A stretch of 64,000 nucleotides of DNA from Lacinutrix sp. 5H-3-7-4. Its GTDB lineage: Bacteria; Bacteroidota; Bacteroidia; Flavobacteriales; Flavobacteriaceae. The DNA is taken from assembly GCF_000211855.2 (NCBI RefSeq), contig NC_015638.1:2887001-2951000 (forward strand), in the 5' to 3' direction. Positions 1 through 64,000 of the stretch are shown one piece after another (within the stretch, counting starts at the first letter, position 1; each line of letters starts with the position of its first letter). The notes under the pieces were generated by a model. That model saw only the letters and a list, made by a program, of their open reading frames with translations, searched no databases and was not told where the DNA came from. Both the position numbers and the translations under genes were made by a program.

Positions 1-1
1 T

Positions 2-169
2 AAAAAAGCTTTTAAAGAAACTAAAGCAAATGTAACTACAAGAAATTTTCCTGAGCCTGTGCAATTAATTCGAAAAAAATTATTACTTAAAGATGGTGGA
101 GATAAATATTTATTTTTCACAACTAATACTTTAAATAAAAAAATAGTGATTATTTGCACTAAAGCCTAA
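2..169 (+). CDS. C-terminal end of a probable THUMP-like-domain class I SAM-dependent methyltransferase (5' end outside window)
   Basis: An open frame runs from the window edge to a TAA at 167-169 and encodes the last 55 residues of a protein. The visible part is lysine-rich and contains ARG-Asn-Phe-Pro (RNFPEP) followed by an LRKKL-like helix and a KDGGDKYLFF strand. This pattern resembles the C-terminal THUMP-like domain found at the end of some bacterial SAM-dependent methyltransferases, but the catalytic domain lies outside the window, so the assignment is by recall of the family tail only. Its stop codon overlaps the stop codon of the convergent phosphoesterase gene (166-168), so the two genes share four base pairs and there is no room for a terminator between them. 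Confidence 0.5.
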   Translation, partial: KKAFKETKANVTTRNFPEPVQLIRKKLLLKDGGDKYLFFTTNTLNKKIVIICTKA

Positions 170-816
170 ACCTTATAAATACCACCATCTGTAAAAGCGT
201 AATTAACACATTCTTTAGGACAGTTTTTTGTATTCAAACCTGTAAATAAACTAAACGCAGGCAATATAAGTTGGTTACTACTAACTTGATAACAAGGTAG
301 TTTTATAAATTGTTTAGCTTTACCTTTAATAATAACACCAGGATGTGTGTGGCCAGAAATTATAAATTCATTTGCATTACTTTTCACATTATCATGTACA
401 AAAGATGTTTTTTTAATACTCTTTTTAGGTCTGTGAATAGTAATGTTTAAATCCTTATATAAAGCTAGAAAAAGTCTATCGTGATTTCCAATAATAAGCT
501 CGAAATTTATATTAGGAAACTGTTGTAGCCAAATTTTAAAATGTGCTACATCGGTATTAAACTCTGCATGAAAAAGATCACCTACAATTAGTACTGTTTT
601 AGGTTTAAAAAACGTTATTAAAGCTTTTAAACGCTCCAAATCTTTAATTAAAACATTATCAGGAATTGGAATGCCATGTTTTCTAAAATGAGCAGATTTA
701 CCTACGTGCAAATCTGAAAGCACAAGTGCGCCTTCACTTTCCCAATACAAAGCACGTTGATTGGTAAGTGTAAATGTTTCTTGATTACAAATTATGTTTT
801 TTGTTACAATGTGCAA
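166..816 (-). CDS. pdeM: Ligase-associated DNA damage response metallophosphoesterase (PdeM/MPE type)
   Basis: This 216-residue protein is a calcineurin-like metallophosphoesterase. The five metal-binding motifs are in order: SDLHVGK (D35, H37), VGDLFH (about 79-83), GNHD (110-113), a weak His motif near 140 and GHTHPG (155-160). It is the last gene of a four-gene minus-strand operon with a helicase, an ATP-dependent ligase and an MBL nuclease; homologues in this setting are known as manganese-dependent nucleases, and the operon is thought to act in DNA repair. The helicase stop (TAA) lies one base before the apparent start, and the only plausible start in that position is TTG (816-814); no ATG is available near the N-terminus. 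There is no signal peptide, so it should act in the cytoplasm. Confidence 0.9.
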   Translation of the reverse strand: MHIVTKNIICNQETFTLTNQRALYWESEGALVLSDLHVGKSAHFRKHGIPIPDNVLIKDLERLKALITFFKPKTVLIVGDLFHAEFNTDVAHFKIWLQQFPNINFELIIGNHDRLFLALYKDLNITIHRPKKSIKKTSFVHDNVKSNANEFIISGHTHPGVIIKGKAKQFIKLPCYQVSSNQLILPAFSLFTGLNTKNCPKECVNYAFTDGGIYKV

Positions 817-817
817 C

Positions 818-3271
818 TTAATCTAATTTAAAAACTTGCTGTTGAATGCGAGCAATACGTTTTCCTATAGCTTCGTTACTAATTGTACTTCGAAGTCTAT
901 CTACTTTTATAGGAAAACTCAAAGGTGTAAAAGATTTTGCTCTTTTAATAATAATCTTACTATTTTCTATTCTTTTAAATGCTGCCTGCATGCGTACTTC
1001 TTCTAATTGCTGATTAAAAACTTCGGTATAAGCTTGTTTTAAAAGTAAATTATCTGGTTCGTTTTCATCGAGAACTCTAAAAATTAAACCCGAACTTGAT
1101 TGCAAACTCTTATTATTTTTACGTGTTCCTGGTTGCGATTGTACAACCAATCCTGCAATTACAGCAATATCTCTAAATTTTCTAGAAGCCATTTCTGCTG
1201 CATTTATACTGGCTGTGACATCTTCCATTAAATTTTCTTTAGACAAAATATTTTTTATATTACTTTCATCTAAAGGAATGGCTTGGTCGCTTAATAGCTC
1301 AAAACCATAATCATTCATTGCTATTGTAAAGGTTAACGGCATTATTTTTCCTAATCTATAAGCTACTAATGCAGCAATTACCTCGTGTACCAAGCGACCT
1401 TCAAAAGGATACATAAATAAATGAAAACCATCTTTGGTTTCTATTAATTCTACTAAAAACTCATTTGCCTTTGGAATGTGAGATGTTGTTTCTTGTCTAG
1501 ACAATAAAGGATGTAAAAATTTAAGTTCTTTTTCTCTAGAACCTGGTTTTAACGCATCATTAAGTTTTAATCTTAAAAAATGACTTAAATATGAGGTTAA
1601 TGGTAAACGTCCACCCATCCAACTTGGTGTTATGGCTTTTTTAGATTTGCTTCTTTTAACCAAGACACTCATATCCTTTACCTGTATCATTTCTAAAACA
1701 CGACCTCCAAGAATAAAACTCATTCCTGGTTTTAATTTTGAAATAAAATACTCTTCTATCATACCAATATATCCGCCAGAAATAAATTTAACCATTAGCA
1801 TGGCATCGCTAACAATTACACCAATATTCATTCTATGCAACATAGAAATTCTTCGGCTTTTTACTTTATATAAGCCATCTTCATCTAAAATTACTTTATG
1901 AAATTCTTCATAAGCTTTTAAAGTATTACCACCTTGAGTTATAAACTGAATAGCCCAATTAAAATCGGCTTTAGTCATATAATGAAATGCATGAACTTTA
2001 CTTAATAAAGAAAATGTTTTTTCTGCATTGAAACCTTCACCAACTGCTAATGTTACTAAAAACTGAACTAAAATATCGTAAGTTAAAACCATAGGTTCTC
2101 TAGACTCAATTTCGTTAGTTTTAACAGCTTCTTTTATTGCTGAAGCTTCAATTAATTGAAGAGAATGTGTGGGTACAAAATATATTTTTGAACGTTCGTA
2201 TGGCGAATGTCCACTTCTTCCTGCACGTTGCATAAAACGAGCAATGCCTTTAGGAGAACCTATTTGTATTACACAATCTACAGGTTTAAAATCTACACCT
2301 AAATCTAATGAACTGGTACAAACTACGGCTTTTAAATTTCCAGCACTAATATTTTCTTCTATCCAATTACGTGAAACTTTATCTATAGAGCCATGATGTA
2401 TAGCTATTTGTCCTGCTAAATCTGGAGCTTCTTCAAGAATTATTTGATACCAAAGTTCACTTTGGTTTCGTGTATTTGTAAAAATTAAAGTGGTGCTGTT
2501 TTCTAAAATTACAGGTACTATTTTAGAAGCCATATTTTTTCCTAAATGTCCGGCCCAAGGCAATACTTCTACTTCGTCTGGCAATATAGAAATTATGTCT
2601 ATTTTCTTTTTTTCTTTAGCACGAATGGTAGTTGTTTTAATTTCTGGATATGGTATTAAAACTGTTTTTGCCTGTTCTAAATTACCTATAGTAGCTGTTA
2701 TTCCCCAAATACGAAGACTTGGAGATAATACTAATAATCTTGCAATTACTAACTCTGTAAGTACGCCACGTTTACTACCCAATAATTCATGCCACTCATC
2801 TACCGCTACACATTTTAAGGATTTAAACCATCTTGAATTCTTTTTTTGAGAAAACAATAAATGCATTGTTTCTGGTGTAGTAAGTAAAACGTCTGGCATT
2901 AAACGTTCTTGCCGTCTTCTATCTTTTTGTGGTGTATCTCCGTTTCTTACTTCAACTGTCCAATCTAAACCTATAGATTCTACTGCTTCGCTCATTGCTT
3001 TTGCTAAATCCTTAGCTAAAGATCGTAACGGACTAACCCATACTAATTTTAGTCCTTTTTTATATTGATTTGGATGATTTAAGTAATCTATAACTACAGC
3101 AAGAAACACCGAAAATGTTTTACCAAAACCTGTTGGAGCAATAACTAATCCCGAATATTTATTACTATACCTTTGCCAGGTTTTATATTGAAAACTAAAA
3201 GGCTCATTACCATCTTTTGCCATCCAGTTTTCTATTATCTTGTAACCTTCGGAGTCTTTAAATGTACTCAT
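818..3271 (-). CDS. Ligase-associated DEXH-box helicase (Lhr-Core type)
   Basis: This superfamily 2 helicase of about 817 residues has Walker A APTGFGKT (45-52), a DEWH Walker B motif near 160, the TNTRNQSE motif, and motif VI QRAGRSGH. After the two RecA domains there is a long C-terminal region (winged helix plus Lhr-specific domain) that matches the Lhr-Core family, which are 3'-5' DNA translocases. It is the third gene of the exonuclease-ligase-helicase-phosphoesterase operon. I chose the ATG at 3271, one base after the ligase stop; an upstream TTG (3286) would overlap the ligase by 14 bases and adds only five residues. The protein is cytoplasmic and is presumed to unwind or remodel nucleic acid during repair. 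Confidence 0.93.
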   Translation of the reverse strand: MSTFKDSEGYKIIENWMAKDGNEPFSFQYKTWQRYSNKYSGLVIAPTGFGKTFSVFLAVVIDYLNHPNQYKKGLKLVWVSPLRSLAKDLAKAMSEAVESIGLDWTVEVRNGDTPQKDRRRQERLMPDVLLTTPETMHLLFSQKKNSRWFKSLKCVAVDEWHELLGSKRGVLTELVIARLLVLSPSLRIWGITATIGNLEQAKTVLIPYPEIKTTTIRAKEKKKIDIISILPDEVEVLPWAGHLGKNMASKIVPVILENSTTLIFTNTRNQSELWYQIILEEAPDLAGQIAIHHGSIDKVSRNWIEENISAGNLKAVVCTSSLDLGVDFKPVDCVIQIGSPKGIARFMQRAGRSGHSPYERSKIYFVPTHSLQLIEASAIKEAVKTNEIESREPMVLTYDILVQFLVTLAVGEGFNAEKTFSLLSKVHAFHYMTKADFNWAIQFITQGGNTLKAYEEFHKVILDEDGLYKVKSRRISMLHRMNIGVIVSDAMLMVKFISGGYIGMIEEYFISKLKPGMSFILGGRVLEMIQVKDMSVLVKRSKSKKAITPSWMGGRLPLTSYLSHFLRLKLNDALKPGSREKELKFLHPLLSRQETTSHIPKANEFLVELIETKDGFHLFMYPFEGRLVHEVIAALVAYRLGKIMPLTFTIAMNDYGFELLSDQAIPLDESNIKNILSKENLMEDVTASINAAEMASRKFRDIAVIAGLVVQSQPGTRKNNKSLQSSSGLIFRVLDENEPDNLLLKQAYTEVFNQQLEEVRMQAAFKRIENSKIIIKRAKSFTPLSFPIKVDRLRSTISNEAIGKRIARIQQQVFKLD

Positions 3272-3272
3272 T

Positions 3273-4862
3273 TTATTGTGCTTCAATTAATGCGGTTACA
3301 GACTCAATAGTATCTATTTCGCTTACAGGTTTATCTTTTCTCCAACGTTTAATTCTTGGAAAACGTAGTGCTACTCCAGATTTATGACGTTTACTGTATG
3401 CAATACCTTCAAAAGCAATTTCAAAAACCAACTCTGGTTTTACAGTACGTACAGGTCCAAATTTTTCTAAAGCATTTTTATTTACCCATTTTGAAATTTC
3501 TGTTATTTCTGCATCTGTTAGTCCAGAATATGCTTTTGCCACTGTAACTAAACCGTCATCTTTTTTTACTGCAAAAGTATAATCTGTGTACTTGCTACTT
3601 CTTCTTCCGCTTCCTTTTTGCGCATATATCATTACTGCATCTATAGTTAGCGGTTCTACTTTCCATTTCCACCAATCTCCTTTTTTTCGACCAACATGGT
3701 AAGGTGAAGCTTTTTGTTTAAGCATTAAACCTTCAGAATTTATTGTACGTGCATTTTCTCTAATTTCTTTTAAAACTTCCCAATTTTTAAAATTTATTAT
3801 TTTAGAAAGCTTTAATTTGTCGTTTATAACCACAGTTGAAAATAATGTTTCAAGTTGATTTCTTCTTTCCTGCATTGGTTTATCTCTAAAATCTTGATTG
3901 TTATATTCTAGCAAATCGTAAGCATAAAATCCAACAGGTATGTCTTCTAAAAGCTTTTTGGTTATATTTTTTCTATTTAATCGTTTTTGTAAATCATTAA
4001 ACAGTAAAACAGTACTGTCTTTTAATGCTAAAATTTCACCATCAATTACAAAATCGTCTTTAAAATTAGTAATAGTTTCAACAATTTCTGGAAACTGAGA
4101 GGTCACTAATTCTTCACCTCTAGACCAAATATAAACCTCATTATTCCGTTTTACAATTTGTCCGCGAATACCATCCCATTTGTATTCTACTTGCCAATCT
4201 TCAGGTTTTCCTAGTGCTAATAAATCTTTTTCTAAAGCATAAGCTAAACAAAACGGATAAGGTTTTGAATTGTCGTAATTAATGTGACTACCATTTAATA
4301 AATCGGAAAAATTTATGGTTTCAATATTCCAATTTCCAATTATACTGTGCATAAGTTGATTAGCATCAATTCCAGATAATTTTGATAAAGCATTTACCAA
4401 TGTTTTTTTAGAAACACCTATTCTAAAACTACCTCCAATTAATTTATTAAAGATAAGACGCTCTTGCTTTTCTAATCCAGACCAAGCATTTAAAACGTAT
4501 TTTTTTTTCTCTTCTTCTGTTTTAGGTTTTAACGCAATTAATTCTTGCATCCATTGGTGTAAAGGTTTTTCTATTGTATGTGTTGGGTTAGGTAATATTA
4601 ATGCTATAGTTTCTCCTAAATCGCCCACCGTACTATAACTTTCAAGAAACAACCATTCTGGAAGTTTTGTAATTTCAAAAGCCCATTGTTTCATTAAACT
4701 CGATTTTACAGGTCGTGGTGGTCGTTTTCCTGTAAAAATAGAAATTAACCAAAGTTTATCTTTTTCAGGTGCGGTTTTAAAATAATTAACTAATGCTTCA
4801 ATTTTTGCATTGGTTTTATTAGTAATTTCTAAAGCACTAATTAAGTTTGAAAAGTGTTTCAT
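3273..4862 (-). CDS. ATP-dependent DNA ligase of the four-gene repair operon
   Basis: This 529-residue protein has the layout of an ATP-dependent DNA ligase: an N-terminal helical domain (about 1-200), the adenylation domain with the nucleotidyl-transfer motif KWDG (catalytic Lys228), then an OB-fold domain with conserved basic residues near the C-terminus (GVALRFPRIKRWR). It is a second ligase in addition to the essential NAD-dependent LigA that bacteria use for replication. Its start codon ATG (4862-4860) overlaps the exonuclease stop as TAATG, which suggests translational coupling, and its stop is one base before the helicase start. Family knowledge links it to DNA repair with its operon partners rather than to replication. 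Confidence 0.94.
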   Translation of the reverse strand: MKHFSNLISALEITNKTNAKIEALVNYFKTAPEKDKLWLISIFTGKRPPRPVKSSLMKQWAFEITKLPEWLFLESYSTVGDLGETIALILPNPTHTIEKPLHQWMQELIALKPKTEEEKKKYVLNAWSGLEKQERLIFNKLIGGSFRIGVSKKTLVNALSKLSGIDANQLMHSIIGNWNIETINFSDLLNGSHINYDNSKPYPFCLAYALEKDLLALGKPEDWQVEYKWDGIRGQIVKRNNEVYIWSRGEELVTSQFPEIVETITNFKDDFVIDGEILALKDSTVLLFNDLQKRLNRKNITKKLLEDIPVGFYAYDLLEYNNQDFRDKPMQERRNQLETLFSTVVINDKLKLSKIINFKNWEVLKEIRENARTINSEGLMLKQKASPYHVGRKKGDWWKWKVEPLTIDAVMIYAQKGSGRRSSKYTDYTFAVKKDDGLVTVAKAYSGLTDAEITEISKWVNKNALEKFGPVRTVKPELVFEIAFEGIAYSKRHKSGVALRFPRIKRWRKDKPVSEIDTIESVTALIEAQ

Positions 4863-5890
4863 TATATACTACTGGCTTTAGTTTGGTTTTCTTTATCTTG
4901 TGATGCTAATTCTTCTTCACCATATTCTGTTATAACTTCTTCTGAAGCGATACCAATTTCATTTAAATATTTTGAAAAAGTAGCTTGAGATCCATGTGTT
5001 ACATATACCTTTTCTGCTTCTGAAGCTTTGACAGCAGACAATAAACCATCCCAATCTGCATGATCACTTACAGGAAAACCTGCGTCAACAGCTTGCCATC
5101 GTCTATTACCTCTAATTTGCATCCAACCAGAGCATAATGCAGTTGCTGCATTTGGTATTTTTTTTAATAGTTTAGAACCTAATAATGCTGGCGGAAGGAT
5201 TACTATTTTATTTTGAATCGCCTTTTTATCAAAATCATATTTTAATAATTCTGTTTTTGGTAAAGCTATTCCTGAGTTTTCTATTGCATTATTTAAGTTA
5301 TGTATAGCAGAATGTACATGAATTGTATCTAAACCCTCTAAAAGTTTCATTAAGCGTTGAGCTTTACCCAAAGAATAACCTATAAAAACACTTGTTCTAT
5401 TTACTGACTGATTTTTTAAAACCCAATTATGAATATTTTTTTGGATCTTTTCCTCTGGCAACCATTTATATATAGGTAAACCAAAAGTACTTTCGGTAAT
5501 AAATTCGTGACATTTAACACTCTCAAAAGGCGCACTTATAAAATCTGGTTGAGTTTTATAATCTCCAGTAAAAACTACTACAAAACCTTTAAATTCTAAT
5601 CTAATTTGTGCAGAACCTATTACATGACCTGCAGGATGAAAACTAACTTTTACACCATTAATTGTTTTAGGTTCGTTATAAGCTAAACTTTCAATAGCTA
5701 TATCTAAGCCTAACCTATGTTTTAAAATGGCTTTAGAATCGTTTTGACATAAATAATGTTTATTGCCTTTTCGAGCATGATCTGCATGACCATGAGATAT
5801 TATAGCGTGTTTTACAGGATACCAAGGATCTAAATAGAATTTACCTGGAACACAATAAATACCTTTTTTAGTAAATTTTATAAATTTCAA
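4862..5890 (-). CDS. Ligase-associated DNA exonuclease, metallo-beta-lactamase fold
   Basis: This 342-residue protein carries the metallo-beta-lactamase metal motif SHGHADH (32-38), a later His-containing strand PAGHVIGSAQ, FTGDYK, and a beta-CASP-like second half ending with SDHADW and YVTHG. This is the arrangement of the exonuclease of the exonuclease-ligase-helicase-phosphoesterase operon, related to SNM1/Pso2 nucleases. It is the first gene of the operon. The apparent start is TTG (5890-5888): an in-frame TAA lies directly upstream and no ATG occurs early in the protein, so a non-ATG start is needed. The upstream 108 bases to the next gene should contain the operon promoter, but I see no perfect TAnnTTTG. 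Confidence 0.9.
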   Translation of the reverse strand: MKFIKFTKKGIYCVPGKFYLDPWYPVKHAIISHGHADHARKGNKHYLCQNDSKAILKHRLGLDIAIESLAYNEPKTINGVKVSFHPAGHVIGSAQIRLEFKGFVVVFTGDYKTQPDFISAPFESVKCHEFITESTFGLPIYKWLPEEKIQKNIHNWVLKNQSVNRTSVFIGYSLGKAQRLMKLLEGLDTIHVHSAIHNLNNAIENSGIALPKTELLKYDFDKKAIQNKIVILPPALLGSKLLKKIPNAATALCSGWMQIRGNRRWQAVDAGFPVSDHADWDGLLSAVKASEAEKVYVTHGSQATFSKYLNEIGIASEEVITEYGEEELASQDKENQTKASSI

Positions 5891-5998
5891 TTATTAGCTT
5901 TTATAGTGAAGCTATAATTTACAACATAAGAAATTTTAAGAAGTTGAGATTAACTAATTTTTAACCCATTTAGCAGAAAATTAACTACTATATTATAT

Positions 5999-6160
5999 TT
6001 ATTCTTCTTCGTTAGATGCTTTTTTTGATCTTTCTACTATTGCTCGCAAGCGTTCTTTTCTAGTAATTTTTTCCTGACGAAGTTTATTTTTCTTCCTACC
6101 CATCAACTTAGAATGTTTAGCTTTATTCTTTGTGTTTTTGGCGCTTCCAAATTTTGCCAT
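5999..6160 (-). CDS. Small, highly basic protein of 53 residues, unknown function
   Basis: An ATG at 6160-6158 opens a frame of 53 residues ending with TAA at 6001-5999. The protein begins MAKFGSAKNTKNKAK, has MGRKKNKLRQEK in the middle and ends with an acidic SNEEE tail; about two fifths of its residues are Lys or Arg. The composition suggests a nucleic-acid-binding or ribosome-associated protein, but I do not recognise a named family. It lies alone between the repair operon and the tRNA operon. The regular codon pattern, clean start and stop, and the fact that the frame is uninterrupted in very A+T-rich DNA support a real gene. Confidence 0.65.
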   Translation of the reverse strand: MAKFGSAKNTKNKAKHSKLMGRKKNKLRQEKITRKERLRAIVERSKKASNEEE

Positions 6161-6203
6161 GAGTATAGAATAGATTTTATAATAATTAAAAAGAATTTAA
6201 AAC

Positions 6204-6236
6204 AAGAAATCCCTTTCAAATTAATGAAAGGGATTC
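6204..6236 (-). terminator. Intrinsic terminator of the tRNA operon
   Basis: An 11-bp inverted repeat (6208-6218 with 6225-6235, loop of six) starts three bases after the 3' end of tRNA-Arg and is followed on the minus strand by T-rich sequence. Confidence 0.75.
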
Positions 6237-6238
6237 TG

Positions 6239-6312
6239 TGAGCCCTGAAGGATTCGAACCTTCGACCGCCTCCTTAGAAGGGAGGTGCTCTATCCAGCTG
6301 AGCTAAGAGCCC
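6239..6312 (-). tRNA. tRNA-Arg (anticodon TCT)
   Basis: The 74-base minus-strand sequence folds as a tRNA: acceptor stem GGGCTCT with AGGGCTC (two G-T pairs), D-arm TAGCTCAGCTGGATAGAGCA, anticodon loop CTTCTAA giving anticodon TCT, and T-arm GGTTCGAATCC. The discriminator is A and CCA is not encoded. It reads AGA codons, which are the dominant Arg codons in this A+T-rich genome. It is the last of three tRNA genes in one operon. Confidence 0.97.
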
Positions 6313-6330
6313 TTAGCACTTAAAAAATAG

Positions 6331-6405
6331 TCGGGGTGGCAGGATTCGAACCTGCGGCCTCCACGTCCCAAACGTGGCGCGATAACCGGGCTACGCTACA
6401 CCCCG
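6331..6405 (-). tRNA. tRNA-Pro (anticodon TGG)
   Basis: The 75-base minus-strand sequence has acceptor stem CGGGGTG pairing with CACCCCG, a D-arm beginning TAGCGTAGCCCGG, an anticodon stem CCACG/CGTGG with loop TTTGGGA (anticodon TGG), and T-arm AGGTTCGAATCCT. The discriminator is A and CCA is not encoded. It is the middle gene of the Ser-Pro-Arg tRNA operon, 18 bases upstream of tRNA-Arg. Confidence 0.97.
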
Positions 6406-6435
6406 AAAATTATTATTTTGTGTTAATTTAAACTG

Positions 6436-6524
6436 CGGAGAGACAGGGATTCGAACCCTGGGTACCTATTTCTAGGTACGACGATTTAGCAAACCGCTCC
6501 TTTCGGCCACTCAGGCACCTCTCC
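6436..6524 (-). tRNA. tRNA-Ser (anticodon GCT)
   Basis: The 89-base minus-strand sequence begins GGAGAGGTGCCTGAGTGG and has a long variable arm (GTACCTAGAAATAGGTAC), which is typical of class II tRNAs. The anticodon loop TTGCTAA gives anticodon GCT, reading AGC and AGU serine codons. The T-arm is GGGTTCGAATCCC and the discriminator is G. It is the first gene of the tRNA operon, about 36 bases downstream of the promoter -7 element. Confidence 0.97.
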
Positions 6525-6559
6525 AATTTTGTAATGAACGTTGCAATAAATTGCGGATG

Positions 6560-6590
6560 CAAATGTATAACAACATCCTAAATAACACAA
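6560..6590 (-). promoter_or_regulatory. Promoter of the tRNA operon (TTG-N20-TACATTTG)
   Basis: On the minus strand a TTG at 6590-6588 is followed after 20 bases by TACATTTG (6567-6560), an exact match to the Bacteroidota -33/-7 consensus. Transcription would begin near 6553, leaving a leader of about 30 bases before tRNA-Ser. Confidence 0.8.
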
Positions 6591-6615
6591 CAAATTTACC
6601 TGTTTTTTTTAATAA

Positions 6616-8661
6616 TTATTCTGGATATTCAATTCTTAAATGGTAAATGTTTGCTAGCTTGCGTTTTAGCACTTTTTTAATATGTTGAATTTCTTTAAAA
6701 GTAATATTTGCATTTAAGAATTGACCATCTTCCATTTGCTTATTTAGTATATTTTCTACAAAATTATCAATTTTTATAGAGGTTGGTTCTTTTAAACTTT
6801 TAGATGCCGCTTCTACACTATCACACATCATTAAAATTGCAGTTTCTTTACTAAATGGTTTTGGACCTTTATATGAGAAGTCTTTAATATCTATAGCCTC
6901 ATTAATTGCTTTCTCTTTCATATAAAAATAATAAACTGTACTAGTACCGTGATGTGTTCTAATAAAATCTATAACTCGATCTGGCAAATTATTTTTCTTT
7001 GCTATTTCAATTCCATTAATAACATGATCAACTATTATTTTTGCACTTTCTTTTGCAGAAAGCTCATCATGAGGGTTTAATCCTGACGATTGATTTTCTG
7101 TAAAATATGTAGGATTTTTCATTTTACCTATATCATGATATAATGCTCCTACTCTAGTTAGCATTGCATTTGCACCTATTTCATTTGCTGCTGCTTCAGC
7201 TAAATTAGCTACGTTTAATGAGTGATGAAAGGTTCCTGGCGCTTCATCAGCTAGACGCTTTAAAAGCTTTGTATTGGTGTCTGACAATTCTAATAAAGAC
7301 ACGTCTGAAACTAACCCAAAAAGTCTTTCATAAATATAAATTAGAGGTTGTACAAAAAGTGTTGCTAAGCCACAAAGCGCAAACATACCAAAGGTTTCCC
7401 ATTTTAAATTGTCTACACTACCTTCATGAATTACAAAAAATGCAAAATATGCTATAATATATACCAATGTTATTTGTCCAACTGATATAAATAAATTAGC
7501 ACGTTTATATAATTCAGACACTGTTAAAATTGTAACTATTCCTGCTATAATTTGCAAAAACATATATTCATAACTATTAGGCACTATAGAACCTAATAGT
7601 AATACTGTTATTACGTGTGTAAACAAACCTAATCTTGCATCAAAAAAGGCTTTTAAAACCAGAGGTAATACTGCAATTGGAACTATATAAATAAAAGATA
7701 TATTATAATTTACAACCAACGTAGTTAATAAAACCATTAAAAAAACATTGAAAAAAATAAAGGTCACTTTGGTATTATTATTAAATACATCTAACCTGTA
7801 CTTTCTTAAAAAAAGTAATAACATTAATAGAGCTAAAGCAACTAACAATGTATAAGCGAATACGATTAAATTATAGTTTGATTGTGTCCAAACCTGAGAT
7901 TGATATTCTGATTCTAATGATTTTAAAATGGTGTATTTATTACCTTCTACAACTTCTCCTTTAGAAATGATTAATTGATCTTTTTCTATACTTCCTCTTG
8001 TATATGAAATTGTTTTTAAAGCTTCATCCAAAGCTTTATCTGTTAAGTTCTTATCGTATTGAAGATTAGATTTTATTATGTTAAAAAATAAATTTTTTAA
8101 CGGTGTTTTATACTCTAATAAATTGGCCTTTTTAAGGTCTGATTCTATTTTACTACTTATATCTTTAAGCGTGTATAAATTAGAATACTGCGTTTTGCTT
8201 CTTTCTACTCTATCTTCTAAAATTATAACATTAGAGAGTTTTGATAATGCTAAATCTTGATCTACTATTCCAAAATTATATAAATCATTTAATATCGTTT
8301 TTCCTTTATTATATATGGTTATTGTTGAACCATATATAGAGTCCGGAAATTGTGTTTTAAATTCTTTTTCAAATTGTCTTTTAACTTCGGGATATATAGT
8401 TGTATTTATATTAAAATACTTAATTGTATTTTCTTGAATTTGTATTTTTTCTTTCTCTAATTCTTCAGTTGTTTTTTGTACAGCAAAATTAAATGGCGCA
8501 TATAAGGTTTCAGACTGCCATGGTTTTCCTTTTTCAAAATCATATTTAAATCTTCCGCTTTTCGGAAATAAATAAACCACTAAAAATGTGGTACATATAA
8601 AAAGAATAATTTTATATATAAGAGAATGATTTTTATAAAAAGAATTGATAAAGTCTTTCAT
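6616..8661 (-). CDS. PgpH-type membrane HD-domain phosphodiesterase (probable c-di-AMP hydrolase)
   Basis: This 681-residue protein has one N-terminal membrane segment (about 14-33), a large periplasmic 7TMR-HDED domain (about 40-255), seven hydrophobic helices (about 262-445) and a cytoplasmic HD domain with FHHS (478-481), YHDIGK (508-513) and a later HHG (RTHHGTS) motif. This order matches PgpH of Listeria and its relatives, which hydrolyse cyclic di-AMP. The substrate is inferred from the family. It stands alone, divergent from the thiolase gene; a TACATTTG element lies about 30 bases upstream of its ATG. The tRNA operon lies directly downstream on the same strand. Confidence 0.92.
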   Translation of the reverse strand: MKDFINSFYKNHSLIYKIILFICTTFLVVYLFPKSGRFKYDFEKGKPWQSETLYAPFNFAVQKTTEELEKEKIQIQENTIKYFNINTTIYPEVKRQFEKEFKTQFPDSIYGSTITIYNKGKTILNDLYNFGIVDQDLALSKLSNVIILEDRVERSKTQYSNLYTLKDISSKIESDLKKANLLEYKTPLKNLFFNIIKSNLQYDKNLTDKALDEALKTISYTRGSIEKDQLIISKGEVVEGNKYTILKSLESEYQSQVWTQSNYNLIVFAYTLLVALALLMLLLFLRKYRLDVFNNNTKVTFIFFNVFLMVLLTTLVVNYNISFIYIVPIAVLPLVLKAFFDARLGLFTHVITVLLLGSIVPNSYEYMFLQIIAGIVTILTVSELYKRANLFISVGQITLVYIIAYFAFFVIHEGSVDNLKWETFGMFALCGLATLFVQPLIYIYERLFGLVSDVSLLELSDTNTKLLKRLADEAPGTFHHSLNVANLAEAAANEIGANAMLTRVGALYHDIGKMKNPTYFTENQSSGLNPHDELSAKESAKIIVDHVINGIEIAKKNNLPDRVIDFIRTHHGTSTVYYFYMKEKAINEAIDIKDFSYKGPKPFSKETAILMMCDSVEAASKSLKEPTSIKIDNFVENILNKQMEDGQFLNANITFKEIQHIKKVLKRKLANIYHLRIEYPE

Positions 8662-8690
8662 TTTAAAGCTAATAGATTTCTATAGAAAAT

Positions 8691-8698
8691 CAAATGTA
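8691..8698 (-). promoter_or_regulatory. Candidate -7 element for the PgpH-like gene
   Basis: TACATTTG on the minus strand matches TAnnTTTG exactly and ends 29 bases before the ATG at 8661. No TTG is seen at the usual -33 distance. Confidence 0.45.
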
Positions 8699-8798
8699 AT
8701 AAATCTTGACTTCTAATAAGAGTTATTATCTTGCTAAGGTTCTCATTTTTTATAAAAAATCCTTAATTTCGCAAGAATTAAAATAAAGACTTATAATT

Positions 8799-9974
8799 AT
8801 GAAAGAAGTTGTTATTGTTTCTGCTGCTAGAACTCCAATAGGAAGTTTTCTAGGTGCATTATCTACTATACCTGCACCAAAACTTGGTGCAATTGCTATA
8901 AAAGGCGCTCTTGATAAAATTAATTTAAAGCCAGAATTGGTTGAAGAAGTTTTAATGGGGAATGTTGTACAAGCTGGAACAGGCCAAGCTCCTGCAAGAC
9001 AAGCAGCAATATTTGCTGGAATTCCAAATACTGTACCTTGTACAACTATTAATAAAGTTTGCGCATCTGGAATGAAAACAGTCATGCAAGCTGCTCAAGC
9101 TATTGCTTTAGGTGATGCTGAAATTGTTGTTGCTGGAGGTATGGAAAATATGAGTTTAATACCACATTATTACCATGCAAGAACTGCTACAAAATTTGGC
9201 CCTGCTAAATTAGAAGATGGTATGCAAAAAGATGGTTTAGTTGATGTTTACGATCAAAATGCAATGGGCGTTTGTGCAGATGCTTGTGCTACGGAATATA
9301 ATTTTTCTAGAGAAGATCAAGATGCTTATGCTATACAATCTTACAAAAGATCTGCTGCTGCTTGGGAAACTGGTAAATTTAATAATGAAATTGTACCAGT
9401 TGCTGTGCCACAAAGACGTGGTGATGATATTATTGTTACTGAGGATGAAGAATATAAGAATGTAAGAATGGATAAAATTCCTGGACTACGTCCTGCATTT
9501 TCTAAAGAAGGAACTGTAACGGCTGCTAATGCATCTACCATTAACGATGGCGCAGGTGCTATGGTTTTAATGAGTAAAGAAAAAGCTGAAGCATTAGGTT
9601 TAAAACCTTTAGCTACTATAAAAAGTTATGCGGATGCCGCACATGAGCCAAAATGGTTTACTACAGCTCCTGCTAAAGCATTACCAAAAGCTTTAGATAA
9701 AGCTGGAATTGACATTAAAGATGTTGATTATTTTGAATTTAACGAAGCATTTGCTGTTGTTGGATTAGCAAATATGAAAATTTTAGGATTAAAAGATACA
9801 AACGTAAATGTTAATGGTGGTGCTGTTTCTTTAGGGCATCCATTAGGTTGTTCTGGAGTTAGAATACTTATAACTTTACTTAATGTTCTTGAACAAAATA
9901 ATGCTAAAATTGGTGCTGCTGCTATTTGTAATGGTGGTGGTGGTGCATCGGCTCTAGTTTTAGAACGTAATTAA
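8799..9974 (+). CDS. Acetyl-CoA C-acyltransferase (thiolase)
   Basis: This 391-residue protein is a full-length thiolase that condenses or cleaves acetoacetyl-CoA or longer 3-ketoacyl-CoA. The acylated cysteine is in NKVCASG (Cys88), the active-site His is in LGHPLGCSG (His347), and the second catalytic cysteine is in CNGGGGAS (Cys377); NEAFA is also present. Length and motifs resemble biosynthetic type II acetyl-CoA acetyltransferases, although the exact chain-length preference cannot be read from the sequence. The gene is divergent from the PgpH-like gene and is followed after 24 bases by an NlpC/P60 peptidase gene, so the two may be cotranscribed. Confidence 0.95.
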   Translation: MKEVVIVSAARTPIGSFLGALSTIPAPKLGAIAIKGALDKINLKPELVEEVLMGNVVQAGTGQAPARQAAIFAGIPNTVPCTTINKVCASGMKTVMQAAQAIALGDAEIVVAGGMENMSLIPHYYHARTATKFGPAKLEDGMQKDGLVDVYDQNAMGVCADACATEYNFSREDQDAYAIQSYKRSAAAWETGKFNNEIVPVAVPQRRGDDIIVTEDEEYKNVRMDKIPGLRPAFSKEGTVTAANASTINDGAGAMVLMSKEKAEALGLKPLATIKSYADAAHEPKWFTTAPAKALPKALDKAGIDIKDVDYFEFNEAFAVVGLANMKILGLKDTNVNVNGGAVSLGHPLGCSGVRILITLLNVLEQNNAKIGAAAICNGGGGASALVLERN

Positions 9975-9998
9975 TATTTCTATATCTAAAAATAATAA

Positions 9999-10748
9999 AT
10001 GCTATACGGAATTTGTAACTTAAGTATTGTTCCTTTAAGACTTGAAGCTTTAGATGCCAGTGAAATGGTTTCACAGGTTCTATATGGTGATCTTTTTAAA
10101 GTTATTGAAGTACGCAAATCTTGGGTTAAAATCCGTTTAGCATTTGATAAATATGAAGGCTGGATTGATATTAAACAGTATCAAGAAATTACAGAATATG
10201 ATTATAAAATTTTAACTTCTGAAACTCCAAAACTTTCAAAAGATTTAATAGAATTTGTAGAAGCTGAAAATCAAGAGTTATACTCTATACCTTTAGGTTC
10301 TCAATTAAATGCTCTTTCGCTATTAAAACACACTTTTGACGGAAATATTTCTAACGGAACACAAGATAAAAGCCAGTTAATTTCTACTGCTTTTAACTAC
10401 TTAAATGCTCCATATCTTTGGGGAGGAAAAACTCCTTTTGGTATAGATTGTTCTGGTTTTACCCAAATGGTATATAAAATTAATGGATATAAATTATTAC
10501 GTGATGCTTCACAACAAGCAACTCAAGGTGATGCTTTAAGTTTTATTGAAGAAAGTGAACCAGGAGACCTTGCTTTTTTTGATAATAATGAAGGTGCCAT
10601 TACTCATGTTGGTATAATTATGAAAGATAATTACATAATACATGCACATGGTAAAGTTAGAATTGACAGGTTAGATCACTCTGGAATTTACAATGTTGAT
10701 AAAAATACACATACTCACAAACTAAGAGTTATTAAAAAGATTATATAA
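9999..10748 (+). CDS. C40-family (NlpC/P60) peptidase with N-terminal SH3-like domains
   Basis: This 249-residue protein has an N-terminal SH3b-like region (about 1-65) and a C-terminal NlpC/P60 domain with the catalytic triad visible: Cys151 in GIDCSGF, His203 in THVGII, and His215 in IIHAHGK. Such enzymes cut gamma-D-Glu-diamino acid bonds in murein peptides. There is no signal peptide or lipobox, so it is probably cytoplasmic and may recycle murein peptides like YkfC; this is inference. It lies 24 bases after the thiolase gene and is followed by a strong intrinsic terminator. Confidence 0.9.
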   Translation: MLYGICNLSIVPLRLEALDASEMVSQVLYGDLFKVIEVRKSWVKIRLAFDKYEGWIDIKQYQEITEYDYKILTSETPKLSKDLIEFVEAENQELYSIPLGSQLNALSLLKHTFDGNISNGTQDKSQLISTAFNYLNAPYLWGGKTPFGIDCSGFTQMVYKINGYKLLRDASQQATQGDALSFIEESEPGDLAFFDNNEGAITHVGIIMKDNYIIHAHGKVRIDRLDHSGIYNVDKNTHTHKLRVIKKII

Positions 10749-10749
10749 A

Positions 10750-10782
10750 AAAAACCACTAATTAAAATTAGTGGTTTTTTTT
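10750..10782. terminator. Bidirectional intrinsic terminator between the peptidase and TPR genes
   Basis: The inverted repeat AACCACTAATT / AATTAGTGGTT with A-run before and T-run after can act in both directions for the two convergent genes. Confidence 0.85.
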
Positions 10783-10805
10783 ATGAATGTGTATTTAATT
10801 ATGTA

Positions 10806-12044
10806 TTAAATACCATATTTTTCTTTAAGCTCTTTAGCTTTTGCTCCTTCGTCAATAGCAATATAAATATTTACTAAAGTTTTTGCTGCTTCAATATTAT
10901 TGTCGCTAATAGATAATACTTTTTCTAAATACGGTACAGCTCTTTTATAAACTTCTAAACGCTGACCTTTTAATTCATCATATCTTTTATCATCTTTTGC
11001 ACTACTTCCTAAACCATTCATTTCTTCAATAATTGCTTGCTCATCACTTAGCACCAATGAAGCCATATTTGTTAATGCATTAACATAATTAGGGTCAATT
11101 GCTAAAGTTTTTTCATAGTATGCTCTAGCTTCTTCATTTTTACCTGTTTCTGCAGATAAAACACCTAAGTTGTATAATAAATCTACATTATTAGGGTCTT
11201 TGTCTACTGCTTCTTTAATTAATTTTGCATACGCATCAACATTTCCTAATTGATATTGAGTATTAGCTTCTGTTACAATTAAGTTTACATCTTCTGGATC
11301 TGCTTCTCTAGCGTCTTTAATTGCAGCTAAAGCTTCCTCTTTTTTACCTTGGTTTAAGTATATAAGAGCAATATTTTTAGTAATCTCTGCTTTTTTAGAC
11401 TCGGTTTGACGCTCACCTGGATTAATGTGTGTCTTTGTTTTATTTACATAAAGATCTCTCACATTTTTAGCAAATACTTCCTCTTTTCCAGATTCTTTGT
11501 TTGTTGCGTAATATTCAGTTTTAACACCATCGTAACCAATTTTATTTAATTCTTTGTAGAAATTTAGCGCTAAATCATAGTCTTGACCACTAATAGCACT
11601 TATTGCTGCAAAATACAAGTATTCTTGATCTGCAGAATCTATTTCGTATAAAATTGAAAATAAATTTGCTGCTTCCACAAAGTTTTTGGAACTGTAAGCT
11701 GCATTTGCCTTAGTTAAAAATTCGTTTTTAATTACTTGTTTTGTTTCAGCAAATTCTGACACGTATTTACCATCAACTTTATTAAAATTATCTAAAGCTT
11801 TTTGTAAGTCTGCTGGTGCTCCTGTTCCATTAGCATAAAAAGCTTTTGCAGATGCAAAATAAAATTTAGATTTCATTTTATCATCCATTGAGCCTAACAT
11901 TGGCTCTAATTGAGAAACCATTGCTTTAGCTTCAGAATAATTATTATTTTTAATTGCTTTCTCTAGTTTCTTTAATTCTTTTTTCTGTGCAAAAGAAAAA
12001 AGTGTTACCATCAAGGCTAATGAGAGAATTAATTGTTTTTTCAT
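10806..12044 (-). CDS. Exported tetratricopeptide-repeat protein
   Basis: This 412-residue protein begins with a Sec signal peptide (MKKQLILSLALMVTLFSFAQ, cleavage after about residue 19) and then consists of helical repeats. Clear TPR units can be read, for example VDLLYNLGVLSAETGKNEEA and the following ARAYYEKTLAIDP unit near 290-325. TPR proteins act as protein-protein scaffolds, and this one should be periplasmic or outer-membrane associated. It follows gyrA on the same strand after 27 bases, a neighbour pair that is common in flavobacteria, but a functional link is unknown. No catalytic domain is visible. Confidence 0.9.
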   Translation of the reverse strand: MKKQLILSLALMVTLFSFAQKKELKKLEKAIKNNNYSEAKAMVSQLEPMLGSMDDKMKSKFYFASAKAFYANGTGAPADLQKALDNFNKVDGKYVSEFAETKQVIKNEFLTKANAAYSSKNFVEAANLFSILYEIDSADQEYLYFAAISAISGQDYDLALNFYKELNKIGYDGVKTEYYATNKESGKEEVFAKNVRDLYVNKTKTHINPGERQTESKKAEITKNIALIYLNQGKKEEALAAIKDAREADPEDVNLIVTEANTQYQLGNVDAYAKLIKEAVDKDPNNVDLLYNLGVLSAETGKNEEARAYYEKTLAIDPNYVNALTNMASLVLSDEQAIIEEMNGLGSSAKDDKRYDELKGQRLEVYKRAVPYLEKVLSISDNNIEAAKTLVNIYIAIDEGAKAKELKEKYGI

Positions 12045-12071
12045 TTTAATAGTTATTTGTTATTTGTGTTT

Positions 12072-14603
12072 TTATTCTTCTTCGTTTGAAGCAAGAGTCG
12101 TGCCATTGTCTTCTTCGTTAGTGTTTTCAACACCTTCAATAGTTTCATCTACAACCTCTTCTTCTTCGTGCATTACTTTTGCAACAGCGGCAATAGAGTC
12201 TTTTCCTTTTAAATTTATAAGCTTTACTCCTTGTGTTGCTCTACCCATTACACGTAAATCTGCAACTGCCATTCTAATTGCGATACCAGATTTATTAATA
12301 ATCATTAAGTCATCTTCATCTGTTACATTCTTAATAGACACTAAGTTACCGGTTTTTTCTGTAATAGAAATAGTTTTTACACCTTTTCCACCACGATTTG
12401 TAATCCTGTAGTCTTCTAAGCTAGAACGTTTACCGTAACCATTTTCTGAAACTACTAGAATGTTACTGTCCATATCGTTTACTGCAATCATTCCTATTAC
12501 TTCGTCTGTTTTCTCGTCTTGTAATCTAATTCCTCTTACTCCAGATGCTCCACGTCCCATTGGTCGTGTTTTTGCTTCTTCGAAACGAATAGCTTTACCA
12601 GATTTTAAGGCTAACATTACTTGACTTTCTCCTGTTGTTAACTTTGCTTCTAATAAAACATCATCTTCTTTAATGGTAATTGCGTTTATACCATTAGTTC
12701 TTGGTCTTGAGTATTGCTCTAAAGAAGTTTTTTTAACTTGACCTTTTTTAGTGGCCATAATTACATAGTGATTATTTACATACTCTTCATCTTTTAAATC
12801 TTGAGTACAAATAAAAGCCATAACCTTATCGTCTTGCTCAATATTTATTAGATTTTGAATTGCTCTACCTTTAGAAGTTTTTGAGCCTTCTGGTATTTCG
12901 TAAACACGCATCCAGAAACATTTCCCTTTTTGTGTAAAGAATAACATGTATTGGTGATTAGTACCAACAAACAAGTGCTCTAAAAAGTCTTCGTTACGTG
13001 TTGTTGATGCTTTTTGCCCAACGCCACCTCTATTTTGAGTTTTATATTCTGTAAGAGATGTACGTTTAATATATCCTGCATGAGAAATTGTTATTACAAC
13101 TTTCTCATCTGGAATCATATCTTCGATACTTAAATCTCCACCGGCATATTCTATTTTAGAACGACGTTCGTCTCCATATTTATCTCTAACTAATTGAAGC
13201 TCTTCCTTAATTATAGACATTCTACGGTCTTTTTTGTCAAGAATATCTTTAAGGTCTTCAATAGTTTTCATTAACTCCTCGTATTCTGCACGAAGTTTGT
13301 CTTGCTCTAGTCCTGTTAATTGACGTAGACGCATTTCTACGATTGCTTTGGCTTGAATTTCAGATAACTCAAAACGTTCAATTAACTTAGAGCGTGCTTC
13401 ATCTGCATTAGATGATGCTCTAATTAGTGCAATTACTTCATCTATATTGTCTGATGCTATAATTAAACCTTCTAATATGTGTGCTCTTTCTTCGGCTTTA
13501 CGTAATTCGTATTTTGTTCTTCTAACAACAACTTCATGTCTATGCTCTACAAAATAGTGAATAAGTTCTTTTAAGTTTAGTAATTGAGGCTTTCCATTTA
13601 CTAAAGCTATATTATTTACACTAAATGAAGATTGTAATGCTGTGTATTTGTAAAGTTTATTTAATACAATATTTGGTATTGCATCTCTTTTTAAAACGTA
13701 CACAATACGCATTCCGTTTCTATCAGATTCGTCTCTAATACTAGAAATACCTTCTAATTTTTTATCGTTTATTAAATCGGCAGTCTTTTTAATCATGTCT
13801 GCCTTATTAACTTGATAAGGTATTTCTGTTACAATAATACACTCTCTACCTTGAACTTCTTCAATGTTAGCATTCCCACGCATTACAATTCTACCACGAC
13901 CTGTATGGAATGCTTCTTTCACACCATCATAACCGTATATAGTTCCTCCTGTAGGAAAATCTGGTGCTTTAATATGTTGCATTAACTCATCGATTTCAAT
14001 TTCATGATTATCGATGTAAGCGATTGTACCATCTACAACTTCTGTTAAATTATGTGGTGGCATATTTGTAGCCATACCTACAGCGATACCAGATGCTCCG
14101 TTTACTAATAATCCAGGAATACGCGTTGGAAGTACTGTTGGTTCCTCTAAAGTATCATCAAAATTTAATTTGTGGTCTACTGTCTCTTTGTCAATATCTG
14201 CTAACATATCCTCAGATATCTTACGCATTCTTGCTTCTGTATAACGCATTGCTGCTGGACTATCTCCATCTACAGACCCAAAATTTCCTTGACCATCAAC
14301 TAACATATATCGTAAGCTCCATTCTTGAGCCATACGAACCATTGCATCATAAACCGATGTATCACCATGTGGGTGATACTTACCTAAAACCTCACCAACT
14401 ATTCTTGCAGACTTTTTATGCGCACTGCTTGCTCTAACACCCAGTTCATGCATACCGTAAAGTACACGTCTATGAACTGGCTTTAATCCATCTCTTACAT
14501 CTGGTAAAGCACGTGACACAATGACTGACATTGAATAATCAATGTAAGCCGATTTCATTTCATCTTCAATATTAATCGGAATAAGTTTCTCTCCTTCTGC
14601 CAT
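12072..14603 (-). CDS. gyrA: DNA gyrase subunit A
   Basis: This 843-residue protein is the breakage-reunion subunit of gyrase, which with GyrB introduces negative supercoils. The N-terminal domain contains the quinolone-region sequence [10 protein letters not shown] (77-86), with Thr82 and Asp86 as in other flavobacteria, and the catalytic tyrosine in MRYTEAR (Tyr121). The C-terminal domain shows the six-bladed pinwheel repeats, with a GyrA-box-like QNRGGVGQK near residue 528. The tail is acidic. Length is normal for the family. It is divergent from clpC across a 422-base gap and is followed by the TPR gene on the same strand. Confidence 0.98.
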
Positions 14604-15025
14604 ATATATTTAAGTTATTATTTATAGTAATTTCAAAACGTGCTAATATAATTATTTCATTAGTCATAGTAAGCCTTTAAGCGCTATTTTTTAACAGTAT
14701 TTATTAACAATTTTAATATGGTTTTTCGTTAATAACTATCTTGTTAATTGTTTTGATTTTATAAACTTTTTTTTGTCTATTAGCATAGAATACCATGTCT
14801 TACATGAATTCATGAAATAAAAACCTTATTTTTCTTTCTAATTATTGTAGAAAAAGAAGCTAGAACTAACACTATACTTGCCTTTATTTACTTTTTTAAA
14901 AAAGAAAACACCTTTTTATTTTATTATAATTTTAACTTAATAATTAAGATGTCATATTATTTAAGGTATAGTTTTTGCCATTTATACTATGATTTATTAA
15001 ATTTAATGACGAAAGGAACAACTAT
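14604..15025. other. 422-base divergent intergenic region between gyrA and clpC
   Basis: The region is very A+T-rich and holds no convincing reading frame. It must contain the promoters of gyrA (minus) and clpC (plus), but neither has a perfect TAnnTTTG; the closest upstream of clpC is TATAGTTTTTG near 14967. A 12-bp palindrome (CATGAATTCATG, 14803-14814) and a 14-bp palindrome (14891-14904) are present, of unknown meaning. An AAAGGA about ten bases before the clpC ATG resembles a Shine-Dalgarno sequence, which is unusual in this window. Confidence 0.6.
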
Positions 15026-17584
15026 ATGGATGATAATTTTTCACCAAGAGTAAAAGATGTAATTGCTTACAGTAAAGAAGAAGCTCTTCGTTTAGGTCAC
15101 GATTTTATTGGAACCGAACACCTTATGCTTGGTTTATTAAGAGACGGAAACGGTAAAGCTATTAATATTCTAAATGCTTTAGATATAGATTTAAACCATT
15201 TAAGGCGAAAAGTAGAAATATTAAGTCCCGCTAACCCGAACGTTACTATTACCTCTAACGAAAAAAAGAACTTACACCTAACAAGGCAAGCAGAACGTGC
15301 TTTAAAAACAACATTTTTAGAAGCAAAACTTTTTCAAAGCACTTCTATAAACACAGCACATTTACTGCTTTGTATTTTAAGAAATGAAAACGATCCTACT
15401 ACAAAACTTTTAAACAAGTTAAAAGTGGATTATGATAACGTAAAAGAACAATTCAAGTCTATGATAACAAGTGACGATAACTTTACAGATAATTCCGGAG
15501 AACCTAAAGCCGAATCTTTTCAAGATGATGCCCAAGGTAGTGACGGCAATGAATCTAAAGACATATTTAACACACCTAGTGGAAAAGGAAACAAAAAATC
15601 TAAAACTCCTGTTTTAGATAATTTTGGACGTGATTTAACAGCAATGGCCGAAGAAGGAAAACTTGATCCTGTGGTAGGTAGAGAAAAAGAAATTGAGCGT
15701 GTATCTCAAATTTTATCACGTAGAAAGAAAAACAACCCATTACTTATTGGTGAACCTGGTGTTGGTAAAAGTGCAATTGCTGAAGGCTTAGCAAACAGAA
15801 TAGTTAAACGTAAAGTTTCTCGTATATTATTTAATAAACGTGTAGTGACTTTAGACTTAGCAAGCTTAGTCGCTGGAACAAAATACCGTGGTCAATTTGA
15901 AGAACGTATGAAAGCCGTTATGAACGAGCTTGAAAAAAATGATGATGTCATTTTGTTTATAGACGAAATTCACACCATAGTTGGTGCTGGTGGAGCAACA
16001 GGAAGTTTAGATGCATCAAACATGTTTAAACCTGCATTAGCAAGAGGCGAAATACAATGCATTGGCGCTACAACTTTAGATGAGTACAGACAATATATTG
16101 AAAAGGATGGCGCACTAGAACGTCGTTTTCAAAAAGTAATTGTAGAACCAACTACTGTAGAAGAAACAATCGAGATTTTAAATAACATTAAAGGTAAATA
16201 CGAAGAACACCACAATGTTGATTACACAGATGCTGCAATAGAAGCTTGTGTAAAATTAACAAATAGGTACATGACAGAACGTTTTTTACCAGACAAAGCT
16301 ATTGATGCGTTAGATGAAGCTGGCTCAAGAGTTCACATCACAAACATAGATGTACCAAAACAAATTATTGAATTAGAAAAAAAGCTTGAAGAAGTTAAAG
16401 CAACAAAAAATTCAGTAGTAAAAAAACAAAAATACGAAGAAGCAGCACGTTTACGTGATGACGAAAAACGTATTGAAAAAGAATTAGCTATTGCTCAAGA
16501 AAAATGGGAAGAAGATACTAAGCTTCATAAAGTTACAGTTACCGAAGACAACGTAGCAGATGTAATTTCTATGATGACTGGCGTACCAGTAAACCGTATA
16601 GCACAAACCGAAAGCAATAAATTAGCAGAATTACCAGAACTTATAAAAGGAAAAGTAATAGGTCAAGACGATGCAGTTGCAAAAGTAGTAAAAGCAATAC
16701 AACGTAATCGTGCCGGGCTTAAAGACCCCAACAAACCAATTGGTTCATTTATATTTTTAGGTCAAACAGGAGTTGGTAAAACACAGTTAGCAAAAGTGCT
16801 TTCTCGTGAACTTTTTGATAGCGAAGAGTCACTTATTAGAATAGACATGAGTGAATACATGGAAAAATTTGCTATTTCTAGATTAGTTGGAGCGCCTCCA
16901 GGATACGTAGGATACGAAGAAGGCGGGCAATTAACCGAAAAAGTAAGACGTAAACCCTATGCAGTTGTGTTACTTGATGAAATAGAAAAAGCACATCCAG
17001 ATGTTTTTAATATGTTATTACAAGTTTTAGATGATGGTTATTTAACAGATTCTTTAGGGCGTAAAATTGACTTTAGAAACACCATAATTATTATGACTTC
17101 TAATATTGGAGCGCGTAAATTAAAAGATTTTGGTACAGGAATTGGTTTTGGTACAGCATCACAAAAATCTCAAGAAGATGCTAACGCACGTGCTGTTATA
17201 CAAAACGCATTAAAAAAATCTTTTGCACCAGAATTTTTAAATAGAATTGACGACGTTGTAGTTTTCAACGCATTAGAAAAAGAAGATATAAATAAAATTA
17301 TAGATATAGAATTAGATAAATTATTAATACGTATTAAAGGTTTAGGTTACACGTTACAATTAACCGATACTGCAAAAAATTACATAGCAGATAAGGGTTT
17401 TGATAAACAATATGGAGCAAGACCATTAAAAAGAGCCATACAAAAATATGTAGAAGATGCTTTAGCTGAAGAAATTATAACTTCCTCTATTACAGATGGA
17501 GACATTATAAAAATGGATTTAGACGATAAAACCGATGAGATTAAAATAACAATCGAAAAAGCACAAAAATCCACAGAATCTTAA
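15026..17584 (+). CDS. clpC: ClpC-type AAA+ unfoldase of the Clp protease
   Basis: This 852-residue protein has the ClpC architecture: a double Clp N-domain (about 1-150), a linker, AAA domain 1 with GEPGVGKSAIAEG (Walker A near 240), a UVR-type middle region (about 415-455), and AAA domain 2 with GQTGVGKTQLAK (near 580) and a C-terminal small domain. It unfolds substrates and feeds them to ClpP in the cytoplasm. An AAAGGA motif precedes the ATG by about ten bases. The gene is followed by a strong hairpin terminator (17608-17650) that also holds a promoter sequence for the next gene. Confidence 0.96.
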   Translation: MDDNFSPRVKDVIAYSKEEALRLGHDFIGTEHLMLGLLRDGNGKAINILNALDIDLNHLRRKVEILSPANPNVTITSNEKKNLHLTRQAERALKTTFLEAKLFQSTSINTAHLLLCILRNENDPTTKLLNKLKVDYDNVKEQFKSMITSDDNFTDNSGEPKAESFQDDAQGSDGNESKDIFNTPSGKGNKKSKTPVLDNFGRDLTAMAEEGKLDPVVGREKEIERVSQILSRRKKNNPLLIGEPGVGKSAIAEGLANRIVKRKVSRILFNKRVVTLDLASLVAGTKYRGQFEERMKAVMNELEKNDDVILFIDEIHTIVGAGGATGSLDASNMFKPALARGEIQCIGATTLDEYRQYIEKDGALERRFQKVIVEPTTVEETIEILNNIKGKYEEHHNVDYTDAAIEACVKLTNRYMTERFLPDKAIDALDEAGSRVHITNIDVPKQIIELEKKLEEVKATKNSVVKKQKYEEAARLRDDEKRIEKELAIAQEKWEEDTKLHKVTVTEDNVADVISMMTGVPVNRIAQTESNKLAELPELIKGKVIGQDDAVAKVVKAIQRNRAGLKDPNKPIGSFIFLGQTGVGKTQLAKVLSRELFDSEESLIRIDMSEYMEKFAISRLVGAPPGYVGYEEGGQLTEKVRRKPYAVVLLDEIEKAHPDVFNMLLQVLDDGYLTDSLGRKIDFRNTIIIMTSNIGARKLKDFGTGIGFGTASQKSQEDANARAVIQNALKKSFAPEFLNRIDDVVVFNALEKEDINKIIDIELDKLLIRIKGLGYTLQLTDTAKNYIADKGFDKQYGARPLKRAIQKYVEDALAEEIITSSITDGDIIKMDLDDKTDEIKITIEKAQKSTES

Positions 17585-17603
17585 AAATATTTTCTAATTA
17601 ACA

Positions 17604-17636
17604 TTGTATAATCCTGCAAAAATTTTAATAGTTTTG
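17604..17636 (+). promoter_or_regulatory. Consensus promoter embedded in the clpC terminator
   Basis: A TTG at 17604-17606, a 22-base spacer and TAGTTTTG at 17629-17636 match the Bacteroidota consensus. The -7 element lies in the loop and 3' arm of the clpC terminator hairpin. Transcription would begin near 17642, about 12 bases before the ATG at 17654. Confidence 0.6.
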
Positions 17637-17650
17637 CAGGATTATTTTTT
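17608..17650 (+). terminator. Intrinsic terminator of clpC
   Basis: A perfect 14-bp stem (17608-17621 with 17632-17645, ten-base loop) is followed by a run of Ts. It ends only four bases before the next ATG. Confidence 0.85.
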
Positions 17651-17653
17651 AAA

Positions 17654-18064
17654 ATGAATCTCCCTACAAATTCCCCAAATAAAAATATAGCATTACCTTT
17701 TGTTACACTTAGCTTTTATAATAATTATTTTATAGGCATATTTAAAGAAGGTGAATTAGTTACTATTGAAAAAAGTAACCTAATAAGCAGTTATGCTTTA
17801 GATTTTTTTAAAGACAAACCTTTTGTCTATATCTCTAACCGTGTAAACTCTTATGCTGTAAATCCAGAAATATATCCAGATATGCTTGGCATAAGTAATT
17901 TAGCTGGCTTTGCAGTAGTTTCAAAAAATGCAATGGCACTAAAAAATGCCAAATTCGAGAAAATGTTTTTTAAAAAACCTTTTGAAACCTTCAACACAAT
18001 TGATGAAGCTATTGTATGGACAGATACACTAATTAAAGAGCATATTAGTAATAAAGCCATTTAA
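17654..18064 (+). CDS. Conserved small protein of unknown function (possible STAS/SEC14-like fold)
   Basis: This 136-residue protein has no signal peptide or membrane segment. The pattern of alternating strands and helices, with PFVYISNRVNSY and a VSKNAMALKNAKFEKMFF segment, reminds me of small STAS/SEC14-like flavobacterial proteins, but the match is weak and no active site is visible. It lies 69 bases after clpC on the same strand. Its leader is formed by the clpC terminator, which also contains a consensus promoter, so it may be expressed independently of clpC. Confidence 0.75.
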   Translation: MNLPTNSPNKNIALPFVTLSFYNNYFIGIFKEGELVTIEKSNLISSYALDFFKDKPFVYISNRVNSYAVNPEIYPDMLGISNLAGFAVVSKNAMALKNAKFEKMFFKKPFETFNTIDEAIVWTDTLIKEHISNKAI

Positions 18065-18188
18065 ACATAGTTACAAACTTCACCTAATAAATCCTTTGTC
18101 AATAGATTTAAAGCAAATCTCTATACGAAGCATTACTAATTTTTAAACCTAAACGTTTTAAAATATTTCTTTAAATATTTAGCACATT

Positions 18189-19700
18189 TTAAGAAAACAA
18201 ATCGTTTTCATCAATTATTAAATTTTGAATAAAATGTATTGAAGCAGCAATATCATCATGTAATACTTCGTCTTCTTCTATAAAAGGAACTTCGGTTCTA
18301 TAAGCTTGTAAAAACGCCTCAATAAAATCGCTAGATTTTAAAGGACTTCTAAACGCTAACGCTTGAGAAGCATTCATTAATTCTATTGCCAAAATACGTT
18401 CTACATTATTTACTAAAGTAAAAGCTTGCGTTGCTGCATTTGCGCCCATACTAACATGATCTTCTTGCCCATTACTAGATACAATAGAATCTACAGAAGC
18501 TGGAGAAGCTAATTGCTTATTAGCACTTACAATACTTGCAGCAGTATATTGTGGTATCATAAATCCAGAATTTAAACCTGGATTATTTACTAAAAATGCT
18601 GGCAAACCTCGTAAACCAGATACGAGTTGAAACACACGACGTTCAGATATATTTCCTAATTCTGCCATAGCAATCTTTAAATAATCTAATGCTAAAGCTA
18701 ATGGTTGACCGTGGAAATTTCCGCCAGAAATTATTTCATCTTCCTCAGAAAAAATATTTGGGTTATCGGTTACCGCATTTATTTCAGTTTTAAAAGTTTT
18801 AAGTACAAATGCTAAAGTATCTTTTGTTGCTCCATGAACTTGCGGTATACATCTAAAAGAATAAGGATCTTGAACATGTTGTTTTTCTTGAACAATTACT
18901 TCACTCCCATTTAAAAAGGTTCTAATTCTTTCAGCCGTTTTTAACTGTCCATTATGTGGTCTTACTAAATGTATTAATTCATTAAAAGGTTCTATTCTAC
19001 CATCAAAAGCATCAATAGAAACACTACCTATTAAATCTGCCAAATAAGACAATTTATAGCTTTTTAATAATAAATAAACGCCATAAGCACTCATAAACTG
19101 TGTACCATTTAATAACGCTAAACCTTCTTTAGATTGTAGCTGTATTGGTTCCCAGTTAAACTCTTTAAGCAAATCTTCTCCAGTTACAATGTTTCCTTTA
19201 TAATTAACTTTTCCTTTACCTATTAAAGGTAGAGACAAATGTGCTAAAGGCGCTAAATCACCAGATGCACCAAGAGATCCTTGTGTATAAATTACTGGTA
19301 AAATGTCATGATTAAAAAAAGCTATTAAACGCTCTACTGTTGCTAATTGGCTTCCAGAGTGTCCATAATTAAGCGACTGTATTTTTAATAGCAACATTAA
19401 TTTCACAATCTCCTGCGGTACTTCTTCACCTGTACCACAAGCATGAGACATTACTAAATTTTCCTGAAGCTTAGTTAAATTATCTTTAGATATTTTTACA
19501 TTATAAAGCGAACCAAAACCAGTATTAATTCCGTAAATAGGTTTTTCTTCTTCTTTAAGCTTATTGTCTAAATAAGACCTACAATTTTGAATGCGAGTTT
19601 TAGATTCTGGAGACAATTTCAAGGTTTTTCCTTGGGTAATAATCTCATTAATAGTTGTTAACTCTAAAACTTGGTTCGATATAAAATGAATATTGCTCAT
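18189..19700 (-). CDS. hutH: Histidine ammonia-lyase
   Basis: This protein of about 503 residues belongs to the aromatic amino acid ammonia-lyase family and converts histidine to urocanate and ammonia. The Ala-Ser-Gly triad that cyclises to the MIO cofactor is in GSLGASGDLAPLAHLS (residues 145-147 from the chosen start); YGINTGFG near 56, NGTQ, and QDPYSFRC are also family motifs. I chose the ATG at 19700 because homologues start near MSNI; an upstream in-frame start at 19751 would add 17 residues without family support. No other histidine-degradation gene is nearby, so the gene is an orphan here. Confidence 0.93.
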   Translation of the reverse strand: MSNIHFISNQVLELTTINEIITQGKTLKLSPESKTRIQNCRSYLDNKLKEEEKPIYGINTGFGSLYNVKISKDNLTKLQENLVMSHACGTGEEVPQEIVKLMLLLKIQSLNYGHSGSQLATVERLIAFFNHDILPVIYTQGSLGASGDLAPLAHLSLPLIGKGKVNYKGNIVTGEDLLKEFNWEPIQLQSKEGLALLNGTQFMSAYGVYLLLKSYKLSYLADLIGSVSIDAFDGRIEPFNELIHLVRPHNGQLKTAERIRTFLNGSEVIVQEKQHVQDPYSFRCIPQVHGATKDTLAFVLKTFKTEINAVTDNPNIFSEEDEIISGGNFHGQPLALALDYLKIAMAELGNISERRVFQLVSGLRGLPAFLVNNPGLNSGFMIPQYTAASIVSANKQLASPASVDSIVSSNGQEDHVSMGANAATQAFTLVNNVERILAIELMNASQALAFRSPLKSSDFIEAFLQAYRTEVPFIEEDEVLHDDIAASIHFIQNLIIDENDLFS

Positions 19701-19799
19701 TAATTGGTGTAAATTTCTATCAAAAATGAAAAAACCAAGCGTATTATGCAAGTAATGTTAATAATTTATGAATTTAATGACATTGTTAATTGAATCTAT

Positions 19800-19807
19800 T
19801 ATTTTTG
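19800..19807 (+). promoter_or_regulatory. Candidate -7 element for the TlpA-like gene
   Basis: TATTTTTG matches TAnnTTTG exactly and lies 24 bases before the ATG at 19832. The nearest TTG is only 14 bases upstream, shorter than the usual spacing. Confidence 0.5.
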
Positions 19808-19831
19808 AATAAATCAAAATAAATTAAAAAA

Positions 19832-20890
19832 ATGAAAAAACTATTAATATGTTTATCCATTCTTGCAATTGTAGCTTGTAAAGAAGAAGCGCCAAAAGAC
19901 TATGTAACGCTTTCTGGTAAAATTGAAAATCAAAGCAGTGATTCTTTATTTGTTTACCAAGGAAGAGCATTCACAAAAACTATTAAAGTAAATGAAGATG
20001 GTACATTTACAGATACTTTAAAAGTAGCTCCTGGAATGTATGGCGTTTACGATGGTAACGAGTCTACAAGTGTATATCTTAAAAACGGTTACGATTTAAA
20101 CTTAACTTTAGACACTAAGGAGTTTGATGAAAGTATTAAATTTTCTGGCGAAGGTGCAGAGGCTAACAATTATTTAGTTGAAAAAGCATTAATGCAAGAA
20201 AACCTAATTGAACCTAGTATTTTTGATCTTGAAGAAGCAGATTTTAATGCTAAAATTGTAGAGCTTGAAAATGAAATGAACGCTTTTTTAGAAAAAAATG
20301 CAACAGCTTTAGACTCTACTTTAATGGCTAATGAAAAAATGCAAATTAGCCAATTTAAACCAGGTATTACTGGCGCATATAAACAGCAACAAGCTAGAAC
20401 AGCTCAGTTTGCATCTTATATTGGTAAGCCAGCACCAAATTTTAATTTTGAAAATGTAAAAGGTGGAAAAACAGCTTTAATAGATTTAAAAGGAAAATAT
20501 GTTTATATAGATGTTTGGGCAACGTGGTGTGGACCTTGTATTAGAGAGATTCCAGATTTAAAGAAACTTGAAAAAGATTTTCACGATAATAATATTCAAT
20601 TTGTAAGTTTATCTGTAGACGATGGTCGAGGATTTAAAGGTGATACAAAAGAGGAAAGAGCAGAATTAGCCTATGAAGGTTGGAAAAAAATGATTGCCGA
20701 AAAAGAATTAGGTGGTATTCAAGTTATTTCTGACAATGGATGGAAATCAGACTTTGTTCAAGAGTTTAAAATTAACGGTATCCCTCGTTTTATTTTAATT
20801 GATCCAGCAGGAAATATTGTAAATGCAGATGCACCAAGACCTTCAAGCCCTAAACTTAGAGAGGTTTTAAATAATTTAGAAAACATCTAA
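19832..20890 (+). CDS. TlpA-like thiol-disulfide oxidoreductase lipoprotein with DUF4369-like N-terminal domain
   Basis: This 352-residue protein has a lipoprotein signal (lipobox LAIVAC, Cys16), an N-terminal beta-rich domain of the DUF4369 type (about 23-130), a helical linker, and a C-terminal thioredoxin-like domain with WATWCGPC (redox Cys233 and Cys236). It should be anchored in the periplasm or outer membrane and reduce or shuffle protein disulfides. The cis-Pro loop (NGIPRFILID) is present. The gene is monocistronic, with a -7 element upstream and a bidirectional terminator downstream that it shares with nnr. Confidence 0.93.
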   Translation: MKKLLICLSILAIVACKEEAPKDYVTLSGKIENQSSDSLFVYQGRAFTKTIKVNEDGTFTDTLKVAPGMYGVYDGNESTSVYLKNGYDLNLTLDTKEFDESIKFSGEGAEANNYLVEKALMQENLIEPSIFDLEEADFNAKIVELENEMNAFLEKNATALDSTLMANEKMQISQFKPGITGAYKQQQARTAQFASYIGKPAPNFNFENVKGGKTALIDLKGKYVYIDVWATWCGPCIREIPDLKKLEKDFHDNNIQFVSLSVDDGRGFKGDTKEERAELAYEGWKKMIAEKELGGIQVISDNGWKSDFVQEFKINGIPRFILIDPAGNIVNADAPRPSSPKLREVLNNLENI

Positions 20891-20923
20891 TTTTTTTTTT
20901 TTAAAAAATAAAATATCTTTTAT

Positions 20924-20959
20924 AAAAAAACACCGAATATAACATTCGGTGTTTTTTTT
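20924..20959. terminator. Bidirectional terminator between the TlpA-like gene and nnr
   Basis: The stem ACACCGAAT / ATTCGGTGT (20930-20938 with 20944-20952) is flanked by A- and T-runs. Confidence 0.85.
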
Positions 20960-20975
20960 ATTTCAATATAATTAA

Positions 20976-22538
20976 TTACTTCTTGTTTTTTGAGTCTGCT
21001 TCTTCTACTTGTGGTTGTTCTGGTTGTTTAAACAAATCTAAATATGCTTTAGATATTCCAGAAATAACATCACTTGCTATTAAACTTTGGTAACCAAATT
21101 GCTCTAGTAAAACATCAGCACTTTTACCGTGTAGGTATACCCCAAACAATGTAGCTTGTAAAGCATCATAACCTTGCGAAATTAAACCAGTAATTACTCC
21201 TGTTAAAACATCTCCTGTTCCTGCTGTAGCTAATCCTGGATTTCCAGTTGCGTTTACAAAGTACTTATTATTAAATACTGTAATTGTATTAGAACCTTTA
21301 ATTACTACTATTACTTTATACTTAGTAGCAAAAGCTTTTGTTTTTTTAAGTTTATCAAAATCATCATTCCACTTACCTATTAAACGTTCTAATTCTTTTG
21401 GATGTGGTGTTAAAACAGTTAGTTCTGGAAGTAGTTGTAGTAAGCCTTTCTTTTTAGACAAAATGTTTAGCCCATCTGCATCAATTACAAGTGGTTTTTT
21501 GTTTGCTTTTAAAAAGTTTTCAAAAGCTAGAATAGTTTTATCGTGCGTTCCTAAACCAACACCTACACCAATTACAGTGGGTTCAATTTCTAAATTTATA
21601 CCTGTTATTTTTTCTTCGTCTGCATCTGTTAAAACCATGGCTTCAGGTAAAGCGGTTTGTAAAGGTATGTAACCACATTTTGGTACATAAGCTGTAACTT
21701 TTCCAGCTCCTGCTGTTAAAACTGCACGACTTGCTAAATTTACTGCTCCTATTTTACCATAACTACCGCCAATAATTAAACTGTGACCAAATGTACCTTT
21801 ATGACTATATTTTTCTCGAGGTTGATACATAGGAAGAATTTCATTTTTCCCTATTAAATCTGCTTCAGTTACTGTGCTATATAAATATTCAGGATCTATA
21901 CCAATATCTAAAACCTCCCATTGCTGTGTATATTTTGCTGTTTCAGGCAAAAAGAATACTAATTTTGGTGTTTGAAAACTTAATGTATAGCCAGCTGCAA
22001 CAACAGCTTCTTGGTCATCTACAGCTTTATCTGTATGTAAACCCGAAGGTAAATCTATAGACAAAGTAAAAGCTTTCGTGCTTCTAAAAAATTGAAAAAG
22101 TGCTTTTACCCAAGCATCAACTGGTCTATTAATTCCAATACCAAATACAGCATCTACTATAATATCTTTGGTATCAATTTGCATTTCGCTAAAATCTTCT
22201 GCACAACTTAATAGTGTTGGCCAGTCTTTGGTTGTGTTTTTAATACGGTCGTAATTAATTAAAAAATCTTTAGAACGTTTATCACTACAATTAACTATGT
22301 ACACTTTAACATTATAACCATGAGTTATTAAATGCCTTGCTACTACCAAACCATCACCACCATTATTACCTATGCCACAAAATACATGTATTGGTACTTG
22401 CGCGCCTTGCATACGCATGTGTAACCAATTAAAAATTTGTATTCCTGCGCGCTCCATTAAATCGGTTGAAGAAATTTTTTGTCGTTCTTGAGTTTGCTTA
22501 TCGCCAGCGTAAATTTGTTCTTTTGAGAAAATTTTCAT
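20976..22538 (-). CDS. nnr: Bifunctional NAD(P)H-hydrate epimerase / ADP-dependent NAD(P)H-hydrate dehydratase
   Basis: This 520-residue protein joins the two enzymes that repair hydrated NAD(P)H. The N-terminal epimerase domain (about 1-210) contains GNNGGDGLVVARHL (from about residue 57) and a DAVFGIG motif; the C-terminal dehydratase domain (about 225-505) contains HKGTFGHSLIIGGS, TPHPKELERL, and the ribokinase-like GTGDVLTG motif. The C-terminus has a charged tail after residue 500. It is convergent with the TlpA-like gene and divergent from thrA. Both domains keep their key motifs, so both activities are expected. Confidence 0.96.
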   Translation of the reverse strand: MKIFSKEQIYAGDKQTQERQKISSTDLMERAGIQIFNWLHMRMQGAQVPIHVFCGIGNNGGDGLVVARHLITHGYNVKVYIVNCSDKRSKDFLINYDRIKNTTKDWPTLLSCAEDFSEMQIDTKDIIVDAVFGIGINRPVDAWVKALFQFFRSTKAFTLSIDLPSGLHTDKAVDDQEAVVAAGYTLSFQTPKLVFFLPETAKYTQQWEVLDIGIDPEYLYSTVTEADLIGKNEILPMYQPREKYSHKGTFGHSLIIGGSYGKIGAVNLASRAVLTAGAGKVTAYVPKCGYIPLQTALPEAMVLTDADEEKITGINLEIEPTVIGVGVGLGTHDKTILAFENFLKANKKPLVIDADGLNILSKKKGLLQLLPELTVLTPHPKELERLIGKWNDDFDKLKKTKAFATKYKVIVVIKGSNTITVFNNKYFVNATGNPGLATAGTGDVLTGVITGLISQGYDALQATLFGVYLHGKSADVLLEQFGYQSLIASDVISGISKAYLDLFKQPEQPQVEEADSKNKK

Positions 22539-22572
22539 TTAATATTTTTTAACTTAGAGACACTTTTATCTA

Positions 22573-22580
22573 TAATTTTG
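22573..22580 (+). promoter_or_regulatory. Candidate -7 element upstream of the thrABC operon
   Basis: TAATTTTG matches TAnnTTTG and lies 110 bases upstream of the thrA ATG, which would leave a leader of about 100 bases. No TTG is seen at the -33 position and no threonine-rich leader peptide is present. Confidence 0.35.
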
Positions 22581-22690
22581 TAATGAATTTGCTTTAAATT
22601 TAGAATAGTATAAAAATGAATGATTAGTTTTCTTATTCAGGTAAAAGTAATACATTTCAGTATCATTTATAAATATTTAACTCAACACAA

Positions 22691-25135
22691 ATGCAAGTAC
22701 TTAAATTTGGTGGAACATCTGTTGGTTCTTCAAAAAATATAAATAGGGTTATTACAATTCTAGAAAATTACGCGACAAAAGATAAAGTTATTTGTGTTGT
22801 TTCTGCTGTTGGAGGTATTACAGACAAACTACTAAAAGCTGGACGCTTAGCACAAAAAAAAGATGAAGATTATCTATCTGAATACAAAACAATTAAATCC
22901 ATACATTTAAAGTTGTTATTAGATTTAGTACCAAGTAAAAACAAAACTATTTCTAAGACCATTGAAGATAAATTAAAGCAATTAAAAGAACTGCTAGATG
23001 GCATTTATTTAATTAATGAATTATCTCCACAAACATCAGATAAATTACTAAGTTTTGGAGAATTACTTTCTTCTTTTATAATTACCGAAGCTTTAAAGTA
23101 TAAAGGCGTTAATGCAAAAAGAAAAAACACTCAAGATTTAATTGTTACAAACTCTAATTTCACAAAAGCTGAAGTCGATTTTGAAACAACAAATTTAAAA
23201 ATTAGAGATTATTTTAATGAAAGTGATTATAGCATAACCATAGTTCCTGGTTTTATTTCTAAATCTAGTAAAGGAGAAATAACAACTTTAGGCCGTGGCG
23301 GTAGTGATTATACAGCGGCCATTATTGCTGCAGCTTTAAATGTAACACAGTTAGAAATCTGGACAGATGTTAGTGGTATGTATACTGCAAACCCTAAATT
23401 AGTTAAGCATGCATTTCCTATAGAACGTATAAGTTACCAAGAGGCTATGGAATTATCACATTTTGGCGCTAAAGTTTTATATCCGCCAACAGTGCAACCT
23501 GTTTTAGATTTAAATATTCCTATACATATAAAAAACACTTTAAAACCTGAAGCTGCAGGCACAATAATTTCTAATGAAAATAATAATAAAACTAACATTG
23601 CAACTGGTATAACTAATATTAATGATATTGCGTTATTAACCTTACAAGGTAATGGTATGGTTGGTGTTCCTGGTTTTTCTAAACGTTTATTCGAAGTTTT
23701 AGCACAAGAAAAAATTAATATTATTTTAATTACACAAGCATCATCAGAGCATTCTATATGCTTTGGTATTTTACAAAGTGATGCTAGTGCTGCAGAAACG
23801 GCTATAAACACTGTATTCGAGCATGAAATTTCAATTCATAAAATAGATCCTATAATCGTTGAGCTTAACCTATCTATAATAGCTTTAATTGGAGATAGTA
23901 TGAAAAACCATCAAAGTATTAGTGGTAAAATGTTTAGCACATTAGGAAAAAACAACATTAATATTCGAGCTATTGCTCAAGGCGCATCAGAAAGAAATAT
24001 ATCTGCTGTTATTGCAGAAAAAGATGTTGAAAAAGCTTTAAATACAATACATGAACGCTTTTTTGAAGACAATAATAAGCAACTCAATGTTTTTATTACA
24101 GGAATTGGTAATGTTGGAGAAAAACTAATAGACCAAATCGAGCAACAGCACGAATTTTTAAAGAAAAATTTAAAACTAGATGTAAGAATTATTGGTCTTG
24201 CAAATTCTAGAAAAATGGTATTTAATGCTAAAGGTATTGACCTAAAAAACTGGGCAGCACAATTTCATCATGCAGACAAATCTACTCTTGAAGGCTTTTT
24301 TGAGAAAGCAACTCAGCTAAATTTACGCAATAGTATCTTTGTAGATGTTACTGCAAACGAAGCTGTTTCTAAAATGTACGCAGGCTATTTAAAAAATAGT
24401 ATTGCTGTTGTTGCTTGTAGTAAAATAGCATGTTCTAGCGATTATAAAAACTACAAACATTTAAAAGATTTATCTTTAAAATACAATACGCCTTTTTTAT
24501 ACGAAACTAACGTTGGTGCAGGTTTACCAATAATAAACACATTAAATAACCTTGTGGCTTCTGGCGACAAAGTTACCAGTATACAAGCAGTTTTAAGCGG
24601 TAGTTTAAATTTTATATTCAATAATTTTAATGATCATACTAATTTTCATGACACTGTAAAACGTGCACAATTTGAAGGCTATACAGAACCAGACCCAAGA
24701 ATTGATTTAAGCGGTATTGATGTAGCAAGAAAGATGTTGATTTTAGCCAGAGAAAATGGAGGCACAATGGATATTGATGCTATTGAAAACGAATCGTTTT
24801 TAACAAAAGCAAATTTAGAAAGCGGATCTGTAGATGATTTTTACAAAACACTTAAAAAAGACGAAGCTCATTTTCAAGCATTATACGCCAATGCAAAAGC
24901 AAAAGATTGTCAACTTAAATATGTAGCAGAATTTAAAAACGGTAAAGCTAAAGTTGGCCTTCAAGAAATACCTAACAATCATCCATTTTCAAATTTAGAA
25001 GGTAAAGATAATATTGTAATGTTTTACACACAACGCTATCCAGAACAGCCACTAATAGTTAAAGGTGCTGGTGCTGGTGCAGATGTAACTGCATCTGGTT
25101 TATTTGCAGATATTATAAGAATAGGAAATAATTAA
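22691..25135 (+). CDS. thrA: Bifunctional aspartokinase / homoserine dehydrogenase
   Basis: This 814-residue fusion catalyses the first and third steps from aspartate to threonine and methionine. The kinase half begins with KFGGTSVGS (from residue 4) and has GRGGSDYTA near 200; two ACT regulatory domains follow (about 315-460); the dehydrogenase half starts near 465 with the NAD(P)-binding ITGIGNVGEKL motif and includes NVGAGLPI. It is the first gene of thrABC, with thrB starting eight bases after its stop. The ACT domains suggest feedback control by threonine. A divergent intergenic region with nnr holds the probable promoter. Confidence 0.97.
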   Translation: MQVLKFGGTSVGSSKNINRVITILENYATKDKVICVVSAVGGITDKLLKAGRLAQKKDEDYLSEYKTIKSIHLKLLLDLVPSKNKTISKTIEDKLKQLKELLDGIYLINELSPQTSDKLLSFGELLSSFIITEALKYKGVNAKRKNTQDLIVTNSNFTKAEVDFETTNLKIRDYFNESDYSITIVPGFISKSSKGEITTLGRGGSDYTAAIIAAALNVTQLEIWTDVSGMYTANPKLVKHAFPIERISYQEAMELSHFGAKVLYPPTVQPVLDLNIPIHIKNTLKPEAAGTIISNENNNKTNIATGITNINDIALLTLQGNGMVGVPGFSKRLFEVLAQEKINIILITQASSEHSICFGILQSDASAAETAINTVFEHEISIHKIDPIIVELNLSIIALIGDSMKNHQSISGKMFSTLGKNNINIRAIAQGASERNISAVIAEKDVEKALNTIHERFFEDNNKQLNVFITGIGNVGEKLIDQIEQQHEFLKKNLKLDVRIIGLANSRKMVFNAKGIDLKNWAAQFHHADKSTLEGFFEKATQLNLRNSIFVDVTANEAVSKMYAGYLKNSIAVVACSKIACSSDYKNYKHLKDLSLKYNTPFLYETNVGAGLPIINTLNNLVASGDKVTSIQAVLSGSLNFIFNNFNDHTNFHDTVKRAQFEGYTEPDPRIDLSGIDVARKMLILARENGGTMDIDAIENESFLTKANLESGSVDDFYKTLKKDEAHFQALYANAKAKDCQLKYVAEFKNGKAKVGLQEIPNNHPFSNLEGKDNIVMFYTQRYPEQPLIVKGAGAGADVTASGLFADIIRIGNN

Positions 25136-25143
25136 AATTGCAA

Positions 25144-26064
25144 ATGAATCAAATAAAAATCTTTTCGCCGGCAACGGTTGCAAATGTTTCTTGTGGTTTC
25201 GATGTATTAGGCTTTTGCTTAGATACTATTGGAGATGAAATGGTTATTAAAAAAACCTTAAAAAAAGGCATAAAAATAACCAAAATTGAAGGTTATAATT
25301 TACCTTTTAAAACCGAAGAAAATGTTGCTGGAGTTTCTGCTTTAGCCTTAATTGAAGCATTAAAACCAGATTGCGGTTTTGAGATAGAAATTTATAAAAA
25401 AATTAAACCTGGAAGTGGTGTTGGTAGTAGCTCTGCAAGTGCTGCAGGAAGCGTTTGGGCAATTAATGAGTTGTTAAACAAACCTTTTAACACAACAGAA
25501 ATAACAAATTTTGCAATGAAAGGTGAAGCACTAGCAAGTGGTTGCGAACATGCAGATAATATTGCTCCTGCTCTATTTGGTGGCTTTACATTAGTAAAAT
25601 CTATATCTCCTTTAAATATATTGCAATTACCAACTCCAGAAGATTTATACGTAACAATTATTCATCCACAAATAGAAATTAAAACATCTCAAGCAAGAGC
25701 CATTTTACCTAAAGAAATTCCACTTCAAAATGCCATTACACAATGGGCAAACGTTGGAAGTTTAGTACATGCATTGCATACAAATAATTATAATTTATTA
25801 AGTGATGCGCTTCAAGATGTAGTTGTAGAACCTTATAGAAGCCAATTAATACCTAACTTTAATTCTATAAAAACACAAAGCATTATTGCTGGTGCGTTAG
25901 GCGTAGGTATTTCTGGTTCTGGGCCATCTATATTCGCTTTATCTAAAGGAGAAGAAACAGCTAATAAAGTAGCAAAAGCTATGAAAAAAGTCTATTCTAA
26001 TACAACTATTAATTTTGAAATATATGTTTCAAAAATTAATAAACAAGGCATGAAAATTATATAA
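25144..26064 (+). CDS. thrB: Homoserine kinase
   Basis: This protein of about 306 residues is a GHMP-family kinase that phosphorylates homoserine. It has the N-terminal SPATVANVSCGFDVLG motif, the ATP-binding loop KPGSGVGSSSASAAG (about 96-110), and the C-terminal GVGISGSGPSIFAL motif. I chose the ATG at 25144; a TTG two codons upstream is also open. It lies between thrA and thrC in the same operon, so it supplies O-phosphohomoserine to threonine synthase. Confidence 0.96.
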   Translation: MNQIKIFSPATVANVSCGFDVLGFCLDTIGDEMVIKKTLKKGIKITKIEGYNLPFKTEENVAGVSALALIEALKPDCGFEIEIYKKIKPGSGVGSSSASAAGSVWAINELLNKPFNTTEITNFAMKGEALASGCEHADNIAPALFGGFTLVKSISPLNILQLPTPEDLYVTIIHPQIEIKTSQARAILPKEIPLQNAITQWANVGSLVHALHTNNYNLLSDALQDVVVEPYRSQLIPNFNSIKTQSIIAGALGVGISGSGPSIFALSKGEETANKVAKAMKKVYSNTTINFEIYVSKINKQGMKII

Positions 26065-26096
26065 AAATAAAGCATTTCCGGTAACGGAACATTATT

Positions 26097-27392
26097 ATGA
26101 AATATTACTCACTAAACCATAAAGCTGAAAATACAAGTTTTAAAAATGCTGTTGTTAAAGGTTTAGCACCAGATAAAGGATTGTACTTTCCTGAAAACAT
26201 AACACCTTTACCAAAATCTTTTTTCGATAACATTCAAAATCTAAGTAATACCGAGATTGCTTTTCAAGCTATAAAACAATTTGTAACACCAGATATTCCT
26301 GAGCAGGTTTTAAAAACAATTATAGAAGAAACGCTATCTTTTAATTTTCCTATTGTAAATTTAAGTGAGCATATTTCTACATTAGAGTTATTTCATGGAC
26401 CAACAATGGCTTTTAAAGATGTTGGAGCTAGATTTATGGCAAGATGCTTAGGCTATTTTAATAAAGAAAACAGTAACGAAGTCACAGTATTAGTAGCTAC
26501 TTCTGGAGATACTGGAGGCGCAGTGGCAAACGGGTTTTTGGGTGTAAAGGGAGTAAATGTTGTTATATTATATCCTAGCGGAAAAGTAAGTGATATACAA
26601 GAAAAACAATTAACAACGTTAGGAAACAATATTACAGCTTTAGAAGTTGATGGTGTTTTTGATGATTGCCAAGATATGGTTAAGCGTGCATTTTTAGACG
26701 AAGATTTAACAAGTAAAATGCAATTAACCTCTGCAAATTCAATTAATGTTGCGCGTTGGTTACCACAACTTTTCTATTTTATGTTTGCATACAAACAATT
26801 ACATAAAAAACATGAAAACATTGTATTCTCGGTACCTAGCGGTAATTTTGGAAATGTTTGCGCTGGTATGATGGCACAGCAATTAGGGCTACCAATTAAA
26901 CATTTTATAGCTTCTAATAATGAAAACAATGTTGTTACTAATTACTTACATACAAAGGAGTACAAACCAAAACCATCTGTACAAACTATTAGTAATGCAA
27001 TGGATGTTGGTAATCCAAGTAATTTTATAAGAATTAAAGAAATTTATAAAAATAATTTCGATAGTTTAAAAACAAACTTATCCTCATATAGTTTTAATGA
27101 TATTGAAACTAAAAAGGCTTTAAAAGAAATTTTTGATAACTATAATTATGTAGCAGATCCACATGGCGCTGTTGGATATTTGGGCTGTAAAGCATATTTA
27201 AAAGATAATAAAAATAGCCATTGTGTGTTTTTAGAAACAGCACACCCAACTAAGTTTTTAGATGTTGTAGAAGAAGTTATTAAAGAAAAACAACTATTAC
27301 CAAAGCAAATTCAAGCGGTTATAGATAAAGAAAAAGTTTCAACCCAAATAAGTACTTATAATGAGTTGAAACAGTTTCTTTTAAATAAGTAA
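26097..27392 (+). CDS. thrC: Threonine synthase
   Basis: This 431-residue PLP enzyme converts O-phosphohomoserine to threonine. The PLP lysine is Lys107 in GPTMAFKDVGARF, and SGDTGGAV (about 141-148) and VPSGNFGNVCAG bind cofactor and phosphate. Length and the LNHKAENTSFKNAV start match the family. It is the last gene of thrABC. Its stop codon is only two bases from the stop of the convergent small membrane protein gene, so no terminator can be seen between them. Confidence 0.97.
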   Translation: MKYYSLNHKAENTSFKNAVVKGLAPDKGLYFPENITPLPKSFFDNIQNLSNTEIAFQAIKQFVTPDIPEQVLKTIIEETLSFNFPIVNLSEHISTLELFHGPTMAFKDVGARFMARCLGYFNKENSNEVTVLVATSGDTGGAVANGFLGVKGVNVVILYPSGKVSDIQEKQLTTLGNNITALEVDGVFDDCQDMVKRAFLDEDLTSKMQLTSANSINVARWLPQLFYFMFAYKQLHKKHENIVFSVPSGNFGNVCAGMMAQQLGLPIKHFIASNNENNVVTNYLHTKEYKPKPSVQTISNAMDVGNPSNFIRIKEIYKNNFDSLKTNLSSYSFNDIETKKALKEIFDNYNYVADPHGAVGYLGCKAYLKDNKNSHCVFLETAHPTKFLDVVEEVIKEKQLLPKQIQAVIDKEKVSTQISTYNELKQFLLNK

Positions 27393-27394
27393 AG

Positions 27395-27697
27395 TTATTC
27401 TACTTCTATAATAGTTTCTTCTTTTTTAGTACTTATTAAGTAAGTATAAAACCACATGATAGTAAATGTTGGAATTATATCTAATCCTGGTAAAATTTCT
27501 TCAACAAAACTAACTGCTGCGGCAACTTTACCTTTTCTACCTTTGTACATCTTAGTCATAAGCCAAGATGATGCTGGTGCCCAAAATAAGTCTATAAATT
27601 CTCCTAAAAAAGGAACTACAAAACTTACATAACCTACGGCATCAAATAATATACCTAAGGCTAGTTTTTTGTATTTGCTTGTGTTTTCTAAATTCAT
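27395..27697 (-). CDS. Small membrane protein of unknown function
   Basis: This 100-residue protein has two hydrophobic segments (about 10-38 and 68-90) separated by a basic stretch around KMYKGRKGKV, and ends in acidic residues. I recognise no domain. It is convergent with thrC with a two-base gap and lies downstream of folE and msrA on the same strand, 55 bases after the folE start region. An inverted repeat TGTGTT-N7-AACACA lies just upstream of its ATG (about 27708-27726). Confidence 0.75.
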   Translation of the reverse strand: MNLENTSKYKKLALGILFDAVGYVSFVVPFLGEFIDLFWAPASSWLMTKMYKGRKGKVAAAVSFVEEILPGLDIIPTFTIMWFYTYLISTKKEETIIEVE

Positions 27698-27752
27698 TAT
27701 GTTGTATTGTGTTAATACTCAACACATAGCAAATAGTGTTCCAAATTAATAT

Positions 27753-28349
27753 TTAAGACAAGGTCTCACTAATAAGTTTTAAAAATTCGGTACGCGTTTC
27801 TATATTTTTAAAAGCACCTCTAAATCCAGACGTGGTAGTGACAGAACTTTGTTTTTGTACACCTCGCATTTGCATACACATATGGCTAGCTTCTAAAACA
27901 ACTGCCACACCTTCTGGTTTTAAAGTATCATCAATACAATTTAAAATTTCATGCGTTAAGCGCTCTTGTACTTGTAATCGCCTTGCAAAAACATCTACTA
28001 TTCTTGGTAATTTACTTAAACCTACAATGTGACCGTTTGGAATATATGCAATGTGCGCTTTACCAAAAAAGGGTAAAATATGGTGTTCGCATAAAGAATA
28101 AAACTCAATATCTTTTACAACAACCATATCGTTATAGTCTTCTTTAAACATTGCGCCTTTTAAAATTTCTGCTGCGTTTTGATTATAACCTTGAGTTAAA
28201 AACTGCATGGCTTTTGCTGCACGTTCTGGCGTTTTAACTAAACCTTCTCTACTTGTGTCTTCACCTAAATCTTCAATAATTTTTTTATAACGATCTTTTA
28301 CATCGTCTGTAACCTTAATATTGTATTCTTCAAATTTTTTATATGGCAT
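27753..28349 (-). CDS. folE: GTP cyclohydrolase I
   Basis: This 198-residue enzyme makes 7,8-dihydroneopterin triphosphate from GTP, the first step of folate and pterin synthesis. The zinc ligands are visible: Cys87 and His90 in LCEHHILPF and Cys158 in [10 protein letters not shown]. The TPERAAKAM motif and the final EFLKLI match the family, and the length is normal. It lies one base after the msrA stop on the same strand, so the two genes are probably cotranscribed, a pairing without an obvious pathway link. Confidence 0.97.
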
Positions 28350-28350
28350 T

Positions 28351-28899
28351 CTAGTTCGTTTTTAATTTATCGCTATAATAAGTACTTAATTTTTTAAGTT
28401 TTGGGTCTATTACATATTGGCAGTAAGAGGCTTCAGTATTACGTTCGTAAAATTCTTGGTGATCTTCATCTGCATTATAAAAAGCACCTAAAGCTGTAAC
28501 TTCTGTTACTATTGGTGCATTAAAAATATTTTCATTATTTAAAAAAGTTATAAAAGCTTCAGCTTCATTTTTTTGTTTTTCAGTGTTATAAAAAATTGCA
28601 GATCTGTATTGTGTTCCTATATCGTGACCTTGACGATTTAATGTAGTAGGATCATGAGTCGCAAAAAATATTTCTAAAAGTTCAACAAAACTTACTTTTG
28701 TGTCATCAAAAAAAACCTGAATACCTTCAGCATGACCAGTTCTTCCTGTACAAATTTCTCTGTATGCTGGATTTTTAATATTACCTCCTGTATAACCCGA
28801 AATCACTTTGTTTACACCTTCTACCCTATTAAACACAGCTTCTGTACACCAAAAACATCCTCCAGCCAAAGTCGCTATTTTTAATTGTTTTTCTTCCAT
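28351..28899 (-). CDS. msrA: Peptide-methionine (S)-S-oxide reductase
   Basis: This 182-residue protein reduces methionine-S-sulfoxide in proteins. It begins close to the catalytic GGCFWC motif (Cys15, with Cys18 in the same motif), and also has [30 protein letters not shown] and the DEDHQEFYE segment. There is no signal peptide, so it is cytoplasmic. It is the first gene of an msrA-folE unit. A near-consensus -7 element (TAGATTTC) lies about 17 bases upstream of its ATG. Confidence 0.97.
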
Positions 28900-28998
28900 A
28901 ATATAAATTTAATTAGAAATCTATTGAATTAAGCAGTATTAGTATTAAAAGAATTTTAGTTTTAACTTTTAATTATGAAAAAAAAGCCATTCTAAAAC

Positions 28999-29006
28999 TA
29001 GTTTTG
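28999..29006 (+). promoter_or_regulatory. Candidate -7 element for the DUF5916 gene
   Basis: TAGTTTTG matches TAnnTTTG exactly, 73 bases before the ATG at 29079. No TTG at the -33 position. Confidence 0.4.
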
Positions 29007-29078
29007 TTTAACTAACTGTAACACTATAAAAAAAATATAGTCTTTAAAACACCAATCAAAAAAAAATACCACTTCATA

Positions 29079-31598
29079 ATGAGACGTTATTTATTACTAT
29101 TGCTTACTTTATTATTATCAATACATTCTTTTTCGCAGCATAAAAAAAAGTACATTGTTAACCGTACAAACATTGCACCAAAAATTGATGGTGTTTTAGA
29201 TGATGCCATTTGGGTTAATGCTCAAATTGCTACAGATTTTGTACAATTTAGACCAACTGCTGGTAAAACAATGCCAAAAAATAAACGTACCGAAGTTAAA
29301 ATGACTTATGATGATTCTGGTATATATATCGCTGCATATTTATATGATAATCCGGAAGATATGTTAAGGCAATTTACACAGCGCGATAATTTTGGACAGT
29401 CAGATTTTTTTGCTGCTGTTTTTAACCCAAATAACGATGCGCAAAACAACACCGAATTTTTTGTATTTAGCTCTGGTACACAGGCCGATGCTGTAGAAAA
29501 TACTGGTGGCGAAGATTTTGGGTGGAATGCCGTATGGGAAAGTGCCACTAAAACAATGAGTGATGGTTGGATTGTAGAAATGAAAATTCCTTACCGTGCT
29601 TTACGTTTTACGCAACAAGAAAACCCTATTTGGGGAATACAATTTCATAGATTATATAGAAAAACAAGAGAACAAGCAACTTGGAACCCTTTTGATATTA
29701 AAAGTGGTGCGGCTATTGGTTTATATAATGGTGAATTACGTGGGTTAAAAAACTTACAGCCACCAACAAGATTAAACCTTTATCCATTTGCATCTGCTGT
29801 TATAGACGATTTTGATGGTGAAACTAACCAAGATTACAACGTAGGCTTAGATATTAAATATGGTATAACAGAAAATTTCACTTTAGATGCTACTTTAATT
29901 CCAGATTTTAGCCAAGCAGGTTTTGATAATGTACAATTAAATTTAGGGCCTTTTGAGCAAACGTTTTCTGAACGTAGACAATTTTTTACAGAAGGTTTAG
30001 ATCTTTTTAGAAAAGGAAACTTATTCTTTTCAAGACGAATTGGTAGCGCTCCAATTGGTAGCCCTAATCTTGCTGAAAATGAAGTTTTAGATGAAGAATA
30101 CCCAAGAAAAACAAATCTTTTAAATGCTGTAAAAGTTTCTGGTAGAACAAAAGGTGGTTTAGGAATTGGTTTTTTTAATGCTATTACAGAAAAAACAGAG
30201 GTTAGAGTTAAAACAACTAATGTACAAGACGATCCAAATACAGAAATAAATGAAGAAGTTATTTCATATAGAGATGAAGTTGTAGAACCTTTAGCAAATT
30301 ATAATATTTTAGTTGTAGACCAACAGTTTAATAAAAACTCTTCTGTAAGTTTAATTAACACAAACGTTGTTAGAAATGGATCTAATAGTAGAGATGCTAA
30401 TGTTACAGCCTTAGTTACAGATTTATCTAACAAAACAAATAGTTTTGGTTTAAATGCTCAAGCTAAAATGAGTAATATTAATTATCCTAACCAAAGCAGT
30501 AATGTAGTAGAAGAAGAAAGTTTATTAGACAAATTAGAAACTGGATATAGCGGAAGCATTTGGGCTGGAAAAACTAGCGGACAATACCGCTACAGTGCAA
30601 ATTATTCTTTTGCAGATACTAAATTCGATATTAACGATATGGGATTACAGTTTAGAAACAATTACAATAATTTTGGCTTAGATGCAACATATAGAATTTT
30701 TGAACCTACAGAAAAGCACAATAACTTTGAATTAGGGCTTTGGTTTAATTACAATCAACTATTTAGCCCAAATACTTATACAGGTAAAAACTTTGGTGGT
30801 CGCGTTTATGCTGTTGGTAAAAAAAGCTTAATGGCTTATGGTGGTAGCTTTAATGTACAACCAGGAAAGCAATTTGATTATTTTGGACCTCGTGTTTCTG
30901 GTCGCTATTTTATAAGTGAAGACTGGTTAAATACTTCAATCTGGATGTCTTCAGATTATAACAAAACCTTTGCTTTAGATGCAGATATAGGATACGAAAC
31001 ACTATTTGAAGATGGTAGATCTTACCAAAGTGTGTTTTTTGAAGTTGAGCCAAGAGTAAGATTAAATGAAAAATTTATTATCGTTTATGGTTTTCAATGG
31101 GATCAAGAACTTAGAGAGCGTGGCTGGATTGATTTTATTGGTGACGATATTATTTACGGGCAACGCGACCAGTTAACTATAGAAAATAATTTGTCTGCTA
31201 ACTATAATTTCAATCCGTTTCACGGTTTAACATTAAGTTGTAGAAATTACTGGAGTGCAGTACAGTATGAGAATGAATTATTTGCTTTAGGAGAAAATGG
31301 CCGTTTAAATCGTGATGACAATTATACAAAAGATGATTTAAGTGATCCAGACATTAATTTTAGTACTTGGGACGTTAACTTCACATACAAATGGCAATTT
31401 GCACCAGGAAGCTTTTTAACAGCACAATACAGAAATCGTATTTCTAATTTTAATACCAATGGTTCACAAAATTTTGGGAATAGTATAGATGAATTATTTG
31501 ATAACCCAAAAGGAAACACTGTTTCTTTAAAAATGGTATACTTTATAGATTATAACAATATTAAAAATTTATTTAAAACTAAATCTAAAACCATATAA
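29079..31598 (+). CDS. DUF5916 outer-membrane protein with N-terminal CBM9-like domain
   Basis: This 839-residue protein has a signal peptide (cleaved near residue 19), a CBM9-like carbohydrate-binding domain (about 25-215, with APKIDGVLDDAIW and a WVEMKIPYRALRF-like end), and a C-terminal DUF5916 region (about 235-839) whose alternating aromatic strands are typical of an outer-membrane beta-barrel. Proteins of this layout are common in Bacteroidota; no enzymatic activity is established to my knowledge. It is monocistronic, with a candidate promoter upstream and lolD following after 52 bases on the same strand. Confidence 0.9.
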   Translation: MRRYLLLLLTLLLSIHSFSQHKKKYIVNRTNIAPKIDGVLDDAIWVNAQIATDFVQFRPTAGKTMPKNKRTEVKMTYDDSGIYIAAYLYDNPEDMLRQFTQRDNFGQSDFFAAVFNPNNDAQNNTEFFVFSSGTQADAVENTGGEDFGWNAVWESATKTMSDGWIVEMKIPYRALRFTQQENPIWGIQFHRLYRKTREQATWNPFDIKSGAAIGLYNGELRGLKNLQPPTRLNLYPFASAVIDDFDGETNQDYNVGLDIKYGITENFTLDATLIPDFSQAGFDNVQLNLGPFEQTFSERRQFFTEGLDLFRKGNLFFSRRIGSAPIGSPNLAENEVLDEEYPRKTNLLNAVKVSGRTKGGLGIGFFNAITEKTEVRVKTTNVQDDPNTEINEEVISYRDEVVEPLANYNILVVDQQFNKNSSVSLINTNVVRNGSNSRDANVTALVTDLSNKTNSFGLNAQAKMSNINYPNQSSNVVEEESLLDKLETGYSGSIWAGKTSGQYRYSANYSFADTKFDINDMGLQFRNNYNNFGLDATYRIFEPTEKHNNFELGLWFNYNQLFSPNTYTGKNFGGRVYAVGKKSLMAYGGSFNVQPGKQFDYFGPRVSGRYFISEDWLNTSIWMSSDYNKTFALDADIGYETLFEDGRSYQSVFFEVEPRVRLNEKFIIVYGFQWDQELRERGWIDFIGDDIIYGQRDQLTIENNLSANYNFNPFHGLTLSCRNYWSAVQYENELFALGENGRLNRDDNYTKDDLSDPDINFSTWDVNFTYKWQFAPGSFLTAQYRNRISNFNTNGSQNFGNSIDELFDNPKGNTVSLKMVYFIDYNNIKNLFKTKSKTI

Positions 31599-31650
31599 AC
31601 TTGTGCAATAGTAGACAAAGTACTATTTTCATTTTTTTTAAAATTGAAGT

Positions 31651-32310
31651 ATGATTAAAGCGGAAAATATACAAAAGTATTATGATGATTTACACGTTTT
31701 AAAAGGTGTTGATGTTCACATTAAAAAAGGCGAAATAGTTTCAGTTGTAGGTGCATCAGGCGCAGGAAAAACAACCTTATTGCATATTTTAGGCACTTTA
31801 GATTCTGTTTCCAAAACCTCTAATTCATCATTAATTATAAATGATAAAAATATAAATTCACTTTCTGAAAAACAATTAGCAAAATTTAGAAATGAAAATA
31901 TTGGATTTATATTTCAGTTTCACCAGCTATTACCAGAATTTACAGCAATAGAAAACGTTTGTATTCCTGCTTTTATAAAAAAAACACCCAAAACTGAAGC
32001 TACAAAACGCGCCAAAGAATTATTAGATTTTTTAGGCTTATCGCATAGGTATGACCATAAACCTAACGAATTATCTGGTGGCGAGCAGCAAAGAGTTGCC
32101 GTAGCAAGAGCTTTAATTAATAATCCTGCTTTAATTTTTGCCGATGAACCTTCTGGAAACTTGGATAGCGAAAGTGCAGAAAATTTACATAACTTATTTT
32201 TAAAACTAAGAGATGAGTTTGGGCAAACCTTTGTTATTGTTACGCATAACAATGACTTAGCAAATTTAGCCGATAGAAAACTAACCATGGTAGATGGTAA
32301 AATTGTTTAA
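31651..32310 (+). CDS. lolD: ABC transporter ATP-binding protein, LolD type
   Basis: This 219-residue ATPase has Walker [10 protein letters not shown] (34-42), a Q-loop at [10 protein letters not shown], the signature LSGGEQQR (141-148), and Walker [13 protein letters not shown]. The spacing and the [16 protein letters not shown] segment fit the LolD/MacB class, which powers lipoprotein release or other outward movement from the inner membrane. No LolC/LolE permease gene is next to it; the following gene is an unrelated membrane protein, so its partner must be elsewhere. The gene name is by family similarity. Confidence 0.88.
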
Positions 32311-32364
32311 GTTTTTAAACAGTTTATAAAAGTTGTATTTTCGTTAGCAACTTAAATCGCATTA

Positions 32365-34065
32365 ATGCTTTTAATTTTACTTTCTTGGATTTATATTTTT
32401 GCTACAACTCTTGTATTTGGAGTTGCTACAGCAAAATTATTTAGAATACAAGCTATAGATACTATAATCGCAGTATTTATTGGTTGCTTTACAGTAACTC
32501 TTTACATTGGTTTTTGGTCTATTTTTAATGCTGTAAACACGTTTTTTTATATTGTATTTTTCGTAATAAGTTTACTACTATATTTAAAAAACAAAACAGA
32601 TGTATACTATAAACTCAAGCAACTTAAAACATCGTTTCTTCAATTAACATCCTTTTTTAAAGGGTTTATAATTTTTCTGTTATTTGTAATTTTAGCTAAA
32701 TGCGCATCAGCACCATTTTTACTTGATAACGAAACCTATTATATTCAAACCATTAAATGGTTAAACCAATTTGGTTTTACAAAAGGATTAACAAATTTAC
32801 ATCTATTTTTAGGGCAAACTTCTGGATGGCATATTCTACAAAGTGGTTACAATTTTGAGTTTTTAAATAGTAATTTAAACGATTTGAGTGGTTTCTGTTT
32901 ATTTTTAGCAAATTTTTATGCCATAGAAAAACTAAACAATTTTGTTATAGACTCAAGTAAAAATAAATTGGATTTAATTATAGGTTTATTTCCTATTTTT
33001 AATGTGTTTTTATTTCAGTTTGTTTCTGCTCCATCACCAGATATTGCAATCTACTGTTTAGGTCTCATTATTTTTTATGAGTTTACATGTTGCTACAAAA
33101 CATATAATATCTATTCATTTTTTGCTGTATTTTTACTTTCAATATTTGCAACTTTAATTAAGCTAACAGGCTTGATGTTTTTTATTCTTGCGCTTGTACT
33201 CTACTTCCGCTTTTATAATTACACTAGAAAAGACAATAAAATTTTAGCTGGGTTTGGTATTGTTACATTAGCTTTATTTATAATAAAAAATACAATTATT
33301 ACAGGTAATCCATTTTACCCATTACATTTAGATTTTTTGAAAGCAAGTTGGAGTTTACCACATAATATAAACACCTATTTTTCTCAATATGAAACCGCAG
33401 CTAGTTATGGTCTAGATGTAGAAAGCTATAAAATGTTTTCATATTTAAATCGCTTTAAAAGTTGGTTAAGTTACTCTTTAGTAGATGGTGTTTTTAATGC
33501 TTCAATGCTAATTTTATTATTAATTACGCCACTGTTTATTTTAAAATTAAAAGATAAAAAACCTCTACTTACAATATATGCTTTAGGTTTTTTATCTTTC
33601 ACTATTTTATTGTTTACTGTACCACAGTATCGTTTTTTCTTTCAGTATTTAGTACTATTTTCTCTCATTATATTTTCATTTATAATCAAACATAAACATT
33701 TAATAACTGTAGTATTATCTATTAGTTTAATTACCATTATAATAGCTACATTTTTTAATTTAAATGTTTCAGCTTTAACAAATACACAAGCGCATAATAC
33801 TACCAATTCATTTTCATTTAAAAATATAGTAAAACCATATAAAAACTCGAAATACAGCATGGATTTTGAGGTTATTAAAATTCAAAATACTACAATAAAT
33901 TCACCGTTATTTATAGATTTTTTCTGGGCTACTGGTGAGTTGCCATTACCTGCTTTAAACAAAGTTCAACTTGAATACTTCAAAAATAATTTTAATAGTA
34001 TACCGCAGCAGTATAGCGAAGATTTAAAAGATGGTTTTTATTCTAAAAAAATAATAAATGACTAA
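32365..34065 (+). CDS. Polytopic membrane protein, LIC_10190-like (glycosyltransferase-like)
   Basis: This 566-residue protein has about twelve hydrophobic helices spread over its length and a soluble C-terminal part from about 505. The layout (many helices, a DNETYYIQTIKW loop after the third or fourth helix, acidic residues facing the periplasm) resembles polyprenol-dependent glycosyltransferases of the GT-C type and the LIC_10190 family of membrane proteins. The DNE loop near residue 121 could be the acidic catalytic loop, but that is inference. Its last eight bases overlap the start of the next gene, which suggests cotranscription. Confidence 0.75.
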   Translation: MLLILLSWIYIFATTLVFGVATAKLFRIQAIDTIIAVFIGCFTVTLYIGFWSIFNAVNTFFYIVFFVISLLLYLKNKTDVYYKLKQLKTSFLQLTSFFKGFIIFLLFVILAKCASAPFLLDNETYYIQTIKWLNQFGFTKGLTNLHLFLGQTSGWHILQSGYNFEFLNSNLNDLSGFCLFLANFYAIEKLNNFVIDSSKNKLDLIIGLFPIFNVFLFQFVSAPSPDIAIYCLGLIIFYEFTCCYKTYNIYSFFAVFLLSIFATLIKLTGLMFFILALVLYFRFYNYTRKDNKILAGFGIVTLALFIIKNTIITGNPFYPLHLDFLKASWSLPHNINTYFSQYETAASYGLDVESYKMFSYLNRFKSWLSYSLVDGVFNASMLILLLITPLFILKLKDKKPLLTIYALGFLSFTILLFTVPQYRFFFQYLVLFSLIIFSFIIKHKHLITVVLSISLITIIIATFFNLNVSALTNTQAHNTTNSFSFKNIVKPYKNSKYSMDFEVIKIQNTTINSPLFIDFFWATGELPLPALNKVQLEYFKNNFNSIPQQYSEDLKDGFYSKKIIND

Positions 34066-34822
34066 AAAAGAATTAAAAGAGTTTTTAGATGCTAAAGTTG
34101 AGCAATATAACAGGCTTGATTTTATTGATAGCGATCCAATTCAAATTCCACATAAATTTAGTAAAAAAGAAGATATTGAAATTGCAGGCTTTTTAAGTGC
34201 GACTATAGCTTGGGGAAACCGTAAAAGCATAATTAACAATGCTAATAAAATGATGCAATTATTAGACAATGCACCTTTTGACTTTGTAATTAATCATGAA
34301 GAAAAAGATTTAGAACAATTAGAAAGCTTTGTACATCGTACATTTAATGGTATAGACTTTATAACGTTTATTAAAGGTCTACAACATATATACAATAATC
34401 ACAATGGTTTAGAAGCTGTATTTTTTAATCACGTAAATAAGCACTCTATACAACCTGCAATACATGAATTTAAAACTATTTTTTTTGAAATAGAACATTT
34501 AAAAAGAACCGAAAAACATGTTAGTGATCCTTTAAAAAAATCTGCAGCAAAACGCATAAACATGTTTTTACGCTGGATGGTTAGGCAAGATAAAACAGGT
34601 GTAGATTTTGGTATTTGGCAAAGTATATCACCAAGTATATTATCCTGTCCGTTAGATGTGCATTCTGGTAATGTAGCAAGAAAACTTGGGCTTTTAAAGC
34701 GTAAACAGAACGATGCTAAAGCATTAGAAGAACTTGACCAATCGCTTAGAAAATTAGATGAAAATGATCCAGTTAAATACGACTTTGCGCTTTTTGGATT
34801 AGGTGTTTTTGAAGGTTTTTAA
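34058..34822 (+). CDS. TIGR02757 family protein, unknown function
   Basis: This 254-residue soluble protein matches the TIGR02757 family of conserved bacterial proteins. Family features visible are SDPIQIPHKFSKKEDIEIAGF near the start, the AWGNRKSIINNANKM segment, the KRINMFLRWMVRQDK motif near 170, and PLDVHSGNVARKLGLL. The fold is all-helical and reminiscent of HhH-type DNA glycosylases, but the function has not been established. It overlaps the upstream membrane protein gene by eight bases. Confidence 0.9.
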   Translation: MTKKELKEFLDAKVEQYNRLDFIDSDPIQIPHKFSKKEDIEIAGFLSATIAWGNRKSIINNANKMMQLLDNAPFDFVINHEEKDLEQLESFVHRTFNGIDFITFIKGLQHIYNNHNGLEAVFFNHVNKHSIQPAIHEFKTIFFEIEHLKRTEKHVSDPLKKSAAKRINMFLRWMVRQDKTGVDFGIWQSISPSILSCPLDVHSGNVARKLGLLKRKQNDAKALEELDQSLRKLDENDPVKYDFALFGLGVFEGF

Positions 34823-34934
34823 AAATCAAAATGTATTAAAGGCTCAATACCTTAAAATTTTCAACTTATAAAAGAAAAAAAGGATGATGTAAGTATTTTA
34901 ATACTATCTTTACATTTAGTCTAAATTCGAAAAT

Positions 34935-36137
34935 GTGATAAGTCCTTCAATTCCTGAAAATGAAGCAGCCAGATTAAGAGCTGTAAAAAGTTATAATTTG
35001 TTAGATACACTTCCAGAAAGTGACTTTGATACAATTACAGCATTAATAGCTTCTCTTTTTAATGTACCTATAGCATTAGTTACTTTATTAGACGCCGACA
35101 GAAATTTTTTAAAATCACATTATGGTGTACCATTTAACGATTCTCCTAGAGATATCTCTTTTTGCGGTCATGCTATTTTAACAGATGATGATATATTTGT
35201 TGTTGAAGATTCCCGAAAAGACATTAGGTTTCAAAACAATCCATTAGTAAAAGATCATAACGCTATCTTTTATGCCGGTGCGCCATTAGTAAATAAAGAT
35301 GGTTTTAAATTAGGAACTCTTTGTGTATTTGACACTAAGCCTAGAAAAATATCTAAAATCCAGCGTGACGCTTTAATTGCTTTATCTAATCAAGTTGTAA
35401 ATCTTTTTGAATTAAGAAAGCAAAACAAAGAATTAATAGAAACCAAAGCTGTTTTAAAAGAAAGAAATGAAGAATTAAAATCTTTTGCAGGTACTGTTTC
35501 TCATGATATGAAAATGCCTTTAGCTAACTTAATTGTTACGTCTGATATTATTAAAGTTAAATACGGCAAAAAGTTAGATGAAAAAGGTTTAGAATATTTA
35601 AACTATTTAAAAAGTGCATCACTAAACCTTAGTAAATATATTACTGGTTTATTAGAGCATTATGAAAGTGATAAAATAGATAATGAAACCGAGAGTTTTG
35701 ATTTACATCATTTATTAGAAGAAATAGTAGATCTTTTAAATATAAATTTAAACTGTGAAATTAATTTTCCAGATAAAAACGAAGAACTTTATTGTAATAG
35801 AGCTGCTTTAGAACAAGTATTTTTAAATTTAATAGGAAACAGCTTAAAGTATAATGATAAAGAAGAAATTATAATTGATATAGATTGTAAAAAACAAGAT
35901 GACCACTACTTTTTTACAGTTAAAGACAATGGTATTGGTATTCCAAAAGAAAAACAAAAAGAGATATTTAATTTATTCTCTACTATTGGTAATGTAGATC
36001 GTAATGGTAATAAAGGTCATGGTATTGGCTTATCTACAGTTAGAAATATTGTACAATCTTTAGGTGGTACTATTTCTGTATCTTCAATAGAAGGAGAAAG
36101 TACAACTTTTGAGTTTTCAATTCTTATAGAACAGTAA
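34935..36137 (+). CDS. Soluble GAF-domain sensor histidine kinase
   Basis: This 400-residue protein has an N-terminal GAF domain (about 22-160), a short coiled coil, a HisKA-like domain with the phosphorylatable His190 in VSHDMKMPLANL, and an HATPase domain with N-box NLIGNSLKYN, DNGIGIP and GHGIGLS. No membrane segment exists, so it senses a cytoplasmic signal. The only suitable start is GTG (34935-34937); the overlapping ATG at 34933 runs into TGA at once, and the following sequence aligns with the usual IPENEAxRLxAL start of this family. No response regulator gene is near, so it is an orphan kinase. Confidence 0.92.
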   Translation: MISPSIPENEAARLRAVKSYNLLDTLPESDFDTITALIASLFNVPIALVTLLDADRNFLKSHYGVPFNDSPRDISFCGHAILTDDDIFVVEDSRKDIRFQNNPLVKDHNAIFYAGAPLVNKDGFKLGTLCVFDTKPRKISKIQRDALIALSNQVVNLFELRKQNKELIETKAVLKERNEELKSFAGTVSHDMKMPLANLIVTSDIIKVKYGKKLDEKGLEYLNYLKSASLNLSKYITGLLEHYESDKIDNETESFDLHHLLEEIVDLLNINLNCEINFPDKNEELYCNRAALEQVFLNLIGNSLKYNDKEEIIIDIDCKKQDDHYFFTVKDNGIGIPKEKQKEIFNLFSTIGNVDRNGNKGHGIGLSTVRNIVQSLGGTISVSSIEGESTTFEFSILIEQ

Positions 36138-36150
36138 TAAACATATGTAT

Positions 36151-36186
36151 AAAAAAAGACCAGCATAAACATGCTGGTCTTTTTTA
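36151..36186. terminator. Bidirectional terminator after the histidine kinase
   Basis: The stem AGACCAGCAT / ATGCTGGTCT (36157-36166 with 36171-36180) with flanking A- and T-runs serves the convergent kinase and DUF6799 genes. Confidence 0.88.
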
Positions 36187-36205
36187 TATTTAATTTCGAA
36201 GTAAG

Positions 36206-36520
36206 TTATCGCTTCATTTTCTTTTTAAGCTTTTTATTTAAATCTGCTTGTGATTTGTATTTCTTTCCGCTCATCCCTAAGCATTCTCCATCAGATAATT
36301 TCATAGATTTATCGTCTAAAATATAAGTACCATTAGGTTTAACTACAGTACCATTTTTTAGCTTTAAATCTTCTTTTAAAGGTTTAACACCTTCAAATGT
36401 GTAATGAAACACTTTATCATTAAGCAAAATCACATAATCACTATCTACAGGTTTCTCTTGTGCAATAGCTGTTGCTATACTCATTAAGAAAACAAAACTC
36501 ATTAAAATTAACTTCTTCAT
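36206..36520 (-). CDS. DUF6799-type small secreted protein
   Basis: This 104-residue protein has a signal peptide (MKKLILMSFVFLMSIATAIAQ) and a single small domain with repeated motifs around DKVFHYTFEG and LKNGTVVKPNGTYILDDK, as in the DUF6799 domain. The C-terminus is very basic (KKLKKKMKR). Function is unknown; the protein should be periplasmic. It is monocistronic, with a TAATTTTG -7 element 51 bases upstream of its ATG. Confidence 0.82.
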   Translation of the reverse strand: MKKLILMSFVFLMSIATAIAQEKPVDSDYVILLNDKVFHYTFEGVKPLKEDLKLKNGTVVKPNGTYILDDKSMKLSDGECLGMSGKKYKSQADLNKKLKKKMKR

Positions 36521-36570
36521 TTTTTATTATTTAAGGTTAAAACTTGCATTTTTAAGTATTTAAAGATACT

Positions 36571-36578
36571 CAAAATTA
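36571..36578 (-). promoter_or_regulatory. Candidate -7 element for the DUF6799 gene
   Basis: TAATTTTG on the minus strand, 50 bases upstream of the ATG at 36520, matches TAnnTTTG. Confidence 0.4.
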
Positions 36579-36629
36579 TGCTTTAAAGCAATTTATTCAA
36601 TTACTATGCCAAGCTTTAAATACTAATTA

Positions 36630-38537
36630 CTAGCCTTTTAACCAAGCTTGTCTTAATTCGTTTTGTTTAGCTGTTGCGTTTGGGTCTACTTCTAAATTAG
36701 AACCTGTTGTATAAGATTGTGTTAAAGTAGTTTTAACTACAATTTCTTCTCCATTTCTATCTAAACGTACATCTACTTCTCTACCTGGTTTCCATAAATA
36801 AGCAGCAGAAAGTAATTGGTTTGCATTACTTAAAGTTAATTTTTCGCCATCTATTGTTTTTATTACATCTCCTGGTAATACACCATTTTCTGCCCAAAAA
36901 CTATTGTCTTTTACTGCTTCAGAAAAAGGAATTGTTCCGTTAGCTATATTTGGCGCAAAAATTAAAACACCATCATTTTGTATGTAGTTTGTTTTTACTT
37001 TGCCTTCAGTCATTTTTAAACCTACTTTAGCAAAAAAATCGTTATAGTTAATTGGTGTTCCATCTACAACATGTTTTTGTAAAAATGAGCCAATGCTAGG
37101 ATACGTCATTGCCGTGATTTCACTAATTAAGTTATCATCTTCAAACGGTTTATTTTTTCCGTATTTAAGAGATAATTCTTTCATTAAAGATAAAATACCA
37201 CGGTTACCGTTGCTCTCTTCACGCATTAAAATATCTATACACATACCAATTAATGCTCCTTTTGAGTATACATTTATATATTGTCCTGCGTAAGGCTCAT
37301 CAAGAATATTTTCACTCATTGTAGTAAAACTCATGGCATCATTGTAATTTGATGCAGATTTAATTTTACCCATTATTTTATTATAAAATTCTTGCTCTGT
37401 AACTAAATCTTGATCTACTTGAAAAAGTGTTGCAAAATATTCTGTTACACCTTCATACATCCATAAATGCTTAGAAAATGTTGGTTCGTTATAATCAAAA
37501 TAATGTACATCTTCAGAGTGTACACTTAATGGTGTTACAATGTGAAAAAACTCATGCGAAACAACATCAATCATACTTTCTGCTAAAGCTTCATCTGGCA
37601 TAGACTCTGGTAAAACTACAACCGTAGATGTGTGGTGTTCTAAAGCACCAAAACCTTTAGGAGATTCGGCTTTACCTTCAGATAAATATAAATATATATC
37701 ATACCTAGGTGTGCTGTTTACATCTCCTAAATATGTTTTTTGTGCTTGCATCATTTTCTCCATAGTTGCTTTTACTTTTGCTGCACTATGCACATTGTTT
37801 GGAGAATACACACTTAATACAATTTTAATATCGCCAACCTGAAATTCTTCAACATCCAAATTACCATAAAACATTGGGTTATCTGTAATATCAAAATATC
37901 TTGGAGCAAAATAACTTGAGGTCATTGCTAAACCATCATCACTCATTTTTGTACCTGTTTCTTGTAATGCAGATGTTCTTGCCATTGTTTTTGGAGCTGT
38001 AACATCTAATTTATATTGTGCATTTTTTAAAGAATCAAAATAGCCAATAAACCCATGTAAGTTAAGTACATAGTTTGTATCTTCAATGTTAGTTCCTGCT
38101 GGAGAAAATGGTACTTCACCACCAATGCCACCACCATTTGCTTCCATATCAAAGGTATCGTTAACATTGTACATTATTTTATCTAAGTTTGAAGCATTCG
38201 CAATAGTCCACGTGTTTGTGTCTAATTTTGTTACCTCTAAAGCATTACCGTTATAATCTATAGCTTGGAAGTTTTCTATGTATTTTCCAAAATCACTAAC
38301 AGAATAAGTACCTTGTACAACTCTAGGCAGTCTATAAGTTACTGTTGGCGTTGTAAAACGACCAGGATTGATAACTACTGGCGCTTTATCATCTACAACT
38401 TTTGTTAAGTCTAAAGTAGTTTCAATTGGATTTAAGGTTGCTAAATCGCTGTTAGATTTGCTACTTGCGTTTTTAGTAGAATTACAACCTACTAAAAGCA
38501 AACCTGCAAATGCAACGGTAAAAAATTGGTTTTTCAT
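36630..38537 (-). CDS. M61-family metallopeptidase lipoprotein with PDZ domain
   Basis: This 635-residue protein is a lipoprotein (lipobox LLLVGC, Cys18). An N-terminal beta-rich domain (about 40-240) precedes the zinc peptidase domain with HEFFH (His328, Glu329, His332) and the downstream glutamate in WMYEG (Glu362). A PDZ-like domain (about 540-610, with GVLPGDVIKTIDGE) follows. This matches the M61 glycyl aminopeptidase family common in Bacteroidota. The protein should face the periplasm or cell surface. A TATTTTTG -7 element lies about 44 bases upstream of its ATG. Confidence 0.93.
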   Translation of the reverse strand: MKNQFFTVAFAGLLLVGCNSTKNASSKSNSDLATLNPIETTLDLTKVVDDKAPVVINPGRFTTPTVTYRLPRVVQGTYSVSDFGKYIENFQAIDYNGNALEVTKLDTNTWTIANASNLDKIMYNVNDTFDMEANGGGIGGEVPFSPAGTNIEDTNYVLNLHGFIGYFDSLKNAQYKLDVTAPKTMARTSALQETGTKMSDDGLAMTSSYFAPRYFDITDNPMFYGNLDVEEFQVGDIKIVLSVYSPNNVHSAAKVKATMEKMMQAQKTYLGDVNSTPRYDIYLYLSEGKAESPKGFGALEHHTSTVVVLPESMPDEALAESMIDVVSHEFFHIVTPLSVHSEDVHYFDYNEPTFSKHLWMYEGVTEYFATLFQVDQDLVTEQEFYNKIMGKIKSASNYNDAMSFTTMSENILDEPYAGQYINVYSKGALIGMCIDILMREESNGNRGILSLMKELSLKYGKNKPFEDDNLISEITAMTYPSIGSFLQKHVVDGTPINYNDFFAKVGLKMTEGKVKTNYIQNDGVLIFAPNIANGTIPFSEAVKDNSFWAENGVLPGDVIKTIDGEKLTLSNANQLLSAAYLWKPGREVDVRLDRNGEEIVVKTTLTQSYTTGSNLEVDPNATAKQNELRQAWLKG

Positions 38538-38580
38538 TATTAAAGTGTTTTGTTAAAAATCTTAATGCTTTTAAGACGCT

Positions 38581-38588
38581 CAAAAATA
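38581..38588 (-). promoter_or_regulatory. Candidate -7 element for the M61 peptidase gene
   Basis: TATTTTTG on the minus strand matches TAnnTTTG, 43 bases upstream of the ATG at 38537. Confidence 0.45.
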
Positions 38589-38666
38589 TATCTTGTTACA
38601 TAATTTTATTTAAAAATTATGTTAATTAGTATTTTCACGACATTTAATTCATGCTATATTGCAGCA

Positions 38667-39674
38667 ATGAAACAAGCGTTAATTAGTATTCTCATTCCTT
38701 TTAAAAACACACAAGATTATATTGGCGAGTGTTTACAGTCTATTATTAACCAAACTTATAATGATTGGGAATTAATAATTATTGACGATAGTTCTACAGA
38801 TAATAGCTACAATATTGTTAACGCTTTCGCGGAAAAACATAGCAATATTACCTTACTAAAAAACAATGGTTCTGGCATTATAGATGCATTAAACCTTGCT
38901 TTTAAACATAGTAAAGGTGAATTTATTACTAGAATGGATAGTGATGATATAATGGATGAAGACAAGCTAAAAACGCTTCATAATAATTTAATTACAAACG
39001 GAAAAAACCATATAGCGACAGGATTGGTAAGTTATTTTTCTGCTAAAGGCATTAGTGATGGCTATAAAAAATACGAACAATGGCTTAATATGCTTACCAA
39101 AAATGGTAATAACTATAATGAAATTTATAAAGAATGTGTTATACCATCACCTTGTTGGATGTTACATCGTGAAGATTTAGAAGCTATTAATGCTTTTAAT
39201 ACAAATCGCTATCCCGAAGATTATGATTTAACTTTTAGATGTTACCAAGCTAATTACAAAATAATACCAAGTAACAAAATACTTCATTATTGGAGAGATT
39301 ATGGTACTCGAGCTTCTAGAACCGATGCTAATTATGCCGAGAATAGCTTTATAGATATAAAAACACACTACTTTTTAAAATTAAATTATAACAACAAAAA
39401 GCCTTTAGTTATTTGGGGTGCAGGAAAAAAAGGAAAAAGTATTGCAAAAAAATTACAGGAAAACAATATTCCTTTTTATTGGGTTTGTGATAACCATAAA
39501 AAAATAGGAAAACATATATACAATGTTGAAATGAAACCGTTTCAACACATAGCTACATTAACTAATCCACAAATTATTGTAAGTGTTGCTAACAGTATAG
39601 AACAAGACACTATTAAAACTTACTTACATGCGCATAATAAAATTTCTATGCATGATTATTTTTTCTTTTGTTAA
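38667..39674 (+). CDS. Family 2 glycosyltransferase with C-terminal nucleotide-binding-like domain
   Basis: This protein of about 335 residues begins with a GT-A glycosyltransferase domain: ISILIPFKN at the N-terminus, the IIDDSSTDNS motif near 40, and the metal-binding MDSDD near 90. The C-terminal 90 residues form a separate domain starting with LVIWGAGKKGKSIAKKL, a Rossmann-type glycine motif. The sugar donor and acceptor are unknown. I chose the ATG at 38667; an upstream in-frame ATG at 38619 would add 16 residues with no family support. The next gene starts 53 bases downstream. Confidence 0.9.
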   Translation: MKQALISILIPFKNTQDYIGECLQSIINQTYNDWELIIIDDSSTDNSYNIVNAFAEKHSNITLLKNNGSGIIDALNLAFKHSKGEFITRMDSDDIMDEDKLKTLHNNLITNGKNHIATGLVSYFSAKGISDGYKKYEQWLNMLTKNGNNYNEIYKECVIPSPCWMLHREDLEAINAFNTNRYPEDYDLTFRCYQANYKIIPSNKILHYWRDYGTRASRTDANYAENSFIDIKTHYFLKLNYNNKKPLVIWGAGKKGKSIAKKLQENNIPFYWVCDNHKKIGKHIYNVEMKPFQHIATLTNPQIIVSVANSIEQDTIKTYLHAHNKISMHDYFFFC

Positions 39675-39701
39675 AGCAAGTAATAATTAAGTTTAAGTTT
39701 T

Positions 39702-39709
39702 TATATTTG
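39702..39709 (+). promoter_or_regulatory. Candidate -7 element for the BatA-domain operon
   Basis: TATATTTG matches TAnnTTTG exactly and lies 18 bases before the ATG at 39728. No TTG at the usual distance. Confidence 0.5.
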
Positions 39710-39727
39710 TCTAATTCAAAATTAGCA

Positions 39728-41653
39728 ATGCAGTTTAAAAACCCAGAACTTCTTTACGCACTATTCTTACTGCTAATTCCTGTTTTAATTCATTTATTTC
39801 AATTACGTAAATTTCAAAAGGAATCGTTTACTAATGTTGCCTTTTTAAAGAAAGTTACTTTACAAACTAGAAAAAGTTCACAAATTAAAAAATGGTTAGT
39901 TTTATGTTTAAGAATGTTACTACTTGCCGCAATTATTTTTGCGTTTGCACAGCCGTATATTTCTAAAAACAAAACTTTTAATGCAAAAACCGAAACTGTA
40001 ATTTACCTAGATAATTCTTACAGTATGCAAGCTAAAGGAGATAAAGGTGAATTATTAAAACGTGCAGTAAATGATATTATAGAAAATGTTGGTGAGACAG
40101 AAACACTATCTATTATAACAAATAATGATGCGTTTAGAAACACTACCATTAAAGCAATTACTAATGATTTATTAAGTTTAAATTACTCCTCTAACCAATT
40201 AAGCTACGATGCTGCGCTTTTAAAAAGTAAAAAATACTTTACTAAAAACGAAAACACAATTAAAAACCTCTTGTTTATTAGTGATTTTCAGCAAAAAAAT
40301 CAAAACTTAAACTTAAATGATAATTTAGATATAAACCTAAATTTAGTACAATTACAACCAGTAAACACGACTAATGTCTCTGTAGATAGCTTATACATTT
40401 CTAAACAAAACGCTAGTAATTTAGAGCTTACTGCGGTAATAAAAAACAACGGCAATACTATAGAAAACCTTCCTGTTTCTCTTTTTAATAATCAAAATCT
40501 ACTAACAAAAAGCGCTGTAACTATTACAGATAAAGCTACTGCTGTTTTTACCTTACCAAATAACCAAATAATAAATGGTCAAGTTAGTATAGACGATACA
40601 AATCTTCAGTTTGATAATACGCTATATTTTAATATAAATCGCAGTACAAAGCTTAATGTATTAACAGTTAACCAAACCAATGATTCGTTTTTAAAACGTA
40701 TTTATACCGCTCCAGAATTTAATTATACGTCTACAACATTTAATACTTTAAACTATAGCGATATAAGCAAGCAAAACCTTATTGTTTTAAACGAATTAGA
40801 ACAAATACCAGGAGCATTAAATACAGCATTAAAATCGTTTACAAATAATGGTGGCATAGTAGTAGTAATACCTCCAGCAACAACTATTGATTTAGCATCT
40901 TACAATACTATTTTAAATAACTTTGGTTTAAGTAAAATTTCCAGCAGTAATACTACCGAGAAAAAACTAACTACAATAAACTATTCGCATCCTATATTTA
41001 ATAGTGTTTTCGAAAAAAAAGTAAGTAATTTTCAATATCCTAAAGTTAATAGCTTTTATGCACAAAATGTAACGACTTCTCCTCTATTACAATATGAAGA
41101 TGGTAAACCTTTTTTATCTGAAAATAACGGACTTTACTTTTTTACAGCAGCTTTAAATACCAAGAATAGTAACTTTACCAATATAAACTTAGTTGTTCCT
41201 ACGTTTTATAACATTTCGCAACAAAGTTTAAAACGCTCAAACTTATACTATACAATTGGTAAAGAAAATAAATTTGACGTTGTTACAAACTTACAGCAAG
41301 ATGCTGTACTAACGTTACAAAAAGGCGAACATAAAATAATACCACAACAACAATATTTTAATAATAAAGTAACTATAACAACAAACGAAACGCCAGAATT
41401 AGCAGGAATTTATACCATAAAAAATAAAACCGAAATTCTTGAAAATGTAAGCTATAACTATTCTAGAGACGAAAGTGTTTTAAACTATCAAAAATTTTCT
41501 AATAACGATAATGTTACGGTTAGCAACTCGATTTCACAAACCTTTAATAACATAAAAAGTGATAATAATATTAATGCGCTATGGAAATGGTTTGTTATTT
41601 TTGCCTTGTTACTTTTAATTACCGAAATGCTCATCTTAAAATATTTTAAATGA
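39728..41653 (+). CDS. BatA-domain membrane protein with von Willebrand A-like region
   Basis: This protein of about 641 residues has the BatA N-terminal domain: a first membrane helix followed by HLFQLRKFQKESFTNVAFL and a second helix near 57-77. A von Willebrand A-like domain begins with YLDNSYSMQAKGDKGELL (from about 93), a MIDAS-type DxSxS motif. A long periplasmic region and a C-terminal membrane helix (about 620-638) follow. Bat-type proteins are associated with aerotolerance operons, but here the companions are different. I chose the ATG at 39728 because the family starts at MQFKNPELLYALF. Its last four bases overlap the start of the dihydroorotase-like gene. Confidence 0.9.
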   Translation: MQFKNPELLYALFLLLIPVLIHLFQLRKFQKESFTNVAFLKKVTLQTRKSSQIKKWLVLCLRMLLLAAIIFAFAQPYISKNKTFNAKTETVIYLDNSYSMQAKGDKGELLKRAVNDIIENVGETETLSIITNNDAFRNTTIKAITNDLLSLNYSSNQLSYDAALLKSKKYFTKNENTIKNLLFISDFQQKNQNLNLNDNLDINLNLVQLQPVNTTNVSVDSLYISKQNASNLELTAVIKNNGNTIENLPVSLFNNQNLLTKSAVTITDKATAVFTLPNNQIINGQVSIDDTNLQFDNTLYFNINRSTKLNVLTVNQTNDSFLKRIYTAPEFNYTSTTFNTLNYSDISKQNLIVLNELEQIPGALNTALKSFTNNGGIVVVIPPATTIDLASYNTILNNFGLSKISSSNTTEKKLTTINYSHPIFNSVFEKKVSNFQYPKVNSFYAQNVTTSPLLQYEDGKPFLSENNGLYFFTAALNTKNSNFTNINLVVPTFYNISQQSLKRSNLYYTIGKENKFDVVTNLQQDAVLTLQKGEHKIIPQQQYFNNKVTITTNETPELAGIYTIKNKTEILENVSYNYSRDESVLNYQKFSNNDNVTVSNSISQTFNNIKSDNNINALWKWFVIFALLLLITEMLILKYFK

Positions 41654-42903
41654 ACGTACTTATAAAATCTGCAACTATTATTGATGCAAAGAGTAATCAC
41701 CATAATACTACTCAGGATATTTTAATTGAAAAAGGCATAATTTCTAAAATTGCCAAAAACATAAAAAATACAAATAATTACAAAGAGATTACTTTAGAAA
41801 ACCTACATGTATCTCAAGGTTGGTTTGATAGTAGTGTTTGTTTTGGTGAGCCTGGTTTTGAAGATAGAGAAACCATAGAAAACGGACTTAAAACTGCGGG
41901 AAAATCTGGCTTTACAAGTGTAGCATTACAAGCAAATACACTACCAGTTATAGATACAAATGCTTCAATTTCGTTTTTAAAAGCTAAAGCCCAAAATAAT
42001 GCAGTAAACTTATACCCTATTGGAGCATTAACCATAAAAAGTGAAGGCGTTGATTTAGCAGAATTATTTGACATGAAAAATGCTGGAGCAGTAGCATTTT
42101 CAGATTATAAAAAACCAATTAAAAATCCAAACCTTTTAAAAATAGCTTTACAGTATGCTAGTAACTTTGAAGGCTTAGTGTGTTCTTATCCACAAGAAAA
42201 CAAAATAGCTGGAAACGGAGTAATGAACGAACATATTACTAGTACTGGACTAGGCTTAAAAGGAAATCCTAATTTAGCAGAAGCTTTACAAATTGCACGT
42301 GATTTATATATTTTAGAATATACTGGAGGGAAATTACACATACCAACAATTTCTACCTTAGAAGCTGTTAATTTAATTCGTGAAGCAAAACAGAAAAAAT
42401 TAAACGTTACTTGTAGCGTTGCAATACATAATTTGTGTTTAACAGATAATGAATTAAGCGATTTTGAAACTAAATACAAAGTATTACCACCATTAAGAAC
42501 ACAACAAGATGTAAATGCACTTTTAGAAGGTTTAAAAGATGGTACAATAGACATGGTTACAAGTGATCATAACCCACAAACCATAGAGAATAAAAAAATG
42601 GAGTTTGATTATGCGTCTTATGGAACTATTGGATTAGAAAGTGCTTTTGGAGCTTTACAAACAGTTGTAACCACTAAAAAGGCAATACAATTACTAACCA
42701 ATGGTAAACAAACATTTAATGTAAATACTCACATAATAACTGAAGGAGAAAAAGCAGATTTAGCGCTTTTTAGTCCAACGTATACATACAATTTTTCTAC
42801 AGAGAATATTATATCAAAATCTAAAAATAGCATATTTATAAACCATAAGTTAAAAGGAAAAGCTTACGGTGTAATAGCAAATAAAAAAATAGTTTTACAA
42901 TAA
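41650..42903 (+). CDS. Dihydroorotase-like protein lacking catalytic metal ligands
   Basis: This 417-residue protein follows the whole length of type I dihydroorotase, but key residues have changed. The family motif DxHxHxREPG reads DSSVCFGEPG here (60-69), so both metal-binding histidines (now Ser62, Cys64) and the substrate arginine (now Gly66) are lost. TPHH reads AIHN (one His kept), and the TDHAPH motif reads SDHNPQ (305-310; Asp306 and His307 kept). It is probably not a working dihydroorotase; by analogy with the inactive PyrC' of Pseudomonas it might have a structural role with aspartate carbamoyltransferase, or another activity. It overlaps the BatA-domain gene by four bases and the next gene by one. 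Confidence 0.9.
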   Translation: MNVLIKSATIIDAKSNHHNTTQDILIEKGIISKIAKNIKNTNNYKEITLENLHVSQGWFDSSVCFGEPGFEDRETIENGLKTAGKSGFTSVALQANTLPVIDTNASISFLKAKAQNNAVNLYPIGALTIKSEGVDLAELFDMKNAGAVAFSDYKKPIKNPNLLKIALQYASNFEGLVCSYPQENKIAGNGVMNEHITSTGLGLKGNPNLAEALQIARDLYILEYTGGKLHIPTISTLEAVNLIREAKQKKLNVTCSVAIHNLCLTDNELSDFETKYKVLPPLRTQQDVNALLEGLKDGTIDMVTSDHNPQTIENKKMEFDYASYGTIGLESAFGALQTVVTTKKAIQLLTNGKQTFNVNTHIITEGEKADLALFSPTYTYNFSTENIISKSKNSIFINHKLKGKAYGVIANKKIVLQ

Positions 42904-43232
42904 TGAATACAAATGCAGCAGAAGAAGGCAAAACACTAAGTGTAGTTGCTTATTTAACCATAATAGGTTCAGTAATAGCTTTAATAATGAATCAAGATAA
43001 AAAAAATCCATTTACTTCATTTCATGTAAGACAAGGTTTAGGGCTTTGCTTATCATATATGATTTTAGGATATTTTGTTGGAAGTTTTGATAGCTGGATG
43101 ATTTCTACTGCTTTTTGGGTAGGATTTGGTATACTATTTATTTACGGTATAATTGGAGCTATTACAGGAAAAATGAACGAGGTTCCATTAGTAGGACCTT
43201 TTTATCAAAAACTATTTTCAAGCATAGGATAA
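42903..43232 (+). CDS. Small membrane protein, DUF4870-like
   Basis: This 109-residue protein has three hydrophobic segments (about 14-28, 46-62 and 66-88) and the FTSFHVRQGLGL motif typical of DUF4870-like proteins. Function is unknown. Its start overlaps the last base of the dihydroorotase-like gene and the esterase gene starts three bases after its stop, so it is cotranscribed within the 39728-43882 operon. Confidence 0.82.
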   Translation: MNTNAAEEGKTLSVVAYLTIIGSVIALIMNQDKKNPFTSFHVRQGLGLCLSYMILGYFVGSFDSWMISTAFWVGFGILFIYGIIGAITGKMNEVPLVGPFYQKLFSSIG

Positions 43233-43234
43233 TA

Positions 43235-43882
43235 ATGAGCACACTTTCTTTAACACACGTAGTACGCGAATCTTCTTTAAAAGAAAATGCGCCTTTATTA
43301 ATTTTATTTCATGGTTATGGTAGTGATGAAAACGATTTGTTTTCTTTTGCTACAGAGTTACCCGAAGAACTTTTTATTGTTTCGGCACGTGCACCTTACC
43401 CAATGCAACCTTTTGGTAATGCTTGGTACGCCATAAATTTTGATGCAGAAAAAGGTAAATGGAGTGATAATGAACAAGCTATAAAATCTAGAGATTTAAT
43501 AGCTAGTTTTATAGACGAAGTAATTGCTAAATATCCTGTAAATAAAGATAATGTTTCACTTTTAGGATTTAGTCAAGGTAGTATTTTAAGTTATGCTGTG
43601 GCATTAACTTACCCAGAAAAAATTAAAAATATTATTGCCTTAAGTGGTTATGTAAATTCAGATTTATTTGAAATTAAATCTAAAGATAATTATAAGCATT
43701 TAAGCTTCTATTGTTCACATGGTAGTGTAGATCAAGTAATTCCTGTAGATTGGGCAAGACAGTCTCCAAAATTTTTAGAAGCTTTAGATATAGATTATAA
43801 ATACTCAGAGTTTCCTGTTGGTCATGGTGTTGCACCACAAAACTTCTACGAATTTAAAGATTGGCTTATAACTAAACTTTAA
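43235..43882 (+). CDS. Carboxylesterase/phospholipase-type alpha/beta hydrolase
   Basis: This protein of about 215 residues has an alpha/beta-hydrolase fold of the phospholipase/carboxylesterase family. The nucleophile is Ser113 in GFSQGS, the acid is the Asp in HGSVDQVIP, and the catalytic His is in VGHGVAP near the end; the oxyanion-hole motif LFHGYGSDEND is at 24-34. No signal peptide is present, so it is cytoplasmic. The substrate cannot be read from the sequence. I chose the ATG at 43235 because a longer frame would overlap the upstream gene for 40 codons without family support. It is the last gene of its operon. Confidence 0.92.
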   Translation: MSTLSLTHVVRESSLKENAPLLILFHGYGSDENDLFSFATELPEELFIVSARAPYPMQPFGNAWYAINFDAEKGKWSDNEQAIKSRDLIASFIDEVIAKYPVNKDNVSLLGFSQGSILSYAVALTYPEKIKNIIALSGYVNSDLFEIKSKDNYKHLSFYCSHGSVDQVIPVDWARQSPKFLEALDIDYKYSEFPVGHGVAPQNFYEFKDWLITKL

Positions 43883-43888
43883 AAATAA

Positions 43889-44392
43889 TTAATTTATTGG
43901 GTATAAAAACGATTTGGCAACATTGTATTTTAATTCGCCTTTTTCGTTTATATCGTAAGTTATAAATAATTCACCTTCAAATTGCCCATCTGTAAAATCG
44001 GCAATAATCCATTTATGGTTTAAAATGCGAACAATATTTATTTGCATTCTGTTACCTTCACTAGAACCGTAAGGTACTAATGGATGTTGATCGCCTTCAA
44101 AAATATTTTGAGCATAAATACCATCTTCTATCGCTTTTAAAAGTTGATCAACATCATAACCTTGATCTTGAAAATAGAAATAAGACTTTTCATTACTATC
44201 AAAATTAAAGTATGATAAATCTGTAATTTCATCATTTAATTTTAAAATAGAATCTTGATATTTTTTAATTCGTTTTTCGCTATTTGCGACTTTTCGGTTG
44301 CTATCATCAAAAATATTTTTCGAATTCATATATTGAAATAATATAAGTAATAACGAAAAAATAAATAAGTACATAAAAATGCGATTCTTCAT
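43889..44392 (-). CDS. Membrane-anchored protein of unknown function
   Basis: This 167-residue protein starts with a single membrane segment (about 5-22), followed by a coiled-coil-like stretch (about 30-60) and a soluble C-terminal domain with the sequence KWIIADFTDGQFEGELF near 125-142. It should be anchored in the inner membrane with the rest in the periplasm. I recognise no named family. It is convergent with the esterase gene with a six-base gap and is downstream of the PhnP-like gene on the same strand. Confidence 0.75.
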   Translation of the reverse strand: MKNRIFMYLFIFSLLLILFQYMNSKNIFDDSNRKVANSEKRIKKYQDSILKLNDEITDLSYFNFDSNEKSYFYFQDQGYDVDQLLKAIEDGIYAQNIFEGDQHPLVPYGSSEGNRMQINIVRILNHKWIIADFTDGQFEGELFITYDINEKGELKYNVAKSFLYPIN

Positions 44393-44450
44393 AACAACAG
44401 GTAAATTTAATTTTGGATTTTATTTATTTGGCGAAAATAATTTTTAAATT

Positions 44451-45212
44451 TTATAATTCTAAGGTTAATTCATCATAAGCTAAAAAAACATTTTCCGGAA
44501 GCTTTTTTTCTACTTCGTCATGAAACCCTAAATAATGGCTTATATGAGTTAAATATGCTTTTTTAGGTTTCACTCTATCAATAATACTTAATGCTTCGTC
44601 TAAATTAAAATGAGAAATATGAGCTTCTTCTCGCAATGCATTTATTACTAAAACATCTAAATTATAAAGTTTTTCTAATTCCTTTTCAGCTATCGTTTTC
44701 ATATCTGTTAAATAAGCAAAATCTTTAAAACGGTAACCAAAAACTTGTAGCTTGTGGTGATAACCTTCAATAGGTATCATGTTTATATTCTTTAATTTAA
44801 ATGGTGTGTTTTTTATTTCATGTTCTATTACATTTGGTACACCAGGATATTTATCTTTAGTGGTAAAGATATAAGCAAAACGCTTTTGCAGTTCACCTAA
44901 CACACGCTTATGTGCATAAATATCTATATCGCCTTGACGAAAGAAAAAAGGTCTAATATCATCTAATCCAGCAGTATGGTCTGCATGCTCATGAGTAAAA
45001 ATAACACCATCTATTTTGTTACAGTTAGCACGAAGCATTTGCTGCCTAAAATCTGGGCCACAATCTATAACAAAAGTATAGGTATCCCATGAGACTAATA
45101 CCGATACACGTAAGCGTTTATCTTTAGGGTTGTCACTTAAACATACTGGATGTGTACTACCAATAACGGGTATACCTTGTGATGTTCCTGTACCTAAAAA
45201 TGTGATTTTCAA
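44451..45212 (-). CDS. MBL-fold metallohydrolase, PhnP-like
   Basis: This protein of about 253 residues has the metallo-beta-lactamase motif THEHADHTAGLDDIRPF (HEHADH at 74-79), an N-terminal KITFLGTGTSQGIPVIG, CGPDFRQQM, and a C-terminal YLTHISHYLGFH. The pattern is that of PhnP-like phosphodiesterases, which act on cyclic phosphates; the actual substrate is unknown. No ATG is available: I chose the TTG at 45212-45210, which places the KITFLGTGTSQG motif at the N-terminus as in homologues; a TTG eleven codons upstream is the alternative. It is divergent from the next gene. Confidence 0.88.
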   Translation of the reverse strand: MKITFLGTGTSQGIPVIGSTHPVCLSDNPKDKRLRVSVLVSWDTYTFVIDCGPDFRQQMLRANCNKIDGVIFTHEHADHTAGLDDIRPFFFRQGDIDIYAHKRVLGELQKRFAYIFTTKDKYPGVPNVIEHEIKNTPFKLKNINMIPIEGYHHKLQVFGYRFKDFAYLTDMKTIAEKELEKLYNLDVLVINALREEAHISHFNLDEALSIIDRVKPKKAYLTHISHYLGFHDEVEKKLPENVFLAYDELTLEL

Positions 45213-45261
45213 AAGAGAATATATAATTAATTTATACTCACACAAAAATAGGATATTTTTT

Positions 45262-45290
45262 TTGTTTGGTATAGTTATTTGGTACCTTTG
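45262..45290 (+). promoter_or_regulatory. Textbook Bacteroidota promoter (TTG-N18-TACCTTTG)
   Basis: A TTG at 45262-45264 is followed by an 18-base spacer and TACCTTTG at 45283-45290, 27 bases before the ATG at 45318. Confidence 0.75.
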
Positions 45291-45317
45291 TCTGTAAGAT
45301 AAATCAATGCTATTACT

Positions 45318-46769
45318 ATGGAAATTACCCTAAAAGGAGATACTAATATTGAAAGTATTCCATCAATAAAAGATAAAGCACTACGTATAAATTTAAATCA
45401 AAATATATATGGTACTTTTTCAGAAATTGGCGCAGGACAAGAAACTGTAAGACAATTTTTTAGAGCTGGTGGTGGCTCTGGAACTATTGCAAAAGCAATG
45501 TCTGCTTACGATAAAGATTTTAGTGATGCCATATATGGTATTGAAGATGATAGACGTTACGTTACAGAAGCACGTTTACGCAAAATGCTTGATCATGAAA
45601 TTAATTTAATCGAGCAACGTATTACCAGAGATAAACATCCTCATAAAATGTTTTTTAGTTATGCAAACACTGTAGCAACTATAGATTTTGCAAAAAAATA
45701 TAAAGGACACGGTTGGGTTGGTATTAAGTACCAAGTAGATGCAGAGCAAGATTATAATGAAATTGTTTTGCACATTCGTTTTAAAGAAAATGATGCTCGC
45801 TTACAACAAGAAACTCTAGGTAAATTAGGAACTAACTTAATTTATGGTGCTTTTTATAAATATAATGAACCAAGAAAATTACTGCGTTACTTATACGACC
45901 ACTTAGATAAAGACCAATTAGAAATTGATACTATTAATTTCTCTGGTCCTATTTTTGAAGATGTAGATAACCGTTTAATGAGTTTACAACTTGTTAAAAA
46001 TGGTATGACAGATGCCGTTATGTTTGCACCAGATGGTAACAATGTATTACCTGCTAGAGTATTATATAAGAAAAATATTTTAGCACTGCGTGGTAGTTTT
46101 AGACCTGTAACAAAGGTTAATATGGACATGTATCAGAAATCTTTGGATATGTTTATAAAAGAAAGTAAAGTAGACGAAGAAAAAACACAAGTTATTTTTG
46201 AAATTACTTTATCTAACCTTAGAGCCGAAGGTGAAATTGATGAGCAGGATTTTATGGATCGTGCCAGGTTATTATGCTCTTTAGGCCAAACAGTACTTAT
46301 TTCTAATTTCCAAGAATACTATAAATTAGTAGAATACTTCTCTCAATACTCTAAAGCTAGAATGGGCTTAGCAATGGGAGTTAATAATCTTGTAGATATT
46401 TTTGATGAGAAATACTATCGTCACTTAAGTGGTGGTATTCTTGAAGCTTTTGGTAAATTATTCTTTAAAGATTTACGTGTGTATTTATACCCAATGCAAA
46501 ATGATGATGGTTCTTTAACTACAAGTAATGATTTAAAAGTACACCCAAGAATGAAAGAACTTTACAAATTCTTTAAGTATAATGGTAAAGTTGTTGATAT
46601 AACAGATTATGATGCGTCTACATTAAATGTATTTTCAAGAAAAGTATTAAGTATGATATCTAAAGGAGAAGATGGTTGGCAAAAAATGTTACCAGAAGGT
46701 GTCTCTAACCTAATAATGGAAAAAAGTTTATTTGGTTGTGAGACTGAAGAAATTCCAAACAGAGAATAA
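45318..46769 (+). CDS. Conserved protein of unknown function, 483 residues
   Basis: This 483-residue protein is soluble, without signal peptide or membrane helix. It has distinctive segments such as NIYGTFSEIGAGQETVRQFF (about 28-47) and a glycine-rich GGGSGTIAKAM, and is even in composition. I recognise it as a widely conserved bacterial protein that has been given inconsistent names in databases (for instance names that imply an outer-membrane receptor, which its sequence does not support), and I cannot assign a function. It is monocistronic, with the clearest promoter in the window 27 bases upstream and a strong terminator downstream, which suggests steady expression. Confidence 0.88.
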   Translation: MEITLKGDTNIESIPSIKDKALRINLNQNIYGTFSEIGAGQETVRQFFRAGGGSGTIAKAMSAYDKDFSDAIYGIEDDRRYVTEARLRKMLDHEINLIEQRITRDKHPHKMFFSYANTVATIDFAKKYKGHGWVGIKYQVDAEQDYNEIVLHIRFKENDARLQQETLGKLGTNLIYGAFYKYNEPRKLLRYLYDHLDKDQLEIDTINFSGPIFEDVDNRLMSLQLVKNGMTDAVMFAPDGNNVLPARVLYKKNILALRGSFRPVTKVNMDMYQKSLDMFIKESKVDEEKTQVIFEITLSNLRAEGEIDEQDFMDRARLLCSLGQTVLISNFQEYYKLVEYFSQYSKARMGLAMGVNNLVDIFDEKYYRHLSGGILEAFGKLFFKDLRVYLYPMQNDDGSLTTSNDLKVHPRMKELYKFFKYNGKVVDITDYDASTLNVFSRKVLSMISKGEDGWQKMLPEGVSNLIMEKSLFGCETEEIPNRE

Positions 46770-46783
46770 ATTTAAAATTATCC

Positions 46784-46818
46784 ATAAAAAAAGCCGCTAT
46801 AAATAGCGGCTTTTTTTA
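46784..46818. terminator. Bidirectional terminator
   Basis: The stem AAGCCGCTAT / ATAGCGGCTT (46791-46800 with 46803-46812), with A- and T-runs, serves the 483-residue protein gene and the convergent lipoprotein gene. Confidence 0.85.
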
Positions 46819-46838
46819 TGGATGAAATATTATAAATA

Positions 46839-47867
46839 TTAATCTTTAGATAAATAAACGGCAGAAGCAGATGCTAATCCATTATTTAAAACAGGAGCAA
46901 TATCTCCACCTGTACCAATATTATTAAATGCTAATATCGTTCCGTTTGCAGCTTCAGCAATAAAAACTGTTTCAGTTTCTGCATCATAAGCAACATCTAC
47001 TGGGTTTCCTAAAACTGTAGAAGCTCCAGCAACTCTAACTTGACTTGTTAACGCTAAAGTATCTCCATCTGCTGTATTATTAAATTTAGTTAAGAAATCT
47101 GAAATTACATGAAATCCACCATCTGTAGCATCTCCTGCAGATCCAATATCTGTTAATACCATTGTATTAGAAGACACATCATAAGTTAAACCGTGAGTTC
47201 TAACAATACCTTCTACTGCAATAGTTTTAGTTGCAGAAACTGTAGCATCTGTTGTGTTAGATAAGAAATCTGTATAAACTGCTAATTGGTTAGTAGTATC
47301 AACTACGGCAAATAAATCGTTTCCGTTAAAAGTAATTCCCCAAAGTTTAAAGTCTGTAGTAATTGTATTTCTTAAAGTAAATGTTCCGTTTGATCTTTCA
47401 TAGATATATAAACGTCCATCTGCTGTTGTATCATCTCCATCAACATCTGCATTATCTGCAACTACATAAAAGTTTCCGTTTACAGCAACTTCTCTCGGGC
47501 TAACCATATCTGCAGTACCTGTAATATCACTAGTTACAGTTGTACCTGTAGCAACATCGCTAATATCTGTAAAACCTTCTAAAGCTAAACCAGAACGTGA
47601 AGCTTGTATAGCTGCATCTGTAGAAGCATCATAATAAATACCATCTGCAGCAACACTTGCCGTAACTAAAGTTGTAGCACTTACGTTAGATAAATTTGTT
47701 ACATCATAATACGTTATGTTACCATCTGCATTGTTAGATGTATATAATCGTGTACTCTGCGTATCTACTGGTATTTCAATATTATTATTATCATCATCAT
47801 CACTACAAGAGTTAAAAGTAATTATAGATAATGCTATAAGACTTAATGTTTTAATTTGTTTTTTCAT
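46839..47867 (-). CDS. Lipoprotein with beta-propeller-like repeats
   Basis: This 342-residue protein is a lipoprotein (lipobox TFNSC, Cys21), followed by an acidic stretch DDDD and a domain of repeated beta-strand units of the form V-x-G-N-x-F-Y-V-V and G-I-x-F-N-G-N-D-L-F-A-V. This resembles YncE or NHL-type beta-propellers. It is rich in Thr, Ala, Asp and Val and almost lacks Cys and Trp, in line with a surface-exposed protein. No function can be named. Upstream is a long non-coding stretch; the 3' end is shared with a bidirectional terminator. Confidence 0.8.
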   Translation of the reverse strand: MKKQIKTLSLIALSIITFNSCSDDDDNNNIEIPVDTQSTRLYTSNNADGNITYYDVTNLSNVSATTLVTASVAADGIYYDASTDAAIQASRSGLALEGFTDISDVATGTTVTSDITGTADMVSPREVAVNGNFYVVADNADVDGDDTTADGRLYIYERSNGTFTLRNTITTDFKLWGITFNGNDLFAVVDTTNQLAVYTDFLSNTTDATVSATKTIAVEGIVRTHGLTYDVSSNTMVLTDIGSAGDATDGGFHVISDFLTKFNNTADGDTLALTSQVRVAGASTVLGNPVDVAYDAETETVFIAEAANGTILAFNNIGTGGDIAPVLNNGLASASAVYLSKD

Positions 47868-48160
47868 TTTTGTTATTTTTAGATTCGTATTATGTGTTTA
47901 AACTCCTGCTTAAACTTCTAATTAAATCTACGTAAGCATCTAACCTGAGGTTTTGCTCTATCGATTATTTAACCGTTTTTTAACAAAAAAACAGTTTACA
48001 TCTTAATTTATGTTAAACACTAATTATTGTTAATAAAACACTTTAAAACAACCGTTTAAACGTTAAATATTATATGATTATAACGAAAAATAAAAAATTA
48101 AGAAATTTCTCTATTTATTAATTTTAGGATTTAATTAAGAAAATATTTGTAAGAAAAAAG

Positions 48161-48204
48161 CACAAAAAAAATAAATCGGCTTTATTTTTATAAAGCCGAT
48201 TTAT
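48161..48204 (-). terminator. Intrinsic terminator of the LPS operon
   Basis: A perfect 14-bp stem (48171-48184 with 48191-48204, six-base loop) is followed on the minus strand by seven Ts. It lies about 177 bases after the PlsC-like stop codon. Confidence 0.85.
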
Positions 48205-48279
48205 GATTAAGTAGTAGATTAATGTTTCTTTTTAGGGACTAAGAAGTTTACTTTATGTTTCATTACCAATTACTACACA

Positions 48280-48300
48280 ATTGTAATAAACAATTACAAT
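48280..48300. repeat. Inverted repeat ATTGTAAT-N5-ATTACAAT
   Basis: Two perfect 8-base arms with a five-base spacer lie in the 3' region of the LPS operon. They are not followed by a T-run, so this is not an obvious terminator; it could be a protein-binding site or an RNA stem. Confidence 0.5.
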
Positions 48301-48380
48301 GCCAAAATATAAATTTTTTTTTAATTTTTCTAATAAATTGAAATAAAAATAAACACAACTAACTAAATAACAGTTATTTA

Positions 48381-48929
48381 CTAGGAGTATTTCTCTATTT
48401 TACCAACTACATCTTGGTAAAATGAATACATAAATTTAAAGTCTGCTTCCATATCATCTGTAGGATAAAATGGTTGAGATATTACATTTTGTTTATTTTT
48501 AAAATCAAGAGTAAACATTATAATTGGCACATTAGCTTCCTTTGCGATATAGTAAAAACCAGTTCGCCATTTATCTACCTTTTTTCTAGTACCTTCTGGT
48601 GCAAAAGTGATTCTAAACTCTTCGTTCTTTTTAAAAACCTTGGCTATAGCTTGAACCTTATTTTCATTTTTACTTCGGTTTAAAGGTACGCCTCCAACTG
48701 CTTTAAAATAGTAGCCAAATGGCCAAGTAAACAGTTCTTTTTTTCCAACAAAATTTGTTTTAATATTTATTACTTTTCGTAATAAAACACCAATATAGAA
48801 ATCATGCCAACTTGTATGTGGTGCTGCAATAATTACAGCTTTTTTAATCTCATTTTTAGACATGGTTGTGTTACCAACCACTTTCCATCCAAGTAGTTTA
48901 AAATAAATAAATTTTGCTAGACTTCGCAT
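48381..48929 (-). CDS. PlsC-like acyltransferase
   Basis: This 182-residue protein has the glycerolipid acyltransferase motif H-x4-D in APHTSWHDFY (His38 and Asp43) and the FAPEGTR motif near 114-120. Such enzymes transfer acyl groups to lysophosphatidate or related lipids. It is shorter than typical PlsC and has no clear N-terminal membrane helix, as in a class of bacterial PlsC relatives. It is the last gene of the kdsB operon, one base after the kdnB stop, so a role in LPS or lipid synthesis is possible, but its acceptor is unknown. Confidence 0.88.
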   Translation of the reverse strand: MRSLAKFIYFKLLGWKVVGNTTMSKNEIKKAVIIAAPHTSWHDFYIGVLLRKVINIKTNFVGKKELFTWPFGYYFKAVGGVPLNRSKNENKVQAIAKVFKKNEEFRITFAPEGTRKKVDKWRTGFYYIAKEANVPIIMFTLDFKNKQNVISQPFYPTDDMEADFKFMYSFYQDVVGKIEKYS

Positions 48930-48930
48930 A

Positions 48931-50013
48931 TTACATTTTTTGATATAATGCTCTTAAAGTATCGCGAGTAATTGTTTTTTTCCAATTTTTACCAATAGCA
49001 TTTTCCCATAAAGGTTCTAGGCTTAAAGCAACATCTATCATGGTATCAAATTCTTTGTCTGATAGTTTTGCGCAAATACCTTGTGGTAATTGTATGTTGT
49101 GTTTCTCTTTCATTTGCTTAAAAAGAGCAACACCTTTTGGGTAATATTCTTCTAAGTGATCAAAAACGATGCAGTTTCCTATACCATGTTTAATGCCTAA
49201 TAAATAACCTAACCCATAACTTAATGCATGTGCTACTCCAACTTGAGAATAAGCAATACTCATACCACCGTGCCAACTGGCCATCATTAATTTATCTTGC
49301 GACTCTTCGGCAGTTAAGGTATCTTCTAAAAATATTTCTTTACATAAAGAATATGCTTTCTCACCATAAGATTTACTAAAAGCATTTAAATATGTCCCGT
49401 TTAAAGATTCTATACAATGTACATAACAATCCATACCGGTGTAAAACCATTGATCTTTAGGTACATCTTTTGTTAATTCTGGGTCTAATACTACTTGATC
49501 AAAAGGTGTATAATCACTATTTATTCCTAACTTACGTTCGGGACCTGTTAGAATAGTTGTTCTAGATACTTCTGCTCCTGTACCAGAAATGGTAGGAATA
49601 CCAACGTGGTATACGGCAGGATTTTTTACTAAATCCCAACCTTGATAATCTTTAGATTCACCGTTATTAGTTAACATTATTGATACTGCTTTGGCAATAT
49701 CTAAAACTGTACCACCACCAATACCAATTATTCCAGATGGTAACTCTTTATATTTTACTATAATATCTTCAACTAAACTATCTATTTGCGATGTTTTAGG
49801 TTCTTGCTCTGCAGATACATAAATTACCTTATCATCGTAAGACAAAGGTATTCTAGATGTTAGCCATGCATTACCTTTAAACACATCATCCACAAAAAAT
49901 ATAAATGGTGCAGTAGCATTTAAGCGTTTAGGTGATAAAATATCTTCTAATTGATTAAAACTACCACGTCCAAAAATTACTTTGGACACCATTGGAAAAT
50001 TTTTATAACTCAT
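48931..50013 (-). CDS. kdnB: 3-deoxy-alpha-D-manno-octulosonate 8-oxidase (KdnB-like)
   Basis: This 360-residue iron-containing alcohol dehydrogenase closely follows the KdnB family, which oxidises the C8 hydroxyl of Kdo as the first step towards 8-amino-Kdo. The NAD-binding GIGGGTVLDIAKAVS (from about 95), the YQGWDLVKNPAVYHVGIPT segment and the metal region MDCYVHCIES with later HALSYGLGYLLGIKHGIGN are visible. In Shewanella the second enzyme is the aminotransferase KdnA; no such gene is in this window. It lies in an operon with kdsB, which activates Kdo, so a role in LPS inner-core sugar modification fits. Confidence 0.88.
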   Translation of the reverse strand: MSYKNFPMVSKVIFGRGSFNQLEDILSPKRLNATAPFIFFVDDVFKGNAWLTSRIPLSYDDKVIYVSAEQEPKTSQIDSLVEDIIVKYKELPSGIIGIGGGTVLDIAKAVSIMLTNNGESKDYQGWDLVKNPAVYHVGIPTISGTGAEVSRTTILTGPERKLGINSDYTPFDQVVLDPELTKDVPKDQWFYTGMDCYVHCIESLNGTYLNAFSKSYGEKAYSLCKEIFLEDTLTAEESQDKLMMASWHGGMSIAYSQVGVAHALSYGLGYLLGIKHGIGNCIVFDHLEEYYPKGVALFKQMKEKHNIQLPQGICAKLSDKEFDTMIDVALSLEPLWENAIGKNWKKTITRDTLRALYQKM

Positions 50014-50033
50014 TGACTTGCGTCTTTAATATT

Positions 50034-50654
50034 CTATTTATTATTTAAATTATTCTGAAATGTTTCTGCAAACATTGCCAAATGGTAACCATCTACCAAA
50101 GCATGATTTACATTTATTGAAACATTCATTTTATAAATTCCATTTTCTTCTAATACTTTAGAAAAAGCTAGTTTTGGTACAGATTCTTCTATTCCAGATA
50201 CAGGTTCTTTATGTCCCGAAAAATGAAGCCAAGGCATTGCCGAAGCATGAACACAATCTAAACCGTTTTTAGGCGGAAACAAATCTTTTGAATTAATAAT
50301 TCGTTGTTTTTCGCATTCTAAATTTTTCAAAAATAAGTTTAAATTTTCATTAAATTCTATAAATGAAAAACCAAAGGTTTTATCTGCTCTCATAATTGTT
50401 GCAGATGCATTTATAGTTTCAAAATCTATAACTTTTTCATTTACAATTCTATACCTTAAATTTTCGGTACTATTTATTGCTTTCATACAATCATGTAAAT
50501 ACACACCAAAAAAAGATAATTTATTTTCTTTTGAAAATTTATACGTTGCTGTTACATTTAATGGAAATGTTATTGCAAAATATGGATCTTTAAGCGTTTT
50601 AAAATGCTCAAAGTGCTGTTTTCTATTCCATGTATTTAATACTATTTCTCGCAT
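50034..50654 (-). CDS. Chloramphenicol-acetyltransferase-like acyltransferase
   Basis: This 206-residue protein has the CAT-like fold signature. The catalytic motif HxxxDG reads HALVDGYH (His184, Asp188) near the C-terminus, and NVSINVNHALVD and the N-terminal WNRKQHFEHFKT match the family. CAT-like proteins acetylate many small molecules; without further data it should not be called a resistance gene. It is within the kdsB operon between the HAD and kdnB genes, which suggests that it acts on a sugar or lipid intermediate. Confidence 0.85.
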   Translation of the reverse strand: MREIVLNTWNRKQHFEHFKTLKDPYFAITFPLNVTATYKFSKENKLSFFGVYLHDCMKAINSTENLRYRIVNEKVIDFETINASATIMRADKTFGFSFIEFNENLNLFLKNLECEKQRIINSKDLFPPKNGLDCVHASAMPWLHFSGHKEPVSGIEESVPKLAFSKVLEENGIYKMNVSINVNHALVDGYHLAMFAETFQNNLNNK

Positions 50655-50655
50655 A

Positions 50656-51360
50656 TTAATTAAGCAAAGAAATTAATTCGTTTAAATTTGATAAGGTTTT
50701 ATATTCGGTTTCATTGTTGGTAGATGTTTCTACTTCCTCATGTGCCCAAGTGGTGTGAAACGGAATATGTATTGCCTTTGCTCCTATTCTTGTTAATGGC
50801 AAAACATCAGATTTTAAAGAGTTACCAACCATTAAAAATGATTTTGGTTTTATTTCTAAATGTTTTAATAGTTTTGTATAATTAGTTTCTTTTTTATCGC
50901 TTAATACTTCTATATGATGAAAATATTGCAATAATCCAGATTTTTCTAATTTGCGTTCTTGGTCTAACAAATCGCCTTTTGTAGCTACAATTAATTTATA
51001 GTCTTGAGATAATGTTTTTAATACCTGCTCTACATTTGGTAACAATTCTACAGGTTTATTAATCATCTCTTTACCAATGTCAAGAATCTTTTCTATTGTT
51101 TTATTTGAAACTGTATAATTAGAAAGTTCTAGAGCCATTTCAACCATAGATAACACAAAACCTTTAACACCATAACCGTATACAGGTAAGTTTTTAATTT
51201 CCATTTTAAATAACTCTTGGTCTATTTTATTTGGCGTTTCAAATTGGCTTAAAAGTTTGGCAAATTCTGCTTCGGCCTCACGAAAATAGGTTTCGTTTAC
51301 CCAAAGTGTATCATCGGCATCAAAGCCTATAACTTTTATATTATTGTATTCTTTTTTCAA
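50656..51360 (-). CDS. HAD-superfamily hydrolase
   Basis: This protein of about 234 residues has the HAD motif I DADDTLW (Asp14, Asp16 from the chosen start), a helical cap, motif II VATKGD, and motif III/IV around FLMVGNSLKSDVLPLTRIGA. It is predicted to be a phosphatase. I chose the TTG at 51360, two bases after the kdsB stop, which places the KVIGFDADDTLW motif near the N-terminus as in homologues; a GTG at 51384 overlapping kdsB is possible. It lies in the kdsB operon; KdsC, the Kdo-8-phosphate phosphatase, is also a HAD enzyme, but this protein is not clearly KdsC. Confidence 0.87.
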   Translation of the reverse strand: MKKEYNNIKVIGFDADDTLWVNETYFREAEAEFAKLLSQFETPNKIDQELFKMEIKNLPVYGYGVKGFVLSMVEMALELSNYTVSNKTIEKILDIGKEMINKPVELLPNVEQVLKTLSQDYKLIVATKGDLLDQERKLEKSGLLQYFHHIEVLSDKKETNYTKLLKHLEIKPKSFLMVGNSLKSDVLPLTRIGAKAIHIPFHTTWAHEEVETSTNNETEYKTLSNLNELISLLN

Positions 51361-51361
51361 A

Positions 51362-52090
51362 TTATTTCCACAATTTTTTAGCACGTTCTAAATCTTCTGG
51401 TGTATCAATTTCTACACCTTGAACGCTTGTTTCAACCATTTTAATTCGCTTTCCATATTCTAAATAGCGAATACATTCTATTTTTTCTGAAGCTTCCAAC
51501 ATTAACATTGGTAGATTATAAAAGTCCATTAATGCCTGTTTTCTAAACGCATAAACACCTTTGTGCTTATAGTATTTTGTAGCGACTTCTTTATCTCTTG
51601 GGTATGGTATTGGACTGCGAGAAAAATATAATGCAAAATCTTTTTGGTCTACAATAACCTTTACTGTGTTTGGGTTATTTATCTCTTCAATGTCTTTAAT
51701 ATTAACCATTAATGAGGCTAAATCTATAGACTTATCACTGTCATTTTCAAAAACTTTAATAAGCTTTTTTAAGGATGCTACTTCGGTAAAAGGCTCGTCT
51801 CCTTGTACATTTACAACAATATCTACGTCTAAATTTTCTACAGCTTCTGCAATACGGTCGCTACCACACTCGTGTGTTTTAATACTCATTATGGCTTTGC
51901 CTCCAATGCTTGTAATTTCTTTAAAAATTATTTCACTATCTGTAACCACGATAACTTCATCAAACAAATTGGTAGCTACTGTAGCTTCGTAAGTACGAGT
52001 AATCACAGGTTTACCTTCTAAATCTTGCATTAATTTACCAGGAAAACGAGATGCACTATATCGTGCGGGAATCATTGCGATTATTTTCAT
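51362..52090 (-). CDS. kdsB: 3-deoxy-manno-octulosonate cytidylyltransferase (CMP-Kdo synthetase)
   Basis: This 242-residue enzyme activates Kdo with CTP before it is added to lipid A. It shows the [15 protein letters not shown] start motif, ATD-like [15 protein letters not shown] near 95-101, and the SRSPIPYPR and HKGVYAFR segments of KdsB. It is the first gene of a five-gene minus-strand operon with a HAD phosphatase, a CAT-like acyltransferase, kdnB and a PlsC-like gene. A TATTTTTG -7 element lies 26 bases upstream of its ATG. Confidence 0.95.
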
Positions 52091-52115
52091 CTAAAAAATT
52101 GAAGTATTAAAGATT

Positions 52116-52123
52116 CAAAAATA
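52116..52123 (-). promoter_or_regulatory. Candidate -7 element for the kdsB operon
   Basis: TATTTTTG on the minus strand, 25 bases upstream of the ATG at 52090, matches TAnnTTTG. No TTG at the -33 position. Confidence 0.45.
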
Positions 52124-52167
52124 TAATTTTTAAAATGAAAGACAGAGTCTTTTTATGGTTTTTTGAG

Positions 52168-52734
52168 CTAAGCGCTAGCCGATTTCATTTTTTTATAGAG
52201 TTTAAATATTACAAAAAATAGTATAGCCACAAAGAAAATTGCTAAAACCGGTAATAAAACTGAAACTATAGACATGCCTATTGCTGTTCCCGTTTCTACT
52301 GTGCTAACTAAAGGATTTGCAACACCACCAGTTGTTGCGGTAGATGCCAAACGTGTTGCTCCAGATGAACTTGCTACTGCTGCTGCCGTTCCGCCACCAG
52401 CAATAATGGCTAATGCCCATGTTATTACTGGACTTAAGTCTGCTACTGTAGAAACCATAACTGCTGTACCAGCAATAGCCGCTAATGGTATTGCTACTGT
52501 ATCTAAAATGTTATCTACATAGGGAATATAATATGCTAAAATCTCTACTACAGTTGCTACGCCTAATACTATTAATGCAGATAAACTTCCTATCCATTGC
52601 CAAGATTCATTTAATTCCCAAATACCTAAATAAGAGACTAGACTTAAGGTAAAAAGTGGTACAAAAACACGAAATCCAACAGATGCAGATAAACCTATAC
52701 CAAGGCAAATACTTATAATTGTTTCGGCTGTCAT
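52168..52734 (-). CDS. DUF4126 membrane protein
   Basis: This 188-residue protein has four or five hydrophobic segments rich in Gly, Ala and Val (about 5-30, 43-68, 80-110, 148-180), including the SASVGFRVFVPLF start and a repeated AAVASSSGATRLASTATTGG loop. This matches the DUF4126 family, of unknown function. It follows the RecD-like helicase gene after 21 bases on the same strand. Confidence 0.85.
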   Translation of the reverse strand: MTAETIISICLGIGLSASVGFRVFVPLFTLSLVSYLGIWELNESWQWIGSLSALIVLGVATVVEILAYYIPYVDNILDTVAIPLAAIAGTAVMVSTVADLSPVITWALAIIAGGGTAAAVASSSGATRLASTATTGGVANPLVSTVETGTAIGMSIVSVLLPVLAIFFVAILFFVIFKLYKKMKSASA

Positions 52735-52755
52735 AATATATTGCGTTTATTATTT

Positions 52756-54192
52756 TTATTCAGATTCAAAAAAATTATCCTTAAAGCCAAGTAAATATAC
52801 TTTTTCTTTTGCACGTGTTATTGCTGTATAAAGCCATCTTAAATAATCTTTAGTAATTACACCATCTGGTAAATATGGTTGCTCTACAAATACTGTATTC
52901 CATTGTCCACCTTGCGACTTATGGCAGGTTATAGCGTAAGAAAACTTAACTTGTAATGCATTAAAATGTTTGTTTCCTTTTATTGCTAAAAACTTTTTAT
53001 AATTACTTTTCTCTTCTTCGTAATCTTTTTGAACTTCTTGATATAAACGGTTAGAGTCTTCATAGGTTAACGAAGGTGTTTCTGCCGAAATAGTATCTAA
53101 TAACAATACTGTTTCAAAAGGTTTCATTTTTGGGTAATCTACCATTCGTATTTTTACTTCAGCAAAACGAAAACCGTATAATTCTTTAATGCTAAATATT
53201 TCAAGAACTTCTATTATGTCACCATTTGCAATAAAACCAGCTTCGGTTGTAGGCTTTAACCAAAAATAATTATTTTTTACAACCATTAAATAGTCTCCAG
53301 AAGACAATTCGTTTTCATTAAATAAAATTCTGCTTCGTATTTGTTGGTTGTAAAGGTTTGCACGTTTATTGCTTCTAACAATTATTGCCATTTCTTCATT
53401 TCCTAAAGTGCTATAACTATCGTTTATAGCATCCATAATATCATAACCATCAACCAATCTAACAATGTCTTTAAAAGCTTTAAGATTAAATTGAAAACTT
53501 TCAAAAAAACCGCTAGATAAGGTTTCTCTAAGCATTGTCGCATTTTCTAAAATTCCAGAGTTTTGTTCTTGACGCATTACTTCGTCTAACTCCATTTTAG
53601 AAACTAATTTATTATAATTTAAACTTAGTGTGTTCTCATCTAAAGCAGGACTTATATCTAATTTTACTGGTGGTAATTGTGCAGTATCTCCTATTAATAG
53701 TAATTTACAATTATGACCTTGATATACATATTGCATTAAATCGTCTAATAACGATCCATTAGCAAATTGTTTAGAATCTCCAGGAGTATCTGGTATCATA
53801 GACGCTTCATCTACAATAAAAAGTGTATTTCTGTGTTTATTAGGCTGTAAAACAAAATTTACGCCACCACCTTTATCTTTTTTAGGAAAATATATTTTTT
53901 TATGTATTGTAAAGGCTTCTTTTTTAGAATAATTTGAAATTACTTTAGCTGCTCGCCCAGTTGGTGCCATTAGCACAGCGCTTTTTTTAGCTTTCCATAA
54001 ATTATTAACTATTGTACCAATTATTGTTGTTTTTCCTGTTCCTGCATACCCTTTTAAAAGAAAAATACCGTTAGATTTATCATCAAAAATGAATTCTGAT
54101 AGCTGTAAAAGTAAAATATCTTGTTTTTGAGTTGGTTGGAACGGAAACTGCTGTTTTATAAGGGAATAAAATTCAGATTTAGTGATTTCCAT
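52756..54192 (-). CDS. RecD-like ATP-dependent DNA helicase
   Basis: This 478-residue protein is a superfamily 1 helicase. It has Walker A GYAGTGKTT (48-56), motif II FIVDEASM (about 128-135), the GDTAQLPPV motif, and motif VI in the C-terminal AITRAKEKVYLLG, with CHKSQGGQW just before. It resembles the RecD2-like single-subunit 5'-3' helicases; RecB and RecC partners are not near. A TATATTTG -7 element lies 22 bases upstream of its ATG. Its role is probably DNA repair or replication-fork rescue. Confidence 0.92.
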   Translation of the reverse strand: MEITKSEFYSLIKQQFPFQPTQKQDILLLQLSEFIFDDKSNGIFLLKGYAGTGKTTIIGTIVNNLWKAKKSAVLMAPTGRAAKVISNYSKKEAFTIHKKIYFPKKDKGGGVNFVLQPNKHRNTLFIVDEASMIPDTPGDSKQFANGSLLDDLMQYVYQGHNCKLLLIGDTAQLPPVKLDISPALDENTLSLNYNKLVSKMELDEVMRQEQNSGILENATMLRETLSSGFFESFQFNLKAFKDIVRLVDGYDIMDAINDSYSTLGNEEMAIIVRSNKRANLYNQQIRSRILFNENELSSGDYLMVVKNNYFWLKPTTEAGFIANGDIIEVLEIFSIKELYGFRFAEVKIRMVDYPKMKPFETVLLLDTISAETPSLTYEDSNRLYQEVQKDYEEEKSNYKKFLAIKGNKHFNALQVKFSYAITCHKSQGGQWNTVFVEQPYLPDGVITKDYLRWLYTAITRAKEKVYLLGFKDNFFESE

Positions 54193-54214
54193 TAGGTGTT
54201 TTATAACTTTTATT

Positions 54215-54222
54215 CAAATATA
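54215..54222 (-). promoter_or_regulatory. Candidate -7 element for the RecD-like helicase gene
   Basis: TATATTTG on the minus strand, 22 bases upstream of the ATG at 54192, matches TAnnTTTG. Confidence 0.45.
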
Positions 54223-54241
54223 TAAATGATTTTTACTCTTA

Positions 54242-54276
54242 TTGGTTTTTACGAATAAAAAAAAATTGTAGATTTG
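54242..54276 (+). promoter_or_regulatory. Candidate promoter for the 54312-56408 operon
   Basis: TTG at 54242-54244, a 24-base spacer and TAGATTTG at 54269-54276; the spacing is one base beyond the usual range. The ATG is 35 bases downstream. Confidence 0.55.
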
Positions 54277-54311
54277 CGTTAGACCTTAATTAAATTAAAT
54301 TTAAATAAAAT

Positions 54312-55052
54312 ATGAAATTAGCGCTTATTATTATTGGAGCAATACTACTAACAATTTTAATTGTTTGGCTTATTGATAAGTTTATTCCTGCAAAAATTAA
54401 ACCTGTTGTAACTTTAGTTCTTTGGGTACTTATTGCCTTTTTGGGTTACCAAACATTTATGTCTGTATACAAACCAATTTTATTTAACCAAGTAAAAGAA
54501 AAGCGTTATGCTCAAGTAATTGAAAAATTAGTTGACATTAGAGATTCTCAAGTTGCTTATAAAGAAGTTAAAGGAAAATATACAAATAGCTACGATTCTT
54601 TAATTAACTTTATTGAAAATGGAAAATTTGCAATTGTAGAAAGAAGAGATACACTTGTAATTGATGAAGAATTAACACGTCGTTTCGGTGGTGTTGAAAC
54701 TCGTGTTGAACAAACTATAATAGATACTTTAGATTTTGTTTCTGTAAAAGATTCTTTATTTAAAACTTCTACAAGATATAAAACAATGATGAACGTTCCT
54801 TTTGCTAAAGAAGGTACTAAGTTTAAATTAAACGCTGGAGAAGTTGGTGAAGATGAAGATGATAAATTTCCTGTATTTGAAGCTTATGTATTGAAAAAAG
54901 ATGTTTTACACGATCAAGACAAAGCTTATATTGCTCAAGAAAACAAAGCAATTTCTGTAGAAGAAATTAAAGGAGATGCTGTAAGAGTTGGATCTATGGA
55001 AGAAGTAAAAGTTAACGGGAACTGGCCAAAAGTATATGACCCAAAAAGTTAA
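54312..55052 (+). CDS. Membrane protein of unknown function
   Basis: This 246-residue protein has two N-terminal membrane helices (about 3-23 and 32-52) and then a long soluble region with coiled-coil character and many charged residues. I recognise no named domain. It is the first gene of a three-gene operon with a DUF3822 protein and rsmD; its end overlaps the start of the next gene by 17 bases. The conserved gene order hidden in this operon is typical of Flavobacteriaceae, but no function is established for this member. Confidence 0.8.
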   Translation: MKLALIIIGAILLTILIVWLIDKFIPAKIKPVVTLVLWVLIAFLGYQTFMSVYKPILFNQVKEKRYAQVIEKLVDIRDSQVAYKEVKGKYTNSYDSLINFIENGKFAIVERRDTLVIDEELTRRFGGVETRVEQTIIDTLDFVSVKDSLFKTSTRYKTMMNVPFAKEGTKFKLNAGEVGEDEDDKFPVFEAYVLKKDVLHDQDKAYIAQENKAISVEEIKGDAVRVGSMEEVKVNGNWPKVYDPKS

Positions 55053-55857
55053 TACAATTTTAGAAATAACAGATAAAGAATTGTCCATTCAACTAAGTTT
55101 GAATGGACTTTCTTTTTGTGTGCTAAATACTAGCAATAATACTGTTACAACTATAAAGCATTTCTCTAAAGAAAAAAAACTAACTCCTTTTGAGCTTTTA
55201 GATTTTGTAAAACATTTATTTAATACAGAATCACTATTAAAAGAAAACTACAATAAAGTAACAGTAATACATACAAACGAATTATCTGCATTAGTGCCAC
55301 AAGCACTTTTTAACGAAGATGCTATGGCAGATTATTTAAAACTAAGTTCTAAAATTTTAAAGTCAGATTATATAACGTATGATACTATTACAGCAAACGA
55401 AACTGTAAATGTTTATGTACCATATATTAATGTAAACAACTTTATTTATGACCATTTTGGAGCCTTTACATACAAACACTTTTCTACAGTATTAATAGAA
55501 AATTTAGTTGCAGCTGAAAAAAATGCAAGCGATGATAAATTATATATAAATGTAAATACTACACATTTTGAATTGCTTGCCTTTGCAAAAGGAAAATTAT
55601 TACTTTATAACACTTTTGAGTATACAACACCCGAAGATTTTATCTATTATGTTTTATTTACAACAGAACAATTAGAATTCAATCCAGAAACAATTTCAGC
55701 TATTTTATTAGGTGCAATTGAAAAAGATGATACCTTATATAATATACTATATAAATACATTAGAAATGTATCGTTTGGTAATAGAATGGATTCTTTTAGT
55801 TTTACAGAAAAGCAAAACAATCAATATTCAAATTTCACCCTTTTAAAAAGCTTATAA
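55036..55857 (+). CDS. DUF3822 family protein
   Basis: This 273-residue soluble protein matches DUF3822, a Bacteroidota family with an actin-like ATPase-type fold by general resemblance. Visible features are ELSIQLSLNGLSFCVLN near the start, the central YVPYINVNNFIYDHFGAF segment, and the LYINVNTTHFELLAF strand. Its ATG overlaps the end of the upstream gene by 17 bases, and its stop overlaps the rsmD start, so it is translated within one operon. DUF3822 genes next to rsmD are a known pattern; function is not established. Confidence 0.88.
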   Translation: MTQKVNTILEITDKELSIQLSLNGLSFCVLNTSNNTVTTIKHFSKEKKLTPFELLDFVKHLFNTESLLKENYNKVTVIHTNELSALVPQALFNEDAMADYLKLSSKILKSDYITYDTITANETVNVYVPYINVNNFIYDHFGAFTYKHFSTVLIENLVAAEKNASDDKLYINVNTTHFELLAFAKGKLLLYNTFEYTTPEDFIYYVLFTTEQLEFNPETISAILLGAIEKDDTLYNILYKYIRNVSFGNRMDSFSFTEKQNNQYSNFTLLKSL

Positions 55858-56408
55858 TGCGTATAGTTTCAGGAGAATTTAAAGGCCGAAGAATTACAGC
55901 TCCAAAAAAGCTTCCAGTTCGTCCTACAACAGATATGGCAAAAGAATCGTTATTTAATATTTTAAACAACCATTATTATTTTGATGACATTTCGGTTTTA
56001 GACCTATTTGCAGGTACAGGAAATATAAGTTACGAGTTTGCTTCCAGAGGTACACAACAAATTACTTGTGTAGATGCAGATTATGGTTGTATAAAATTTA
56101 TAAACGAAACTGCCGAAAGTTTCGATATGCCAATACAAACCATTAAAAGCGATGTTTTTAAATTTTTAGAAAATAGTAATACAAAACATACTGTAATATT
56201 TGCAGATCCACCATACGATTTTCCTGTAGAAGCATTTTCTAAAATACCAGAACTGGTATTTAAAAACAATCTTTTAAAACCAGATGGTATGCTAATAGTT
56301 GAGCACTCTAAACATACAGATATATCACATTTAGACCATTACAGCCATTCTAAAAGTTATGGTGGTAATATGTTTAGTTTTTATAAACTTCCAGAAGAAA
56401 ATGAATAA
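55857..56408 (+). CDS. rsmD: 16S rRNA (guanine(966)-N(2))-methyltransferase RsmD
   Basis: This 183-residue methyltransferase has the RsmD start motif MRIVSGEFKGRRITAP, RPTTDMAKESLFNIL, the SAM-binding DLFAGTGNISYEFASRG (about 46-62), and the catalytic NPPY-type motif as FADPPYDFP (about 117-125). It methylates G966 of 16S rRNA (E. coli numbering) during ribosome assembly. It is the last gene of the operon that starts at 54312, and is followed by a terminator shared with rnpB. Confidence 0.95.
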   Translation: MRIVSGEFKGRRITAPKKLPVRPTTDMAKESLFNILNNHYYFDDISVLDLFAGTGNISYEFASRGTQQITCVDADYGCIKFINETAESFDMPIQTIKSDVFKFLENSNTKHTVIFADPPYDFPVEAFSKIPELVFKNNLLKPDGMLIVEHSKHTDISHLDHYSHSKSYGGNMFSFYKLPEENE

Positions 56409-56419
56409 TATTTAAATAA

Positions 56420-56450
56420 AAAAACCATCTAAAAAATTAGATGGTTTTAT
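56420..56450. terminator. Bidirectional terminator between rsmD and rnpB
   Basis: The stem AAAACCATCTAA / TTAGATGGTTTT (56421-56432 with 56437-56448, loop AAAA) with T-runs on both strands. Confidence 0.85.
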
Positions 56451-56457
56451 TATATAT

Positions 56458-56776
56458 AAGTAAATCTATAAGCCGGATTCTGTATTAAAACATTACTGTT
56501 TTAACCCTTATCATTTATCTTCGTGAGTTGTTACCAACACACTTTAGCTGCCTACCCTCTAACTCGCGCGTGCACGCTCAAACGCTAGTATACATGACAT
56601 TGCACCACATAGAGTTTACCTGGTTTCACTACAGCATGACCTGTACATACTTTCTGTTGCACTTTTCCTAACCTCACGGCTGGTGGCTGTTAACCACTAT
56701 ATTGCACTACGGTGTCCAGACTTTCCTCACTTGCACTAAATTTACTTTAGTATAAGCGCGATAAGGCGATTTACTT
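56458..56776 (-). ncRNA. rnpB: RNase P RNA (bacterial type A)
   Basis: On the minus strand a 319-base RNA is bounded by a P1 helix formed by its 5' AAGTAAATC (56776-56768) and 3' GATTTACTT (56466-56458). The universal P4 strand GAGGAAAGTCTGGAC and the 3' consensus ACAGAATCCGGCTTATAGA are both exact or nearly exact. It is the catalytic subunit of RNase P, which matures tRNA 5' ends. A TATTTTTG -7 element ends six bases before the 5' end, as expected for a transcription start at 56776. Confidence 0.97.
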
Positions 56777-56781
56777 ATTTG

Positions 56782-56789
56782 CAAAAATA
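56782..56789 (-). promoter_or_regulatory. -7 element of rnpB
   Basis: TATTTTTG on the minus strand ends six bases upstream of the rnpB 5' end. The -33 region has no clear TTG. Confidence 0.6.
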
Positions 56790-56929
56790 GAATAAACTAT
56801 ATGAAATATTTATACAGAAAAGCGTTTTGTTTAATAATGCTTAAAAAAGGACATCTATAACTAGTGAAAGTTTGTTAATAACTCCTTGCAAATTATAGCT
56901 GCAAAATTCTAAAATACAAATTGAATTTT

Positions 56930-56937
56930 TAACTTTG
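56930..56937 (+). promoter_or_regulatory. Candidate -7 element for dnaX
   Basis: TAACTTTG matches TAnnTTTG, 61 bases upstream of the ATG at 56999. No TTG at the -33 distance. Confidence 0.4.
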
Positions 56938-56998
56938 TTATTCTAAAAAATCACCTTTAAAAAGTATCTTAAAAGTACAAAATTTAGCAAGAATATAA

Positions 56999-58087
56999 AT
57001 GGAACACTTTGTAGTATCGGCAAGAAAATACAGACCACAAACATTTAAAGATGTTGTTGGGCAATCTGCCATTACAAATACTTTGCTAAACGCTATAGAT
57101 AATAATCACTTAGCACAAGCCTTATTGTTTACCGGACCACGAGGTGTAGGTAAAACCAGTTGTGCTCGTATTTTGGCTAAAATGATTAATAGTGATGGTA
57201 CAGAATCTAACGAGGAAGATTTTGCTTTTAATATTTTTGAACTTGATGCTGCTTCAAACAACTCGGTAGACGATATTAGAAGTTTAACAGATCAGGTACG
57301 TATTCCTCCACAAGTTGGAAAATACAAAGTTTATATTATTGACGAGGTACACATGCTATCTCAAGCCGCTTTTAATGCTTTTTTAAAAACTTTAGAAGAA
57401 CCGCCAAAGCATTGTATATTTATTCTTGCAACTACAGAAAAGCATAAAATAATACCTACAATTTTATCACGTTGTCAAATTTTCGATTTTAAACGTATTA
57501 CTGTAAAAGACGCCAAAGAATATTTAAAATATATTGCACAAGAACAAGGTATAAATGCAGAGGATGATGCTTTACATATTATAGCTCAAAAAGCAGATGG
57601 CGCTATGCGTGATGCTTTATCTATTTTTGATCGTGTTGTAAGTTTTTCGGGAAAAGAATTAACACGACAATCTGTTACAGAAAATTTAAACGTATTAGAT
57701 TACGAAACTTATTTTACAAGTACAGATTTAATTTTAGAAAATAAGATACCAGAATTACTAATACAATTTAATGAAACCTTATCTAAAGGTTTTGATGGAC
57801 ACCATTATATAGCAGGACTAGCATCTCATTTTAGAGATTTATTAGTCTGTAAAAATCCAGCTACTATAGAACTTTTAGAAGTTGGAGATCAAACTAAAGA
57901 AAAATATTTAGAGCAATCTAAAAAAGCTTCTCAAGCCTTTTTATTAAAAGGAATTGAGTTAGCTAACGAAACCGATTTAAAATATAAATCCAGTAAAAAC
58001 CAACGACTACTCGTTGAACTTTGTATCATGCAACTTGCCTCTATCACTTTTGATGGAGATAAAAAAAAAATAGCAGTCGGTACATAA
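56999..58087 (+). CDS. dnaX: DNA polymerase III subunit gamma (short DnaX product; 0 frame)
   Basis: This 362-residue product is the AAA+ part of DnaX, the clamp-loader motor. It has Walker A GPRGVGKTS (about 43-51), the DELDAASNNSVDDIR region, IIDEVHMLS and the sensor ATTEKHKIIPTILSRCQ. The four zinc-binding cysteines of other bacterial DnaX proteins are absent, as in other flavobacteria. The frame ends shortly after a run of ten As (58061-58070): three Lys codons, then IAVGT and a stop. The typical DnaX C-terminus continues in the -1 frame downstream. So this is either the short gamma form with full-length tau made by slippage, or a gene whose A-run is miscounted by one base. Confidence 0.9.
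   Translation: MEHFVVSARKYRPQTFKDVVGQSAITNTLLNAIDNNHLAQALLFTGPRGVGKTSCARILAKMINSDGTESNEEDFAFNIFELDAASNNSVDDIRSLTDQVRIPPQVGKYKVYIIDEVHMLSQAAFNAFLKTLEEPPKHCIFILATTEKHKIIPTILSRCQIFDFKRITVKDAKEYLKYIAQEQGINAEDDALHIIAQKADGAMRDALSIFDRVVSFSGKELTRQSVTENLNVLDYETYFTSTDLILENKIPELLIQFNETLSKGFDGHHYIAGLASHFRDLLVCKNPATIELLEVGDQTKEKYLEQSKKASQAFLLKGIELANETDLKYKSSKNQRLLVELCIMQLASITFDGDKKKIAVGT
58061..58070 (+). other. A10 tract, candidate programmed slippage site in dnaX
   Basis: Ten consecutive As follow GATGGAGAT. One extra A (or two fewer) in the RNA, or -1 ribosomal slippage on AAA codons, joins the gamma frame to the C-terminal frame. A GGAG lies a few bases upstream (58055-58058). In Thermus a run of nine As in dnaX causes transcriptional slippage, and E. 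coli dnaX uses -1 frameshifting at A-AAA-AAG. Confidence 0.6.
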
Positions 58088-58728
58088 TTCCACCATCCTA
58101 TTTTAAACGTGTAGGTATTACGCCTATTCCGGTAAAAAAAGTAGAACAAACTACAAACGCTCCTGTAGAAAATAAACCACAATCTGTAGTATCTACTAAA
58201 CAACCTATATTAAATACGGCAGATACAGCAACAAAAACTGCTCCTAAAATAATACTTAATAGCGGTAAAAAACCAACATCTGGATTGTCTTTAAAAAGTA
58301 TTCGAGCTAAAAAAGAGCACGAAATAAAACAAAAAGATAATACTATAGATGAAGAAAACCTACCAAGAGAACCTTTTACTCAAGATGAATTAACCCAAGT
58401 TTGGAACACATTTATTAAAGATATTGAGAAAGAAGGCAAAATGAATCTTGCCGCAATACTCTCAATAGACAAACCAAGATTAAAAGGAACAACAATACAT
58501 TTAACGTTTCCAAATGCCACTAATAAAGTAGAGGTTGAAAGACAATCGTACGATTTGCTTCAATTTTTACGCAAAACATTAAGAAACTTTGATATAAGTC
58601 TGGATATTGATGTTAATGAAGAAATGCAAAAGAAATTTGCTTACACGCCAGAAGAAAAATACGAGAAATTAAAAGAAAAAAACCCTAATATTGAGTTACT
58701 TAGAAAAACTTTCGATTTAGATTTATAA
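58063..58728 (+). CDS. dnaX: Tau-specific C-terminal part of DnaX (reached by -1 frameshift)
   Basis: The -1 frame is open from 58063 to the TAA at 58726-58728. It continues DnaX as NSSRYIIPPSYFKRVG, a Lys/Thr-rich linker, then a conserved domain with LPREPFTQDELTQVW and the final LLRKTFDLDL typical of the flavobacterial DnaX C-terminus. There is no ATG near its beginning, only TTG codons, so it is not a convincing independent gene. Joined to the 0 frame it would make a tau of about 576 residues, of the normal length for the family. It lacks its own promoter or leader. Confidence 0.75.
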   Translation, partial: KKNSSRYIIPPSYFKRVGITPIPVKKVEQTTNAPVENKPQSVVSTKQPILNTADTATKTAPKIILNSGKKPTSGLSLKSIRAKKEHEIKQKDNTIDEENLPREPFTQDELTQVWNTFIKDIEKEGKMNLAAILSIDKPRLKGTTIHLTFPNATNKVEVERQSYDLLQFLRKTLRNFDISLDIDVNEEMQKKFAYTPEEKYEKLKEKNPNIELLRKTFDLDL

Positions 58729-58782
58729 TTCTTTTCACTTCAAATTAACTATCTTTAAATCTATTTTTATTTATTTTTTAAA

Positions 58783-59343
58783 ATGAAAAACATCTTATTC
58801 CTTCTAGCTATTATAAGTGTATTTTTTGTGAGTTGTGACGGTAAAGAACGTGTACATAAAAGTAATACACAAGTGTTAAAAGAACACAAATTATTAGATT
58901 CTTTCTCTAAAGTTGTAAAATATTTTCCAGAAAAATACTCTGAAAATGAAATAGATACACTTTTTAGTAATGGACACCGTATAAAAATAAAAAGCTTCTC
59001 AAATATGGAAGACAGTTATTTAAACGAGTTTACAAACAATAATATCACATACAAACACTATTATAGAGATACAAAAGCTTTAATTACTGTAACTAACAAC
59101 TCTATGATTTTTAATGAAATTATAGACAAAAATTTTATTTTAAATATAGATGACACCTACAAAAGCTTTTTTAATAAATCTATTTTACAAGGTGTTTGGC
59201 TTAATGAAGCTGAATCTTTAAATAAAAAAAATATAAGTATAGATATAACATTTTGTAAACCAGAAACAGATTGGTGTGAGTATTTTACCCTACAAATTGA
59301 AGCTAACGGAAATTACAAACTAAAAAATGTTACAAAAGAATAA
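58783..59343 (+). CDS. Lipoprotein of unknown function
   Basis: This 186-residue protein is a lipoprotein (lipobox FVSC, Cys18) with a domain of mixed charge containing DSFSKVVKYFPEKYSENEID near 40-59 and no recognisable family. It ends 11 bases before miaE on the same strand, so the two may be cotranscribed. A near-consensus TATCTTTA lies 26 bases before its ATG. Confidence 0.8.
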   Translation: MKNILFLLAIISVFFVSCDGKERVHKSNTQVLKEHKLLDSFSKVVKYFPEKYSENEIDTLFSNGHRIKIKSFSNMEDSYLNEFTNNNITYKHYYRDTKALITVTNNSMIFNEIIDKNFILNIDDTYKSFFNKSILQGVWLNEAESLNKKNISIDITFCKPETDWCEYFTLQIEANGNYKLKNVTKE

Positions 59344-59354
59344 ACTAATAAAAT

Positions 59355-59936
59355 ATGTTAGGACTTAAATTACCAACAGATCCTCGTTGGGTAAATATTG
59401 TAGAAAAAAATATTGAAGATATTTTAACAGATCATGCTTTTTGCGAGCAAAAAGCAACTAGTACTGCAATTTCTTTAATTGTAAGCTTTCCTGAGTACAC
59501 AGATTTGGTACAAGAAATGGTTGCCTTAGTAAAAGAAGAAATTAGCCATTTTAAAATGGTACACGATTTAATTTTAGAAAACGGTTGGGTTTTAGGTCGT
59601 GATCGTAAAGATGAGTATGTTGCTAAGTTACTTCAGTTTTTTCCTAAAGGAGGCAGTAGAACAACGCAATTAGTACATAGGCTACTTTACGCTGCTTTAA
59701 TTGAAGCTAGAAGCTGTGAACGCTTTAGGTTGCTTAGTGAAGAATTAGAAGATAAAGAGTTAGCAGAGTTTTATAGAAAATTAATGGTGAGTGAAGCAAA
59801 CCATTATACTATGTTTTTAGGTTTTGCTAGACAATATGGTGATAGAAAAGAAGTAGATAAAAAATGGCAAGCTTTATTAGATTTTGAAGCCGAAATAATG
59901 AAAGATTTAAGTAAAAGTGAAACAATACATGGCTAA
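59355..59936 (+). CDS. miaE: tRNA-(ms(2)io(6)A)-hydroxylase
   Basis: This 193-residue protein belongs to the ferritin-like MiaE family, which hydroxylates the isopentenyl group of the modified A37 of some tRNAs. The di-iron ligands can be seen as the conserved Glu and ExxH motifs: VKEEISHFKMV (about 78-88), LIEARSCERF (about 115-124) and VSEANHYTMF (about 145-154). Length is normal. It follows a lipoprotein gene and is followed by a bidirectional terminator. Confidence 0.93.
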   Translation: MLGLKLPTDPRWVNIVEKNIEDILTDHAFCEQKATSTAISLIVSFPEYTDLVQEMVALVKEEISHFKMVHDLILENGWVLGRDRKDEYVAKLLQFFPKGGSRTTQLVHRLLYAALIEARSCERFRLLSEELEDKELAEFYRKLMVSEANHYTMFLGFARQYGDRKEVDKKWQALLDFEAEIMKDLSKSETIHG

Positions 59937-59966
59937 ATAACCATTATATCAACATATATTAAACAT

Positions 59967-60005
59967 AAAAAAACGCCAAAACATTTAATGCTTTGGCGTT
60001 TTTTA
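59967..60005. terminator. Bidirectional terminator between miaE and the porin-like gene
   Basis: The stem AACGCCAAA / TTTGGCGTT (59972-59980 with 59992-60000) with A- and T-runs. Confidence 0.85.
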
Positions 60006-60022
60006 GTTTAATTTATTGTTGG

Positions 60023-60553
60023 TTAAAACTTAAGACCAAAACCAATTTGCATATTAGTGTTAATAGCATCTAATTCTGTTTCGTCATCAAATATATTTGT
60101 TAGCCCATAAGAATATCTAAAATCTAAGAAAAACTCATCAGATAACATATACTCTATTCCTCCTATACCAGAAAAAGCAAAGTTTTTTAAACCATCTTCA
60201 TAATCATGAGTTTTTAAACTTGCTTGCGGTCCTACTCCAATAGCGAATCTATCACCAATTTTGTATTTGAATACAATAGGCATTTGTAAATAATCTATTT
60301 TAATACCTTCATCATTTGCACCTTCAGCCGAAAACTGAATTTCTGGTGCAATTGCTAAACTATTAGATAAAGAGTATTCGCCAAAAAAGCCAATAGCGAA
60401 ACCATTTCTATGTTTATTTGCAAATCCTGTTGGGTCTGGATCAAAATCTAAGTTTGAAATATTATAACCAGCACGTACACCATAAAGTGCGTTTTGAGAA
60501 AAGCCGTAGATTGTACAAAGTAAAAAGGCTAATAAGAGTACAGTTTTTTTCAT
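60023..60553 (-). CDS. Porin-family outer-membrane beta-barrel protein
   Basis: This 176-residue protein has a signal peptide (MKKTVLLLAFLLCTIYGFSQ) and an outer-membrane beta-barrel pattern of alternating hydrophobic and aromatic strands, including RAGYNISNLDF and a C-terminal strand ending in Phe (MQIGFGLKF). The size and layout match the OmpA-like/PorT-related eight-stranded porin family. Its promoter region has a TAGCTTTG element and a triple 9-bp tandem repeat in the predicted 5' untranslated region. Function is probably structural or transport, but not known. Confidence 0.88.
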   Translation of the reverse strand: MKKTVLLLAFLLCTIYGFSQNALYGVRAGYNISNLDFDPDPTGFANKHRNGFAIGFFGEYSLSNSLAIAPEIQFSAEGANDEGIKIDYLQMPIVFKYKIGDRFAIGVGPQASLKTHDYEDGLKNFAFSGIGGIEYMLSDEFFLDFRYSYGLTNIFDDETELDAINTNMQIGFGLKF

Positions 60554-60573
60554 AAAAAAAATATGTTTTTTGT

Positions 60574-60600
60574 TAGTTTATATAGTTTATATAGTTTATA
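60574..60600 (-). repeat. Three perfect tandem copies of a 9-bp repeat in the porin leader
   Basis: TAGTTTATA occurs at 60574-60582, 60583-60591 and 60592-60600, between the candidate -7 element and the porin start codon, so it would be part of the mRNA leader. It does not create a frame problem because it is not coding. Confidence 0.7.
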
Positions 60601-60604
60601 TATA

Positions 60605-60612
60605 CAAAGCTA
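60605..60612 (-). promoter_or_regulatory. Candidate -7 element for the porin-like gene
   Basis: TAGCTTTG on the minus strand matches TAnnTTTG. It is 51 bases upstream of the ATG at 60553, with the tandem repeat between. Confidence 0.5.
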
Positions 60613-60660
60613 ATATATATTAAATTTAACTAATATTAAATAATAAAAAGATAAAGTGTA

Positions 60661-61572
60661 TTATTTTAACTGTGTATGGCTTAAAACGGTGTCATTATGT
60701 ATACTTTTTATAATACCATCAGCTAATCCTATTTTTGGTACATATATATCTTTTGCTCCACACCACTTCATTGCAGATAGATAGATACGTGTCGCGGGAA
60801 TAATAACATCTGCTCTATCTTGATTTAAACCTAATTGCGTGATGCGTTCTTCATAAGAATGAGTTTGAAGCATATTGTAGTACGACGTCAAATAAAAGTA
60901 AGTTAACGGTTTGCCCATTGCTTTACCAGATACTTTAAATATCTTATTTATATTACCTCCAGAGCCTATAACATCAATTTTATCGTATTTTTTTGTGTGC
61001 GTTTTTATCCATAGTTCTAAATCCTGCCAAGTTTCTTTTTTTACAATATCATTTAACAAACGTACTGTTCCTATTTTAAAAGATTTTGATATAATTTTTT
61101 CACCACGATAAATTACACTAAACTCTGTACTACCACCACCAACATCTACATATAAATACGTTTTTGCTTTATCTATAAATGTATGAAGATCTGTAGCTGC
61201 TATAATTGCCGCTTCTTCTTCTCCTTCAATAATGTCTATTGGTATACCTGTGCTTTTTAAAATTTTGTTAGCTACTACTTGTCCGTTTTTAGCTTCACGC
61301 ATTGCAGATGTTGCACAGGCTTTAAATTTTTCAACTTTATGAGATTTCATTAATAGCCTAAAAGCCTGCATAGTGTCTAACATGCGCTCTGTGTTTTCTG
61401 GAGAAATTTCTTCGTTCAAAAAAACATCTGCTCCTAAGCGTATTGGTACTCTAACCAACGAACTTTTTTTAAAAGTTGCTGGCTTATCTTTTTCTTCAAT
61501 TATGTTAGCTATAAGTAATCTCACGGCATTAGATCCAATATCTATTGCTGCGAATTTTTTTATTTTTAGCAT
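60661..61572 (-). CDS. Ppx/GppA phosphatase family protein (exopolyphosphatase-like)
   Basis: This 303-residue protein has the ASKHA phosphate-binding fold: KFAAIDIGSNAVRLL at the N-terminus (about 6-20), the second motif YVDVGGGSTEFS (about 140-151) and a DVIGSGGNINK motif near 195. It is a short Ppx/GppA protein without the C-terminal HD-like domain. It is expected to hydrolyse polyphosphate or pppGpp. Its start overlaps the ppk1 stop by seven bases, and it is the last gene of the sixA-ppk1-ppx cluster. Confidence 0.92.
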   Translation of the reverse strand: MLKIKKFAAIDIGSNAVRLLIANIIEEKDKPATFKKSSLVRVPIRLGADVFLNEEISPENTERMLDTMQAFRLLMKSHKVEKFKACATSAMREAKNGQVVANKILKSTGIPIDIIEGEEEAAIIAATDLHTFIDKAKTYLYVDVGGGSTEFSVIYRGEKIISKSFKIGTVRLLNDIVKKETWQDLELWIKTHTKKYDKIDVIGSGGNINKIFKVSGKAMGKPLTYFYLTSYYNMLQTHSYEERITQLGLNQDRADVIIPATRIYLSAMKWCGAKDIYVPKIGLADGIIKSIHNDTVLSHTQLK

Positions 61573-63629
61573 TCGTTTAATTTATTTTTATAATAGTCGT
61601 AGGTTGCGAATTGGGCTCTTACTTTTTCTTTGTCGTTGCGCTTATATATATTTTTTTGTTTAGCATCTATTATTCTTGCTTTAACATTATCATTCCAACA
61701 AATATTAAAAGTATCTATTAATTCTTCTTTTATACTAGCATCGTAAATTGGGCAACTTACTTCTACTCTATTATCAATATTCCTAGTCATCCAGTCTGCC
61801 GAAGAGATGTATACTTTTTCATCGTTATTATTACAAAATACATAAAGCCTAGTATGTTCTAAAAACTTATCTATTATACTTACAACTTCAATATTTTCAC
61901 TCATACCTTTTACACCAGGAATTAAACAACAAATTCCTCTAACAATCATTTGTATTTTTACACCTGCGTTACTGGCCTCATATAATTTATCTATCATTTT
62001 ATAACTAGATATACTATTCATTTTTAGTCTTATATAAGCTGGTTTACCTTCTTTTTTATTTTTAATTTCTTTATTTATTAAATTAAAAAAAGCATTTTGC
62101 GTATAATGTGGTGATGTAATAATGTGCTTATAGCGATACATTTTATAGTTTACAGAAAAGAAATTAAAAACTTTGTTTACGTCTTTTAATATTTTTTGGT
62201 TTGATGTAAATAAAGTATAATCTGTATAAATTTTTGCAGTAGACTCGTTAAAATTCCCTGTACTTATAAAGCCATATCGTACTAATTTAGGTCCTTCTTC
62301 TCTTTCTATAACACACATTTTACTGTGCACTTTTAAACCTTGTACTCCAAATATTAATTGTATGCCTTCACGTTGCATTTGTTCTGCATATTCAATATTG
62401 GCTTGTTCATCAAAACGTGCTTGAATCTCCATTGAAACAGTAACTTTTTTACCGTTAATTGCAGCGTTAATTAGCGAGCTGGCAACATGAGAAATTTGTG
62501 CCAGCCTGTAAATTGTAATTTTTATGCTTTTTACTTGAGGGTCTAATGCTGCTTCACGTAAAAACTTTACAATGTATGCAAAGGTATGATATGGTGTGTA
62601 TTGTAAATAATCTTTTTTTGAAATTGCTTTAAATATGCTGTTTTCTAATCCTAAGTTTTTAACGGGTAAAGCTGTAATTTTATCATATAACAAATCTGTT
62701 CTTCCTAAGCTTGGAAAATTCATATAATCACGACGGTTGTGATATCGACCTCCAGGTATAATACTGTCTGAAGATTCTATACTCATTTTATCCATTAAAA
62801 AATCTAGTGTATGTTTATCTATACTTTTATCGTAAACAAAACGAACCGGTTGGCCATCTTGCCTATCTTTTACACTATTACTAATTTTTTCCATAAAACT
62901 TTTACTTAAATCACTTTCTAAGTCAAGCTCTGCATCACGTGTAATTTTTATCATATGTGCCGATATAGAATTATACTCGAAAATATTGAAAATATCATCT
63001 AAACAGAAACGTAATAAATCGTCTAAAATAATAATAGACTGTTTTCCATTCTCTTCTGGAAGTTCTACAAAACGATCCATGTTTTTGGAGATTTCTATAA
63101 GCGCATATTGGTGCTCTCCATTTTCTAAACTCATATTTATTGCAAGATATGCTGCGCTATCCTTAAGATTTGGTATTGCTGCATCTTCATTTAAAATTAT
63201 AGTTACTAAAGCAGGACTTACATGCTGAATGAAATAATTTTTTATAAAAGATTTTTGAGTATTACTTATTTGTTTTTCGGTGATAATAAATATGTTTTCA
63301 GATTTTAATTTTTGCTGAATATTATTTAAAATCTTTAAGCTTTCAGCTTGTTTTTTTATTACTGTTTGAGTAATAATTTCTAATAATTCTGAAGCTCTTA
63401 TACCTCCTAATTGACTTTTTCCTTCTTTTCCAGCTTCGTCTATACGTTTTACTGTTGCATATCTAACTTTAAAAAATTCATCTAAATTATTAGAAAAAAT
63501 CCCTAAAAAACGAAGACGTTCAATTAATGGAACGTTCTCATCTGATGCTTCCTGCAGCACTCTTTCATTAAATTGTAACCAACTTAATTCTCTATTAATA
63601 TAGCTGAAATTAGAAGTTTTTTTAATCAT
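61566..63629 (-). CDS. ppk1: Polyphosphate kinase 1
   Basis: This 687-residue enzyme makes inorganic polyphosphate from ATP. It has the N-terminal FINRELSWLQFNERVL-type motif (INRELSWLQFN, about 7-17), NNLDEFFKVR, and two PLD-type catalytic regions with the phosphorylated His in LKVHSKMCVIER and a second His in FLEHTRLYVF. Length and motif order are normal. The gene starts just after a probable sixA gene and overlaps ppx by seven bases; a TATATTTG -7 element lies about 20 bases upstream of its ATG. Confidence 0.96.
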   Translation of the reverse strand: MIKKTSNFSYINRELSWLQFNERVLQEASDENVPLIERLRFLGIFSNNLDEFFKVRYATVKRIDEAGKEGKSQLGGIRASELLEIITQTVIKKQAESLKILNNIQQKLKSENIFIITEKQISNTQKSFIKNYFIQHVSPALVTIILNEDAAIPNLKDSAAYLAINMSLENGEHQYALIEISKNMDRFVELPEENGKQSIIILDDLLRFCLDDIFNIFEYNSISAHMIKITRDAELDLESDLSKSFMEKISNSVKDRQDGQPVRFVYDKSIDKHTLDFLMDKMSIESSDSIIPGGRYHNRRDYMNFPSLGRTDLLYDKITALPVKNLGLENSIFKAISKKDYLQYTPYHTFAYIVKFLREAALDPQVKSIKITIYRLAQISHVASSLINAAINGKKVTVSMEIQARFDEQANIEYAEQMQREGIQLIFGVQGLKVHSKMCVIEREEGPKLVRYGFISTGNFNESTAKIYTDYTLFTSNQKILKDVNKVFNFFSVNYKMYRYKHIITSPHYTQNAFFNLINKEIKNKKEGKPAYIRLKMNSISSYKMIDKLYEASNAGVKIQMIVRGICCLIPGVKGMSENIEVVSIIDKFLEHTRLYVFCNNNDEKVYISSADWMTRNIDNRVEVSCPIYDASIKEELIDTFNICWNDNVKARIIDAKQKNIYKRNDKEKVRAQFATYDYYKNKLNEC

Positions 63630-63648
63630 TTAATTATAAATTTTTTAA

Positions 63649-63656
63649 CAAATATA
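63649..63656 (-). promoter_or_regulatory. Candidate -7 element for ppk1
   Basis: TATATTTG on the minus strand, 20 bases upstream of the ATG at 63629, matches TAnnTTTG and lies between sixA and ppk1. Confidence 0.45.
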
Positions 63657-63667
63657 TTATAGTTTTC

Positions 63668-64000
63668 TTATTTAAGGTGTTTTGGAAAAAGTATTGTTTT
63701 AGTTTCTCCTTTTTTTATGTTTTCCCATTTATCTGTAGCAAAGTGAATTTCCACAAAACCAGAAGTTGTTATGTTATCTATAGCTTTACTTCCATAGGTA
63801 TTTGCTATATTGGTTAGCGCATTATTATGTCCAAAAACAAGCAGTTTATCGATAGAATTATTACAAGATTTTAAAACGTTCAATAAAGACTGACCTGAAA
63901 AATCATAAACTTCATTATTTATTAAAAAATTTACTTTTTTAAGATTTAAGTTTTCAATAAAAATTTTAGCTGTAGTTTTTGCTCGCTCTGCTCCACTACT
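63668..64000 (-). CDS. SixA-like histidine phosphatase (5' end outside window)
   Basis: The minus-strand frame is open from the window edge to the stop at 63668 and gives the last 110 residues of a SixA-type phosphohistidine phosphatase. The motif SSGAERAKTTA (the SxxxRAxxTA signature that follows the N-terminal RHG motif) is visible at the window edge, and the second catalytic His is in LLVFGHNNALTN. The N-terminal RHG motif is beyond the window. It is upstream of ppk1 on the same strand, a common arrangement in Bacteroidota. Confidence 0.88.
   Translation of the reverse strand, partial: SSGAERAKTTAKIFIENLNLKKVNFLINNEVYDFSGQSLLNVLKSCNNSIDKLLVFGHNNALTNIANTYGSKAIDNITTSGFVEIHFATDKWENIKKGETKTILFPKHLK

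Follow-up and report, generated by a model that had tools for sequence, protein, structure and literature searches.

A conserved hairpin and A10 tract at the dnaX frame break of Lacinutrix sp. 5H-3-7-4 and other Bacteroidia: a candidate for programmed RNA polymerase slippage

The genome of Lacinutrix sp. 5H-3-7-4 is a single contig of 3.3 Mb, from which a stretch of 64,000 nucleotides (the window; NC_015638.1, positions 2,887,001 to 2,951,000) was analyzed. The window contains a dnaX gene that is broken at a run of ten A residues (Table 1). The first-pass annotation had described a gamma-sized product in the 0 frame and the C-terminus of tau in the -1 frame, and this description is confirmed by the sequence and by profile searches. 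The N-terminal piece matches TIGR02397 (dnaX_nterm) with an E-value of 2.6e-115. The C-terminal piece matches the DnaX model NF011531 (8e-23) over positions 421-613 of the 614 in the profile, with a score below the whole-protein cut-off, as expected for a query that is a fragment. Its match to the Pfam DnaX_C model is sub-threshold (0.032), and a search of solved structures with the tau part gave no significant hit (best E-value 2.3). In an Rfam scan of positions 57900-58300, the five matches were weak and none came close to the gathering score. The gamma reading frame ends soon after the run, with the last base of its stop codon 17 nt downstream, and the -1 frame has its earliest in-frame ATG only at 58441, within the conserved part.

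Table 1. Features of the dnaX locus of Lacinutrix sp. 5H-3-7-4 (positions in the window)
Feature	Position	Strand	Basis
Whole dnaX gene, broken at the A10 run	56999-58728	+	
dnaX 0 frame, gamma-sized product of 362 aa (AAA+ ATPase, lid, domain III)	56999-58087	+	Open reading frame, profile match
RNA hairpin 5' of the tract, 8 bp (arms 58039-58046 and 58051-58058, loop 58047-58050)	58039-58058	+	Fold, covariation
A10 slippage tract (putative)	58061-58070	+	Read from the sequence; conserved in relatives
TAG closing the third phase, immediately 3' of the run	58071-58073	+	Sequence; closure in relatives
TAA ending the 0 frame (gamma), spanning tau-frame codons ATA-ATT	58085-58087	+	Sequence
Tau-specific C-terminal part, -1 frame, 218 codons and stop	58072-58728	+	Sequence, profile match, purifying selection

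A second genome from a separate assembly, G006, has the identical tract and phase. It differs from Lacinutrix dnaX at 4 of 1,062 nt in the N-terminal part and at 9 of 668 nt in the tract and the tau part. With so few differences, G006 is a close sister; its assembly is a separate one, but it is not a distant witness.

A survey of the family (Flavobacteriaceae) covered 397 genomes, with a dnaX match in 384. Genomes with matches at contig edges or with fragmented genes (G027, G053, G074, G221, G262 and G396) were kept outside the count of split genes. Removal of 10 identical and 3 overly short sequences from 375 matches left 362 distinct dnaX loci from Bacteroidia, 300 from the family and 62 from other Bacteroidia. 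Among the family loci, 80 are candidates that were placed there by 82-95% identity, and one (L331, genome G142) was grouped with the outsiders in the control and permutation sets for closing stops and hairpins. As every split gene of the family was taken, and the others only in part, phase counts from these loci over-represent split genes.

The A-run is a nearly constant feature of the site. A run of at least nine A residues is present in 353 of the 362 loci, and it is exactly A10 in 288. It is kept even in Bacteroidia relatives in which the neighboring codons are unrelated, and it is found in 25 of the 27 dnaX loci with a GC content above 45% in the DNA retrieved. The rest of the dnaX genes (n = 360) contain 14 such runs per 393,825 coding nt, or, in terms of windows of 160 nt, runs in 13 of 2,043; the run at the site exceeds what chance would give. 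Codon usage does not by itself explain an unbroken run, because lysine codons elsewhere in Bacteroidia dnaX are AAG in 25% of cases and AAA in 75%. Outside the Bacteroidia, in other classes of the phylum, inspection by eye found an A9-A10 run close to the site in 9 of 20 genes, and this patchiness indicates that the DnaX protein does not demand the run. The patchy distribution (L434-L453) could also serve to date the origin or the losses of the module. The first-pass annotation had suggested aligning relatives with regard to both the run and the frame break: the run is conserved, and the break occurs in only part of the loci. It had also named intact relatives without a run as evidence that would speak against slippage. 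Such relatives are few, since 259 of the 263 loci with tau in frame have at least nine A residues.

The genomic phase is far more variable. Tau is in frame in 263 of the 362 loci (the tau phase), 79 are in the -1 phase, 18 are in the +1 phase, and two have no assignable phase, such as L095 (genome G004, with A9 and an assembly that is 84% complete). A10 runs are seen in all three phases, with exactly ten A residues in 227 of 263 tau-phase and 55 of 79 -1-phase loci; A11 is present in 23 of the 263. Among the 384 family genomes, 62 have a 0 frame that stops just past the tract, after 357-416 codons (by row count), 49 of them in the -1 and 13 in the +1 phase. Outside the family, dnaX looks split in 31 of the 146 Bacteroidia matches listed, with five further matches beyond the list and three at contig edges left unjudged. 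On a FastTree phylogeny of the 227 loci whose N-terminal domain is complete, the 21 split genes require at least 18 changes of phase, 5 to the +1 and 13 to the -1 phase. The +1 class is less secure than the others, because 8 of its 18 loci would turn into A10 tau-phase genes if one base had been added in error, and the phase of one member, L270, rests on a frame that is open for 373 nt up to the contig end. The earlier statement that the standard frame gives the short form thus holds for this Lacinutrix, but not for most relatives, in which the standard frame gives tau.

Irrespective of phase, the two frames that do not encode tau tend to be closed soon after the run. Neither of them stays open for more than 30 nt past the run in 345 of 360 loci, compared with 1,425 of 5,830 control positions (24%). 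Split genes have one closing stop by definition, so that the tau-phase genes are the unselected test. For these alone, both other frames are shut in 222 of 229 family loci and 31 of 34 loci outside, and, when only outside genes with a run are considered, in 31 of 31. Downstream of the run, the tau part appears to be constrained in the split genes that could be compared. The median pN/pS of the tau C-terminal part was 0.32 in split loci and 0.27 in 167 tau-phase loci, calculated against the nearest tau-phase relative, which for 21 of the 97 split loci lay within the identity range used. Values for single split loci range from 0.12 to 0.83, with high values at saturated or near-saturated distances. 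Between Lacinutrix (G000) and G006, the tau part has a dN of 0.006 and a dS of 0.046.

The tract is preceded by a hairpin. In Lacinutrix, the 36 nt 5' of the run have a folding energy of -9.7 kcal/mol (z -4.5, 30 shuffles), and the helix, which is capped by a loop of 4 nt, stops 2 nt short of the A10 run. If an abutting stem is defined as one that ends at most 3 nt from the run and has an energy of at most -3 kcal/mol, then 259 of the 295 family loci that carry the run have one, as do 47 of the 58 run-bearing loci from elsewhere, but only 15% of 1,059 control windows further upstream in these genes do. Such a stem is found at 2 of the 34 other tracts of at least ten A residues in this Lacinutrix genome, and in 2 of 9 tract-bearing dnaX genes from other classes.

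Exchange of the arms between species indicates that the two halves of the hairpin belong together. Among 260 distinct upstream 24-mers, 215 (0.83) have an abutting stem and 45 do not, whereas swapping the 3' arms reduces the fraction to 0.58 on average, and to at most 0.63 (12-nt cut, 20 permutations). Outside the family there are 54 distinct sequences, for which the native fraction is 0.81 and the swapped fraction 0.50, with a maximum of 0.63 (12-nt cut, 50 permutations); with other cuts of the arm, it is at most 0.65 (50 permutations per cut). Native folding thus exceeded arm-swapped folding in all permutations tried, both for all loci and for the outside set. In a fixed register, the effect is modest: for 91 distinct 20-mers with the commonest register, picked blind to structure, pairing is possible in 71.7% of cells, compared with a maximum of 70.1% in 500 arm permutations and with 40-49% when the arms are slid. 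Compensatory types of change are seen, for example from CG to TA at the pair -14:-7. Taken together, the frequency of the stem, the arm swaps, the covariation and the rarity of such stems elsewhere suggest that the hairpin at the Bacteroidia dnaX site is under selection.

The hairpin also offers a different reading of the GGAG just upstream of the run, to which the first-pass annotation had drawn attention. The motif is present (58055-58058), and it is located in the 3' arm of the hairpin. Of the 300 family loci, 160 have it immediately 5' of the run, but none of the 62 outside do, where the stem is nevertheless found in 47 of 58 loci with a run. A role as a Shine-Dalgarno stimulator was therefore set aside, and the GGAG is better understood as part of the hairpin.

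The anatomy of the locus, the conservation of tract, hairpin and stops, the turnover of the phase and the constraint on the tau part are consistent with programmed slippage that yields both gamma and tau, as the first-pass annotation had proposed; comparison of the relatives lends this proposal strong support. We infer that the RNA polymerase is the slipping agent, and consider it probable that slippage assisted by the hairpin gives rise to both proteins from dnaX. Once the A10 run is copied, the rA:dT hybrid of 9-10 bp would be homopolymeric, so that transcript and template could realign. The nascent hairpin, forming right behind the run, would melt or pull the hybrid and in this way promote the realignment. 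The dnaX transcripts would then carry ten A residues or other numbers of them. The templated count would lead to gamma, with a stop after 362 codons, whereas one extra A, or another change to the same phase, would by the arithmetic of the reading frames lead to tau with 576 residues. The remaining phase would run into the TAG directly past the run, and would give another gamma-sized product. The slippage would also set the ratio of the products.

Whether the module operates in this way throughout the class is a separate matter. On balance, we lean towards a class-wide hairpin-A10 module in Bacteroidia, with slippage so thorough that the downstream frame can drift almost freely, and with lineages that have gone back and forth repeatedly between an intact and a split frame while gamma and tau are always made. 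With a similarly slight preference, we would regard the module as the homopolymer counterpart of stem-loop-mediated slippage, situated in a core replication gene and with a run length that corresponds to the RNA-DNA hybrid.

The ribosome is the obvious alternative to the RNA polymerase. A-runs are shift-prone sites for ribosomes, and a programmed -1 frameshift on the run would produce tau in Lacinutrix and gamma in the tau-phase relatives. The -1 phase predominates (79 of 97 split loci, 49 of the 62 split family genomes), which would agree with this, and an excess of -1 over +1 is what mutation bias or -1 ribosomal shifting would equally bring about. The analysis covered 33 of the 34 tRNA places, and the only lysine tRNA found in these is tRNA-Lys(UUU), as would suit such a shift. 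E. coli likewise has only tRNA-Lys(UUU) for lysine, and the tRNA set therefore does not discriminate between the mechanisms. From the +1 phase, which is found in 18 split loci and was reached by at least five changes on the tree, tau cannot be attained by a -1 ribosomal shift, and these lineages thus favor transcriptional slippage. A ribosomal slip site requires a heptamer, and the conserved length of the run, ten, is greater than that. The conserved hairpin is on the 5' rather than the 3' side of the site, and no GGAG precedes the run outside the family. Downstream folding does not help to decide the matter: its mean z was -0.32 for 353 loci and -0.46 for the control, but E. coli dnaX itself reaches just -0.60, so that the test is without power, and out of six downstream folds that were considered singly, L014 alone stood out (z -3.0). 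As the homopolymer is as long as the hybrid and would be bordered on its upstream side by a stem-loop of the nascent RNA, we favor slippage of the RNA polymerase, and consider ribosomal frameshifting an unlikely general explanation, even if two genera with a split dnaX but fewer than nine A residues may work in this way.

It could also be argued that there is nothing to explain, either because the assembly is one A short or because the gene is dead. Eleven A residues would restore a single open frame in Lacinutrix, and A11 does occur in 23 of 263 tau-phase relatives. The separate assembly of G006 has the same tract, and an undercall is hence unlikely for this strain; even if it had happened, it would leave the family-wide site standing. 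As a general account, the one-base error that the first-pass annotation had mentioned as the mundane alternative fails, because it predicts A9 in -1-phase genes, where it is seen in 6 of 75, compared with A10 in 227 of the 259 tau-phase genes that have a run (Fisher p 5e-39). A single open frame in Lacinutrix is thus rather improbable. Decay of dnaX, with gamma alone being made and the tau part a relic, would fit a 0 frame that stops at gamma. It is very hard to reconcile with a C-terminal part that is open and apparently constrained as in tau-phase genes, and with a split that is shared with G006 and accompanied by no further damage; we consider it most improbable. Least probable of all appears a DNA-level switch for phase variation. 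Homopolymers within coding sequence and a genomic phase that differs between species might bring such switches to mind, but the length of the run is mostly ten (227 of 263 in the tau phase, 55 of 79 in the -1 phase) rather than freely varying, gamma and tau are both core parts of the replication machinery, and a conserved hairpin next to the run would not be expected from replication slippage.

Slippage of the RNA polymerase has precedents in dnaX itself. In Thermus thermophilus, as described in the cited accounts, dnaX has an A9 run and tau encoded in one ORF, with gamma and tau made from mixed mRNAs (PMC1088944, PMC5009743). The Lacinutrix gene is similar in having a run of at least nine A residues and in the closure of both non-tau frames near the run, and differs by its A10 run and its off-frame tau, whereas most relatives share the single-ORF tau. 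The upstream hairpin of Lacinutrix is unmentioned in the passages on Thermus dnaX, with which it was compared by description only (PMC1088944, PMC5009743). The two-ORF type is likewise not new. According to the main text of Antonov et al. (2013), there are 17 two-ORF dnaX genes, all with a -1 shift, 12 with poly-A and nine of these with A10, for which programmed transcriptional realignment was proposed (PMC3711429). The Lacinutrix gene resembles them, with N-terminal and tau C-terminal parts in overlapping frames that are joined at an A10 run. Compared with that set as described there, the Bacteroidia site is conserved also in tau-phase genes, the splits go both ways, and a hairpin abuts the run. 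The same authors take orthologues with both directions of frameshift as a sign of transcriptional realignment (PMC3711429), and by this rule, the two directions in Bacteroidia dnaX would point to it as well.

The closest parallel for the hairpin comes from a mobile element. In Roseiflexus IS630, a nascent stem-loop 5'-adjacent to the motif is reported to stimulate slippage (PMC5009743). The inverted repeat of Lacinutrix dnaX is also located directly 5' of the putative slippage motif, which is, however, A10 in a replication gene instead of T5C5 with loss of one C, as given for the element (PMC5009743). The combination of a hairpin with a homopolymer also recalls an intrinsic terminator. E. coli dnaX, in the cited descriptions, obtains gamma and tau from one gene by means of an A_AAA_AAG heptamer with an SD-like element upstream and further stimulators downstream (PMC5009743, PMC3711429). 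Lacinutrix dnaX has the two products in common with it, but the A10 run is followed by T, so that there is no A_AAA_AAG heptamer, and the hairpin is upstream. Moreover, unlike in the -1 frameshifting of E. coli, there is no conserved upstream Shine-Dalgarno sequence across the Bacteroidia loci, and the direction of the shift is mixed (79 loci -1, 18 loci +1). For a flavobacterial symbiont, it has been suggested that frameshifts located in homopolymer tracts may be functional, in passages that do not name dnaX for it (PMC3971599).

The loci without a long run are few. A run of at least nine A residues is missing from four split genes (L252, L257, L267 and L280), which belong to two genera, and a split dnaX is thus possible without the tract. 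In L252 and L267, which belong to one genus (code g21), the split is in the -1 phase, and the junction GGAAAAGTAA is near the end of domain III. It resembles an A_AAG ribosomal shift site, and these genes could have switched from transcriptional slippage to ribosomal frameshifting. In the other genus (code g95), a strong stem (-9.8 kcal/mol for 36 nt) precedes an A8 run in L257, and the split dnaX of L280 has an interrupted run; the two are possibly stages of tract loss. Among tau-phase genes, the tract is absent from the site in L321 from the family and in L388, L390 and L394 from outside. L382 has no tract either, but its sequence is cut short.

Other long A-runs in the Lacinutrix genome are a separate observation. 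Runs of A10-A13 within long open stretches are found on its contig at G000:C1:130079 (L401), 60823 (L399), 1200895 (L414) and 2346662 (L424), and these may slip or vary, too. Judging by eye, we take the products to be lycopene-cyclase-like, glycosyltransferase-like in two cases, and a membrane protein. In the window, an A12 run at 20891-20902 on the minus strand is the only other run of at least ten A residues listed, and it is not associated with a long open frame.

Slippage at the A9 run of Thermus dnaX and two-ORF dnaX genes with A10 runs are already known from the cited accounts (PMC1088944, PMC5009743, PMC3711429). For the abutting hairpin, the class-wide conservation and the repeated change of phase in both directions, we found no account in the open-licence papers searched, the supplement of PMC3711429 excluded. 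The tract and hairpin are constant in many species and the genomic phase is not, which makes the dnaX site a natural experiment for studies of programmed transcriptional slippage. If the proposed mechanism is correct, the ratio of tau to gamma should follow the RNA polymerase and not the annotated frame, and dnaX genes that are called frameshifted in Bacteroidia can be functional. It would also establish a link between hairpins in the nascent RNA and slippage for a gene of the cellular core rather than for a mobile element. Finally, the dnaX module bears on the question of why gamma is kept at all.
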